Shown here: positions 1 through 64,000 of the stretch, piece by piece | Position numbering within the stretch: position 1 is the first letter of the stretch | Layout of the letters: the number at the start of each line of letters is the position of its first letter | From: Pseudomonas sp. Q11 | GTDB lineage: Bacteria; Pseudomonadota; Gammaproteobacteria; Pseudomonadales; Pseudomonadaceae | Reading direction: 5' to 3' | Length of the DNA stretch: 64,000 bases | Assembly (NCBI RefSeq): GCF_024494355.1 | Contig: NZ_JAKNQY010000025.1 | Coordinates: forward strand, 1-64,000 | Program-made: the position numbers and the translations under genes | Notes under the pieces: generated by a model | Databases searched by the model: none | Seen by the model: the letters and a program-made list of their open reading frames with translations, nothing else | What the model was told of the DNA's origin: nothing

Positions 1-30
1 CCCATGTGAGAGTAGGTCATCGTCAAGATT
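1..30 (+). rRNA. rrf: 5S rRNA, 3' end only
   Basis: The first bases (CCATGTGAGAGTAGGTCATC) match the conserved 3' end of Pseudomonas 5S rRNA, and a rho-independent terminator follows at once. The rest of the rRNA operon lies to the left of the window. The exact 3' end is placed by eye. Confidence 0.9.
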
Positions 31-36
31 AAATTC

Positions 37-77
37 CGAAACCCCTATCTGCTGATGCAGGTAGGGGTTTTGTTTTG
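37..77 (+). terminator. rRNA operon terminator
   Basis: AAACCCCTA pairs with TAGGGGTTT around a loop, and the stem is followed by a T-rich run. It sits a few bases after the 5S 3' end, as expected for the end of an rrn operon. Confidence 0.9.
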
Positions 78-160
78 CCCGCAGGAAAGACCTTTTGTGT
101 TTCTATGCAACTGTCTTACGCATCGCTATCATGCGGGCCTCATTATCAGGCGCAGTCCGC

Positions 161-235
161 ATGCTCACGTTGCTAAAACTTCTGAAGGATGGCCGCTTCC
201 ATTCCGGACAGGCACTGGGTACTGCGTTGGGTGTC
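161..235 (+). pseudogene. birA: birA 5' remnant (25 codons)
   Basis: From ATG 161 the frame encodes MLTLLKLLKDGRFHSGQALG and a few more residues. This is the N-terminal winged-helix start of the Pseudomonas biotin operon repressor/biotin-protein ligase BirA. birA commonly follows a 5S gene in Pseudomonas, so the position fits an ancestral rrn-birA junction. After about codon 25 the frame continues directly into IS66 transposase sequence, so the other roughly 290 codons of BirA are missing. An intact birA is presumably elsewhere, since biotin-protein ligase is essential. The junction near 233-239 is estimated from the change in protein similarity. Confidence 0.75.
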
Positions 236-400
236 ATGAGTTTGATCCAGTCGGCGCGCATGAATGGGCATGATCCATATGCCTATCTCAAAGATGTGCT
301 GACTCGGCTGTCAACACAACGTGCCAGTGAGATTGATCAATTGCTGCCGCATCAGTGGATGCAGACCTGAGTTACGCAAGGTAAGTGGGCAGACGCTTAC
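236..400 (+). mobile_element. IS66-family 3' remnant (tnpC tail plus right end)
   Basis: The reading frame that begins in birA continues as SLIQSARMNGHDPYAYLKDV and ends at the TGA at 368-370. This is the C-terminal tail of IS66-family TnpC transposases. Thirty bases later the sequence GTAAGTGGGCAGACGCTTAC ends at 400. IS66-family elements characteristically end in GTAA, so 400 is taken as the right terminus. tnpA, tnpB, most of tnpC and the left inverted repeat are absent, so the remnant cannot move by itself. Confidence 0.75.
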
Positions 401-413
401 AGCCCTTTATACG

Positions 414-1157
414 TCAAGGCTTGAGCAACATCCAAACCCCCATCCCCACCATCACTAGGTTTTCAGTCAGAGAAACGAAGCCCAGCGGCACGTTGCTGTC
501 GCCGCCCACGCAGGCGCATTTGAGTTCGCGTTTATCGATGTACACTGCCTTGAATACCGACACCGCGCCCACCGTGCCGAGCACCAGCGCCACCGGTGCC
601 GCCAGCCAGGTGAGGGCGCCGGCGACCATCAGCAGCCCGGCAAGAGTTTCTCCGTAAGGGTAGGTGTAGGCATAGGGCACCACCCGCTGCGCCAGCAGGT
701 CGTAGCCCAGGAACATGTTGGAAAAACCTTCTACGTCGCGCAGTTTGAGCATGCCTAGCAGGGTCATGCTCATGGCTAGGAACCATTCGATTATTCGCCC
801 GCTGAACAGCGTGCCGAAGGCGGCATAAGCGCAGGCCAATGCTATCAATAGCGCCACAGCGAACACCGCCAACACCGGGCGGTATCGAGTGGCCTTGGGG
901 TCGACGACCGGCTTGCCGAAGAAGCGCCGAACGTCGTCGTAGCCACCGATGCGCTTGCCGTCGATGTAGGCCTGCGGGGTGGTCTCCACGCCTTCCCGAC
1001 GCTTGAAGTCATCGGTTTGTTCGCGCGTGCGCAGCCAGTGGTCATCGACGCTATAACCCTCGCGCTTGAGTAGGTCACGGGACTTGAGCCCGAAGGGGCA
1101 TAGGTGTTCTGGCATGACCATGCGGTAGAGCACGGCGCGTTTGTGGGACGCGGTCAT
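414..1157 (-). CDS. Glutaredoxin-MauE/DoxX-like membrane protein
   Basis: Product of 247 residues. The first 75 or so residues are a glutaredoxin fold with a CPFG active site (Cys20), a monothiol pattern rather than CPxC, and the TTPQAYIDGKRIGG substrate-loop signature. The rest has about four hydrophobic helices and ends with a conserved LKCACVGGDSNVPLG block typical of the MauE/DoxX-like family. A disulfide-exchange role at the inner membrane is plausible; the substrate is unknown. The start at 1157 is chosen because GGAGAA lies 9 nt upstream; an ATG at 1172 is possible. No operon partner is visible. Confidence 0.8.
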   Translation of the reverse strand: MTASHKRAVLYRMVMPEHLCPFGLKSRDLLKREGYSVDDHWLRTREQTDDFKRREGVETTPQAYIDGKRIGGYDDVRRFFGKPVVDPKATRYRPVLAVFAVALLIALACAYAAFGTLFSGRIIEWFLAMSMTLLGMLKLRDVEGFSNMFLGYDLLAQRVVPYAYTYPYGETLAGLLMVAGALTWLAAPVALVLGTVGAVSVFKAVYIDKRELKCACVGGDSNVPLGFVSLTENLVMVGMGVWMLLKP

Positions 1158-1361
1158 CTTTAACTTCTCCATGCAGGCTTGTCTAACCCTAATGACTGCC
1201 CGCGCTAGGAGAAATTCAAAGACCGCGCCGGGCGGCCTGATGCTGTACGAAAGGTGGCTGCGCTCGGCCACGCCGGGTTAAAACCAAGCTCGGAATGCTC
1301 ATTTACACCCAGTAAACTCCGCTTCCAGACGCTTACCTTTTTTGCATCAGGCATCAGGTGG

Positions 1362-1763
1362 TCAAGCCCCAGGGACTGGGCAGCTCAGGTCGCCTTCTTC
1401 GCACTTGAGGTAGGTCTTGAACGCCTCGACTCGGGTCTTGGTTACGGCTGTGGTGCAATTGCTGTGAATCAGCGGATAGACGCTGCCCCCTTCGACTCCA
1501 GACGCAGAAAAATTGCATTCGGCGTCACGGAAGCTGATCCAGGCCCGCTGTGCCTTGACCAGTAACTGCTTGGCCTGCGGGTCATCTTTCAGGCGTGCAG
1601 TGATCTGCTTGTACAGACTGTTCAGCTCGTCGTCAGCGGCTTTGTTCTCTTGGGCTGCGCACTGGTTCATCGCTCCCTGAGTGGTCGCATTGGCGCAGTC
1701 ATTGGCTTGGACGACGCTGATAAAAAGCAGCGGTGTCAGGCTAAGAAACAAGCGTGGGGACAT
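1362..1763 (-). CDS. LprI/DUF1311-family secreted protein
   Basis: Product of 133 residues with an N-terminal signal peptide ending near residue 20 (SVVQA before NDC). The mature part has the DUF1311/LprI pattern: AMNQCA, DDELNSLYKQ, AQRAWISFRDAEC and regularly spaced cysteines (about six) that probably form disulfides. Relatives include lysozyme-inhibitor LprI proteins, so periplasmic or surface location is expected. Start 1763 has GGAGAG upstream; the longer reading frame to 1829 lacks a signal peptide. It is a single gene, divergent from the SRPBCC gene. The biochemical function is not shown by the sequence. Confidence 0.8.
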   Translation of the reverse strand: MSPRLFLSLTPLLFISVVQANDCANATTQGAMNQCAAQENKAADDELNSLYKQITARLKDDPQAKQLLVKAQRAWISFRDAECNFSASGVEGGSVYPLIHSNCTTAVTKTRVEAFKTYLKCEEGDLSCPVPGA

Positions 1764-1885
1764 GGTCGATCTCTCCTTGATGGGGTTACAAATGCCGAAG
1801 GAGTGTACCCAAACGCTGCGTCGATACAACTTTCTGGTTGGCCTGGTGGTCTTACAGGCCTACTGTTAAACACAGGAGGTGACTC

Positions 1886-2344
1886 ATGCATTCATCCGAT
1901 CGCATCGAAAGAAAAATTCTGCTCAAGGCGCCGCGCTCTCAGGTCTGGCGGGCCTTGGCCAATGCCGAAGCCTTCGGTCAGTGGTTCGGCGTCGCGCTTG
2001 AGGGCAAGCGATTTGTCGCGGGCGACCGTACCCAGGGGCAGATCACCTATCCAGGCTATGAACACCTCATCTGGGACGTTGCGGTAGAACGGGTCGAGCC
2101 GGAGCGGGTTTTTTCATTTCGCTGGCATCCGTACGCCATTGAGCCGCAGGTGGACTACTCTCAGGAACCCGAAACGAGGGTTCAGTTCGAACTTGAAGAC
2201 ATGGATGGCGGCACTTTGCTCAAAGTGGTGGAGTCGGGCTTCAACGGTATCCCGGAGGCGCGCCGGCTTAAGGCTTTTCGTATGGACAGCCGTGGCTGGG
2301 ACGAGCAGATGGCGAATATCGAAGCATTTCTGGCCAAGGCCTGA
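1886..2344 (+). CDS. SRPBCC / AHSA1-like ligand-binding protein
   Basis: Product of 152 residues. It begins with the START-like pattern DRIERKILLKAPRSQVWRAL and has EAFGQWFGV and a C-terminal helix RGWDEQMANIEAFL, which together define the SRPBCC/AHSA1 fold (a hydrophobic cavity protein). AGGAGGTGACTC upstream is a strong ribosome site that fixes the start. Many relatives sit beside an ArsR regulator, but none is present here. The ligand is unknown. The gene is followed directly by the rsmX region on the same strand. Confidence 0.85.
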   Translation: MHSSDRIERKILLKAPRSQVWRALANAEAFGQWFGVALEGKRFVAGDRTQGQITYPGYEHLIWDVAVERVEPERVFSFRWHPYAIEPQVDYSQEPETRVQFELEDMDGGTLLKVVESGFNGIPEARRLKAFRMDSRGWDEQMANIEAFLAKA

Positions 2345-2398
2345 TCCTCAGCGCCCGCGCAATCTAAGGGTTTACGGAAGGGCTGCTATAGCGAATGT

Positions 2399-2404
2399 CT
2401 TACA
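2399..2404 (+). promoter_or_regulatory. Possible GacA half-site upstream of rsmX
   Basis: CTTACA matches one arm of the GacA upstream activating sequence (TGTAAG-N6-CTTACA). The other arm is poorly preserved (TATAGC). It lies about 60 bases before the likely sRNA start, and a -10-like TAATCT is at 2449-2454. Confidence 0.4.
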
Positions 2405-2459
2405 CGCCATGGTTGCTATATCGTCTGTTGCGGTTTGGATCCGATGCGTAATCTGTACT

Positions 2460-2574
2460 CATCCACTGAAGCACAGGGAGTGCTTCAGGATCAGGGACGA
2501 TCGACCTTGCAAGGATGGCTATCGACAGGGAGTCGTAATGGTCTTGGAAAAACCCGCCTCGGCGGGTTTTTTTT
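2460..2574 (+). ncRNA. rsmX: RsmX-like small regulatory RNA
   Basis: An untranslated stretch of about 115 nt with six GGA motifs, several presented in hairpin loops. GAAGCAC-AGGGA-GTGCTTC is a perfect stem-loop at the 5' end, followed by GATC-AGGGAC-GATC and CGAC-AGGGA-GTCG. It ends in a strong terminator (AACCCGCC/GGCGGGTT and eight T residues). This is the architecture of RsmX/Y/Z RNAs, which titrate RsmA/RsmE translational repressors under GacS/GacA control. The length and order of motifs fit RsmX best. The 5' end is inferred from a -10-like TAATCT at 2449-2454. Confidence 0.78.
2549..2574 (+). terminator. rsmX rho-independent terminator
   Basis: AAACCCGCC pairs with GGCGGGTTT across a two-base loop, followed by a T run. 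It ends the RsmX-like RNA. Confidence 0.9.
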
Positions 2575-2597
2575 CGTCTGCAGAAAAGCCGGCCTCC

Positions 2598-2765
2598 CTA
2601 AGCCAGGCGTCGCGCCATGGTGCGGTCCGAGCCATCAGCGGCCACAGGCTGCTGATATCCCAACGTTTGGGTAAAGAAACGGTCCTGCTGCTGGCTCGGC
2701 AGGGCAAAGGCACTGACGCTCAATACGAAGGTGGTAACGGCGATCAAGGAACTGAAAGTTTTCAT
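2598..2765 (-). CDS. Small secreted hypothetical protein
   Basis: Product of 55 residues. The first 21 or so residues (MKTFSSLIAVTTFVLSVSAF) form a clear signal peptide. The mature peptide is short, hydrophilic and without cysteines. Start 2765 is supported by GGAG 9 nt upstream and by the signal peptide. No family is recognised. It lies convergent to rsmX, whose terminator is between them, and downstream of a separate AraC-type gene on the same strand. Confidence 0.6.
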   Translation of the reverse strand: MKTFSSLIAVTTFVLSVSAFALPSQQQDRFFTQTLGYQQPVAADGSDRTMARRLA

Positions 2766-2945
2766 GGCGATGACTCCGGTCGTATCAAAGGGGTTGAGTG
2801 CCGGGTCGTTCAGATGTCGCGATCTGCTGAACCCGCTGCAGCCCGGACGGTTGTCTTGCTGCATGGGTTCAGAGTAAGGGCGAGAAGGGAGGTGCCGTTA
2901 GACAGATACTGCCCCTGATTTGCCTGATCCTGTTTGTGCACAGGA

Positions 2946-3893
2946 TCAGGTGCGACTCGCCTGCAAGGCAAGGGCACGCAGCCGGGCGATGTCCTTGCTC
3001 GGCGAGGCGCCGAATAGACGGCTGTATTCACGGCTGAACTGCGAGGGGCTTTCATAGCCCATTTTGTAGCCGATTGACGAAACGTCGCTGTTCTCCGCCA
3101 GCAGCAGACGTCGGGCTTCCTGCAGGCGCAGCTGTTTCTGGTATTGCAGCGGGCTCATGGCGGTCACGGCTTTGAAGCGATGATGCAGTGCCGAAGGACT
3201 GAGGTTGATCATTTGTGCCAGGCTATCGATGCTCAGCGGTTCGGCATAATGGGTGTTGAGCCATTCGATTGCGCGACTGATGCGGTGGGTTTGCGTGTCG
3301 GGGATGGCAATTTCGTGCAAGCGCTGGCCCTGGGCACCCCGTAGCAGGCGGTAGAAAATCTCCTGTTGGGCCAAGGGCGCGAGAGTGGCGATATCGTCCG
3401 GACTCTCCAACAGCCGCAGCAAACGCAACACTGCATCGAGCAGCGGTACATCGATGCGGTCCAGGAATAATCCTCGACCGGTCCGTTGGGTCGGTACCCC
3501 AATGGGGCTGGCGTCGGCGATCAGACGGCAGATCTGTGCCGGGTCGATATCCAGGCGAATGCACAGGTAGGGGCGCTCGGGGCTGGCTTCGATCACCTGA
3601 CCGGCCAACGGCAAGGTGACCGAGACCACCAGGTAGTTGAGCGAATCATAGACGTAGCATTCATCCGCCAGCCGAACCTCTTTGCGCCCCTGGACGATCA
3701 CGCACAAACCGGGTTTGTGGACCGTGTGCAGGGCTTCAGTTGGCTGGTCGCTACGGATCAGGTGCAAGGCCTCGATGGCCGTGGGATGAACGCCGAATCC
3801 CGGGGCGAAGCGCTTCATCAGTTCCGCCAGTTCGGCACGGCGCTGGTTGACGCCGTCGTCAGGCGCTACGTGTAAGGACGTGGATACCGACAT
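2946..3893 (-). CDS. AraC-family transcriptional regulator
   Basis: Product of 315 residues. The N-terminal half is an AraC-type regulator N-terminal domain (pattern HKPGLCVIVQGRKEV and YLVVSVTLPLAGQV). The C-terminal third, from about residue 205, is the paired helix-turn-helix DNA-binding domain: LSIDSLAQMINLSPSALHHR, then SSIGYKMGYESPSQFSREY. It is divergent from the SDR gene with a 201-bp shared intergenic region, so it most likely controls that dehydrogenase. The inducer is unknown. Confidence 0.88.
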   Translation of the reverse strand: MSVSTSLHVAPDDGVNQRRAELAELMKRFAPGFGVHPTAIEALHLIRSDQPTEALHTVHKPGLCVIVQGRKEVRLADECYVYDSLNYLVVSVTLPLAGQVIEASPERPYLCIRLDIDPAQICRLIADASPIGVPTQRTGRGLFLDRIDVPLLDAVLRLLRLLESPDDIATLAPLAQQEIFYRLLRGAQGQRLHEIAIPDTQTHRISRAIEWLNTHYAEPLSIDSLAQMINLSPSALHHRFKAVTAMSPLQYQKQLRLQEARRLLLAENSDVSSIGYKMGYESPSQFSREYSRLFGASPSKDIARLRALALQASRT

Positions 3894-4094
3894 GCCGATC
3901 TATCTCCCTGGCCAAATACGTGGACCGCGCTAGTAAAACCGATTGTACGCCCAGCGACCAGCGTCGGTTTTATTGCTACAGGATCGTGCAAGGGCGCAGG
4001 AGGATCCGGCTAACCCGGGCCCCGGTCGGTTCCCTAATCTGGACCTGTCAAAACGCTCCCACCGGGAGCAATACATCCAGACGAGGAAATCATC

Positions 4095-4832
4095 ATGTCC
4101 GCTATTCAAAACAAAGTTGTGGTCATCACCGGCGCCAGCAGCGGTATTGGCGAAGCCGCCGCACGGTTGTTGGCTGCCCAGGGCGCCCGAGTGGTGCTGG
4201 GTGCACGGCGCGTCGATCGCTTGCAGGCGCTGGTGCAGGAACTCGAAGCCAAGGGCCAGCAGGCTGCTTGCAAAGCCGTGGACGTGACGCGTCGTGATAA
4301 TGTCCAGAGCCTGATCGACTTCGCTGTCGAGCGATTTGGCAAGGTCGATGTGATCGTCAACAACGCCGGGGTCATGCCGCTTTCCAAACTCGAGGCGCTG
4401 AAAGTTGACGAGTGGGATCGGATGATTGACGTCAACATTCGTGGCGTACTCCACGGCATCGCCGCCGGTTTGCCCTTGATGCAGCGCCAGCGCAGTGGCC
4501 AGTTCATCAACATCGCTTCCATTGGTGCCTACACCGTCAGCCCGACGGCGGCGGTGTATTGCGCCACCAAGTTCGCCGTGCGGGCGATTTCCGAGGGTTT
4601 GCGCCAGGAGGTTGGTGGTGACGTGCGGGTGACGGTGATTTCCCCTGGCGTAACCGAGTCAGAGTTGGCCGAAAGCATTTCCGATGAAGGCGGGCGCGCC
4701 GAGATGCGCGAGTTTCGCCGGATCGCCATTCCCGCCGAGGCGATTGCCCGGGCGATTGCCTACGCCATTGAGCAGCCGGCCGATGTGGACGTCAGCGAAC
4801 TGGTGGTGCGTCCGACGGCCAGCCCGTTCTGA
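4095..4832 (+). CDS. Short-chain dehydrogenase/reductase
   Basis: Product of 245 residues, a classical SDR. The nucleotide-binding TGASSGIG begins at residue 12, NNAGVMP lies near residue 92, and the catalytic Tyr155-x3-Lys159 is in YCATK, with the serine in the preceding INIAS strand. It resembles YdfG-type NADP-dependent oxidoreductases of broad alcohol/hydroxy-acid specificity. It is transcribed away from the AraC regulator, which probably regulates it. The substrate cannot be inferred. A terminator follows. Confidence 0.85.
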   Translation: MSAIQNKVVVITGASSGIGEAAARLLAAQGARVVLGARRVDRLQALVQELEAKGQQAACKAVDVTRRDNVQSLIDFAVERFGKVDVIVNNAGVMPLSKLEALKVDEWDRMIDVNIRGVLHGIAAGLPLMQRQRSGQFINIASIGAYTVSPTAAVYCATKFAVRAISEGLRQEVGGDVRVTVISPGVTESELAESISDEGGRAEMREFRRIAIPAEAIARAIAYAIEQPADVDVSELVVRPTASPF

Positions 4833-4869
4833 ATTGAATCGATGCGGCAGGAGATGCGCCCTGTCTCGT

Positions 4870-4910
4870 GTGGCGAGGGGCTAAAACCCCTCCCCACCGT
4901 TTTTTTGGGC
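4870..4910 (+). terminator. Terminator after the SDR
   Basis: GAGGGG and CCCCTC form a short stem around CTAAAA, followed after a few bases by seven T residues. It lies between the convergent SDR and inhA ends. Confidence 0.6.
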
Positions 4911-4927
4911 CTGATTGGCGTTAATCG

Positions 4928-5614
4928 TTATTGCAGCGCCAATCGCGCCGCTGCCCGTTCAGTAATCTGCGAGCGCACTTGAAACGACTCCGCTGCGCGC
5001 CGTTTGGCTTCTTCCAGCACCTGGGTCGGCGCGGTGTTCGGGCAACCAGCGGTGAACGGCGGGGCCGGGGCGTATTCAAGCTGTAGCTGGACCAGTTCGG
5101 CGGTGTCCTGGTCGAACAGTTCGGCCGCCAGGGTCAAGGCAAAATCGATCCCGGCGGTGATGCCACCCCCGGTGAACAGGTTACCGTCGCGTACCACGCG
5201 CTCCTTGACCGGTATGGCGCCCAGGGGTTGCAGCAAACTGTGATAGGCCCAGTGGGTGGTGGCCCGTTTACCCCGCAATAAACCCGCCGCGCCAAGCACC
5301 AGCGAACCGGTGCACACAGAGGTGATGTACTGCGCGTGGGCCGCCTGTTGCTTGATGAACGCCAACGTTTGTTCGTCTTCCATTAACGGCCCGACGCCGC
5401 TACCGCCTGGGATGCAGATCACATCGAGCTTCGGACAGTCCTGGAACGTGGTGGTCGGTAGTAACACCAGCCCGGTGCTGGCGGTGACCGGGGCCAGGTC
5501 TTTCCAGATCAGGTGCACCTTCACGTCTGGCAGCGAGGCCAGCACGTCATAAGGGCCGGTGAGGTCCAGTTGTTGAACCTGAGGGAATAACAGAAAACCG
5601 ATCTGCAACGCCAT
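4928..5614 (-). CDS. inhA: Isonitrile hydratase (DJ-1/PfpI superfamily)
   Basis: Product of 228 residues, the same length as the Pseudomonas putida isonitrile hydratase InhA. Both residues reported as essential in that enzyme are at the same numbers: Asp17 (QQLDLTGP) and Cys101 (TSVCTGS). The enzyme hydrates isonitriles to N-substituted formamides. Start 5614 (MALQIGFLLFP) is chosen over an upstream frame to 5698 because it reproduces this numbering. The gene is divergent from a GlxA/InhR-type regulator with a palindromic operator between them. Another DJ-1-family hydrolase activity cannot be excluded. Confidence 0.82.
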   Translation of the reverse strand: MALQIGFLLFPQVQQLDLTGPYDVLASLPDVKVHLIWKDLAPVTASTGLVLLPTTTFQDCPKLDVICIPGGSGVGPLMEDEQTLAFIKQQAAHAQYITSVCTGSLVLGAAGLLRGKRATTHWAYHSLLQPLGAIPVKERVVRDGNLFTGGGITAGIDFALTLAAELFDQDTAELVQLQLEYAPAPPFTAGCPNTAPTQVLEEAKRRAAESFQVRSQITERAAARLALQ

Positions 5615-5674
5615 GGCGCTTTCTCCTGAAGTGATGCCTGAGGGTGGACGGTTTGACTTTAGGCCCGTAGGCTC

Positions 5675-5711
5675 TGGCGTATACGCCAATAAGCCCACGA
5701 ATCACGCCAAT
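5675..5711. promoter_or_regulatory. Palindromic operator between inhA and inhR
   Basis: TGGCGTATACGCCA (5675-5688) is a perfect 14-bp palindrome. Its right arm ACGCCAAT (5683-5690) is repeated exactly at 5704-5711, ending one base before the regulator's ATG. The repeated sites in a 97-bp divergent intergenic region suggest autoregulated control of both genes by the InhR-like protein. Confidence 0.6.
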
Positions 5712-6704
5712 ATGCAAAATCCACCGAAAACCGTTCATGTATTGGCCTTCGCCAACGTGCAGGTGCTGGATGTCACCGGGCCCTTGCAGGTCTTTGCTTC
5801 GGCCAACGACCTGGCACGCCAGCAAGGTTTGCCATTGCCTTACGCACCGACCGTGATTGCTGCCGGTGGCGGGGCGGTGATGTCATCGGCGGGGCTGGCG
5901 CTACTGGCCGAGCCGCTGCCGATCGAAGGCAGCGACACATTGCTCATTGCCGGCGGTTGGGGGGTGTACGAGGCGGCGAAGGATGCGGCGCTGGTGGCCT
6001 GGGTCAGGGACCATGGCCTGCGTTCGCGGCGCGTGGCGTCGGTGTGCACCGGGGCGTTCCTGCTGGCCGCCAGCGGTTGGCTGGACGGACGCCGAGTGGT
6101 CACACACTGGACCCGTTGCGAACAACTGGCCAGGCAGCATCCGCAACTGCGGGTCGAACCCAACCCGATTTTTATCAACGACGGCCCGGTCTGGACTTCA
6201 GCCGGGGTTACGGCCGGCATCGACCTGGCGTTGGCCCTGGTGGAAGACGATTTAGGTCGCGCCATCGCCCTGGAAGTCGCCCGGCAACTGGTGGTGTTCC
6301 TCAAGCGTCCGGGCGGTCAATCACAGTTCAGCGTGACCTTGTCACTGCAGAATCAGGGCAGCCGTTTTGACGATCTGCACGCCTGGATCGCGGAAAACCT
6401 CACCCGGGACTTAGGCTTACCGAATCTGGCGGCTGAGGCGGGGATGAGCGAGCGCAGTTTCGTGCGTCACTACCGCGCCGACACCGGCCAGACGCCGGCA
6501 CGGGCGGTGGAGCTGATTCGCGTGGAAACCGCGCGCCGGCTGCTGGCCGACACAGTGCTGCCGATCAAACGGGTAGCGCTGCAATGCGGCTTTGGCAGCG
6601 AAGAAACCCTGCGCCGCTGCTTCCTGCGGGCCATGGGCGTGACGCCCCAGGCGTATCGCGAGCGTTTCGCGGTCAGCCTTCAAGCAGATCCAGTAATGCC
6701 CTGA
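5712..6704 (+). CDS. inhR: GlxA-family regulator, InhR-like
   Basis: Product of 330 residues. The N-terminal 190 residues are a DJ-1/PfpI domain like that of InhA, with a retained SVCTGAF nucleophile-elbow cysteine. The C-terminal part is an AraC-type double helix-turn-helix (LAAEAGMSERSFVRHYRADT and VALQCGFGSEETLRRCF). It is divergent from inhA and probably activates it in response to isonitriles or a related ligand. No good ribosome site precedes the chosen ATG; an upstream in-frame start at 5634 or 5613 would read through the palindromic operator. It overlaps the next convergent gene by 32 nt. Confidence 0.75.
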   Translation: MQNPPKTVHVLAFANVQVLDVTGPLQVFASANDLARQQGLPLPYAPTVIAAGGGAVMSSAGLALLAEPLPIEGSDTLLIAGGWGVYEAAKDAALVAWVRDHGLRSRRVASVCTGAFLLAASGWLDGRRVVTHWTRCEQLARQHPQLRVEPNPIFINDGPVWTSAGVTAGIDLALALVEDDLGRAIALEVARQLVVFLKRPGGQSQFSVTLSLQNQGSRFDDLHAWIAENLTRDLGLPNLAAEAGMSERSFVRHYRADTGQTPARAVELIRVETARRLLADTVLPIKRVALQCGFGSEETLRRCFLRAMGVTPQAYRERFAVSLQADPVMP

Positions 6705-7575
6705 GCGTGGCCTGGGGGGCTTCCTGGGGAATGTTGTGGCCGACGCCGCTGAGCAGCCGGCGCTCATAGAAACCGCTGAAATGTTCGGCGTCTTCGTCGA
6801 ACTCAGGTGCAGGCCCAACGCCGTCGTCGGCACCGCACAGGGAGAGGCTCGGCACGCTGATCGCCGGTTGCGCAGTCAGTCGTTCCTCCATCCACTCCAG
6901 CGTCGGGTCGCCCGGTGCGTACATGAAACGATGGCGGTAGGAATGAATCACCACCTCGACGAAGTCCGGGTTGTCGAAAGACGGGGCACTGAGGGAATAC
7001 AGCGCCGTGCCGCGCTTCCAGGTCGGTGACCACAGGCGCCAGAGCAACTGGCACAGTTCGCGCCGGTTTTGCGTCAGGCCCTCGACGCCGCGGGCGCTGT
7101 GGAAGTAATACTGGTACCACAATCTGTGCTCGGTCTCAGGGTCCAGCGGCTGAGTCGAGCGGGGAATGTCCTGCACGTTATAGCCATCACCGGTCACCAG
7201 ACAGCGAACCCGTTCGGGCCACAGCGCCGCCACGATACACGCGGCCCGACCACCCCAGTCGTAGCCGCACAACGCGGCTTGAGGGATGGCGAGGGCCTGC
7301 ATCAGGTCCAGCAAATCCTGGGCCAGCGCCGCTTGCTGGCCGGAACGCAGGATGCTCGGGTTATTGAACCGGGTCGGGCCGTAGCCGCGCAGGTACGGGA
7401 CGATGACCCAATAGCCGCGCTGGGCCAGGGCCGGTGCGATTTCATCAAAGGCCCTGGGGTCGTAAGGGAAACCGTGCAGCAGAATGACCGGGGCGCCGCT
7501 GGCGGGGCCGTGCTCTTCGTAGGCGATGCGCAGCAGAGGCGTCACCGCGAAGTTGATTCTGGGCGCCTGGTTCAT
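6673..7575 (-). CDS. Alpha/beta hydrolase, epoxide-hydrolase-like
   Basis: Product of 300 residues. The oxyanion motif HGFP is at 34-37, and the nucleophile elbow is GYDWGG with Asp106, the pattern of epoxide hydrolases and haloalkane dehalogenases rather than serine esterases. A late histidine is in GVGHNIPQ. Start 7575 follows GGAGG. The gene lies 28 nt downstream of a small hypothetical gene on the same strand and may be co-transcribed with it. The substrate is unknown. Confidence 0.8.
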   Translation of the reverse strand: MNQAPRINFAVTPLLRIAYEEHGPASGAPVILLHGFPYDPRAFDEIAPALAQRGYWVIVPYLRGYGPTRFNNPSILRSGQQAALAQDLLDLMQALAIPQAALCGYDWGGRAACIVAALWPERVRCLVTGDGYNVQDIPRSTQPLDPETEHRLWYQYYFHSARGVEGLTQNRRELCQLLWRLWSPTWKRGTALYSLSAPSFDNPDFVEVVIHSYRHRFMYAPGDPTLEWMEERLTAQPAISVPSLSLCGADDGVGPAPEFDEDAEHFSGFYERRLLSGVGHNIPQEAPQATLRALLDLLEG

Positions 7576-7603
7576 GTCGGCCTCCTGCACGGCTCGGTTG
7601 CCG

Positions 7604-7981
7604 TTATGCCGGTTCCTGATTCACGTATTTGGCCCGATCCGGTGTGAAGGTCACGATCATGTTCGTGCTGGAGCAGGTCAGGGTGCGGTCCTGGGACAGG
7701 TCGATGTCCAGGTCTTCACCGCGCAGGCCCTGCCATTGGGCGAGGTACTTGAGGCAGCCGAACTTTTCGTTTTTCTTCAGGCTGCGGCTGACACCGCCTT
7801 TCCAGCCGAGCACTGGCAATTCACCGGCCAGGCAACGCTGCGCCAGTTCGGGAAACTTCAGGGCCCGGTCGCGGCCGATTTCCCAGCACTTGATCAGGCC
7901 CTTGTCCTGGCCTTCCCAGAGGTCTTCCCGGGTCAGGCCTGTTCGGGGCGCAGTGGTGATAGAGCGTTTTACATGGGTCAT
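7604..7981 (-). CDS. Hypothetical protein upstream of hydrolase
   Basis: Product of 125 residues, hydrophilic, with no signal peptide or membrane segment. It contains KCWEIGRDRALKFPELAQRC and a late SQDRTLTCSSTNMIVTFTPD segment. I do not recognise the family. AAGGACCTGAC precedes the ATG. It is 28 nt upstream of the epoxide-hydrolase-like gene on the same strand, so the two probably form an operon. Confidence 0.65.
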   Translation of the reverse strand: MTHVKRSITTAPRTGLTREDLWEGQDKGLIKCWEIGRDRALKFPELAQRCLAGELPVLGWKGGVSRSLKKNEKFGCLKYLAQWQGLRGEDLDIDLSQDRTLTCSSTNMIVTFTPDRAKYVNQEPA

Positions 7982-8150
7982 GTCAGGTCCTTGAATCGGG
8001 TTTTATCGGGCAGCTCCGCTGCACCCTTGAGTGGATCGATCTTAGGAGGGGTTTGCGGGGCTGGCAACCTGTAGTGGGGCGTGGCGATAAATGGGAGGAA
8101 TGCCTGTGATGCTTTTTTGTAGCAAGCAGATTATTTCCGCTGATGACACC

Positions 8151-8242
8151 CTGTAGGAGCTGCCGAAGGCTGCGATCTTTTGATCTTGATTTTGGGACTC
8201 AAGCGCCAAGGAAGAGATCGCAGCCTTCGGCAGCTCCTACAG
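8151..8242. repeat. REPIN-type palindrome, TGTAGGAGC family
   Basis: Two inverted REP arms (CTGTAGGAGCTGCCGAAGG and its complement) enclose a spacer containing GATCTTTTGATC and its imperfect partner. The gap 7982-8455 holds this element, then the DUF6124 leader; I see nothing convincing in 7982-8150. Confidence 0.8.
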
Positions 8243-8335
8243 GGGATGGGGTTCCTACAAAAAATCTGGTGAACCGGAATTTTCCGACGAGTCGTGGCGG
8301 TTGCCGGTTCGGAAACGGCGGGGCTAGGCTTTGCC

Positions 8336-8455
8336 GGTCGCTGCAAAATCAGCGACCGGGTTTGGTCGCCCGTCCAATGTCAGGCGCACACGCGCCAACC
8401 TCAGCGCTTTAAGTCGCGAGGTCGGTGAGCTCAATTTCAAGCTAGGAGTTTCACG
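8336..8455 (+). promoter_or_regulatory. Structured leader of the DUF6124 gene, copy 1
   Basis: GGTCGCTG (8336-8343) pairs perfectly with CAGCGACC (8350-8357), followed by GGGTTTGGTCGCCCG (8358-8372), itself able to form a short stem. The last 40 bases before the ATG contain AGCTC and then CTAGGAGTT, so the ribosome site may be partly paired. The same elements in the same order precede the other DUF6124 gene on the opposite strand (58098 down to 57872), which supports function over chance. Confidence 0.55.
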
Positions 8456-8812
8456 ATGGATAAGATCACCTCCCCAAAAGCCGAAAACCTCTCTGCCTAC
8501 ACCACCCTCGACACCAAAAAACTCCGCGAAGCAGCCGATCGGGCGTTGAATGTTCACTTGTCTCCCCCGGCCAAACCCGACACCCAGGACGGACAGGTAT
8601 TTTCAGTGGTCCCGGGCCTTAACACCGAGTCCGTGCTGGCCAGTCTCAGCGAAACCCTGGCAGCGGCCAATGCCATGGTCAGTGACCTGGCATTCGAGCT
8701 GGAAGGTTCCCGGCGGCATGTTGCGCTGGGGATTCAGCAGTTGATTGAACTGGCTACGTTGCTGGCCAATCGAGCGCTGGATGATCTCGAAGTGGCAGAG
8801 CCTACGCGGTAG
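8456..8812 (+). CDS. DUF6124 family protein, copy 1
   Basis: Product of 118 residues. It has the DUF6124 pattern common in Pseudomonas: LDTKKLREAADRAL near the N terminus, a proline-rich spacer, then LASLSETLAAANAMVSDLAF and RHVALGIQQLIELATLLANR, both amphipathic helices. No signal peptide. The function is unknown. A paralogue with the same layout is at 57518-57871, and both genes are preceded by the same leader elements and lie close to a REPIN with the same inner sequence. Confidence 0.8.
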   Translation: MDKITSPKAENLSAYTTLDTKKLREAADRALNVHLSPPAKPDTQDGQVFSVVPGLNTESVLASLSETLAAANAMVSDLAFELEGSRRHVALGIQQLIELATLLANRALDDLEVAEPTR

Positions 8813-8852
8813 CAGATCCACCACTTGTTGCACTGAGCTTTGGTGGTGCAGG

Positions 8853-8934
8853 GTGGGAGCAAGGCTTGCCCGCGATGAAGGCGGCGCGGTCCTGAAATCG
8901 AGTCGCCTTCATCGCGGGCAAGCCTTGCTCCCAC
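8853..8934. repeat. REPIN, GTGGGAGCAAGGCTTG family
   Basis: GTGGGAGCAAGGCTTGCCCG and its complement form long inverted arms around a spacer with CGGTCCTGAAATCG. It lies between a DUF6124 gene and the convergent GH15 gene. Closely similar copies are at 57406-57488 and 58255-58339. Confidence 0.85.
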
Positions 8935-8968
8935 AAAAGCGGGAATTGCGTTCACTCGCAAGCCCGGC

Positions 8969-10792
8969 TCACGGCTGCCAATGCGTTTTGTCCCCACTCA
9001 ATTTACGGTCCAGGAAACTGGCGGCGCTGATCAGCGCCAGGTGGGTCAAGGCCTGGGGGGTGTTGCCTAGGTGGTAGCCGTGGCTGTCGAACTCCTCGGC
9101 GTACAAACCCAGCGGGTTGGCGTAGCGCAGCAGTTGTTCGAACTCCAGCTGGGCTTTTTCCACGCGGCCGGCGCGGGCCAGGCATTCGACGTACCAGAAC
9201 GAACACGCGGCGAACGAGCCTTCGATGCCGCTGAGGCCGTCGACGGCGCTTTCGTCGTTACGGTAGCGGTACACCATGCCATCGCGCACCAGGTCTTTTT
9301 CAATGGCATCGAGGGTCGAGAGCCAGCGTGGGTCGCGGGCGCTGACGAAGCGCACAAGCGGCATCAACAACATCGAACCGTCGAGAGCGGTGCTGCCCAG
9401 GCGCTGGACGAAATGCTGCTGTTCCTCGTTCCAGAAATTGGTCCAGATGTCTTCATAGATGGCCTGGCGAGTCTGGTCCCAGCGGGCGAAAGGCGCGGGC
9501 AAGGAGCGTTTGACCGCCAGGCGGATGGCGCGGTCGACGGCGACCCAGCACATCAGTCGCGAATGCAGAAAGTGGTGCTTCTCGCCGCGCATTTCCCAGA
9601 TGCCGACGTCTTTGTCCTGCCAGATATCGCATACCTGATCGACCACGTTGACGGCGTGTTTCCAGCCCTGATGGGAAATGGCTTCCCCGTACTTGTTGAC
9701 CAGGTACACCGCGTCCATCAATTCGCCGAAGATATCCAGCTGCACTTGTTTGTAGGCCAGGTTGCCGATGTGCACCGGCTGCGCATGACCAAAGCCGCTG
9801 AGGTGTGGCAGCTCGACTTCTGGTAGATCCAACCTACCGTCCAGGCCGTACAGGATGTTGAGTTTGATCGGCTGATCGCAGCAGTCGCTGACCCGGCCCC
9901 GCAGAAAACGCATGTAGGCGTTGGCTTCTTCAACGAAGCCCAGGCGCATGAACGCGTAAACGGTGAAGGAAGCGTCGCGGATCCAGGTGTAGCGGTAATC
10001 CCAGTTGCGCTCGCCGCCACGGGTTTCCGGCAGGCCGAAGGTCGCGGCGGCGAGGATGGCGCCGTGTTTGCGTGAGGTCAGCAATTTCAGGGCCAAGGCC
10101 GAGCGGTTGACCATTTCTCGCCAGCGCCCGCGATAGGTGGACTGGCCAATCCAGCCGCGCCAGAACCCCAGGGTTCGTGCCAGGCATATTGCGCTGGCGT
10201 CGTTCGTGAGGCGCGGGTCGTCGATGCCACCCAGCAGGAACTCGGCGGTCTGGCCTTGTTCCAGGGTGAATTCAGCCATGGCGGCATGACCGTCCAGGGT
10301 CATGGCCTGATCCGAACACAAGCGCAAGGTCGGTTGTTGCCCTGCTTCGAAGAGGACGTGATCACCGTCCTGACGCGCCGTGGTGGCGGCTCGCGCATAG
10401 TCGTGGCGTACCGCGCAGCGCATGCGAAACGTTGCGCGGCCGACGGTCATATGCACCTTGCGCATCAGCACCGGCAAGTCGTCCTCGCTGTCGCCGATGG
10501 GTAGCATGTCGGTGATCTCCACCACCACGCCATCACTCAGCCAGCGGGTTTGCAGTACGTTGGTGTCAGGCAGGTAGATTTGCTGGCGACGGGCGTGGGG
10601 CAGGTCCGGGGCCAGTTGAAAGATCCCCGCGTCGGGCGTGTCCAACAGTGAGCAGAAAATCGAGGGGCTGTCGAATTCCGGCCAGCAGAAAAAGTCGACA
10701 CTGCCTCGGTCATTCACCAGCGCAGCACTGCGCATGTCGCCGATGATGCCGTGGTTTTCGATAGGGCTTTGTGTTTCGTGATAGTTAGCCAT
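8969..10792 (-). CDS. Glycoside hydrolase family 15 (glucoamylase/trehalase-like)
   Basis: Product of 607 residues, the usual length for bacterial GH15 proteins of the two-domain type. The N-terminal beta-sandwich region starts with PIENHGIIGDMRSAALVN. The catalytic (alpha/alpha)6 region includes ERNWDYRYTWIRDASFTVYA and later HFLHSRLMCWVAVDRAI; the conserved acidic residues are within these blocks and GLSGIEGSFAACSFW near the C terminus. It would hydrolyse terminal alpha-glucosidic bonds in glycogen-, maltose- or trehalose-like substrates in the cytoplasm (no signal peptide). It overlaps the upstream SDR by 8 nt, so the two are translationally coupled. Confidence 0.85.
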   Translation of the reverse strand: MANYHETQSPIENHGIIGDMRSAALVNDRGSVDFFCWPEFDSPSIFCSLLDTPDAGIFQLAPDLPHARRQQIYLPDTNVLQTRWLSDGVVVEITDMLPIGDSEDDLPVLMRKVHMTVGRATFRMRCAVRHDYARAATTARQDGDHVLFEAGQQPTLRLCSDQAMTLDGHAAMAEFTLEQGQTAEFLLGGIDDPRLTNDASAICLARTLGFWRGWIGQSTYRGRWREMVNRSALALKLLTSRKHGAILAAATFGLPETRGGERNWDYRYTWIRDASFTVYAFMRLGFVEEANAYMRFLRGRVSDCCDQPIKLNILYGLDGRLDLPEVELPHLSGFGHAQPVHIGNLAYKQVQLDIFGELMDAVYLVNKYGEAISHQGWKHAVNVVDQVCDIWQDKDVGIWEMRGEKHHFLHSRLMCWVAVDRAIRLAVKRSLPAPFARWDQTRQAIYEDIWTNFWNEEQQHFVQRLGSTALDGSMLLMPLVRFVSARDPRWLSTLDAIEKDLVRDGMVYRYRNDESAVDGLSGIEGSFAACSFWYVECLARAGRVEKAQLEFEQLLRYANPLGLYAEEFDSHGYHLGNTPQALTHLALISAASFLDRKLSGDKTHWQP

Positions 10793-11585
10793 TGCCGCGA
10801 AACCCCGGATAAAGGCTCATCCCGCCATCGATGAACAATGTGGTGCCCACCACATAATCGGACAAGTCTGACGCCAGCCAGACCACCGCGTTGGCGACAT
10901 CTTCCACATCGCCGACACGACCGTAAGGTATCAGCTCCAGCAATTTTTTCTCCTGTTCCCCTTCGGTGACCTCGCGGTTGATGGCCGTGCGGATCGCACC
11001 GGGCGCGATGCTGTTGATGCGGATGCGTTGGTGGCTGGTTTCCTGGGCCAGACTCTGCATCAGCAGATCGACGCCGCCCTTGGACGCAGCGTAATTGACG
11101 TGACCGGCCCAGGGGATGCGCTGGTGCACCGAACTCATGTGGATGATTTTACCGGCGGCCCGGGACACGCCCTGGCGAATACCTTGCCGGTTGAAAATCC
11201 GCAGGGCGGCGCGGGCGCAGAGGAACTGGCCGGTGAGGTTGACGCCGATCACGGTGTTCCAGTCCTCCAGGCTCATGTCGACGGCGGCGGCGTCTTTTTG
11301 CAGGCCGGAGTTGGCGACCAGGATGTCCAGCGCGCCAAAGGTTTCGACAGTCTGGGCGAACAGTCGCTCGACATCCGGCTCCTTCGACACATCGGCACCG
11401 ACGGCGATGGCGCGTCCACCGTTGGCGTTGATTTCACGGGCCAGGTCCTGCGCGGGGCCGGCGCTGGAGTGGTAGTTGAGCACCACCGCGGCACCGGCGT
11501 CCGCCAATGCCCTGGCCGCGCCTGCACCAATGCCGGAACTGGCGCCGGTGACCAGGGCAACCTGTCGGGCGAGGGATATCTGCAT
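10785..11585 (-). CDS. SDR, glucose 1-dehydrogenase-like
   Basis: Product of 266 residues, a classical SDR. TGASSGIG begins at residue 14, the NNAG-like motif is ANSG, and the catalytic pair is in VNYAASKGG (Tyr-x3-Lys). The C-terminal IRINSIAPGAIRTAIN and VGTTLFIDGGM are typical of glucose 1-dehydrogenase and 3-oxoacyl-reductase relatives. Coupling by overlap to a GH15 enzyme makes a sugar substrate plausible, which is inference. It begins 107 bp after the JmjC/SCP2 gene on the same strand. Confidence 0.82.
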   Translation of the reverse strand: MQISLARQVALVTGASSGIGAGAARALADAGAAVVLNYHSSAGPAQDLAREINANGGRAIAVGADVSKEPDVERLFAQTVETFGALDILVANSGLQKDAAAVDMSLEDWNTVIGVNLTGQFLCARAALRIFNRQGIRQGVSRAAGKIIHMSSVHQRIPWAGHVNYAASKGGVDLLMQSLAQETSHQRIRINSIAPGAIRTAINREVTEGEQEKKLLELIPYGRVGDVEDVANAVVWLASDLSDYVVGTTLFIDGGMSLYPGFRGNG

Positions 11586-11692
11586 GGTCTAGCACCTTGA
11601 GTTGAGGGCTTTACCTGCTGACTGGTGTGAGGTGCGTGGAGTTCACTTGGGTGAAGCGATCTTCACAAAGGCCGCTCGCCTCAAATCAGCTC

Positions 11693-12835
11693 TCACCAAC
11701 CCCGCCCCGAATTCACCCAGAAATTCACTGACAACGAAGTGGACACCGACTCCACCTGATGGAACCAGCCTTCAGGCAGGAACAGCAGATCCCCGGCCTC
11801 CAGCGTCACCCGCAGGAAGGTCACGTCACGGGCGCGGGGGAAGCGCTGGTAGTCCGGCGCGTCCGGGTTGAAATCGCAACCGTCCAGGCCGCCTTGGGGT
11901 GCCGTGGACCAGGTGCCGAGGGCTTCGCGGTGATGGGGCGCGGCGAGAGTGAAGGTTTTCTGGCCCCAGACCTGGGCGAACAGGTTGTCGGTGTCGTCGC
12001 GGTGCAGCGGGGTGAGGGTGCCCTTTGGGCCGATCCAGATGCGCGGTGGAATGAACAGCGACGGGTCGAAATAGGACGGGTAGTTGATCAGCTCCATCAA
12101 CTGCGCCGGCAGAATGTTGTTGCCCATGTAGGCCGGCGGTTCGCCATCGGCGCCCTTGACCGCCGGGTTGTCCAGCGAAGCAATGAAATCGGCCATGGAC
12201 GTGGAGCGGAAGTCCCGCTCGGTGGAGAAGGTTTTCTTCACGTAGTCGCCGTGGCGGGTGATGCCTTGCAGCTCGGCAAAATGCACCAGGGATTCTTCGC
12301 GACTGAGCTTGAACAACGGCCAGTCCTGCAAGGCATTGCTGATGACCACCGGAATGCCATGGGGCAGGTAGCGCGCTTGAAACGCTTGCACCGTCAGCTC
12401 GCTACGCGGCCGACGCTCCACGCTGCGTTGGGGCGGCAGGCTGGCGGTGAGTTTTTCGCTGAAGCGCGGCGGGGTGGGATAGCGCTTGTTCATGTCGACC
12501 TTTTCCACCGCGCCAGCACCGTGGCGGGCATGCTCGATGATCTGCGGCAACAACGTCGCCAGCCCCATGTTGCCGCCGATCTTCAGGCGTCCGCTGGCGA
12601 ACAGCTCCTCGACATTGGCCAGGCCGGCCATGATCCCGAGAAAGTCCTTCTCCGCCACTTCGATGGTCACGTCGGGGCTGCTGTGGCGACCGGCCTGGGT
12701 GTGGCTGCTGGTCTTGACCTCGGACCAGTACGCCTGCTGGGGGCCGAACACGAATTGGAAAACACCTTCGATACCAACGGCGCCAGCGTTGGCGAACAGT
12801 TTGCCCAGGATGGTTTGCAGGTCCACGGCGGTCAC
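11693..12835 (-). CDS. JmjC (cupin 8)-SCP2 two-domain protein with PvdS box
   Basis: Product of 380 residues. Residues 1-110 resemble an SCP2 sterol-carrier domain (VFGPQQAYWSEV, DVTIEVAEKDFLGIMAGL, GRLKIGGNMGLA). Residues from about 150 are a JmjC/cupin-8 domain of the FIH type. The Fe(II) ligands are visible as His278-x-Asp280 (LHRDDTDN) and His359 (WFHQVES), so it is probably an active 2-oxoglutarate-dependent oxygenase. No signal peptide is seen. A perfect TAAAT-N16-CGT box is 27 bp upstream of its ATG, which places it in the predicted iron-starvation regulon. Its substrate is unknown; a role in siderophore tailoring or in iron-sparing lipid metabolism is inference. Confidence 0.78.
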   Translation of the reverse strand: MTAVDLQTILGKLFANAGAVGIEGVFQFVFGPQQAYWSEVKTSSHTQAGRHSSPDVTIEVAEKDFLGIMAGLANVEELFASGRLKIGGNMGLATLLPQIIEHARHGAGAVEKVDMNKRYPTPPRFSEKLTASLPPQRSVERRPRSELTVQAFQARYLPHGIPVVISNALQDWPLFKLSREESLVHFAELQGITRHGDYVKKTFSTERDFRSTSMADFIASLDNPAVKGADGEPPAYMGNNILPAQLMELINYPSYFDPSLFIPPRIWIGPKGTLTPLHRDDTDNLFAQVWGQKTFTLAAPHHREALGTWSTAPQGGLDGCDFNPDAPDYQRFPRARDVTFLRVTLEAGDLLFLPEGWFHQVESVSTSLSVNFWVNSGRGW

Positions 12836-12862
12836 TCTTGTCGGTTTTGGTCTGAGCAGGTA

Positions 12863-12886
12863 ACGAGGGCCGGGAGCGAAAATTTA
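12863..12886 (-). promoter_or_regulatory. Iron-starvation (PvdS) box for the JmjC/SCP2 gene
   Basis: On the minus strand TAAAT, 16 bases, CGT, matching the PvdS promoter consensus exactly. It lies between tam and the JmjC/SCP2 gene, 27 bp before the latter's ATG. Confidence 0.7.
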
Positions 12887-12889
12887 ACC

Positions 12890-13660
12890 CTAGCGGGTCG
12901 CGACCATGAACACTCGGGGGAAGGGCAGTAGCACCGTTCCATCGTCCATGGCCGGATAAGCCTGTTCGACGGCGTTGAGATACTGCTCCAGGTACTGCCC
13001 GCGTTGCACCTCATCCAGCGGCTCGAGAAACGGCCGCAAGCCGCTGCCCTTGAACCACTCCACCACGCCGGCGGCGCCCCCGGCCAGCGGGTGATGGTAG
13101 GTGGTGCGCCACACATCGACGCGGGTGCAATGGGGCTTGAGGATCGAGTAGTACAGGCTGGCGTCGGCCACTTCCGTGCGCGTATCGGCGGCTCCGGTCA
13201 ACTGGCTGGCCCAGGGCCCATTGGCGGCGATCTCCCGCATCAGGCGGTGGGACGGCTGGTGCAGCGTGTCGGGCATCTGGATGGCCAGGCTGCCACCCTG
13301 GGCCAGTTTGCTGACCAGTGACGGCAGCAGAGTCGCGTGGTCGGGCAGCCATTGCAGCACCGCGTTGGCGAAGATCACATCGAAGGGGCCGGGTTCGTCC
13401 CATTGGCCGATGTCCGCGGTGTCGAATGTCACTTCGGGCAGGCGCTGGCGGGCGGCCTGGATCATGTCGCTGGAACTGTCCAGGCCGCGCACCGCGGCCC
13501 CGGGAAAGTGCTCCACCAACAGTTCTGTAGAATTGCCGGGGCCGCACCCCAGGTCGATCACCGAGCGTGCCTGCCCCGGCGGGATGGCGGCAAGCAGGTC
13601 CCGGGCCGGACGGGTGCGTTCCTGTTCAAACGTGACGTATTGCTTGGCAGACCAGGTCAT
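12890..13660 (-). CDS. tam: Trans-aconitate 2-methyltransferase
   Basis: Product of 256 residues, the usual Tam length. It begins MTWSAKQYVTFEQERTRPAR, a Tam signature, and has the SAM-binding motif VIDLGCGPGNSTELL and FDVIFANAVLQWLPDH. The enzyme methylates trans-aconitate, relieving its inhibition of the citrate cycle. Start 13660 follows AAGGAGAACGCC; the frame upstream to 13723 is rejected. It is divergent from the thioesterase gene, and the downstream JmjC/SCP2 gene has its own promoter box. Confidence 0.9.
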   Translation of the reverse strand: MTWSAKQYVTFEQERTRPARDLLAAIPPGQARSVIDLGCGPGNSTELLVEHFPGAAVRGLDSSSDMIQAARQRLPEVTFDTADIGQWDEPGPFDVIFANAVLQWLPDHATLLPSLVSKLAQGGSLAIQMPDTLHQPSHRLMREIAANGPWASQLTGAADTRTEVADASLYYSILKPHCTRVDVWRTTYHHPLAGGAAGVVEWFKGSGLRPFLEPLDEVQRGQYLEQYLNAVEQAYPAMDDGTVLLPFPRVFMVATR

Positions 13661-13746
13661 GGCGTTCTCCTTTGCGATGGGCCGAGCTGAGACGTCGCCA
13701 GTATAGGGGGCGTGAGAGCCCATGGGGCAGGTACGGCGACGCTGAC

Positions 13747-13770
13747 TAATTCAGGCTGTCGCCACTTCGT
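13747..13770 (+). promoter_or_regulatory. Variant IS box upstream of the thioesterase
   Basis: TAATT, 16 bases, CGT: one mismatch to the PvdS consensus TAAAT-N16-CGT. It ends 35 bp before the GTG start of the type II thioesterase. Confidence 0.55.
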
Positions 13771-13805
13771 TATCTTCCATACACAACGGATCGGAGAAAA
13801 CCGCA

Positions 13806-14540
13806 GTGACCCAACTGACCTTGCTATGCCTGCCGTATTCCGGCGCCAGCGCCATGGTTTACAGCCGCTGGCGGCGCAAGGTGCCGCAATGGCTGCAGGT
13901 GCAGCCGGTTGAGCTGCCGGGACGCGGGGCGCGTTTCGGCGAGCCGCTGCACACCGACATGGGCCCGTTGGCGATGCAACTGGCCCGGGAACTGCGCCCC
14001 ACGCTCCAGGCCCCTTATGCGCTGTTCGGCCACAGCCTGGGCGCATTGCTGGCCTGCGAAATCGCCCATGCCTTGCGCGAGCTGGGTTGCCCGGAACCGG
14101 TCGCGCTGTTTGCCTCGGGCACCGCGGCGCCGACGATGCGCGCCGATTACGACCGCGATTTTGCCACGCCGAAAACCGACACCCAATTGATCGAGCAACT
14201 GCGCACCCTCAATGGCACCAGCGAAGAAGTACTGGCCAATGAAGAACTGATGGCCCTGACCTTGCCTGTGCTGCGGGCGGATTTTCTGCTGTGCGGACGC
14301 TTCCAGCCGCGAACCCGATCGCCGCTCGAATGCCCGGTGCACGTGCTCGGCGGCACCACTGACAAGGCCAGTACCGAGCAACTGATCGGCTGGCGTCGCG
14401 AGACATCGGGCAGCTTTTCGGTGGACATGCTGGCAGGCGGGCACTTTTTTATCCATGAGCACGAGGCCAGGGTACTGCGCCTGATCAAGGATCAGTTGAG
14501 CGTGCATCATCGACGGCATGGGCTGGCGGTCAGCGCCTGA
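13806..14540 (+). CDS. pvdG: Type II thioesterase, PvdG-like
   Basis: Product of 244 residues, a discrete alpha/beta-hydrolase thioesterase of the kind that clears misprimed carrier domains of peptide synthetases. It starts LLCLPYSGASAMVYSRWR, has the nucleophile motif GHSLG with Ser77 and a late GGHFF with His213. The start is GTG at 13806, about 10 nt after GGAG. In P. aeruginosa the pvd thioesterase PvdG lies near pvdL; here the gene precedes the first side-chain synthetase, and a variant IS box precedes it. Orthology to pvdG in the strict sense is not certain. Confidence 0.8.
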   Translation: MTQLTLLCLPYSGASAMVYSRWRRKVPQWLQVQPVELPGRGARFGEPLHTDMGPLAMQLARELRPTLQAPYALFGHSLGALLACEIAHALRELGCPEPVALFASGTAAPTMRADYDRDFATPKTDTQLIEQLRTLNGTSEEVLANEELMALTLPVLRADFLLCGRFQPRTRSPLECPVHVLGGTTDKASTEQLIGWRRETSGSFSVDMLAGGHFFIHEHEARVLRLIKDQLSVHHRRHGLAVSA

Positions 14541-14568
14541 TGCACTGATTCACAAACAATCTGCTGTT

Positions 14569-14740
14569 GTGGCGAGGGAGCTTGCTCCCGCTGGGTTGTG
14601 CCCCGTGTAGGAGCTGACGAGTGTAACGAGGCTGCGATCTTGTCCCGGACAGTTTAGGTCTCAAGCGAAAGATCAAGATCAAAAGATCGCAGGCTACGCC
14701 AGCTCCTACAGAGTCGAGCGGGAGCAAGCTTCCTCGCCAT
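14569..14740. repeat. Nested REP palindromes
   Basis: An inner TGTAGGAGCTG/CAGCTCCTACA element lies inside an outer GGCGAGGGAGC/GCTTCCTCGCC pair, giving a two-layer palindrome of about 170 bp. It fills most of the 315-bp gap between the thioesterase and the first synthetase and would separate their transcripts; the rest of the gap is the pvdI promoter. Confidence 0.75.
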
Positions 14741-14776
14741 GGATTTCCCTCCTTCCTGACCTCTGTTCCCAAACGC

Positions 14777-14799
14777 TAATTTTTCCGGTCTGCATTCGT
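14777..14799 (+). promoter_or_regulatory. Variant IS box upstream of pvdI
   Basis: CTAATT followed after 15 bases by CGT, close to the PvdS consensus but with one base change and a spacer one base short. It ends 56 bp before the ATG at 14856, similar to the 46-bp distance at pvdP. An upstream ATG at 14814 would lie almost on the expected transcription start. Confidence 0.5.
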
Positions 14800-14855
14800 T
14801 TTATAGGGACGACATGCCTTTGTGCCTTGTGCCCACTGATTCCGGATACCCAGAA

Positions 14856-27568
<12,713 letters not shown>

Positions 27569-27569
<1 letters not shown>

Positions 27570-30500
27570 TGGACAAGAGTGTTGCTTTGACGATTGCCAA
27601 GCGCTTTATCACTCTGCCGCTGGACAAACGTAAGCTGTACCTGGAGAAGATGCTCGAAGAGGGCGTCTCGCCGGCCAATCTGCCGATTCCCCAGGTACGT
27701 CTCGGGTTCGAACACATCCCGCTCTCCTACGCCCAGGAACGTCAATGGTTCCTCTGGCAAATGGATCCCCACAGCTCGGCTTACCACATCCCCAGTGCCC
27801 TGCGCCTCAAAGGGCAACTGGACGTGCCGGCCCTGGAGCGCAGTTTCAACGCACTGCTCGAGCGCCACGAAAGCTTGCGCACCACCTTCAGCGAGAACGG
27901 CGAACAGACCGTGCAGGTCATCCACCGGCATATGCCCCTGGGCATCGCGGTCCAGGCCTTGACCGCCGGTCCGTCGGCCAGCCAGGACGACGACATCAAG
28001 GCGTTCGTCGAGGCTGAAACCGCACGCCCGTTCGATTTGCGTCGGGGGCCGTTGCTGCGGGTTTCGCTGTTGAAAATCGCCGAGGACGACCACGTGCTGG
28101 CGCTGATCCAGCACCACATCATTGCCGATGGCTGGTCGATGCAGGTGCTGGTGGATGAACTGGTGCGTCACTACGCGGCCGACACCGCCGGTCAGCCGTT
28201 GGCGTTGCCAGCGCTGAGCGTGCAATACGCCGACTATGCGATCTGGCAGCGTCACTGGCTCGAGGCCGGTGAGCGTGAGCGGCAATTAGCCTACTGGGTG
28301 CAGACCCTGGGCGACGAACAACCGGTATTGGAGTTGCCCCTCGATCATCCGCGCCCGCCCGTACAGAGCTTTCGCGGTACGCGCCTGGACCTGAACCTGC
28401 CGGCGGAACTGGGCGCGGCGCTCAAACAGTTGGCCCAGCGCGAAGGCGCCAGTCTGTTCATGGTCTTGCTGGCCTCGTTCCAGGCCTTGCTGCATCGCTA
28501 CAGCGGTCAGCCGCAGATCCGCGTCGGCGTGCCGGTGGCTAACCGCAATCGGGTCGAGACCGAGGGCCTGATCGGCTTTTTCGTCAACACCCAGGTGCTC
28601 AACGCCCATGTGGATGGACAACTGCCGTTCGACCGTTTGCTCGCGCAGGTCAAGCAGTCGGCCATGGCGGCCCAGGCTCATCAGGACTTGCCGTTCGAGC
28701 AGTTGATCGAGGCCCTGCAACCTGAGCGCAGCCTCAGCCACAGTCCGATCTTCCAGGTCATGTTCAACCACCAGACCGCCAGCGACACCCAGGACCGGCA
28801 ACTGCAACTGCCGCACTTGAGCGTCGAAGACCTGGTGTGGGAAGGGCGCACCGCCCAGTTCGATCTGACCCTGGGCACTTATGAAACCGGGCAGGGTGTC
28901 GCGGCGGAGCTGACTTACGCCACCGACCTGTTCGAACCCCACACCATCGAACGTCTGGCTCGCCACTGGCAGAACCTGTTGCAAGGCATCGTCGATGCGC
29001 CGCAGCAGCGCATCGGTGAGTTGCCGCTGCTCGACACCACCCAGCAGCGCCTCACGCAGCAAGACTGGCACCGCGTGGTCGAGCATGGCAGCGACGCCCT
29101 GTGCGTGCACCAGCGCATCGCCGAACAGGCGCGGATAACGCCTGATGCACTGGCGTTGACCATTGATGGACAGGCCTTGAGCTACGGGCAACTGGAGGCA
29201 CGCGCCAACCAGCTCGCCCACCGCTTGATTGGCCTGGGCGTGACGCCGGACCAGCCAGTGGGGATCGCGGTGCAGCGCGGCGCCGAGATGATTGTCGGCC
29301 TGCTGGCGATTCTCAAGGCCGGCGGCGCTTATGTGCCGCTGGACCCGGCATACCCCGAGGATCGTCTGGCCTACATGATCCAGGACAGCGGCATCGAGTT
29401 GCTGCTGACCCAAACCCGCTTGCAGGCCGAACTGCCGATCCCGGCGAGCCTGCGTACCCTGTTGCTGGACCAGCCGGACGCCGCTTGGCAAGCCGCACCG
29501 CCCACGTGCCCGACGGTGCCACTGAGCGCCGAGCACCTGGCCTACGTCATCTACACCTCCGGTTCCACCGGCAAACCCAAGGGCGTCATGGTCCGCCATG
29601 GCGCGCTGAGCAACTTCGTCACGAGCATGATCGCCCGGCCAGGCATCACGGCCAGCGATCGCATGCTGTCGTTGACGACGTTTTCCTTCGATATTTTTGG
29701 CCTGGAAATCTACGGGCCGCTGTCGGCCGGAGCCAGCGTGGTGCTGACCGGCCAGAACGTGCACCAGGATCCGCAAGCGGTGCTGGCGCTGATCGAACAA
29801 CACGATGTGACGGTGTTGCAAGCCACGCCTTCGAGCTGGCGTATGTTGCTGGATCATGAACACTCGGCGTCGCTGGCCGGTCGCACGTTCCTCTGCGGCG
29901 GCGAGGCGTTGCCCCTGGAGTTGGCGCAACGACTGCTGGCGCTTTCGCCGAAGGTCTGGAATCTCTATGGCCCGACCGAAACCACGATCTGGTCGGCGGT
30001 GCATCCGTTGAGTCTGGAAAACAGCCGTCCGTTCCTGGGCAAGCCGCTGGACAACACCGCCCTGTATATCGTTGGCAGTGACCTGACGCTCAACCCTGCG
30101 GGCGCGCCGGGTGAACTGTTGATCGGTGGCGACGGCCTGGCCCGCGGTTACTTTCAACGCCCGGCCCTGACCGCCGAACGGTTTGTGCCGGACCCGTTCT
30201 CCACTAGCGGCGAGCGGCTGTACCGCACCGGCGACCTGTGCCGCTATCGAGCCGAAGGCGTGGTCGAGTACATCGGACGCATCGACCATCAGGTCAAGAT
30301 TCGCGGCTTGCGCATCGAGCTGGGTGAAATCGAAGCCGCGCTGCTGGCCCAGGACAGTGTGCGGGAAACCGTGGTGGTGGCCCATGAAGCGCCTACCGGT
30401 GCGCAACTGGTGGGTTACGTGGTGCCCGCGACCGGTGAAGTAGCGGACGAGGCGTCGTTACGTGCTTCGCTCAAGGCCGCGCTCAAGGCGCAATTGCCCG

Positions 30501-33500
30501 AGTACATGGTTCCGGCGCACCTGGTGTTCCTGGCGCAACTGCCGCTGACGCCCAATGGCAAGGTCGATCGCAAGGGGTTGCCGGCGCCTGAGGCCAGCCA
30601 ATCGCAAAGCGACTACGTGGCTGCGCGCACCGCCACCCAACACATCGTGGCGGGGATCTGGCAGGACGTGCTCAAGCTTGAACAAGTGGGCCTGAACGAT
30701 CATTTCTTCGAGCTGGGCGGCCATTCACTGCTGGTGACCCAAGTGGTGACCCGGGTACGCCAGGCGTTAAAGGTCCAGGTACCGTTGCGCACCCTGTTCG
30801 AACACAGTGTGCTGGAGGATTTCGTCGCGGCCCTGGGAGTGGAGCAGGCCCATCAGGAGCCGCCGCTGGTGGCGTTGCCGCGCCAGCGATTGATGCCGTT
30901 GTCCTACGCCCAGGAACGCCAATGGTTCCTCTGGCAGTTGGAACCGACCAGCAGCGCGTACCACATTCCAGCGGCGTTGCGCCTGCGCGGCGCGCTGGAC
31001 CTGACGGCGTTGCAGCGCAGCTTCGACGCGCTGGTGGCGCGCCACGAATCCTTGCGCACGCGCATCGTCCAGCAAGACGGGCAGGCATGGCAGGTCATCG
31101 ACCCGGCGGCTGCGCTGGAAATCGCCGTACAAGCCGTGCCGGCGAACCTCGACGAGGACGCGCTCAAGGCCTTGGTCGTCGAGCAAACCCGACGCCTGTT
31201 CGACCTGCAACAGGGGCCGCTGATGCGGGTCCGGCTGTTACGCCTGGCCGCCGATGACCATGTGCTGGTGCTGACCCAACACCACATCGTCTCCGATGGC
31301 TGGTCGATGCAGGTGATGATCGATGAGCTGATGGATGCGTACGCGGGCTTCAGTGCCGGGCAGCCACGCATCTGGCCGGCATTGCCGGTGCAGTACGCTG
31401 ACTATGCCGCCTGGCAGCGGCAATGGATGGAGGCCGGCGAGCGTGATCGTCAATTGAATTACTGGACAGCGCAGTTGGGTGGCCACCAACCATTACTGGA
31501 GCTGCCCACCGACCGTGCACGTCCGTCCGAACAAAACTATCGGGGCGCGCGCCATGAAATCCCCTTGAGTGCCTCCTTGACCGACGGCCTCAAGCAACTG
31601 GCCCAGCGTGAAAACGTCACCCTGTTCGTGCTGTTGCTGGCGTCGTTCCAGGCCTTGCTGCACCGCTACAGCGGGCAGGCCGACATTCGTGTCGGCGTGC
31701 CGGTGGCCAACCGCAATCGGGTCGAGACCGAAGGGCTGATCGGTTTCTTCGTCAACACCCAGGTGCTCAAGGCCGACATCGACAGCCAGCAAAACCTGCG
31801 CAGCCTGTTGCAACAGGTGCGCGAGACTGTGCTCGGTGCCCAGGCCCATCAGGATCTGCCATTCGAACAATTGGTGGACGCCCTGCAACCGGAGCGCAGT
31901 CTCAGCCACAGCCCGCTGTTCCAGGTGATGCATAACCACCAGACCCGTCATCCGCGTCAAGGGCAGGGCGTGGCACAACTCGCGCATGTCGATGTGCAGG
32001 CCCTGACCTGGGCCACTGATACAGCCAAATTCGACCTGACCCTGGATACCTTTGAGTCGGCGGATCAGGTCTGGGCTGAAATGACCTACGCCACCGATCT
32101 ATTCGACGCTGCCACCATCGAGCGTATGGGGCAGCACTGGACGAACCTGCTACAGGCCCTGATCACCGATTGCGGGCAGCGCATCAGCCAGGTGCCATTG
32201 CTGGACAGCGCCGAACAGGCAGCCACGCTCTGTCTCTGGAACCCACAGGTGGCGAACTTCCCGAGTCAGCAGTGTCTGCATCAGCGGATCGAAGCCCAGG
32301 CGTTGCATTCGCCCGAAGCGGTGGCGGTCAGTTATCTGGACCAACACCTGAGCTACGGCCAGCTCAACGAGCAGGCCAACCGCCTGGCTCATCAGTTGAT
32401 CGAAGCCGGCGTCGGGCCGGACGTACGTGTGGGCCTGGGCATGGAGCGCAGCCTGGAGATGCTGGTGGGGCTGCTGGCGATTCTCAAGGCCGGTGGCGCC
32501 TATGTGCCGCTGGATCCGAGCTATCCCGAAGATCGCCTGGCCTACATGATCGCCGACAGCGGCATCGGGCTGCTGTTGACCCAGCGTTATCTGCTCGGTC
32601 GCCTGCCGGTGCCGGACACCGTGCGAAGCCTGTTGATTGATGAAGACCGGGCCGGCTATAGCGATGCCAATCCGGCCGTGGCGATGAGCGCGGACAACCT
32701 GGCCTACGTGATCTACACCTCCGGTTCCACCGGGCAGCCGAAGGGCACCTTGCTCGCTCATCACAACGTGCTGCGCCTGTTCGAGGCCACCGAAGGCTGG
32801 TTCGGCTTTGGTGCGGACGACGTCTGGAGCCTGTTCCATTCCTTTGCGTTCGACTTCTCGGTCTGGGAAATTTTTGGGGCGCTGCTGTACGGCGGCCGAT
32901 TGGTGGTGGTGCCGTATGACACCAGCCGCTCGCCGGAAGATTTTTATGCCTTGCTTTGCCGTGAAAAAGTCACGGTGCTGAACCAGACCCCATCCGCCTT
33001 CAAACCGCTGATGCAAGTGGCCTGCGTGGCGCCCCCGGACGCGCCACAACTGTCGCTGCGCTACGTGGTGTTCGGTGGCGAGGCGCTGGAGGTCAAGAGT
33101 CTGCGGCCATGGTTCGAACGTTTCGACGAGCGCACGCCGCAGTTGATCAACATGTATGGCATTACCGAGACCACGGTCCACGTGACCTACCGTCCGCTGA
33201 CCGAGGCCGATTTGCAGGGCGAGGTCAGCAGCCCTATTGGCGAACCGATTGCCGACCTGTCGTGGTACTTGCTCGACGGCGGCCTGAACCCGGTGGCCGC
33301 CGGTTGCATCGGCGAGTTGTACATCGGCCGTGCCGGTCTTGCGCGGGGGTATTTGAACCGTGCCGACCTGACCTGCCTGCGCTTTATCCCGGACCCGTTT
33401 GGCGGCGAGGGTGGCCGGCTCTATCGCACCGGCGACCTGGCGCGGTATCGGGCCGATGGCATCATCGAATACGTCGGTCGTATTGACCATCAAGTGAAGA

Positions 33501-36500
33501 TCCGCGGCTTCCGCATCGAGTTGGGTGAAATCGAAGCCCGGCTGCTGGAACAGGCGTCAATCCGCGCAGCCGCTGTGCTGGCGGTGCCGGGCCTGAGCGG
33601 GCCGCAATTGGTCGCCTACCTGGTGCCAACTGACGCCGATTTGCTCAGCGACCCGGCGTCGCAAAACCAATGGCGCGACGACGTGCGGGCCCAGCTCAAG
33701 GCCACCTTGCCTGACCACATGCTGCCGGCGCACCTGTTGCTGCTGGAGCGCCTGCCACTCACTGCCAACGGCAAGCTCAACCGCAACGCCTTGCCAGCGC
33801 CGGACGCAAGCGCCGTGCAACAGACCTATCAGCCCCCCCAAAGCGAGCTGGAACAGCGCCTGGCGGCTATCTGGCAAGAGGTGTTGAAACGTCCGCAAGT
33901 GGGGCTGGACGACAACTTCTTCGAGCTGGGCGGCGACTCCATCATCTCGATCCAGGTGGTCAGCCGCGCCCGTCAGGCCGGTATTCGCCTGAGCCCCAAG
34001 GACCTGTTCCAGCACCAGACCGTCCAGCGTCTGGCCCTGGTGGCGCAGCTCGAGGATGACCAGGCCCGGGTGGACCAGCAACCGGTGCAGGGCCAGGCAT
34101 TGATGTTGCCGATCCAGCAGCAGTTCTTCGAGGACGACATTCCCGAGCGTCACCACTGGAACCAATCGGTGCTGCTCAAGCCGCGCGTGGCCCTCGAGGC
34201 GGACAAACTTGAGCAGGTGCTGCGAGCGCTGGTGACTCACCACGACGTGCTGCGCCTGGGCTTCACCGCCCGGGACGCCGGCTGGGTGGCCGAGTATCGA
34301 GATGTCGAGCGGTTGTCCCACGAATGCTTGTGGCAGGCCGATCTCAGCGACACCGCCGAACTCGAAGCCCTGGGCAACCGGGCGCAGCGCAGTCTTGATT
34401 TGCAAAACGGCCCGCTGCTGCGGGCGGTGCTGGCGAACCTGGCTGACGGCAGCCAGCGTCTGTTGCTGGTGATTCATCACCTGGCAGTGGACGGCGTGTC
34501 CTGGCGCATTCTGCTGGAAGACTTGCAGAACGCTTATCAGCAGTTACTCGACGGACAGCCGTTGAAACTGCCGGCCAAGACCAGCGCTTTCAAGGACTGG
34601 AGCGAACACCTTCAGCGCTACGCCGCGAGCCCGGTATTGCAGCAGGAGCTGACGTACTGGCAGGACTGCCTGAAGGACATCAGCACCGATCTGCCCTGCG
34701 AGCGGATCGACGCCGGCCAGCAGAATCATCTGCAAGCCACGGTCATGACGCGGCTCGATGCGACCCTGACCCGACAATTGCTGCAAGAGGCCCCGAGTGC
34801 CTATCGGACCCAGGTCAACGACCTGTTGCTGACCGCCCTGGCGCGGGTCATCGGGCGCTGGACCGGGCAGCCTTCGGTGCTGATCCAGCTGGAAGGCCAT
34901 GGCCGCGAAGAGCTGTTTGATGACATCGACCTGACCCGCACCGTGGGCTGGTTCACGAGTGTATTCCCGGTTCGGCTGACGCCATTGCTCGGGTCAGGCG
35001 ATTCGATCAAGCGGATCAAGGAACAGCTGCGCTCGATCCCGAACAAGGGCATTGGTTTTGGCGCCTTGCGCTACTGCGGTGACGAGCAGGTGCGGCAAAC
35101 CCTCGCTGGCCTGCCGACCCCGCGAATCACCTTCAACTATTTGGGCCAGTTCGACGGCAGCTTCGAAGGTGACGACGGGGCGCTGTTCACCCCGGCCCAC
35201 GAAAACGCCGGTCTCGACCAGAGCGCCGACGCGCCGATGGGCAATTGGCTGACCCTCAACGGCCAGGTGTATGGCGGCGAATTGAGTGTCGGCTGGAATT
35301 TCAGCTGCGAACGCTTCCACCCACAGGTCATCGAGCGCCTTGCCCGGGAATATGCTGACGAGCTGGCTGCGTTGATCGCTCATTGTGTCCAGCCCGACAG
35401 CTTGGGTCTGACACCGTCGGACTTCCCGCTGGCGGGCCTGACCCAGGCGCAGATTGACGGCTTGCCGATGCCGGCGCAGCAGATCATCGATGTTTATCCG
35501 TTGTCAGCGATGCAGCAAGGCATACTGTTCCACAGCCTTTATGAGCAGGCGGCCGGCGACTACATCAACCAGGTTCGCCTCGATGTCGAAGGCCTGGACC
35601 CGCAACGCTTCCAGCGTGCCTGGCAGGGCGCCGTGGACCGCCACGATATCCTGCGCACCGGCTTCGTCTGGCAAGGGCTGGAGCGGGCGGTGCAAGTGGT
35701 GCATAAACAGCTCGACATGCCGTTCACCGTGCTCGACTGGCGTGAGCGCGGTGACACCCGTGCGGCCCTCGACGCGCTGGCCCAGGCCGAACAGGCCCGG
35801 GGCTTCGACCTGACCCAAGGGCCACTGCTGCGCATGACCGTGGTGCAACTGGACGACCTGCGCTGCCACCTGATCTACACCAACCATCACATCCTGATGG
35901 ACGGCTGGAGCAATTCGCAGCTGCTGGGCGAAGTGCTCCAGCGCTACGCTGACCAGCCGGTGCCGGCCACGGCCGGGCGCTATCGCGACTACATCGACTG
36001 GCTGCAGCGCCAGGATACGCTGGTCAGCCAGGCGTGGTGGTCAACACAACTGGCGAACCTGCAAGAACCGACGCGACTGGCCCACGCCATCCAGCGACCG
36101 GCCGGCGATCAGGCGCGGGAGGGTCATGGCGAGCGTTATCAATTGATCGAAGCAGGGCAGACGCGCCTGCTGGGTGAATTCGCCCGGCAGCAGAAAATCA
36201 CCCTCAACACTTTGATCCAGGCCGCCTGGCTGCTGTTGCTGCAACGCCTGACCGGCCAGCAGACGGTGGTCTTCGGTGCCACGGTGGCTGGACGCCCGAC
36301 CGAACTTGTCGGCGTCGAACAGCAGATCGGCCTGTTTATCAACACGCTGCCGGTGATCGCCAGCCCAACCCCCGCGCAGACCGTCGGCCAGTGGCTGCAA
36401 AGTGTCCAGGCGCAGAACCTGGCGCTGCGCGAGCATGAACACACGCCGCTGTTCGATATCCAGCGTTGGGCCGGCCAGAACGGCGAAGCGCTGTTCGATA

Positions 36501-39500
36501 ACATCCTGGTGTTCGAGAACTACCCGGTGTCCCAGGCGCTGGAGCAGGGTGCCCCCGGGCAACTGCGCTTCAGCCACATCAATAATCACGAGCAGACCAA
36601 CTATCCGTTGACCGTGGTGGTCAATGCCGGTGACACGCTGTCGTTGCAATACAGTTATCGGCGCGAGGCGTTTGCCGATGGCGTGGTCGAGCAATTGAGC
36701 ACCCTGTTGGGCAACCTGCTGGGACAGATGACGCAATCGGCCGATACGACCCTGGGCGAGCTGGTGTTGCTGGATGCCTCGCAAGCGCAAGTGATCGAGC
36801 AGTGGAACGCCACCGCCGTGCCGTTCGCCCTGGAACAGGGCGTGCACAGCCTGATCGAAGTCCAGGCCCAACGCACCCCCCACGCCACGGCATTGGTGTT
36901 CGGCGAGCAATCGTTGAGCTACGGCCAGCTCAACGCCCGAGCCAATCAACTGGCCCATGCCCTGATCGAGCGGCAGGTCGGGCCGGACACGCTGGTGGGC
37001 ATCGCGGTGGAGCGCAGCCTGGAAATGGTGGTCGGTCTGCTGGCGATCCTCAAGGCCGGCGGCGCCTACGTGCCACTGGACCCGGAATACCCTCGCGAAC
37101 GCCTCAGCTACATGATTGCCGACAGTGGCATCGGCCTGCTGCTGACCCAGGAGCGTCTGCTGGGCGATCTGCCGCTGCCCGAAGACCTGCCGCGCCTGTG
37201 CCTGGAACCTTCGGGCGCGGCGTTTGCCGCGTATCCGAGCGTTGACCCGCAGGTGGCTTGCAGCCCGGCGAACCTGGCCTATGTGATCTACACCTCCGGT
37301 TCCACCGGCCAGCCCAAGGGCGCCGGTAACGCCCATCGGGCCTTGACCAACCGTTTGTTGTGGATGCAACAGGCCTATGAGCTGACGCCAGCGGACACGG
37401 TCTTGCAGAAGACGCCGTTCAGCTTCGACGTCTCGGTATGGGAGTTCTTCTGGCCGCTGATGGTCGGCGCACGCCTGGTGGTAGCGGCACCGGGGGACCA
37501 TCGGGATCCGGCCCGGCTGATCGAACTGATCAACCGCGAGCAGGTCAGCACGCTGCACTTTGTGCCGTCGATGCTCCAGGCATTTTTGCAGGACGCCAAT
37601 GTCCACTGCTGCACCAGCCTGACGCGCATCGTGTGTAGCGGCGAGGCGCTACCTGTGGAGGCGCAGTTGCAGGTGTTCGCCAAGCTGCCAGGCGCCGGGT
37701 TGTACAACTTGTACGGCCCGACTGAAGCGGCTATCGACGTCACCCATTGGACCTGTCGTGAAGAAGGCCGTGACAGCGTGCCCATCGGCCAGCCGATTGC
37801 CAACCTGTCCACCTACATCCTCGACAGCGGCCTGAACCCGTTGCCCGTTGGTGTGGCTGGCGAGTTGTACCTGGGGGGCGTGGGCCTGGCCCGTGGTTAC
37901 CATCGTCGTCCGGGCTTGAGCGCCGAGCGTTTCGTGGCTAGCCCGTTCGGCGATGGGCAGCGCCTGTACCGCACCGGTGACCTGGCGCGGTATCGCGCCG
38001 ATGGTGTGATCGAGTACGTGGGCCGTATCGACCATCAAGTCAAGTTGCGCGGGCTGCGCATCGAGTTGGGTGAGATCGAGGCGCGCCTGATGGCGCATGC
38101 CGCCGTGCGTGAAGCGGTGGTTGTGGCTCAGAACGTGGCGGGCAGTCAGCAACTGGTGGCCTACCTGGTGCCGGCCGAGCCCGGCGCGAACGACTCGCTG
38201 AACGAGCAACTGGGCGCGTGGCTGGCTGAAAGCCTGCCGGACTACATGGTGCCGTCCCACCACGTGTGGATTGAACAGATGCCGTTGAGCCCCAACGGTA
38301 AGCTTGACCGCAAGCGCCTGCCGGCACTGGACCTGGCGGTCGGGCAGTACGTCGCGCCAGCCAACGCCACGGAGCATGCGCTGGTGGATATCTGGCAGGC
38401 CGTGCTGGGCCTGGAGCTGATTTCCACCACCGACAACTTCTTTGCCCTGGGCGCCGATTCGATCATTTCGATCCAGGTGGTCAGTCGTGCCCGTGAACAA
38501 GGCATCGACCTGAGCCCGAAAGACATCTTCCAGTTACCCAGCATCCGGCAACTGGCGGAGCGGGTGCTGGCGGGTGAAGGCTCCACGCCGCCCGCCGCCG
38601 CGCTGGTGGAAATGCCGTTGCACGGGCTGACGGACGAGCAGGTACGCGAGCTGCCGCTGCCCCAAGGCCAACTGGACGGGCTGTATCGACTGTCACCGAT
38701 GCAGCAGGGGATGTTGTTCCTGGGCTTGAATGCGCCGGAAGCAGACCTGTACATCAACCAGTTGAGCATTCCGGTCCAGGGCCTGGACCCGGCGCGCTTC
38801 AAGGCCGCATGGGAAGCGGTGAGCCGGCGTCATGACATCATGCGCACGGGCTTTCTCTGGCAGGACATGGCCGAGCCGTTGCAATTCGTGCTGGCCGATG
38901 CGGCGTTGCCGATCAGCTTGCTGGACTGGCGCGACCAGGACGTTCCTGACTATGCCCTGCAACAACTGGCCGACCGCGAGCGGGCCAAGGGCTTCGACCT
39001 GGATTGCCCACCGTTGCAGCGTCTGGTGTTGGTGCGCGTCGGTGAGGACAGCCATCAACTGATCTGGACCTATCACCACATCCTGATCGACGGCTGGAGC
39101 AGTTCCCAACTGATCGGTGAAGTGCTCAGTCACTACTCGGGCCGCGATGTGCCCGAGGCGGTGCCGTACCGCCACTACATCAACTGGCTTGCCCAGCAGG
39201 ATACCGCCGCCGGGGAAAGTTTCTGGCGCCGGCACCTGGCCGACCTTGACGAGCCGACCTACCTGGCCGATAGCGTGCCGAGGAAAGTGGGGCAGGGCAG
39301 CGGACATGAGGCGCTGTACAGTCGCCTGGGTCAAGCCCGGACCGAACAGCTCAAAGCCTTCGCCCGCTCCCAGCAAGTCACCCTCAACACCTTGGTGCAA
39401 GGCGCGTGGCTGGTGCTGCTCAGTCGCTACAGTGGCCAGCGCTGCGTGGTGTTTGGCGCCACGGTGGCGGGCCGACCGGCCAGTCTGCCGGCGTCGGAGT

Positions 39501-42500
39501 CGATTCTGGGCCTGTTCATCAACACCTTGCCGGTGATCCAGGAAGTGCGCTGCGAGCAACCGGTTGGCCAATGGCTGCGGGACTTGCAGGATTACAACCT
39601 GGACATGCGCGAACGCGAATACACGCCGTTGACCGATGTCCAGCGCTGGGCCGGTCGTGCCGGACAGTCGCTGTTCGACAGCATCATCGTGTTCGAAAAC
39701 CATCCCATCGACCAGGCGCTGCGTGAATGGCGCGACGACTCGCTGAGCTTTGGCGAAAGCAGCAGCGCCGGCCTGACCAACTTCCCGATGGACCTGATGG
39801 TCACCCTGGAAGAAGGGCTGGTGATCGAATACATGTTCCTGCGCGAGCATTTCGACCGGGCCACGGTGGAAGGTATCCGCACCAATCTGGAAGGTTTGCT
39901 GGCGGCCCTGTGCGAGGACGCGGCGCGACCCTTGGGCGGCATTGGCCTGGTCACCGGCCAGGCGCTGGTCTCCGTGCCAGGCGAGCAATTGCCAGCGACG
40001 TTGCCGGTGCACCAGCGCATCGGCCAATGGGCGGCACAATGCAGCGAACAGACAGCGGTTATCTTCGATGGCCGGCGGTTCAGCTACGGGCAGATCGATG
40101 CCCAGGCCAATCGCCTGGCCCATGCGTTGATGGCCGAGGGCGTCGGCCCGGATGTGCGGGTTGGCGTCGCCCTGCCTCGCAGCGAGCAGATGATTGTCGC
40201 GCTGCTGGCGGTGCTCAAGGCCGGTGGCGCCTACGTGCCGCTGGATGCGACCTATCCGCGTGAACGGTTGAGCTACCTGATGCGTGATTCGGACATCGCC
40301 TTGCTGCTCAGCGATTCGAGCCTGAATACCGTGTTGCCGACACAGGACAATGTGCACGTCATCGCGCTGGACCGTCTGGACCTCGACGCCCAACCGGGCA
40401 CGGTGCCCCAGGTGACGGTGCACCCCGATAACCTCGCTTACGTGATCTACACCTCCGGTTCCACCGGCCTGCCCAAGGGTGTCGGCGTGGCCCATGGCGC
40501 CCTGGCGATGCATTGCCAGGCCATCGGCCAACGCTATGAAATGAGCGCGGCCGATTGCGAATTGCACTTCATGTCCTTCGCCTTCGACGGCGCCCATGAG
40601 CGTTGGCTGACCACCCTGACCCACGGCGGGCGCTTGCTGATCCGTGATGACAGCCTCTGGACCGCCGAACAGACCTTCAACGCCTTGCATGAACACTGCG
40701 TGACCGTGGCGGCGTTCCCGCCGGTGTACCTGCAGCAGTTGGCCGAACACGCCGAGCAGCAGGGCAACCCGCCGGCGGTGCGCGTCTATTGCTTCGGCGG
40801 TGATGCGGTGCCGGCGGCGAGTTTCGAACTGGCCAGGCGCGCGCTCAAGCCTCGCTACATCATCAACGGCTACGGCCCGACGGAAACCGTTGTCACGCCG
40901 CTGATCTGGAAGGCCGGTGCCGAGGATGAATGCGGTGCGGCCTATGCGCCCATCGGCAGCCTGGTGGGCCAGCGCAGCGGCTACGTGCTGGACAGCGACC
41001 TCAATCGCCTGCCGTCCGGTGTTGCCGGTGAGCTCTACCTGGGCGGCGCGTTGGCCCGGGGTTACCTGGGCCGGACGGGGAACACGGCCGAGCGTTTTGT
41101 CGCCGACCCGTTCAGTGCTGATGGCGGCCGTCTGTACCGCACGGGCGATCTGGTGCGCCAGCGTGAGGACGGCACCATCGACTATCTGGGCCGCATCGAT
41201 CAGCAAGTGAAGATCCGCGGTTTCCGCATCGAGCCAGGGGAAATCGAAGCCCGTCTCAAGCAGCAACCCGGTGTGCGCGACGCAGCGGTGGTCGCTCGCG
41301 ACGGCGCCAGCGGCAAGCAATTGATCGGCTATGTGCTGCCCGGCGACGAGACGTCGGCCAGGAATCTGTGCGAACGTTTGCGTGAGCAACTCAAAGCGAG
41401 CCTGCCGGACTACATGGTGCCGGCGCATCTGATGTTGCTTGAACGCATGCCGTTGACCCCCAACGGCAAACTCGACCGTAAGGCCCTGCCGGATCCTGGC
41501 ACCGATCAATCACGGCAGGCCTACGTCGCGCCACGCACCGAGCTTGAGAAAGCCTTGGTGCAGGTCTGGCAGGATGTGCTGAAAATCGAGCGCATCGGTG
41601 TGACCGACCACTTCTTCGAACTGGGCGGTGACTCGATCCTCAGCCTGCAAGTGGTGGCGCGCAGCCGACCGCTCAAGGCCCAAGGCTTGAGTCTGAAACT
41701 ACGCGACCTGATGCAAAAGCCGACCATCGCGCAATTGGTGGCCGGCCTGCAGGGCGAGGCATCGGTGCCGTCGACGTTGCTGGCGATGAGCGCAGAGGTC
41801 CGCAATACCGCGCCGCTGTTCTGCATTCACGCCGGCTTCGGCACGGTGTTCGACTACGAACCCCTGGCCCGGCGCCTGAGCGGCATTCGTCAGGTGCTGG
41901 CGGTGCAGTCGTCCATGCTGCTGGATCCGACGTGGCGCGATGAGTCGCTGCCAGCGATGGCCAGCGCCTATGTGGCGCAGATTCGTCAGCGCCAGCCTCA
42001 AGGGCCGTACTACCTGCTGGGTTGGTCCTTGGGGGGCACTCTGGCTTTGCTGATGGCTGCGCAACTGGAACGGGACGGGCAGCGGGTCGAGTTTGTCGGT
42101 TTGGTGGACAGCTTCGTGCCTTCGGTCGCGGTCAACCGCCACGCCGTGGATGATTGGCGCGCTGACCTGCGGGACTTCGTGCGGGTGACGTTGCCCGAGG
42201 CCAGGCTGGCGCTGTCGATCGAGGGCGAGGAGACACCGACGAACCTGCGTGCGCTGTTGTCGACGGCGATGGCGGGCGAAGGCGTGGCATCGACCTACGT
42301 CGCCTTGGGGGTCGATGAGTTGGCTCATGTCTTCAGCGTCGCCCGCCGTCTCAAGCAGCTTTCGCTGCAACTGGACCGGTGCCCGGCCGTGGCGGTGGAA
42401 CCGACGTGCTGGTGGACACCGGGTCGCGAGGCCGAAGCCCTTGAACTGGCCGCGCAGTTGCAGCAATCGGTGCAAGGCGAACAGCTCGACTGTGGGCATT

Positions 42501-42583
42501 TCCAGATCCCTCGAGACGAAACTTTCCTGGCCGGGGCTGAAGAAATCCTTGCCGAGATCGTTGAATCAGAAGTCTTTTCCTGA
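27569..42583 (+). CDS. pvdD: Pyoverdine NRPS, four modules with terminal thioesterase
   Basis: Product of 5004 residues. Module 1: C (182), A (659), carrier GGHSL (1050). Module 2: C (HHIVSDG 1238), A (1713), carrier GGDSI (2121), epimerase (2303). Module 3: DCL C (2642), A (3238), carrier GADSI (3628), no epimerase. Module 4: DCL-like C (3705), A (4291), carrier (4686), then a thioesterase with GWSLGG (Ser4820) and a late CGHFQ histidine (4977). Pocket residues read DILQLGLIWK (Gly), DFWNVGMVHK (Thr), DVWHVSLIDK (Ser) and DGEAYFGVTK (same pocket as pvdI module 2). It finishes and releases the peptide, possibly as a C-terminal cyclo-hydroxyornithine. The ATG overlaps the pvdI stop. It combines the roles of P. 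aeruginosa PvdJ and PvdD, so the symbol is by function. Confidence 0.9.
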
Positions 42584-42633
42584 ACCTGTAGCCGGTCGGG
42601 CCTGGTGCCTGGCCGGCTTGGAGAGTGTGTCTA

Positions 42634-43584
42634 ATGTCGTTGAACCCTGATATCGCCGCGTTCCTGGAATTGGTCGGCAATGGCCGCGCCAGCGGCAAAC
42701 GCGTGCCCATGCACCGGATGAGCCCGGCCGAGGCTCGTGAACAGTTTGATCAGTCCTCGCTGTTGATGGATGCCGGCGGCGAGGCGCTGGAAGTGGTCCA
42801 AGCGTTGCGAATTCCGACCCGCGACGGCGCACATCTGTCGGCTCGCCTGTACAGCAACGCTTTGCTGGATGCAGGCTTGGCCCGGCCGGCGCTGTTGTAT
42901 TTTCATGGTGGCGGCTATGTGGTCGGCAGCCTCGACTCCCATGATTCGCTGTGCCGTAATCTGGCAGCCATGGCCGATTGTGTGGTGGTGTCTGTGGCCT
43001 ATCGACTGGCGCCGGAGTTTCGTTTCCCCACCGCCGCCGACGATGCCCTGAACGCCTGGGCATGGTTGGTGGCCGAGTCGGGGCGGTTGGGCATTGATGC
43101 GCGGCGTCTGGCCGTGGCTGGCGACAGCGTTGGAGGCAGCCTCGCTACGGTGCTGGCGGCGCAACCGCTGGACACGCCACCGTTGTTGCAAGTGCTGATT
43201 TACCCGGTCACCGACGCCAGTCGCAGCACGGCGTCCATCGCGCGGTATGGCGAAGGGCATCTGCTGGAAAAGGATTCGTTGAGTTGGTTTTATGAGCATT
43301 ACCAGCGCGCTGCGGATGACCGCCATGACCCGCGCTTCTCGCCGCTGTTGGCCGACATTCCAGCTCACATGCCGCCGACGCTGCTGGTCCTCGCCGAGTG
43401 CGATCCGTTGCACGACGAAGGCATGGCCTACGCCGAGCGCTTGCAGCAGGCCGGGGTGGCGGTAGAGCTCAAGGTATACGCAGGTATGACCCATGACTTC
43501 ATCCGCATGGGCGCCATTGTCGACGATGCTGAAGAGGCTCAGCAGCATATTGCCCAGCGGTTGGTGGCGGTGTTTGCCGGGTGA
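42634..43584 (+). CDS. HSL-family alpha/beta hydrolase in the NRPS operon
   Basis: Product of 316 residues of the hormone-sensitive-lipase family (alpha/beta hydrolase fold 3). The oxyanion motif HGGGY begins at 91, the nucleophile is Ser165 in GDSVGGS, and the rest of the triad is Asp257 (ECDPLHDEG) and His287 (MTHDF). No signal peptide, so it acts in the cytoplasm. Start 42634 follows GGAGAG; a GTG at 42625 is possible. It begins 50 bp after the terminal synthetase without an intervening promoter, so it is probably co-transcribed. An esterase or deacylase role on a pyoverdine intermediate is inference; it has no counterpart at this place in P. aeruginosa. Confidence 0.8.
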   Translation: MSLNPDIAAFLELVGNGRASGKRVPMHRMSPAEAREQFDQSSLLMDAGGEALEVVQALRIPTRDGAHLSARLYSNALLDAGLARPALLYFHGGGYVVGSLDSHDSLCRNLAAMADCVVVSVAYRLAPEFRFPTAADDALNAWAWLVAESGRLGIDARRLAVAGDSVGGSLATVLAAQPLDTPPLLQVLIYPVTDASRSTASIARYGEGHLLEKDSLSWFYEHYQRAADDRHDPRFSPLLADIPAHMPPTLLVLAECDPLHDEGMAYAERLQQAGVAVELKVYAGMTHDFIRMGAIVDDAEEAQQHIAQRLVAVFAG

Positions 43585-43611
43585 CGTGAACGCTGGTGAA
43601 TGATGCATAAC

Positions 43612-43643
43612 AAAAAACGTCGACAGAAAGGTCGGCGTTTTTT
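43612..43643 (+). terminator. Terminator of the NRPS-hydrolase operon
   Basis: AACGTCGAC pairs with GTCGGCGTT, followed by TTTTT. It lies 28 bp after the hydrolase stop. Confidence 0.8.
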
Positions 43644-43693
43644 GTTTGCTGAAAGCAGCTGCGCTTCACGGGTTTTTCCTGCCACAAACTCCC

Positions 43694-44047
43694 TGTGGAG
43701 CGGGCTTGCTGGCGAAGGCGGCGGCACATCCAACATACTTGCAAGCTGCCCACCGCTTTCGCGAGCAAGCCCGCTCCCACAAGGGATTTGCGGTGGATAC
43801 CGAATTGGTTAACCCTGAAAAACCGGTGTGGGAGCAAGGCTTGCCTGCGATGGTGGCGGCATATTCAGCATGGATGCAAGCTGATCCAGCGCTTTCGCGA
43901 GCAGGCTCGCTCCCACAAGGGATTTTCGGTGGATACCGAATTGGTTAACCCTGAAAAAACCGGTGTGGGAGCAAGGCTTGCCCGCGATGGCGGCGGCACA
44001 TCCAACATCACCAGCTCAGGCAAACCACCATCGCGAGCCCGCTCTCC
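43694..44047. repeat. Array of three REPINs with a 136-bp tandem repeat
   Basis: REPIN-like inverted pairs lie at 43694-43781, 43828-43916 and 43965-44047 (the last with a decayed right arm). Between them CGGTGGATACCGAATTGG is repeated at 43791 and 43927, giving a 136-bp period. The whole gap 43585-44094 therefore holds a terminator plus this array and no gene. Confidence 0.85.
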
Positions 44048-44094
44048 CCGTTGTTCTGTGCCTGCTACAAACCCCTCGTGACAGGCAGCAAGCT

Positions 44095-46554
44095 CTACCA
44101 GTTATAGGTCAGGTCCGTGGTCAGGGTGCGGCCCTGGCCGTAGTAGCAGTCCCAGTCGCTACGGCAGCTGGCGACGTACTTCTTGTCTTCGAGGTTTTCC
44201 ATGTTCATCCGCACACTCACGCCCTTGATGCGCAGGGGAGATTTCTCGAAGTCATAGGACATCATGGCGTCGTACACCGTGTAGGACGGGATCTGGAACG
44301 CACCTTCATAATCGGTGCCGTAGCTCTGGCGCACATAACGGGCGCCGATGCCTGCGCCGAAACCGGCCAGGGGGCTGGCGCCGGTGAAGGTGTAGTCGAT
44401 CCAGGCCGAGGCGGTCAGTGGCGGGGCGCTGGCCGGGTGACGACCTTGGCGACCATCGTTGTCCTTGGTGTACTCGATGTCGTTGCGCGACACCGAACCG
44501 ATCATCCGGATGTTTTCATTGAGGTTGATCTTGCCTTCCAGCTCGATGCCCTGGGAGCGCATTTCGCCGGACTGCTCACTGACCCCGTATTCGGCTCCCA
44601 AAACGCTAGTGACGACGTTTTCCTGCACGATGTCATAGACCGACAGTTGGATAAAACCGTCGATGTCCTTGGGTTCGTACTTGATACCCGCTTCGTATTG
44701 CTTGCCGGTGGTCGGTTCAAACGCGGGCCCGGAGATATTCGTGTTACTGACGGGCATGAAGGATTCGGAGTAGCTCACATAAGGCGTGAGACCGTTGTCG
44801 AACAGGTAGCCGAAACCGGCCCGGCCGCTGAATTTCTCATCTCGGGTTTTGCTGCTGGTGCCCGCCAGGGGCTGTTTGTTATCGGTGTCGGCGAAGTCGT
44901 AGCGCCCGCCGACGGTAAAGAACCATTTGTCCCATTTGAGTTGGTCCTGAACATAGAGGCCGGTCTGGCGGATGGTGTTATCCCAACGATGGGGCGAGGT
45001 GAAGTTGATCTGCCCACCATACACCGGGTTGTACATGTCGATGGCCGCGGCGCTGCGGTCATACAGTCCGAGGAACTTGGATTCGAAATGGTAGTGGTCC
45101 ACGCCCAGCAGCACGGTGTGGTCCAGCTCACCGGTCTTGAATTTGGCCTGGGCGGTGGAATCGATGTTGTAGACCTTGTTGGTTTGCGACCAGTCCACAC
45201 CGTAGCGACGCATGTAGCGCTGGTCATTGACGCCTGTGGTGGGGTTGGCGATGAAACCATAACCGTGCAGCGTATCCACATACTGGTCATCAACCTGGGC
45301 ATAGCGGGCGGTCTGCTTGAGGGTCCAGACGTCGTTGAGTTCGTGGGACGCCTCATAGCCGACGACAAATTGCTCGCGGTTATACTTGTTCACATCCGGC
45401 TCGCCAAAGAACGTCGAGCGGCTGTACTTGCCGTTCGGGTTTGGCAACACAGTGCCGGAGGCGGGCAGGCCCTGGGCGGACGGGGTGTCGTGGTCTTTCT
45501 GGTACTGGGCGAAGATTGTAATGCTGGTAGCGTCGCTCGGGTTCCAGGTCAGGCTGGGTGCCAAAAGCATACGGTTGCTTTCGACGTAGTCGATTTCCGA
45601 ACCGGAGTCTTCCACCATGCCGGTCAGGCGGTAGAGAAACTCGCCCTGATCATCCAGTGGGCCGCCCAGGTCAAAGCCGAGCTTCTTGCGGTCGTTATCG
45701 CCGGCGCCCAAGGTCACTTCATGCAACGGCATGGCGGTGGGGCGCTTGCTGACCATATTGACGATACCGCCCGGCTGGTTCTGGCCGTAAAGCACCGAGG
45801 CCGGGCCCTTGAGCACTTCGATGCGCTCCAGGGTGTACGGGTCGATTTGCAGCGCGCCGCCGGTGCTGCCACCGCCGTAGGGCAGGTGCAGGCCGTCGAG
45901 GTACAGCGGTGTGGGGATGAAGCCACGGGAGGTCGGTTCGTCGAAGATCGTCACGCGGTCGGAGAAGCCACCACCGGTCATGCCGGCGGTGTAACGCAGG
46001 GCTTCGGTCACGCTTTGCGAGCCGCGCAGCTTGACTTCGTCCTGGGTGATGACGTTTACGGTTTGCGGTATTTCATTGAGCGGTGTATCGGTTTTGCTGC
46101 CCGTACCGGTTCTTTTCGCGACGATCCCATCGACCGCCCCCCACGCCGACTCCTGGGTCCCTGAAATATTGATTGGCGCCAGATCCAGGCCGGCACCGTT
46201 GCTGCGGCTCTGCAACGTCACGCTGTTGCCTTGGACGCTATAGGTGATGTGGGTGCCTTGAAGCAACTGGGCCATGGCCGCCGCCGGTTCCAGGTCGCCG
46301 CTCACAGCCGTGCTGCGCACGCCGCTGACATCGTTCGGGCTGTAAAGCACTTGCAGGTTGGTCTGGCGACCGAATTCCTGCAAGGCGCTCCCCAGCGCCT
46401 GAGCAGGAATGTTGATCGCCACGACTTGTGCGTGGGCATGGCCGATCATCGGCAAGGTGAGCGCCATCGCGCAGAGGGTCGAAAGGTTTGGTCGAAATGA
46501 GCGGCGGATTAGCAGAGCCTTGGCGAGAGGGTTAAGTCCGTGCGGTGCGGGCAT
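44095..46554 (-). CDS. TonB-dependent receptor, FpvA-like N terminus with FhuA-like barrel
   Basis: Product of 819 residues. A signal peptide ends at about residue 42 (GHAHA). Residues 44-120 form an STN signalling domain (INIPAQALGSALQEFGRQ). The plug has LNEIPQTVNVITQDEV and VLKGPASVLYGQNQPGGIVN. The barrel ends CRSDWDCYYGQGRTLTTDL...YNW, a paired-cysteine finish typical of FhuA/FoxA ferrichrome and ferrioxamine receptors, not of FpvA. The N terminus MPAPHGLNPLAKALLIRR is strikingly like P. aeruginosa FpvA. Start 46554 is chosen for this signal peptide. It sits downstream of pvdE on the same strand with a hairpin and a Fur-box-like site between them. An FpvB-like receptor for pyoverdine or hydroxamates is likely. 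Confidence 0.85.
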   Translation of the reverse strand: MPAPHGLNPLAKALLIRRSFRPNLSTLCAMALTLPMIGHAHAQVVAINIPAQALGSALQEFGRQTNLQVLYSPNDVSGVRSTAVSGDLEPAAAMAQLLQGTHITYSVQGNSVTLQSRSNGAGLDLAPINISGTQESAWGAVDGIVAKRTGTGSKTDTPLNEIPQTVNVITQDEVKLRGSQSVTEALRYTAGMTGGGFSDRVTIFDEPTSRGFIPTPLYLDGLHLPYGGGSTGGALQIDPYTLERIEVLKGPASVLYGQNQPGGIVNMVSKRPTAMPLHEVTLGAGDNDRKKLGFDLGGPLDDQGEFLYRLTGMVEDSGSEIDYVESNRMLLAPSLTWNPSDATSITIFAQYQKDHDTPSAQGLPASGTVLPNPNGKYSRSTFFGEPDVNKYNREQFVVGYEASHELNDVWTLKQTARYAQVDDQYVDTLHGYGFIANPTTGVNDQRYMRRYGVDWSQTNKVYNIDSTAQAKFKTGELDHTVLLGVDHYHFESKFLGLYDRSAAAIDMYNPVYGGQINFTSPHRWDNTIRQTGLYVQDQLKWDKWFFTVGGRYDFADTDNKQPLAGTSSKTRDEKFSGRAGFGYLFDNGLTPYVSYSESFMPVSNTNISGPAFEPTTGKQYEAGIKYEPKDIDGFIQLSVYDIVQENVVTSVLGAEYGVSEQSGEMRSQGIELEGKINLNENIRMIGSVSRNDIEYTKDNDGRQGRHPASAPPLTASAWIDYTFTGASPLAGFGAGIGARYVRQSYGTDYEGAFQIPSYTVYDAMMSYDFEKSPLRIKGVSVRMNMENLEDKKYVASCRSDWDCYYGQGRTLTTDLTYNW

Positions 46555-46579
46555 TGTTCTTCTACTCTTTAAGTGGTGA

Positions 46580-46594
46580 TGAGAACTATTTCCA
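46580..46594 (-). promoter_or_regulatory. Fur-box-like site upstream of the FhuA-like receptor
   Basis: TGAGAACTATTTCCA matches 10 of 14 defined positions of the 7-1-7 Fur consensus TGATAATNATTATCA. It lies 26 bp upstream of the receptor start, consistent with direct Fur repression. No IS box was found here. Confidence 0.5.
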
Positions 46595-46610
46595 TTAGCT
46601 GTAAGTAAGA

Positions 46611-46644
46611 CGTTGAGCTTTTCCAAAACCAGAAAAGCTCAACG
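46611..46644. terminator. 13-bp perfect hairpin between pvdE and the receptor
   Basis: CGTTGAGCTTTTC and GAAAAGCTCAACG form a perfect 13-bp stem with an 8-base loop. It is 24 bp past the pvdE stop and would separate pvdE from the receptor. A T run follows only in the plus direction, so its use as a minus-strand terminator is uncertain. Confidence 0.55.
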
Positions 46645-46668
46645 GTGTTTTTTACGAATTTTTCTCAA

Positions 46669-48318
46669 TCAGGCAGGTTGGAGCTCGGTGATCACCTCCC
46701 CGGCCTCCATCCGCACCAACTGATCCGCCACATCGAAATACCGGTCATCATGAGAAATCACGATGATGGTCTTGCCCAGGCGCTTGAGGTCCGGCAGCAG
46801 CTCGGTGTAGAAAATCCGCCGGAAGGTCGGGTCCTGGTCGGCGGCCCATTCGTCGAACACCAGCACAGGGCGTTCTTCCAGCCACGCATTGACCAGCGCC
46901 AGGCGCTTGCGCTGGCCGGTGGACAGGTCGGTGGTGGTGAAGGCGCCGTCGCGCACGCTGACCTTGTGGGCGATCTCCAGGCGTTGCAGGTATTTATTGG
47001 CGTCGTCCGGGATATGGGTGTCGCCCTGCACGATGTCGTCGAACAGGTAGTAATCGGCAAAAATCGTAGTGAACAACTGGCGATAGTCGTCGCGGGTCAC
47101 GGCCGTCACCACGTGGTCGTTGAGGCGGATTTCGCCCTGCTGCGGCGCGTACAGGCCCAACAGCAGCTTGATCAGGGTGGTTTTGCCGCAGCCGTTTTCA
47201 CCGACGATGAACACAATGTCACCCTGGTCGATCTTCAGGTTCACCGGCCCCAGGCGGAACGGCGTGGCGCCTTCCACCGCCGGGAAACTGTAGGACACAT
47301 TGCTCAGTTCAAGGCTCTGCACTGGCGTTGTTCCGTTGCCCTGGTCGCTGAGCAACAAATGCGGTTCGGGGGAGGAAAACTGTTCCGACAGTTCGGCAAT
47401 GCGTCGGAAGGCAATCTGCGCGCGGCTGACAATCGGCAGCGTGCCGATCAGATGTTCCAGCGGCCCCTTCATGTACAGCAGCACCAGCACGAAGCCGCTC
47501 ATCACTGCTTTATCGGCGCTCGGCCACAGCGATTGCAGGGCCAGGGCCAGGCCGATCACCACGAAAAACAACATCGAGCCAAAGGTCTTGGCGATCACAA
47601 AGGTATTTACCGAGCGGATCTGTGTGTCGCAGATTTTGTCGGCGGTGTGCTCGATGCCCGAGACGAACATGCGATGCCGGCGCGGGCGATGGATGCGCAG
47701 CTCCTTGGCACCTGCGGCGATGGCGTTGTAGTGCTTTTGCAGCTCGTCTTCGGCGTCGCGGGCCTGCATGAACCCTTTGATCCCGCGGCCCCGCGCGATG
47801 TACTGGACCACGGTGCCGATCACAATCGCCACGACCATCATCAGAAACATCGGCCACGACAGCATTGCCAGATACCCCATGCAGCCAAGGGTGACCGTGA
47901 AAGAAATGGCCAGCGGGGCAAAGGCGAAGGCGAAGTCGCTGATGGTGTCGACGTCGTGGGTCAGTACCGGGATCAGGCGATGGCTGCGGTAGCGTTCGAT
48001 CTGCTCGATAGGGGCCGAGAGGACTTTTTCGCCCAGCTCCTTGCGCAGCTTGGCGATGATCTTCTGGCCGACGTAGTTGGTGCCGATGTCGGAACAGATG
48101 GAGCTGACCAGGGCCAGCAGGCATAACCCGGCGAACACGCCCACCACGGTGTGGCTCAGCCCGCCTTCGGCGTGCAGCACTTGGTTGATGGTCGCCAGCA
48201 GCACGGTCACGCTCAGGCCTCCGACCATGCCCAGCAGGATGGCGCCGATGACAATCAGCCGGAAGGGTTTGAGCAGGGTGAACAATTCATTGATCACCCC
48301 GCGTTTTGGTTGGCTCAT
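46669..48318 (-). CDS. pvdE: Pyoverdine ABC exporter PvdE
   Basis: Product of 549 residues, the same size as P. aeruginosa PvdE. An N-terminal six-helix membrane domain (about 20-300) is fused to an ATPase. Walker A is GENGCGKTTLIK near residue 372, the signature is LSTGQRKRLALV near 463, and Walker B is VLVFDEWAADQDP near 483. PvdE moves acylated ferribactin from cytoplasm to periplasm, where maturation occurs. Start 48318 (MSQPKRGVINELF) is chosen over a frame extending to 48537, because that extension would run through the PvdS box. The gene is preceded by a perfect IS box. Confidence 0.93.
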   Translation of the reverse strand: MSQPKRGVINELFTLLKPFRLIVIGAILLGMVGGLSVTVLLATINQVLHAEGGLSHTVVGVFAGLCLLALVSSICSDIGTNYVGQKIIAKLRKELGEKVLSAPIEQIERYRSHRLIPVLTHDVDTISDFAFAFAPLAISFTVTLGCMGYLAMLSWPMFLMMVVAIVIGTVVQYIARGRGIKGFMQARDAEDELQKHYNAIAAGAKELRIHRPRRHRMFVSGIEHTADKICDTQIRSVNTFVIAKTFGSMLFFVVIGLALALQSLWPSADKAVMSGFVLVLLYMKGPLEHLIGTLPIVSRAQIAFRRIAELSEQFSSPEPHLLLSDQGNGTTPVQSLELSNVSYSFPAVEGATPFRLGPVNLKIDQGDIVFIVGENGCGKTTLIKLLLGLYAPQQGEIRLNDHVVTAVTRDDYRQLFTTIFADYYLFDDIVQGDTHIPDDANKYLQRLEIAHKVSVRDGAFTTTDLSTGQRKRLALVNAWLEERPVLVFDEWAADQDPTFRRIFYTELLPDLKRLGKTIIVISHDDRYFDVADQLVRMEAGEVITELQPA

Positions 48319-48422
48319 GGAGGTTTCCCTGCTAGATGAAAAGAGCGAAGGCCATCGCGGGGCATTCACCGCATGGGCTGGAGGACGGCGGCACGCCGGT
48401 TTGGGGCCCGCCCACCTGTAGA

Positions 48423-48446
48423 ACGATTGGATGGGAGGGGAATTTA
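48423..48446 (-). promoter_or_regulatory. PvdS (IS) box of pvdE
   Basis: On the minus strand TAAAT, 16 bases beginning TCCCC, CGT: an exact match to the iron-starvation consensus, 104 bp before the pvdE ATG. Confidence 0.85.
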
Positions 48447-48473
48447 GCGATGCTCCGGATGAGCAAAATACCT

Positions 48474-48501
48474 GTGGCGAGGGAGCAAGCTCCCTCGCCA
48501 C
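48474..48501. repeat. REP palindrome, perfect
   Basis: GTGGCGAGGGAGC and its exact complement with a two-base loop. It is a single REP between the pvdE and fpvA promoters. The gap 48319-48870 also holds the pvdE box, a hairpin and a Fur-box-like site. Confidence 0.8.
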
Positions 48502-48550
48502 AGTTGTGTTCGCAGCCCTGGTATTGGCTGTGTTCATGGAATCCAGGATT

Positions 48551-48585
48551 AAAAAGGCCGGCGCCCAACAAAGCCGGTCTTTTTT
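48551..48585. terminator. Bidirectional terminator between pvdE and fpvA promoters
   Basis: AAAAAGGCCGGC pairs with GCCGGTCTTTTT. The stem has A residues on one side and T residues on the other, so it can work on either strand. Its place upstream of both divergent genes suggests it insulates fpvA from read-in. Confidence 0.6.
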
Positions 48586-48601
48586 GAATCCTCTTCACGA
48601 A

Positions 48602-48616
48602 TGATAAGTAAAATCA
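48602..48616 (+). promoter_or_regulatory. Fur-box-like site upstream of fpvA
   Basis: TGATAAGTAAAATCA matches 12 of 14 defined positions of the 7-1-7 Fur consensus. It is 254 bp before the fpvA ATG. No TAAAT-N16-CGT box is visible in this region, so the direct sigma factor for fpvA is unclear from the sequence. Confidence 0.55.
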
Positions 48617-48870
48617 TTCCGGTTTTGGCAGGTGCTGCGTCTTACTTAGGTATGTGGACAAATCGGGTCGGGCAGGACGCTCAGGCACCGGGTTTGTTCA
48701 GCAAAGATTTCGCCGTCGTCCAGCCGGATGACCGTGCCCGGGGAGGGGCCGGTCGGCCCCGCACTGACACATTACCCAGGGGCAATCGACCGTGCGGGTT
48801 CTCTCGTGCTGGCGAGCGGCGGGCCCTTCGGCCCCATGGACTTTTACTTCTACCAATAATAGAGAGCACG

Positions 48871-51339
48871 ATGTCATCCATTCATGAGTTGAAACCTCTG
48901 TTCAAGGCACTCGTCATGTCCCGCGGCCTGCGTTCGCGCCGGGTGTTGACCGGTCTGGGGCTGGTCTGCCTGCTGCCACTCAGCGCTCAGGTGATGGCTG
49001 AAGACGTCAGCATCGACATTCCTGCGCAATCGCTGCCCCAGGCACTGCAAGCGTTCGGTCAGCAGACCAACCAACAAGTGATCTACAACGCTGGCGATAT
49101 GGCCGGGCTGAAAAGCAACCGTGTCAGCGGCAAGATGAGCCCGCAGGCGGCCCTCACCGAATTGCTCAAGGGCACCGGCGTGCGCTACAGCATTGAGGGC
49201 AATACCCTGATGCTGCTGCGCGGTTCTGCCACTGGGTCCCTTGAGCTGGGCGCGACCACCGTCAAAGCACAGGAGCTGGCGGCGACGACCGAAGGCAGCA
49301 AGTCATACACCAGTAACGCCGTGACCATCGGCAAGGGCACCCATACCATCAAGGAAATTCCTCAGTCGGTCACCGTAATGACACGCAAGCAGATGGATGA
49401 CCAGAACCTGGTCAACCTCAAGGACGCCGTCAACCAGACTACCGGCATCGTCGGCCTGCAGGGCGTTGGCCAAGGCATGATCCTGTCGTCACGCGGGTTC
49501 CAGATCGACGACTGGCAGTACGACGGTGTGCCGATCCCGCGTAACACCTATTCGCTGGGCAACTGGGCGACTCAGGACCTGATCTTCTTCGATCGCCTGG
49601 AAATCATGCGCGGCGCCTCCGGCCTGCTGCAAGGCACGGGCAGCCCCGGTGGTGCCGTCAACTTAGTGCGCAAGCGTGGCCAGAACGCACCGACCGTGAC
49701 CCTGACCGGCAAGGCCGGCTCCTGGGATCACTACGGTCTGCAACTGGACGCCGGCGGCCCGCTGAACCAGGCCGGCAACATCCGCGGTCGCATCGTCGTC
49801 GACGAAGACCAGAGCAATTCATTCGTCGACCATGCGTGGAGCAAGACCCATTCGCTATACGGCGCGCTGGACGTCGACCTGAGCGAAGACACCACCCTGG
49901 GTTTCGCGGTCAGCCAATCCAACGGCGAATCGCGGGGCAACATTCGCGGCCTGCCACGCTACGCCGATGGCAGGATGCCGGACGTGTCGCGCTCGACCTA
50001 CACGGGGGCGCGCTGGAACCGCTCCGAAATCGACGTCACCACCCTCTACGCCGATCTGGAGCACCGCTTCAATGAGGACTGGGCGTTCAAGGTCGGCGCG
50101 GTGCACATGAGCGAAGACAACCAGGCGAAAAACCAGCGCGTCCAAAGGGGTGGTGGTCTCCTGCCTGATGGCAGCGGCGTGCAATATGCCGACTTCCTGA
50201 CCGATTTCCAGTCCACGAAGGTCGGTCTCGACATGAACCTGACCGGCAAGTTCGAAGCCTTGTCGATGGAGCAGGAAGTCATGCTGGGCGGCAACTATTC
50301 CCAGCTGGAAACCGATGACCGCTACGCCCGTACATTCAACAACACCAGCGACTCCATCTTCGACATTGACAATGACCGTCCGGACATCAGCTACGACAGT
50401 TTGATCGCCGCGGGCGGCCAAGGCACCCTCAGCAAATACGATATCCGCCAGAAGGGCGTGTACGGTACCTGGCGCGTCAAGCCGGTGGACGATCTGACGC
50501 TGGTGCTGGGTTCCCGGGTCAGCTGGTATGACTACAGCTACAAGTCGAAAACCGAAAACTCAGCCGGTATCACAGGCAACGCGCCAAGCACCGGAACTGA
50601 AACCGGAGTGGTCACGCCCTACGCGGGCATCATCTATGACCTGAGCCGCGAATGGGCCGTGTATGCCAGTTATACCGACGTGTTCCAGCCGCAGACCAAT
50701 CGCGATGCCAACGGTTCGGTGCTCAAGCCGATAGTCGGCACCAACTACGAAGTCGGCCTCAAAGGCGAATTGATGGACGGTCGGGTCAATACCTCCCTGG
50801 CAATCTTCCGCTACGACCATGAGAACCGTGCCATCAACGACGGTGGTTCGGGGTGTGGCGGCTCGGGTTGCTCGGTAGCCTCGGGCAAAGTGCGCAGCCA
50901 GGGTATCGACGCCGAAATCAGTGGTGAAGTGATAGACAACCTGCAGCTGTTCGCGGGTTACACCTACAACACCACCAAGTACCTGGAGGACCCGGACAAT
51001 GAAGGGAGTATTTTCAGCACCTGGACGCCGAAACACATGCTGCGCGTGTGGGGCAACTACCAGTTCACCGGCGACTGGAGCCGTGTCAGCACCGGCTTGG
51101 GCTTCACCACCCAGAGCCACACGATGGTTTACGACTACGATCGTGAAGTCCCGGGTTACACCGTATGGAACGCCCGCGTCGGCTACCAACTGACGCCGGA
51201 AATCGCCTTGGCGGTCAACGCCAACAACCTGTTCGACAAGACGTACATTACGTCCGCCTACAACCAGATCAATGGCAACAACAACTTCGGTGATCCACGC
51301 AACCTGATGTTCAGCGTGACGTACAAACCGCAGTTCTGA
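48871..51339 (+). CDS. fpvA: Ferripyoverdine receptor FpvA
   Basis: Product of 822 residues. A signal peptide ends near residue 45 (SAQVMA), followed by an STN signalling domain (VSIDIPAQSLPQALQAFGQQ), a plug (IKEIPQSVTVMTRKQMDD; IMRGASGLLQGTGSPGGAVN) and a 22-strand barrel ending DPRNLMFSVTYKPQF, the ending typical of FpvA. It imports ferric pyoverdine with TonB and signals through its N-terminal domain to the sigma factors FpvI and PvdS. Start 48871 is chosen from the signal peptide; the frame is open upstream to 48601, but that part is GC-rich leader. It is divergent from pvdE. Confidence 0.9.
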   Translation: MSSIHELKPLFKALVMSRGLRSRRVLTGLGLVCLLPLSAQVMAEDVSIDIPAQSLPQALQAFGQQTNQQVIYNAGDMAGLKSNRVSGKMSPQAALTELLKGTGVRYSIEGNTLMLLRGSATGSLELGATTVKAQELAATTEGSKSYTSNAVTIGKGTHTIKEIPQSVTVMTRKQMDDQNLVNLKDAVNQTTGIVGLQGVGQGMILSSRGFQIDDWQYDGVPIPRNTYSLGNWATQDLIFFDRLEIMRGASGLLQGTGSPGGAVNLVRKRGQNAPTVTLTGKAGSWDHYGLQLDAGGPLNQAGNIRGRIVVDEDQSNSFVDHAWSKTHSLYGALDVDLSEDTTLGFAVSQSNGESRGNIRGLPRYADGRMPDVSRSTYTGARWNRSEIDVTTLYADLEHRFNEDWAFKVGAVHMSEDNQAKNQRVQRGGGLLPDGSGVQYADFLTDFQSTKVGLDMNLTGKFEALSMEQEVMLGGNYSQLETDDRYARTFNNTSDSIFDIDNDRPDISYDSLIAAGGQGTLSKYDIRQKGVYGTWRVKPVDDLTLVLGSRVSWYDYSYKSKTENSAGITGNAPSTGTETGVVTPYAGIIYDLSREWAVYASYTDVFQPQTNRDANGSVLKPIVGTNYEVGLKGELMDGRVNTSLAIFRYDHENRAINDGGSGCGGSGCSVASGKVRSQGIDAEISGEVIDNLQLFAGYTYNTTKYLEDPDNEGSIFSTWTPKHMLRVWGNYQFTGDWSRVSTGLGFTTQSHTMVYDYDREVPGYTVWNARVGYQLTPEIALAVNANNLFDKTYITSAYNQINGNNNFGDPRNLMFSVTYKPQF

Positions 51340-51389
51340 TCCTCGCGAGAGTGAAATAGACCTGCTTTGTGGGTAATGCTGTTCACTTA

Positions 51390-51432
51390 AGGAAACGGCG
51401 CTTTTCGAGACGGGAAAGCACCGTTTTCTTTG
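51390..51432 (+). terminator. fpvA terminator
   Basis: GAAACGGCGCTTTTC and GGGAAAGCACCGTTTTC form a long imperfect stem ending in T residues, about 50 bp after the fpvA stop. Confidence 0.75.
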
Positions 51433-51554
51433 CCAAGGTTCCCACTGCGCAATGCCTGCGTTCGGCCAGCGTGGTTAACGGGGCGCCGAGATTAACGTCC
51501 GACGCGAGGCGGCCTTATAGCCGACCTGTTCTTGCGGGGGGACTCAATCCAATT

Positions 51555-51780
51555 GTGGGAGCGGGCTTGCTCGCGAAAGCGGCGGGTCAGTTTGCGAGGA
51601 GGTTGGATGTGCCTGCGTCATCGCGAGCAAGCTTTGCTCCCACAGAAGGATTCCGGGTGCACACGGATATTGTGTCTGCTGAAGATCCAATGTGGGAGCG
51701 AGCCTGCTCGCGAAGGCGGGGTTAAAGTCGTTGAAGATGGTGGATGTGCCGGCCTCATCGCGAGCAAGCCTTGCTCCCAC
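51555..51780. repeat. Two REPINs between fpvA and pvdO
   Basis: Inverted GTGGGAGCGGGCTTGCTCGC-type arms define elements at 51555-51643 and 51692-51780. They fill the convergent gap between fpvA and pvdO together with the fpvA terminator; 51433-51554 shows nothing recognisable. Confidence 0.85.
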
Positions 51781-51788
51781 AGGGGCGC

Positions 51789-52664
51789 CTACATATCCCG
51801 CGCCACCCGAAAACCAATCCAGTCACCGCGATTGCCCGGCACCAGCGCGTTGCGGTTGCCGGAGCGGGAGAACACCGGTGCCTCGCCCCAGTCGTTGCCG
51901 CGGATACGCTTGAACTCGCATTTGCCGGTCAGCCAGGCGCTGCCGTCACTCGGGGCGCCGACGTAGTTTTCGTTATAGCAATCGGCCGTCCACTCGTAGA
52001 CGTTACCGTGCATGTCGTACACGCCGAAGGCGTTGGGCGCGAAGCTGCCGGCCGGGGCGGTGAAGTTGTAGCCGTCGGCCGCGCCATAGGTGTTGGCGTG
52101 TTGGGCGATGCTGTATTCCTTGCCCTCGTCGAACGGGAAGGGGAACGGCCCGTTGGTGCCGCCGCGTGCGGCGTACTCGCGCAAAGACTCGCTGACCAGG
52201 CGGTATGGCTTGCCGGTTTTTTTCGACAACCAGGCCACGTAAGCGTTGGCCTCTTCGAAATTCATGCACACCGCTGGATGCCGGTCGGTGTATTGCTTGC
52301 GCGGGTCACTGCCCTGGTAGTCCGGGATGCCGGCCTTGCACGCGCGACCGGGACGTTTATCGCCGTCGGGCATCGAGTACCCGGTGTCGCGCAGGTAGGC
52401 GAACCATTCGCCCTTCAAGACCTGGAAGCGGCTGATCGCCAGCGGTTTGGCGAAGGTCACCGGGTGCATCGGACCTTCGTCGGGCTCGCGTCCCACTTCA
52501 TCTTCCGGGGTGCCCATCTGAAAGGTGCCTGTGGGCAGCACGACCATTTCCGGGCAGTCCTTGCAGTCGCGAAAGACCTGGCCCGGTTGCGACGCCTGGG
52601 CGCCAGAGGGCAGCAGGGCGGCGAGGGCCAGTGTCGGGAATAGCTTCAACGGAAAACTGTTCAT
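51789..52664 (-). CDS. pvdO: PvdO, periplasmic pyoverdine maturation
   Basis: Product of 291 residues with a signal peptide ending near residue 24 (GAQA). The mature part is a formylglycine-generating-enzyme fold: MVVLPTGTFQMGT, VCMNFEEANAYVAWLS, FGVYDMHGNVYEWTADC, GFRVARD. In P. aeruginosa and P. fluorescens PvdO is required for the last oxidation of dihydropyoverdine to pyoverdine. It is the third gene of the pvdMNO operon, 24 bp after pvdN, and shares the IS box upstream of pvdM. Confidence 0.92.
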   Translation of the reverse strand: MNSFPLKLFPTLALAALLPSGAQASQPGQVFRDCKDCPEMVVLPTGTFQMGTPEDEVGREPDEGPMHPVTFAKPLAISRFQVLKGEWFAYLRDTGYSMPDGDKRPGRACKAGIPDYQGSDPRKQYTDRHPAVCMNFEEANAYVAWLSKKTGKPYRLVSESLREYAARGGTNGPFPFPFDEGKEYSIAQHANTYGAADGYNFTAPAGSFAPNAFGVYDMHGNVYEWTADCYNENYVGAPSDGSAWLTGKCEFKRIRGNDWGEAPVFSRSGNRNALVPGNRGDWIGFRVARDM

Positions 52665-52688
52665 CCATCTCTCTCGATAAAGTCAGGT

Positions 52689-53969
52689 TCAGAGTGTCTT
52701 GCCCAGCAAGCCCATGAAGCGATCGATCTCGGCTTCGGTGTTGAGCAGGCTCGGCGCGGTTCGAATGACAGGCCCGGCATCGCGATGCACGGCGTCGGCG
52801 ATCACCCGGTTTTGCATCAGGTAGGCGGCGATCTCATCGCTCTTGCGACCCTTGACCCGGAAGAAGGTGAAACCGGCCGACACGTCCGGACTAATGGGCG
52901 TGACCAGCTCGATTTGCGGCAGCGCCAGCAGCTGTTTTTTCAGGTAGGTATTGAGCGCGTGAATGCGCGCCTGCACCTCGGCCTTACCCAGTTGCAAGTG
53001 CAGCTTGAACGCTTCGTCTGCCGCCCAGCGATGTTCGAAGGCGTGGTAGCCGCCGGGCGTCATGGTGGTGGAAAACGCCGTGGCTTCGGAGAAGGTCGGG
53101 ATGATCGGCGTGACGTACTTGAGCTCTTCACTGCGGCTGCACACCAGGCCGGTGCCCCGCGGGCCGAACATCCATTTGTGGGTGCCGGCGATGAAAAAGT
53201 CGCAATTCATCGCCGGGAAGCTCAGGTCTTCAACACCGAAGCCGTGCACGCCGTCTACCACGTAGACGATGCGCTGCTCATCGCTGCGGCCCTGGTTGTG
53301 CTTGTCCACCAGCGCGCCGATCTTGTCGATCGGCAGCTTCACGCCGCTGCCCGAATGCACCCAGGTCATGCCCAGTACGCGGGTTTGCGGGCGGATGTTG
53401 CGGTCAATGGCGCTCAGGATTTCCTCGTGGCTGGCGTTGTGGGCGTTCTCGAACAGTTTGATCTTGCGCACCCGGGTGCCGTCCCGTTGGCTGCGCAAAT
53501 CAAGGATGGTATGGGTGGCGTAATGTTCGTGGGCGGTGGTGAGAATTTCCTGGTCGGCCCGCACATGGACGCCGCCGTAGATCATCGCCAGGCCTTCGGT
53601 GGTGCTGCCGGTGAGGGCGATCTGCGCAGGGTTTGCTTGCAGGTAGCGGCCGGCCCAGAGGCGCACGTTTTCCTCGCGCTTTTCAGTGACGCCCAGGTCC
53701 CAGTCCATCAGCAGGCCGGGGTTTTTATCCAGGGCGGCCCGGTGTTTTTCAATGGCGTCATGCACCGGGCGAGGGTGGGTGGTAATCAGGAAATTGGAGA
53801 AGTGCAGGTAGTCCGGATCCTGATTGAACAGCGAGCGCAACTGCGCCCATTTGTCCCGGGGCAATGGCGGCAGGGGATCGGCAATGGCCGGGGCGGGAAG
53901 ATGGGTGGCCAGCGGCAGGCCGGCGGCGAGGATCCCGGCTTGCTTGAGAAAGGTACGGCGCTCATTCAT
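52689..53969 (-). CDS. pvdN: PvdN, periplasmic PLP-dependent enzyme
   Basis: Product of 426 residues. The N terminus ERRTFLKQAGILAAGLPLA is a twin-arginine export signal. The body is an aminotransferase class V fold, and the PLP lysine is in AGTHKWMFGPRG near residue 264. PvdN converts the chromophore glutamate side chain to succinamide in the periplasm. It overlaps pvdM by 4 nt and so is translationally coupled to it; pvdO follows. Confidence 0.92.
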   Translation of the reverse strand: MNERRTFLKQAGILAAGLPLATHLPAPAIADPLPPLPRDKWAQLRSLFNQDPDYLHFSNFLITTHPRPVHDAIEKHRAALDKNPGLLMDWDLGVTEKREENVRLWAGRYLQANPAQIALTGSTTEGLAMIYGGVHVRADQEILTTAHEHYATHTILDLRSQRDGTRVRKIKLFENAHNASHEEILSAIDRNIRPQTRVLGMTWVHSGSGVKLPIDKIGALVDKHNQGRSDEQRIVYVVDGVHGFGVEDLSFPAMNCDFFIAGTHKWMFGPRGTGLVCSRSEELKYVTPIIPTFSEATAFSTTMTPGGYHAFEHRWAADEAFKLHLQLGKAEVQARIHALNTYLKKQLLALPQIELVTPISPDVSAGFTFFRVKGRKSDEIAAYLMQNRVIADAVHRDAGPVIRTAPSLLNTEAEIDRFMGLLGKTL

Positions 53970-55333
53970 GGCTGGGCGGCCTTGTGGTTCGATGCCACCG
54001 GTCGGGCCGACTTCTGGACCTGCTCCCAGACTCGCAAGAAGTTACCGCCCCATAGCTTGGCAATGTCGGCTTCGGAATAGCCGCGGGTCAGCAACTCGGC
54101 GGTGACGTTGCGGATATCGCCCACGTCTTCCCAGCCCTTGACGCCGCCGCCTTCGTTGAAGTCCGAGCTGATGCCGACATGGTCGATGCCGATCTTGCGC
54201 ACGGTGTAATCGATGGCGTCGCCCAGGTCCTTGAGGCTGGCCTTGGGTTCCTCCTCCAGAATGCCGTAGAGCTGGCCGGCGTATTCACCGAATTTCTGTT
54301 CCGGCCACGCGGCGATGATCGGATCGCCCGGCATCAGCGCCATGGCCAGGTTGGGCAACGGTGGCAGGTCGAAACGTTGGCGCAGGTCGTTGAGTTTGTC
54401 CTGGGTCTTTTGCGTCAGCGGGCGCAGGTATTGGGAGAAACCGACGATCTGCACCACGCCGCCACTGGCCTTGATCAGCTGCATTTCCTTGTCGCTGAGG
54501 TTGCGCGGGATATCCACCATCGCCCGAGGCGCGGAATGCGAGGCCACCAAGGGCGTGCGGCTCAGTTGCGCAACTTGCTCCAGGGCCTGGGTCGACATCT
54601 GCGACACGTCGATGATCACGCCCAGGTCGTTCAGGCGCGTCACCGCTTGCTTGCCAATCTCCGACAGGCCGCCGAGGGCATCGGGTGAGTCGTTGAAGAA
54701 CGGCAGTGGGCGGGAGGAGTCGGCCCAGTCGTTGTTGCCGATGTAACTGAAGCCGAACATACGCATGCCGCGCGCCGTCCACAGGTCCAGCAGGCTCAGG
54801 TCATGGCCCAGGGGATAGGCGTTGAGCATGCTGATGAAAATCGCGAACTTGCCTTCGCCATGCAGGCGACGCATATCATCCGGGGTATAGGCGATGGCCA
54901 CCTGGTTGGGAAAGTCGCGGACCATGCCGGTGATGATCTTGAAGCGCACTTCCTGCTGGTTGCGCGCTTCCTCGACGAAGCCGGCGGTGGGTTTGTGCGG
55001 CGCGTTGGGGCCGTTCCACAGCTCCGGCCAGCCGAAGATCGTCAGCGCCGCGCCGGACAGGTGTCCGCGATTGGCTTTCACCAGGTCGAACTGGCCGCTA
55101 CCGTCCTTGTCCGCTTCGTTGCCGGCGGTGCCGAAATCCAGCGGCACGCTGATATGGCTGTCGAAGGACAGCAGGCGTTCGTGCAACTCCCTGGCTTCTT
55201 TCATTACCTTGACCGGGTAGCCGGGGTTGTCTCGCCACCAATGGTCCCAGGCCGCGAGGCCGCCACCGACCACCAGTGCAAGGGCCAGGGGCACGCCGAT
55301 GAAAAGAGCTTTTTTCGAACGTGGTGTTGTCAT
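53966..55333 (-). CDS. pvdM: PvdM, membrane-anchored dipeptidase-like protein
   Basis: Product of 455 residues. An N-terminal anchor (residues 9-29) places it on the periplasmic side of the inner membrane. The rest belongs to the renal dipeptidase family. Several expected metal ligands look altered: the usual HxD is His60-Ile-Ser62, the bridging glutamate region reads FISMLNAYPLG, and the late GSDFDG block reads SSDFNEG, while SHS is kept. PvdM is needed for ferribactin oxidation together with PvdP, and the changes fit a role other than ordinary peptide hydrolysis. It is the first gene of pvdMNO, 49 bp after a perfect IS box. Confidence 0.88.
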   Translation of the reverse strand: MTTPRSKKALFIGVPLALALVVGGGLAAWDHWWRDNPGYPVKVMKEARELHERLLSFDSHISVPLDFGTAGNEADKDGSGQFDLVKANRGHLSGAALTIFGWPELWNGPNAPHKPTAGFVEEARNQQEVRFKIITGMVRDFPNQVAIAYTPDDMRRLHGEGKFAIFISMLNAYPLGHDLSLLDLWTARGMRMFGFSYIGNNDWADSSRPLPFFNDSPDALGGLSEIGKQAVTRLNDLGVIIDVSQMSTQALEQVAQLSRTPLVASHSAPRAMVDIPRNLSDKEMQLIKASGGVVQIVGFSQYLRPLTQKTQDKLNDLRQRFDLPPLPNLAMALMPGDPIIAAWPEQKFGEYAGQLYGILEEEPKASLKDLGDAIDYTVRKIGIDHVGISSDFNEGGGVKGWEDVGDIRNVTAELLTRGYSEADIAKLWGGNFLRVWEQVQKSARPVASNHKAAQP

Positions 55334-55382
55334 TGCCGATCTCAGTCAGGTTCGCTGCGGGGGGCTTTGCTATCTGGGGAGA

Positions 55383-55406
55383 ACGAGTGATCGGCGGGGA
55401 AATTTA
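55383..55406 (-). promoter_or_regulatory. PvdS (IS) box of pvdMNO
   Basis: On the minus strand TAAAT, 16 bases beginning TTCCCC, CGT: exact consensus, 49 bp before the pvdM ATG. Confidence 0.88.
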
Positions 55407-55423
55407 GCTGAGCCTGATGGCCC

Positions 55424-55661
55424 CATCGCGAGCAAGCTTTGCTCCCACAGGTGACCGTGTTGAATTGCGGTGACTGTGTTGAATTGCACTGTGGGAGCAA
55501 AGCTTGCTCGCGAGGCGACCGTGCAGCCGACCAGGCTCTAACGAATGTACCCAGTTCCAATGTGGGAGCGGGCTTGCTCGCGAAGGCGACCGTGCAGTTG
55601 ACCCGTCTCTGCCGAATGTACCCGGAACCATTGTGGGAGCGAGCCTGCTCGCGATGAGGCC
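55424..55661. repeat. Cluster of four REP sequences between pvdM and pvdP
   Basis: REP arms of the GTGGGAGC...GCTCGCGA family occur near 55424-55450, 55490-55515, 55561-55590 and 55632-55660, the first inverted relative to the other three. They separate the divergent IS boxes of pvdM and pvdP within the 411-bp gap. The spacers repeat CGACCGTGCAG. Confidence 0.8.
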
Positions 55662-55674
55662 CTCACAGCGCCTA

Positions 55675-55698
55675 TAAATTTGTCAGCCCCCCCATCGT
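55675..55698 (+). promoter_or_regulatory. PvdS (IS) box of pvdP
   Basis: TAAAT, 16 bases, CGT: exact consensus, 46 bp before the pvdP ATG. Confidence 0.88.
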
Positions 55699-55744
55699 TC
55701 TAGCTTGGATAACGCCCACCCCAGGGCCGAACACAGGTAAGGCA

Positions 55745-57361
55745 ATGACGATTTCTCGACGATGGTTCTTGGCGGGCCTGGCGCTGACCGGTGCCGCCGT
55801 GCCTGCGGTGTATTACGGGCATCGCGAACTGACCCGGCCGGACCCCACCGTCACCCCCGGCGAGGCCTCGTTCGATGTGGCGGATGTGGAGGGGCAGCGC
55901 CGGGCGGATACGCTGCGGGGGATCTGGACCATTCGTTTCACCGGGCGCGATGCCGGTCTCGATGGCTTGCCCCAGGACGATCTGCAAGTGTTCCTCGACA
56001 TCGGCCACAAGGGCCGTGGCCTGGTGGGTTTCCTCGATACCGCCGAACGCCTGCGTGCGGGGGATGAACCTCGTTATCGGGTGTTGGGGGATTTGGCCGG
56101 CACCGACCCGAGGCAACTGAGCTGGCGACTGATCGGTGTCTTGCATGGGGCACCGGACTACGAATTCATCATGACCCTGGACGAGGTCTGGGCCGGCTTC
56201 GGCAATGCCGGCACCGCGACCCTCAGCGGTCGCGTGTTGCGCCTGGATCGCCCGCTGGCGCTGCCGGAACTCGACCATCAGTTCATCGCCCGCAAGCTGC
56301 CGTTCCCCGAAGCCCGGGAACGCACACCGCTGATCCCGCCGTTGTTGGCCTGGCTGGTGTCGCCGGAGCATCGGCTGTTCCATCAGCTCTGGCACGCCTC
56401 GCGGGACAAATGGCACAGCCTGGACGAAGACAAGCGCAACGCCCTGCGTGGCATCGGCTGGCAGCCTGGCCCGCGGGACCATGAACGTGACGCTCGCGGC
56501 AAGCGCAAGGATCGCAACGGCTCGGGCGTGGACTTCTTTTTCATGCACCGGCACATGCTCGGCACGGCCCGTTCGTTCCAGCCGCTGCCGTCGTGGCCGC
56601 GCTTCCCGTTGCCGCAACCGGAGCTGGAGCGTGATCGCCTGGGCTTTGCCCGGTATTTCGATAACCACGATGGCACGGCGTTGCCGCCCACCTGGCTGGC
56701 CAGCGGCGACGAGCAGTACGCCCAATGGGTGAGTGACATCAAGACTGCCGAGACCTATCACAGCAACTTCCAGGTCTGGGAGTCGCGCTACCGCGACCCG
56801 CGCTACCTGTCGAAACTGACCCTCGGCCAGTTTGGTTCGGAAGTGGAACTGGGCCTGCATGACTGGCTGCACATGCGCTGGGCTTCGGTGCCTCGCGATC
56901 CTTCCAACGGCCACCCGGTGCCCTTCGCCCGCGACCCGGCCGATTTCGCCAAGCGCTGGTACGAACCGGAAAATGACTTTTTGGGCGACCCGTTTTCCTC
57001 CCATGTGAACCCGGTGTTCTGGGCCTTCCACGGCTGGATCGACGACCGCCTCGAAGACTGGTTCCGGGCCCACGAACGTTTCCATCCGGGAGAAGTGGGC
57101 CGCCTGGAAGTCAACGGCGTGCCCTGGTTCGCCCCCGGCCGCTGGGTAGAAATCGCCGACCCCTGGCTGGGCCCGGTTACCCACGGCTGCAGCACCACAC
57201 CGGGGCTACAGGCCGGACGCTCGGTGGAGATGGACCCGGAAACCATGAAGCTGGCGCTGCGCATCACCTTCGGCAGCGATGACAAAAAACTCTCCGAGCT
57301 GTTTCGCCGCGTGCCGCAACGGCCGTGGTATGCGCGAAATCTTAAATCCAAGCCGGTTTAA
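55745..57361 (+). CDS. pvdP: PvdP, periplasmic tyrosinase
   Basis: Product of 538 residues. ISRRWFLAGLALTGAAVPA is a twin-arginine signal. The C-terminal half is a copper tyrosinase: histidines in MHRHMLGTARSF near 267, HDWLHMRW near 372, and HVNPVFWAFHGWIDDR near 420-432. PvdP oxidises the D-Tyr of deacylated ferribactin to build the dihydroquinoline chromophore in the periplasm. It is a single gene divergent from pvdMNO with its own perfect IS box, as in P. aeruginosa. Confidence 0.93.
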   Translation: MTISRRWFLAGLALTGAAVPAVYYGHRELTRPDPTVTPGEASFDVADVEGQRRADTLRGIWTIRFTGRDAGLDGLPQDDLQVFLDIGHKGRGLVGFLDTAERLRAGDEPRYRVLGDLAGTDPRQLSWRLIGVLHGAPDYEFIMTLDEVWAGFGNAGTATLSGRVLRLDRPLALPELDHQFIARKLPFPEARERTPLIPPLLAWLVSPEHRLFHQLWHASRDKWHSLDEDKRNALRGIGWQPGPRDHERDARGKRKDRNGSGVDFFFMHRHMLGTARSFQPLPSWPRFPLPQPELERDRLGFARYFDNHDGTALPPTWLASGDEQYAQWVSDIKTAETYHSNFQVWESRYRDPRYLSKLTLGQFGSEVELGLHDWLHMRWASVPRDPSNGHPVPFARDPADFAKRWYEPENDFLGDPFSSHVNPVFWAFHGWIDDRLEDWFRAHERFHPGEVGRLEVNGVPWFAPGRWVEIADPWLGPVTHGCSTTPGLQAGRSVEMDPETMKLALRITFGSDDKKLSELFRRVPQRPWYARNLKSKPV

Positions 57362-57405
57362 CTCTTCCTGCCTGGATGGGCACCATTGTGGCGAGAGTTT
57401 TATTT

Positions 57406-57488
57406 GTGGGAGCAAGGCTTGCCCGCGATGAAGGCACCTCGGTCCCTGAAACCGTGTCGTCTGTATCGCGGGCAAGCCTTGCTCCCAC
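57406..57488. repeat. REPIN after pvdP
   Basis: GTGGGAGCAAGGCTTGCCCG arms around a spacer with ACCTCGGTCCCTGAAACCG. It lies between convergent pvdP and the DUF6124 gene and is nearly the same as the copy at 58255-58339. Confidence 0.85.
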
Positions 57489-57517
57489 AGGGGATAAGTT
57501 TCCCTCTCCATCATTTG

Positions 57518-57871
57518 TCACTTGGCTTGAAGGGAGGGGAACACTTGGCGCGGCACAGCGATGTCCAGCGCACGGTTCGCCAGCAGCTCACTCAGCTCGA
57601 CCATCTGCTGGATTCCCAGGGCAAAACTCCGGCGCGCGCCGTCCAGATCAAAGGCCAGTTCGTTGGCCATGATATTGGCCGAAGCGAGGGTTTCGCTGAG
57701 GTTGGCCAGCAGGCATTCCAGGTCCGCACTCTCTGCAACGGTGAACAACTGGCCCGGTGGTGGAGTGGGTTTTTCAGGCTTGGGGTCGAGGTAGTAGGAG
57801 AGGGCGCGGTCGGCGGCTTCGTTGAGTTTTTTGGCATCGTCTTCGGGGGGAATGGGGGTGATCTTGAACAT
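57518..57871 (-). CDS. DUF6124 family protein, copy 2
   Basis: Product of 117 residues with the same layout as copy 1: DAKKLNEAADRAL, a proline-rich spacer, LANLSETLASANIMANELAF and RSFALGIQQMVELSELLANR. Start 57871 is chosen because TAGGAGTT, conserved before copy 1, lies just upstream; an in-frame ATG at 57892 is before that site. It sits between pvdP and opmQ but has no visible IS box, so it is probably a guest gene of the locus. Function unknown. Confidence 0.8.
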   Translation of the reverse strand: MFKITPIPPEDDAKKLNEAADRALSYYLDPKPEKPTPPPGQLFTVAESADLECLLANLSETLASANIMANELAFDLDGARRSFALGIQQMVELSELLANRALDIAVPRQVFPSLQAK

Positions 57872-58098
57872 GGTGCAACTCCTAGTATTCATTTTCAGGA
57901 GCCGACACCCTCGCTACCAAACGATTGGGTGGCGGCCGTACGCGGGTTGGTAGACCGGAGCACTAGGAACCCGGCGCGCCCGAAGACGCCCTGCGCACGG
58001 CCACCATGAAACAGACGCCGAGACAGCATCTGTAGGAGGTGGCGCTTGCGCCTAGTTGACTCGCGGGCTACCAAACCCGATCGCTGAAATCAGCGACC
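57872..58098 (-). promoter_or_regulatory. Structured leader of the DUF6124 gene, copy 2
   Basis: Reading the minus strand, GGTCGCTG-ATTT-CAGCGA then CGGGTTTGGTAGCCCG (58098 to 58064) repeats the copy 1 motif. Before the ATG there is GGTAGCGAGGGTGTCGG, then CTCCT, which can pair with AGGAG of the ribosome site 14 bases later. The leader is longer than copy 1 (about 227 against 120 bases). Confidence 0.55.
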
Positions 58099-58254
58099 AG
58101 GGAACAGTAAAAGTCATGAGCCAAGCGCACAAGCCGGCGGATTCTGGCGCAGTTGTAGGCAATGACGCAAGGCAACGTAGCCTAGCTCGAACGTCCTACA
58201 TGGCCGGATAAACGAACCACAGCCGAACACCGTTTATGGCTAGAAGATTGATCT

Positions 58255-58339
58255 GTGGGAGCAAGGCTTGCCCGCGATGCAGGCACCTCGGTCCCCCTGA
58301 AACCGTGTCGCCTGCATCGCGGGCAAGCCTTGCTCCCAC
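58255..58339. repeat. REPIN before opmQ 3' end
   Basis: GTGGGAGCAAGGCTTGCCCG arms with the same inner ACCTCGGTCC...CTGAAACCG sequence as 57406-57488. In the 520-bp gap 57872-58391, the part 58099-58254 has no recognisable feature. Confidence 0.85.
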
Positions 58340-58391
58340 AGGGATAACCCTGGCCACACTGTATGACTGGGTTTGAGGACGCGGGCGTGGC

Positions 58392-59786
58392 CTACATCAC
58401 CCGCCAACCCCCACCCAACGCCTTGTACAACGCCACGCTCGCCTGCACCCGCGCCAATCGCAATTGCACGTTCATGTCCTGGGCGGCGTACAGCGTGCGT
58501 TGGGTTTCCAGCACGGTGAGCAGGTCTTCGGCGCCGGCCTGATAACGGCTCTGGGCGATGTCGAATGCGCTCTGGGCGTGGTGAAGTTCTTCGCTTTGCC
58601 ACTGCCGCTGTTGGTCGAGCCCATGGATGCCGTTCAGGGCTTTTTCGACGTCGGCGAAGCCGTTGATGATGGCGGCGCGGTAGAGCTCCAGCAGTTCCTG
58701 CTGGCGCGCGGTGGCTCGGTCGCGTTCGGCGCTCAGGCGGCCGTTGTTGAAGATCGGCGCGGCCAGACCTGCCGTGAGGTTGTAGACGTTGTTGCGCAGC
58801 AACTGGTCGGCAATGTCGGCGCCGGTCGCCAGGCTCAGGCCCAGGGTCATGGAGGGCAGCATGGCCGCGCGGGCTACGCTGATGTCGGCCTGGGCGGCGG
58901 CGAGGCGGGCTTCGGCGGCGGCGATGTCGGGGCGGCGACTGAGCAGGTCGCTGGGCAGCCCGGCGTTGATGGCGGGCCAGTGCAAACGGTCGAAACTTTC
59001 ATCGTCGAGTGTGACCGACTGCACCGGTTGCCCCAGCAGCGCCGCCAGGGTGATCAGGGCTTCCTGGGCTTGCTGCTGCACTTGAGGCAATCTGCGCTGT
59101 TGGGCCGCCACCAGGCTTTTTTGCTGGGACAACTCCAGGGCTGTAGCACTGCCGGCGTCGTAGCGGGTTTGTACCAGATCGAGCACGCTCTGGGCGTTGG
59201 TCAGGTTCAGCTCGGCGATGCGTTGCTGTTCGCGCAGGGACAGCGCCTGGGTGTAGCTGTTGGCGACAGCGCTGAGCAGGGTCAGCTCCACGGTCGCCCG
59301 GTCGAACTCACTGGCCGACAGACTGCTCAGTGCGCTGTCCCGGGCCGCCCGTTTGCCGCCCCAGAAATCCAGCTCATAGCTGGCGCTGAGGTGGGCATCG
59401 TAATAGTCGATGGTGCGATTGTCCCGATTGACGTCCAGTTGGCTGTAACCCTTGCCGCGCAACAATTCCTGGCGAGTGCCATTGAGCCCGGCCGTGATCT
59501 GTGGCAGCAGCGGAGCGCCGGCGATTACCGCGCCGGCCCGGGCCTGGCGTACCCGGGCCATGGCAGCGGCCAGGTCGTGGCTGTCCAGGCGCGCTTGTTC
59601 GATCAAGCGGTTCAATTGCGCACTGCCAAATTGCGTCCACCATTGCTGGTTATCGGTTCGAGCAGTGGCGGTGTCGAAACTCTGCCAGGCCGGTGGCGGC
59701 TGGATGCCGCTGTCCGGTGCCGGCGCGGGGGTGCCGCAGGCGGCCAGCAACAGGCCGGCGGCCAGGAGGGTCAGGTGCGCTTTCAT
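58392..59786 (-). CDS. opmQ: OpmQ, outer-membrane efflux lipoprotein
   Basis: Product of 464 residues, a TolC/OprM-family outer-membrane factor. The lipobox LLLAAC gives Cys17 as the lipid-modified residue. The two homologous halves carry the long helical hairpins (LAAAMARVRQARAGAVIAG and later DLLSRRPDIAAAEARLAAAQ). It forms the outer-membrane channel of the PvdRT-OpmQ pump, which recycles and exports pyoverdine. It is the last gene of the pvdR-pvdT-opmQ operon. The start at 59786 is set by the lipoprotein signal; the gap to pvdT is only 10 nt. Confidence 0.92.
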   Translation of the reverse strand: MKAHLTLLAAGLLLAACGTPAPAPDSGIQPPPAWQSFDTATARTDNQQWWTQFGSAQLNRLIEQARLDSHDLAAAMARVRQARAGAVIAGAPLLPQITAGLNGTRQELLRGKGYSQLDVNRDNRTIDYYDAHLSASYELDFWGGKRAARDSALSSLSASEFDRATVELTLLSAVANSYTQALSLREQQRIAELNLTNAQSVLDLVQTRYDAGSATALELSQQKSLVAAQQRRLPQVQQQAQEALITLAALLGQPVQSVTLDDESFDRLHWPAINAGLPSDLLSRRPDIAAAEARLAAAQADISVARAAMLPSMTLGLSLATGADIADQLLRNNVYNLTAGLAAPIFNNGRLSAERDRATARQQELLELYRAAIINGFADVEKALNGIHGLDQQRQWQSEELHHAQSAFDIAQSRYQAGAEDLLTVLETQRTLYAAQDMNVQLRLARVQASVALYKALGGGWRVM

Positions 59787-59796
59787 AGATTGACGT

Positions 59797-61767
59797 TCAT
59801 TCACTGGTGAGGGCCGCGACCGGGTCGAGGCGAGCCGCCTTGCGGGCCGGCATGAAACCGAAGACAACGCCGGTGACCAGGGCGCAGCCGAAGGCGCCGA
59901 ACACCGCCAGCCATTCAAAGGCCACGGCGATCTTGCCCAGCAGCAACGCACCGCCCACCAGCAGGGCCAGGCCGATGCCGGCCAGCCCGCCGACCACGGA
60001 GAGCATCACCGCTTCGGTGAGGAACTGGCGCAGGATGTCCCGCTGGCGAGCGCCGGTGGCCATGCGGATGCCGATCTCGCGAGTCCGCTCGCGCACGGTC
60101 ATGAGCATGATGTTCATCACGCCGATGCCACCCACCAGCAGCGAAATCGCGGCAATGGCACCGAGCATCAGCGACAGTGTGCCCTGGGTGCGCGCCTCGG
60201 CCTGAATCATCGCGGCGTTGTTGGTCAGTTCGAAATCCTGCTTGCCGTCGTGCAGGCGCAACAGCGTCCGCGAGACGGCTTGCTCGGCCTGCTTGACCTT
60301 GCCGGCGTCCTTGGCAGCGATCACCACGTACTCGGGATGCCGCGTGCCGAACAGCCGCACGCTGGCGGCGGAGTAGGGCACGGCGATGCGGTTGTCGGCG
60401 TCCGAATCCCCGGAGCTGGCACCTTTCTCGGCCAGCACACCGACCACTTGGAACGGCACGTTCTCGATCAGGATGTAGCGACCAATGGGGTCGGCGACAT
60501 CCTTGAGCAGTTTCTGCCGGACCCTGTGGCCGATCACCGCCACTGCCGCCGCGCTGCGTTCATCGGCCTCGCTGAAGTAGCTGCCCTGGGCCACCGGCCA
60601 ATTGAAGATGGTCGGGAAGTTCGTGTCGTTGCCACCCACGTAGCTGGTGTGGTCGAGGTTGCCGAAGCGCACGCTGGCGTCGGCGCCGTTGACCGGCATG
60701 ATGCGCTGCACCTCGGGCAGGGCGGCGAGGGCGGTCAGGTCGTGTTCGCTGATGATGCCCTTGGCGGCGCGCGGGGTGGGCGCGGTACCGTTGAGGTAGA
60801 TGATGTTCGAGCCGAAGGCGCCCATCTGGGCCATGACCTGGCGCTTGCTGCCTTCGCCCACCGCCAGCATCACCACCACCGAGGCCACGCCGATGACAAT
60901 GCCCAGCAGCGTCAGGGCGGTGCGGAAGCGATTGATCCACATCACCCGCCACGCCGCTTGCACGGCGTCGAACAGTTCGCCTTTCCAGGCGCCGTTGTGT
61001 TCGCTGCCGGCGCTCAGGCGCTGGCGCAGGTCCACGGCTTGCAGCGCCTTAGGGTTGGCTGGCACGTCGTGCGGCAAAGAGCCGGCGCTGTCGCTGATGA
61101 TCAGCCCGTCGCGAATCTCAATAATGCGTTTGGCTCGCGCCGCCACCTCGCGATCGTGGGTGATCAGGATCACCACATGACCCTGGCTCGCCAGTTCGTC
61201 GAGCAGCGCCATGACCTCGATGCCGCTCTGACTGTCGAGGGCGCCGGTGGGTTCGTCGGCGAGGATGATGTGGCCGCCGTTCATCAAGGCCCGGGCAATT
61301 GACACCCGTTGCTGCTGGCCGCCGGACAGTTGATGAGGGCGGTTGCCGGTGCGGCTGGCCAGACCCAGGCGTTCAAGCAGGGCGCTGGCGCGGGCGTGGC
61401 GCTCGGCGGCCGAGGTACCGGCGTAGATGGCCGGCATTTCGACGTTCTCCTGGGCGGTGCCGGAGGGGATCAGGTGATAGCCCTGGAATACAAACCCGAA
61501 CGCTTCGCGCCGCAGCCAGGCCAGTTCATCACTGCCCAGGCGAGCGACGTCTTCGCCGGCAAACCGGTATTCGCCGCTGGTGGGGCGATCAAGGCAGCCG
61601 AGGATGTTCATCAGCGTCGATTTTCCGGAGCCGGACGCCCCGACAATCGCCAGGAATTCCCCTGCGTGAATGGACAAGTCGATGCCGCGCAGCACCTCCA
61701 CCCGCGGGCTGTCGCCACCGCCGTAGGCCTTGCGAATGTCCCGCAGTTCGATCAGGGGCGTGTCCAT
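59797..61767 (-). CDS. pvdT: PvdT, MacB-type ABC permease/ATPase
   Basis: Product of 656 residues. The N-terminal ATPase has Walker [10 protein letters not shown] at 43-51, signature LSGGQQQR near 146 and Walker [10 protein letters not shown] near 170. Then come a first membrane helix near 280, a large periplasmic domain and three C-terminal helices, the MacB arrangement. With PvdR and OpmQ it forms the tripartite pyoverdine efflux and recycling pump. It starts immediately after the pvdR stop, so translation is coupled. Confidence 0.93.
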
Positions 61768-62919
61768 TCAACCTCCGCTGCCGACGGCCGGGCCGATCAG
61801 CACCCGGTCGCCTTCGCGCAGGCCGTCGAGAATTTCGGTACGCAGCCGATCGCTGACGCCGGTGCGAACAGTGCGCGGCTGGACCTCGCCATTGTCGGCC
61901 ACCACTTGCACTTGCCCGGCGTTGGCCTGCAACGCGGCGGTGGGAACGGTCAGCACATCGCGTGCCTGGGCGGCCACAAAAAACACCTGGGCGGTCATTT
62001 CGGTCATCAGGGCGCGGTCGGCGTTGTCCACATCCAGCAACACGGTGTAGAGCACCACCCGTTCACTGCCACTGCGCCCGCCGGTGAGGCTGCCGCCCTG
62101 GCTCGCTTCCAGCGGGCGCGGCGGCACCGGCAGGATCTGGCGCACGGTGCTGCTCCAGCGACGGGCCCCGCCGGCCAGAGTGGTGAAATACGCGGTCATG
62201 CCCGGCTTGACGTGGCCGATGTCCGCTTCCGAAACTTCAGCCCAGACGGTCATTGGTGACAGGCGGGCGATGCGCAGGATCAACGGAGTCTGCTGCTGGG
62301 CGTTGAGGGTCTGGCCTTCCCGGGCGCCAACGGCGACTACGGTGCCGCTCATGGGCGCGAAAATGCGCGTGTAGCCCAACTCGGCCTCGTCGCTGCGCAG
62401 GTTGGCCTGGGCCTGGCGGATCTGGGCCTGGAACATGTCGATGCGCGCCTGGGTCGCCCGCACCTCGGCCCGGGCGGTCTGTACGTCTTCCTCGCGGGTG
62501 GCGCCGCCGGCCTTGAGTTGCTGCTGGCGGCGGAATTTCTGCTGTGCCAGGTCGTGCTGGGCTCGTTGTTCCTGGAGCTGGGCCTTGAGGTTTTCAATGG
62601 AGAAGCGTCCGGCGTCCAGCTTGGCCTTCTGCGTGGAAGGATCGATCTCAACCAGCAATTGGCCTTCGCGAACTTCGTCGCCGGCTTCTACATGAATCTT
62701 GCGGATCTGCCCGGACGCCTGGGCGCCGACGTCCACGTAACGCCGCGGTTGCAGGGTGCCCAGGGCGGTGACGCTGTTTTCGATGTCGCCACGGGTGACG
62801 AGGGCGGTGGCCAGGGGGGCGCGGTGCGGCGCGACGGCTTGCCAGGCGGCGAAGGCCACGGCTGGGAGCAGGGCGAAGGTTAAAAGCCAGGCGCGTCGGG
62901 TAGGGCGGGGACGTTTCAT
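61768..62919 (-). CDS. pvdR: PvdR, periplasmic adaptor of the pyoverdine pump
   Basis: Product of 383 residues of the MacA/HlyD membrane-fusion family. A single N-terminal membrane segment (residues 8-28) is followed by a biotinyl-lipoyl domain (VGAQASGQIRKIHVEAGDEV), a long coiled coil (about 105-175) and beta-barrel domains. It links PvdT to OpmQ. Start 62919 (MKRPRPTRRAWLL) is chosen over a frame to 63072 that would run through the IS box. It is the first gene of the operon. Confidence 0.92.
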   Translation of the reverse strand: MKRPRPTRRAWLLTFALLPAVAFAAWQAVAPHRAPLATALVTRGDIENSVTALGTLQPRRYVDVGAQASGQIRKIHVEAGDEVREGQLLVEIDPSTQKAKLDAGRFSIENLKAQLQEQRAQHDLAQQKFRRQQQLKAGGATREEDVQTARAEVRATQARIDMFQAQIRQAQANLRSDEAELGYTRIFAPMSGTVVAVGAREGQTLNAQQQTPLILRIARLSPMTVWAEVSEADIGHVKPGMTAYFTTLAGGARRWSSTVRQILPVPPRPLEASQGGSLTGGRSGSERVVLYTVLLDVDNADRALMTEMTAQVFFVAAQARDVLTVPTAALQANAGQVQVVADNGEVQPRTVRTGVSDRLRTEILDGLREGDRVLIGPAVGSGG

Positions 62920-62986
62920 GCAGGGTTCCGGCCGGTGGTGTCGGGCCCGTTCCATGAGGGGCAGGGACGGGAGGCTGTTCTGGTAG

Positions 62987-63010
62987 ACGAGCGTGCCGAG
63001 CGGGAATTTA
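62987..63010 (-). promoter_or_regulatory. PvdS (IS) box of pvdRT-opmQ
   Basis: On the minus strand TAAAT, 16 bases beginning TCCCG, CGT: exact consensus, 67 bp before the pvdR ATG. Confidence 0.88.
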
Positions 63011-63025
63011 CTGGTGTGAACCACT

Positions 63026-63132
63026 TGTAGGCGCTGTCGAGCGAAGCGAGGCTGCGATCTTTTCCCGGACACTTGAGCCTCAAGCGAAAGATCAAAAGAT
63101 CGCAGCCTCGCTTCGCTCGACAGCTCCTACAG
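63026..63132. repeat. REPIN, TGTAGG-GCTGCGATC family
   Basis: Arms of the type GAGCGAAGCGAGGCTGCGATC and complement flank a spacer with GATCAAAAGATC, followed by a half element to about 63160. It separates the pvdR and fpvI promoters. The AT-rich rest of the 423-bp gap is the fpvI promoter region. Confidence 0.8.
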
Positions 63133-63230
63133 AGCCAGCGGGAGCAAGCTCCCTCGCCACAAAAGCAATACCTGGTGCCAGTAGAAATAAACGAATCAGC
63201 CTTAATACAAACCAAGGCTTTAAATCTATA

Positions 63231-63245
63231 TGAGAATTACTATAA
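63231..63245 (+). promoter_or_regulatory. Fur-box-like site upstream of fpvI
   Basis: TGAGAATTACTATAA matches 11 of 14 defined positions of the 7-1-7 Fur consensus, in a distinctly AT-rich stretch 97 bp before the fpvI ATG. It fits Fur control of this sigma factor gene. Confidence 0.6.
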
Positions 63246-63342
63246 ATTACGCAATGAAATCTGCCACTATCGTGCCATTGCCGATTTCAGGCACGCCGAT
63301 CTGGCACAGGGATAGCTGTCGCAGCCATTGCGCAGGGGAGTC

Positions 63343-63825
63343 ATGTTGGAAAACTACTATCGCGAGCTGGTGTGTTTCCTGAACGCCAGGCTAGGCAACC
63401 GCCAGGCGGCCGAGGATGTAGTGCATGACGCCTATGTGCGGGTGCTTGAGCGCGCCAGTGACACGCCCATCGAGCAGCCCCGGGCATTCTTGTACCGCAC
63501 CGCGCTGAACCTGGTGATCGACGGGCATCGGCGCAATACCCTGCGCCAGGTCGAATCCCTGGAGGTGCTGGACAGCGAAGAGCGTTTCTTCACGCCATCG
63601 CCCCATGCCAGCCTTGACCACGGTGAGCGCCTGGACATGCTCCAGCGCGCCCTGGCCGAATTGCCACCGCTGTGCCGTGAGAGTTTCCTGCTGCGCAAGC
63701 TTGAAGGCCTGTCCCACCCGCAAATCGCCGAACGCCTGGGCATTTCCCGGGCGCTGGTGGAAAAGCACATCGTCAACGCCATGAAGCATTGCCGCATTCG
63801 CGTGCGGCAGTGGGACGCGCATTAA
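63343..63825 (+). CDS. fpvI: ECF sigma factor FpvI
   Basis: Product of 160 residues, one more than P. aeruginosa FpvI as I recall it. Sigma region 2 is AAEDVVHDAYVRVLER with PRAFLYRTALNLVIDGHRR; region 4 is LSHPQIAERLGISRALVEKH. It belongs to the FecI-like iron-starvation sigma factors, which drive transcription of the ferripyoverdine receptor when the receptor is occupied. It is not PvdS, whose sequence differs. Start 63343 follows GGGGAG; a TTG 15 nt upstream is rejected. The pump operon is divergent, and no anti-sigma gene (fpvR) is adjacent on either side within the window. Confidence 0.88.
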   Translation: MLENYYRELVCFLNARLGNRQAAEDVVHDAYVRVLERASDTPIEQPRAFLYRTALNLVIDGHRRNTLRQVESLEVLDSEERFFTPSPHASLDHGERLDMLQRALAELPPLCRESFLLRKLEGLSHPQIAERLGISRALVEKHIVNAMKHCRIRVRQWDAH

Positions 63826-63850
63826 TTCGCCCACGCCGGTCGCATCACGG

Positions 63851-63874
63851 TAAATTTTTTTTCACTGTCCTCGT
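63851..63874 (+). promoter_or_regulatory. PvdS (IS) box of pvdA
   Basis: TAAAT, 16 bases (seven T first), CGT: exact consensus, 95 bp before the pvdA ATG and 25 bp after the fpvI stop. Confidence 0.85.
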
Positions 63875-63969
63875 TCCTCTCAACAGACGACTTGCCGGCT
63901 TGCCAAAGATCGGTCGGGTCACCCAGGCTTTTCGCGCCCTGTTGAGGGCCTCTCCAGAGGACACTGGAC

Positions 63970-64000
63970 ATGACACAGGCAATTGCTTCGCCCAACGTTC
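63970..64000 (+). CDS. pvdA: PvdA start, L-ornithine N5-oxygenase (partial)
   Basis: Only the first ten codons are in the window (MTQAIASPNV). They resemble the N terminus of PvdA, and the gene sits behind a perfect PvdS box next to fpvI. PvdA hydroxylates ornithine for the hydroxamate ligands of pyoverdine. The identification rests on a short stretch plus context. Confidence 0.7.
   Translation, partial: MTQAIASPNV

Follow-up and report, generated by a model that had tools for sequence, protein, structure and literature searches.

Pyoverdines are the main siderophores of the fluorescent pseudomonads. The closest described relatives of the oxygenase analysed here, JMJD5/KDM8, JMJD7 and FIH, are amino-acid C3 hydroxylases. 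The oxygenase shares with them the Cupin_8/JmjC fold and the HxD...H iron triad, but it is bacterial, lies in a siderophore cluster and carries an N-terminal SCP2 domain. SCP2 domains are found in carriers such as sterol carrier protein 2 and UbiT, but here the domain is fused to a JmjC domain.

Among siderophore enzymes, TBH_Asp, IBH_Asp and IBH_His are TauD-type Fe(II)/2-oxoglutarate hydroxylases of synthetase products (PMC12971057). The oxygenase would be an enzyme of the same kind, but it has no TauD match, and TauD domains occur separately from it in 8 of 19 related pvd stretches. It would act on the same Glu-derived pyoverdine side chain as PvdN and PtaA (PMC6206403), but those enzymes are periplasmic and PvdN is of the PLP type, whereas the oxygenase is predicted by eye to be cytoplasmic. 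The acyl chain of the pyoverdine precursor sits on the residue that becomes this side chain (PMC6206403, PMC11366639, PMC12195549). According to a 2018 review, the malamide side chain is made by an unknown hydroxylase in some species, not including PAO1 or A506; it also states that a hydroxy-Glu intermediate has never been found, and it favours direct conversion of succinamide (PMC6206403). The same review treats side-chain tailoring as periplasmic, in contrast to the predicted location of the oxygenase.

The oxygenase gene and its predicted protein

The window is the whole stretch of DNA that was analysed, 64,000 nucleotides from Pseudomonas sp. Q11 (contig NZ_JAKNQY010000025.1, positions 1 to 64,000). 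The oxygenase gene, its domains and the promoter element before it are as follows:

11693–12835, minus strand: SCP2-JmjC (Cupin_8) oxygenase gene; 380-residue open reading frame (ORF) with GTG start at 12835; fold match to JMJD5
12536–12769, minus strand: SCP2 (lipid-carrier) domain, residues 23–100; Pfam SCP2, E = 1.6e-9, 38.4 bits, cut-off 21.3
11717–12385, minus strand: Cupin_8/JmjC domain with H278/D280/H359, residues 151–373; Pfam Cupin_8, E = 3.2e-38
12863–12886, minus strand: PvdS-type iron-starvation box TAAATT-N14-TCGT, sequence TAAATTTTCGCTCCCGGCCCTCGT, 27 bp before the GTG

A previous reading of the sequence only had named an SCP2 domain and a JmjC domain with an intact iron triad. 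Both domains matched Pfam above the cut-offs, with Cupin_8 at 132.5 bits against a cut-off of 27.4 and JmjC_2 also above its cut-off (E = 2.9e-6), and the triad residues H278, D280 and H359 were invariant in all 34 aligned sequences, including the window's own. The same reading had placed an ATG at the start of the gene, which was wrong: the ORF listing gives the GTG at 12835, and comparison of orthologues suggests that the conserved start is possibly the GTG at 12826, three codons inward. No NCBIfam model reached its cut-off in the protein, TauD (PF02668) was not matched in a Pfam scan to E 0.1, and the UbiT model scored far under its cut-off (13.9 of 46.9 bits). By eye, the oxygenase lacks a signal peptide, while PvdN has a Tat-like N-terminus.

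The best solved relatives by sequence were JMJD5/KDM8 chains (E = 1.9e-19). An AlphaFold model built on the 34 sequences was of moderate confidence, with a mean pLDDT of 74.8 and three segments below 50; in a fold search with this model, JMJD5 was the best hit (E = 1.1e-17, 23–25% identity) and the fold was of the JMJD5/JMJD7/FIH kind. TYW5 is also among the closest solved relatives. The HxD...H triad together with the profile match places the protein among the JmjC/Cupin_8 Fe(II)/2-oxoglutarate oxygenases, with hydroxylase activity as the predicted function. Binding of an acyl chain by the SCP2 domain is a plausible prediction.

The PvdS-type box and the pyoverdine cluster

The box was located where the sequence-only reading had described it, as TAAAT-N16-CGT on the minus strand 27 bp upstream of the start. 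Six exact copies of the TAAAT-N16-CGT motif are present in the window, whereas shuffled sequence gave an expectation of 0.39. Genome-wide, however, it gave 44 matches compared to 57 for a reversed control, so the bare motif alone proves nothing. The strict form, TAAATT-N14-TCGT, accounts for 6 of the 44 genome matches, and all six of these lie in the pyoverdine cluster. The other five precede pvdE, pvdM, pvdP, pvdR and a PvdA-like ORF, in agreement with the earlier statement that five known pvd promoters in the window have the same form. It is reasonable to assume that the box serves the oxygenase gene alone, although an SDR gene that read-through might reach lies 107 bp downstream of the oxygenase gene on the same strand. 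The tam gene lies between pvdG and the oxygenase in just 9 of 80 orthologous loci (best 80 of 91 named loci).

The pvd gene names used for the window (pvdA, E, G, M, N, O, P and R) were assigned from domain content and place and are to be taken as presumptive. The features of the cluster are:

13806–14540, plus strand: pvdG thioesterase (Pfam Thioesterase; synteny)
14814–42583, plus strand: two pyoverdine peptide synthetases (core motifs; codes Ser, OHOrn-like, Ala, Gly, Thr, Ser, OHOrn-like)
48423–48446, minus strand: same-form box before pvdE, an ABC transporter; the box is inside a 5' extension of the listed ORF
52689–53969, minus strand: pvdN, coding for a PLP enzyme of the periplasm that modifies the Glu side chain (Pfam Aminotran_5; Tat-like N-terminus by eye; function from PMC6206403)
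55383–55406, minus strand: same-form box before pvdM (ORF with Pfam Peptidase_M19)
55675–55698, plus strand: same-form box before pvdP (ORF without Pfam match, named by size and place)
62987–63010, minus strand: same-form box before pvdR, HlyD type; the box is inside a 5' extension of the listed ORF
63851–63874, plus strand: same-form box before the PvdA-like ORF, which runs from about 63970 to beyond the window end

As listed, the pvdE and pvdR ORFs start before their boxes, and their true starts must therefore be more internal. By eye, there seem to be variant boxes with TAATT or CTAAT in place of TAAAT before pvdG (13744–13770) and the first synthetase (14778–14803), both on the plus strand.

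The adenylation codes of the synthetases were assigned by eye from known signatures rather than computed, and no Asp or His code was found among them in this by-eye reading. The predicted peptide resembles the pyoverdine of P. aeruginosa 1-60, Ser-FoOHOrn-Orn-Gly-aThr-Ser-cOHOrn (PMC9925543). In the third module of the first synthetase (14814–27569), an in-frame stretch of about 345 bp at 26232–26577 (plus strand) contains two arrays of 15-bp repeats (26256–26364 and 26429–26577) around an inverted-repeat-like centre; it sits between adenylation core motifs A4 and A5, adds about 115 residues and resembles a REP-like element that has expanded without loss of the frame. After the last synthetase there is an Abhydrolase_3 esterase-like gene (42625–43584, plus strand), with relatives next to the oxygenase in P. 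putida NBRC 14164, the type strain (G217), and next to synthetases in G091, G074, G203 and other genomes. Two genes for TonB-dependent receptors (44095–46626, minus strand, and 48601–51339, plus strand) flank pvdE, and this pair may possibly include a second pyoverdine receptor.

Conservation, neighbourhood and distribution

For the orthologues, we searched the best 80 of 91 named loci for the box in a region reaching from 150 bp ahead of the match start to 30 bp beyond it. The sequence-only reading had proposed an undescribed member of the iron-starvation regulon, and had named a lack of any conserved box before orthologues as one of two observations that would refute this. The box search did not bear out such a lack: the exact TAAAT-N16-CGT box was present upstream in 72 of these 80 loci. 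Another four (L059, L062, L092 and L108) have TAATT-N16-CGT, bringing the number to 76 of the 80 if one mismatch is allowed, and in the remaining four (L085, L102, L103 and L109) the box was absent. There were 68 distinct box sequences among the best 80 of 91 loci, in which TAAAT and CGT are fixed and the N16 is variable, and the strict TAAATT-N14-TCGT form was found in 55 of the 72 loci with an exact box. The TAATT form in the four loci (4/80, best 80 of 91) is also seen among the variant candidate boxes of pvdG and the first synthetase.

We considered the possibility that the box arose by chance or has no part in driving the oxygenase gene, as the genome count (44 compared to 57 for the reversed control) and the 4 boxless loci among the best 80 of 91 would allow. 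However, the control positions in the same loci gave only 33 exact matches in 992,044, or about 0.005 per upstream window, whereas 72 of the 80 orthologues (best 80 of 91) keep the box at a similar place while its spacer drifts. This possibility is thus highly improbable. Because the box is conserved before the orthologues and pvd genes are found near the gene in several different layouts (below), the oxygenase gene is almost certainly a member of the pyoverdine (PvdS-box) regulon, as had been proposed, with promoter activity as a prediction from sequence. It is an undescribed and conserved regulon member that would place a known enzyme superfamily in a new setting; we recognised no description of the gene in the open-licence literature on PvdS, pyoverdine or malamide.

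In 51 of the best 80 of 91 loci, the oxygenase gene and either pvdG or a synthetase gene form a directly divergent pair: in 40 of the 80, pvdG is divergent within 200 bp, and in 11, the N-terminus of a synthetase is divergent within 300 bp. Four more of the best 80 of 91 have pvdG about 1.95 kb downstream and the start of a synthetase 1.2–1.3 kb upstream of the oxygenase. In NBRC 14164, the oxygenase is at the end of the pvd cluster, next to the esterase-like gene, with pvdN, pvdM and pvdP following in this order, and genome G163 is alike, while in G149 the oxygenase lies between pvdM and pvdP. Absence from the best 80 of 91 named loci does not mean absence of the gene: NBRC 14164 is not among them, yet its genome, G217, carries the oxygenase gene along with three of the search peptides.

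In the genus sample, 65 of 298 genomes had an oxygenase match with E < 1e-100. The gene in one of the 65, G034, is broken by a TGA, and G143 and G153 have fragments; overall, the gene looks disrupted in G034, G105, G143 and G153, with an in-frame TGA or the gene in pieces. The gene thus seems to be lost occasionally, as expected of a dispensable tailoring gene. In the family sample, 40 of 398 genomes matched at E up to 1e-25, confined to 3 of 19 genera, and in two of the 40 (G174 and G640) the match covers the JmjC part only. Among the 321 genomes of the class sample, there was no full-length relative besides that of the window's own genome.

A protein or RNA oxygenase similar to JMJD5, TYW5 or the ribosomal oxygenases, serving iron-starvation physiology and merely co-regulated with pyoverdine, would account for the protein and tRNA oxygenases being the nearest solved structures. 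It would also suit the loci in which pvd company was not detected: in 16 of the best 80 of 91 loci, covered for at most 3 kb on each side, a search for six neighbour proteins gave no match near the oxygenase, and no neighbour protein was detected in G218 either. However, the patchy presence (65 of 298 genomes), the confinement in these samples to 3 of 19 genera, the lack of another full-length relative in the 321 genomes of the class and the synteny with pvd genes suit a tailoring enzyme and not a housekeeping one, making such a role improbable.

Genomes that carry the oxygenase usually have pvdN as well: pvdN was found in 61 of the 65 gene-carrying genomes compared to 129 of the 233 gene-less ones (Fisher p = 7e-10, ignoring kinship). 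The four gene carriers that lack pvdN at E 1e-60 are G026, G149, G155 and G181. In G149, a predicted membrane protein that is acyltransferase-like by eye (L164:1074-2393, minus strand) stands between pvdO and pvdM, where pvdN would be expected. In the six genomes that have a P. putida-like pvdN and no oxygenase, pvdN is just 62–70% identical to that of NBRC 14164, so these six do not provide a close empty-site comparison. We also considered an azotobactin-forming role for the oxygenase and dropped it; the family scan placed the gene in 3 of 19 genera. Azotobactin ions accompany malamide in P. fulva (PMC12195549) and GB-1 (PMC4019867).

Candidate substrates of the oxygenase

Tailoring of an acylated pyoverdine intermediate, which the sequence-only reading had suggested, is plausible, and we narrow it here to the N-acylated Glu rather than a residue of the peptide. 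An SCP2 domain as acyl holder beside a JMJD5-like hydroxylase domain fits the acyl-ferribactin precursor, and since no signal peptide is seen by eye, the oxygenase should meet this precursor while it is still acylated. Our preferred but tentative proposal is that the gene encodes a JmjC oxygenase of siderophore assembly in which the SCP2 domain would hold the acyl chain of acyl-ferribactin while the Glu beneath it is hydroxylated, thereby supplying the missing malamide/malic step in the cytoplasm, before PvdN. As to the exact substrate, we lean towards the N-acylated Glu of ferribactin as the source of the malamide side chain, with a confidence that stays short of even.

Starting from the observed domains, iron triad, box and synteny, we infer the substrate, the hydroxyl position and the order of steps as follows. 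Under iron starvation, PvdS would switch on a cytoplasmic Fe(II)/2-oxoglutarate oxygenase of pyoverdine biosynthesis, a step that is strongly supported by sequence. The SCP2 domain would then grip the C14 acyl chain on the N-terminal Glu of acyl-ferribactin, either PvdL-bound or released, and the JMJD5-like JmjC domain would hydroxylate the acylated Glu, with C3 as the most likely position. Once the precursor has been exported and deacylated, PvdN would convert the hydroxy-Glu to the malamide (hydroxysuccinamide) side chain. The malic acid form would arise from hydrolysis of malamide.

Of the strains with published masses, P. fulva NBRC 16637 (L099), P. putida NBRC 14671 (L095) and NBRC 14164 carry the gene, with the box in each, and P. 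brassicacearum CCUG 51508 (L032) likewise has both gene and box. We take CCUG 51508 to be the same strain as DSM 13227, and NBRC 100650 to be KT2440. Ion pairs 15.99 to 16.01 apart are listed for all three of the gene-carrying NBRC strains, compared to 11 of the 13 strains of Table 4 overall (PMC12195549), and the agreement is weak because so many of the strains in the table show such a pair. In the same table, no +16 pair is given for NBRC 100650 and P. parafulva NBRC 16636; the main KT2440 ion of 1,073.42 (PMC7768705) matches that of NBRC 100650. The side chain of P. fulva NBRC 16639 is of the malic acid type by MS/MS (B1 at m/z 373.11; PMC12195549), and malamide or malate forms are made by GB-1, MnB1 and CFML 90-51 (PMC4019867). 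Succinic and ketoglutaric forms are described for SBW25 (PMC2235872) and likewise for WCS374 (PMC3496975). For P. brassicacearum DSM 13227, the reported pyoverdine has m/z 1134.41 (PMC12971057). By our arithmetic on the A214 peptide, this value agrees with the mass of a succinamide form (1134.43), whereas a malamide form would be expected at 1150.43. A malamide hydroxylase thus fits P. brassicacearum poorly, since the succinamide mass was reported despite the presence of gene and box. In another set of 17 samples, the side chains are described as succinic and succinamide forms, which were the focus of that study, and one Glu form (PMC9925543; methods in PMC8888394). The P. brassicacearum mass, these side chains and the four gene carriers without pvdN limit our confidence in the exact substrate.

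The P. brassicacearum mass and the four genomes without pvdN would both be explained if the enzyme, likewise PvdS-controlled and part of pyoverdine synthesis, acted elsewhere on the acylated precursor, on either the fatty acyl chain or the Tyr/Dab of the future chromophore, so that the final siderophore would show no trace or a different one. The regulon and synteny evidence is the same for such an enzyme, and a lipid substrate would be in keeping with an oxygenase that carries an SCP2 domain. However, the relatives JMJD5, JMJD7, FIH and TYW5 act on residues of amino acids or on the side chain of a tRNA base and are not known to hydroxylate fatty acids, and the chromophore is also made by producers not known to carry the gene, such as PAO1. 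We therefore consider another target of this type rather unlikely, if worth keeping in mind.

A different kind of substrate would be an Asp or His of the peptide, with the oxygenase acting as a JmjC β-hydroxylase in place of a TauD-type siderophore enzyme. Among the JmjC relatives, C3 hydroxylation is known for Asn, Asp, His and Arg, and OHAsp-containing pyoverdines occur in some gene-carrying lineages (P. capeferrum WCS358, with the gene in L094, and A214). However, the synthetases of the window have no Asp or His code by eye, and the GB-1 pvd operon has a SyrP homologue. Where TauD domains occur in the pvd stretches of other genomes (8 of the 19), they are synthetase-fused in seven and separate in G149; TauD was not found in the window or in the other 11 of the 19 stretches, some of which do not extend over the synthetases. 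Furthermore, P. fulva NBRC 16637 carries the gene, whereas the Asp of P. fulva pyoverdine is unhydroxylated (PMC12195549). The predicted peptide leaves no residue in need of a hydroxylase, OHAsp is explained by the separate TauD domains, and a role on peptide Asp or His is thus very unlikely.

If hydroxylation of the acylated Glu is correct, the malamide/malic side-chain enzyme, stated as missing in the 2018 review (PMC6206403), would gain a candidate, and JmjC enzymes would join the hydroxylases of siderophore residues that are described as TauD-type (PMC12971057). A possible use of the long acyl chain of ferribactin would then be to give a tailoring enzyme that acts in trans something to grip, and tailoring of the side chain would begin in the cytoplasm, ahead of PvdN. 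A JmjC oxygenase would escape rules that detect such hydroxylases by their TauD domains. Elsewhere in the window's own genome (G000, C14, approximately 461579–494355), there are three TauD matches, one of them in a synthetase-sized frame of 3453 residues, which suggest a second, hydroxy-amino-acid siderophore, presumably corrugatin-like.
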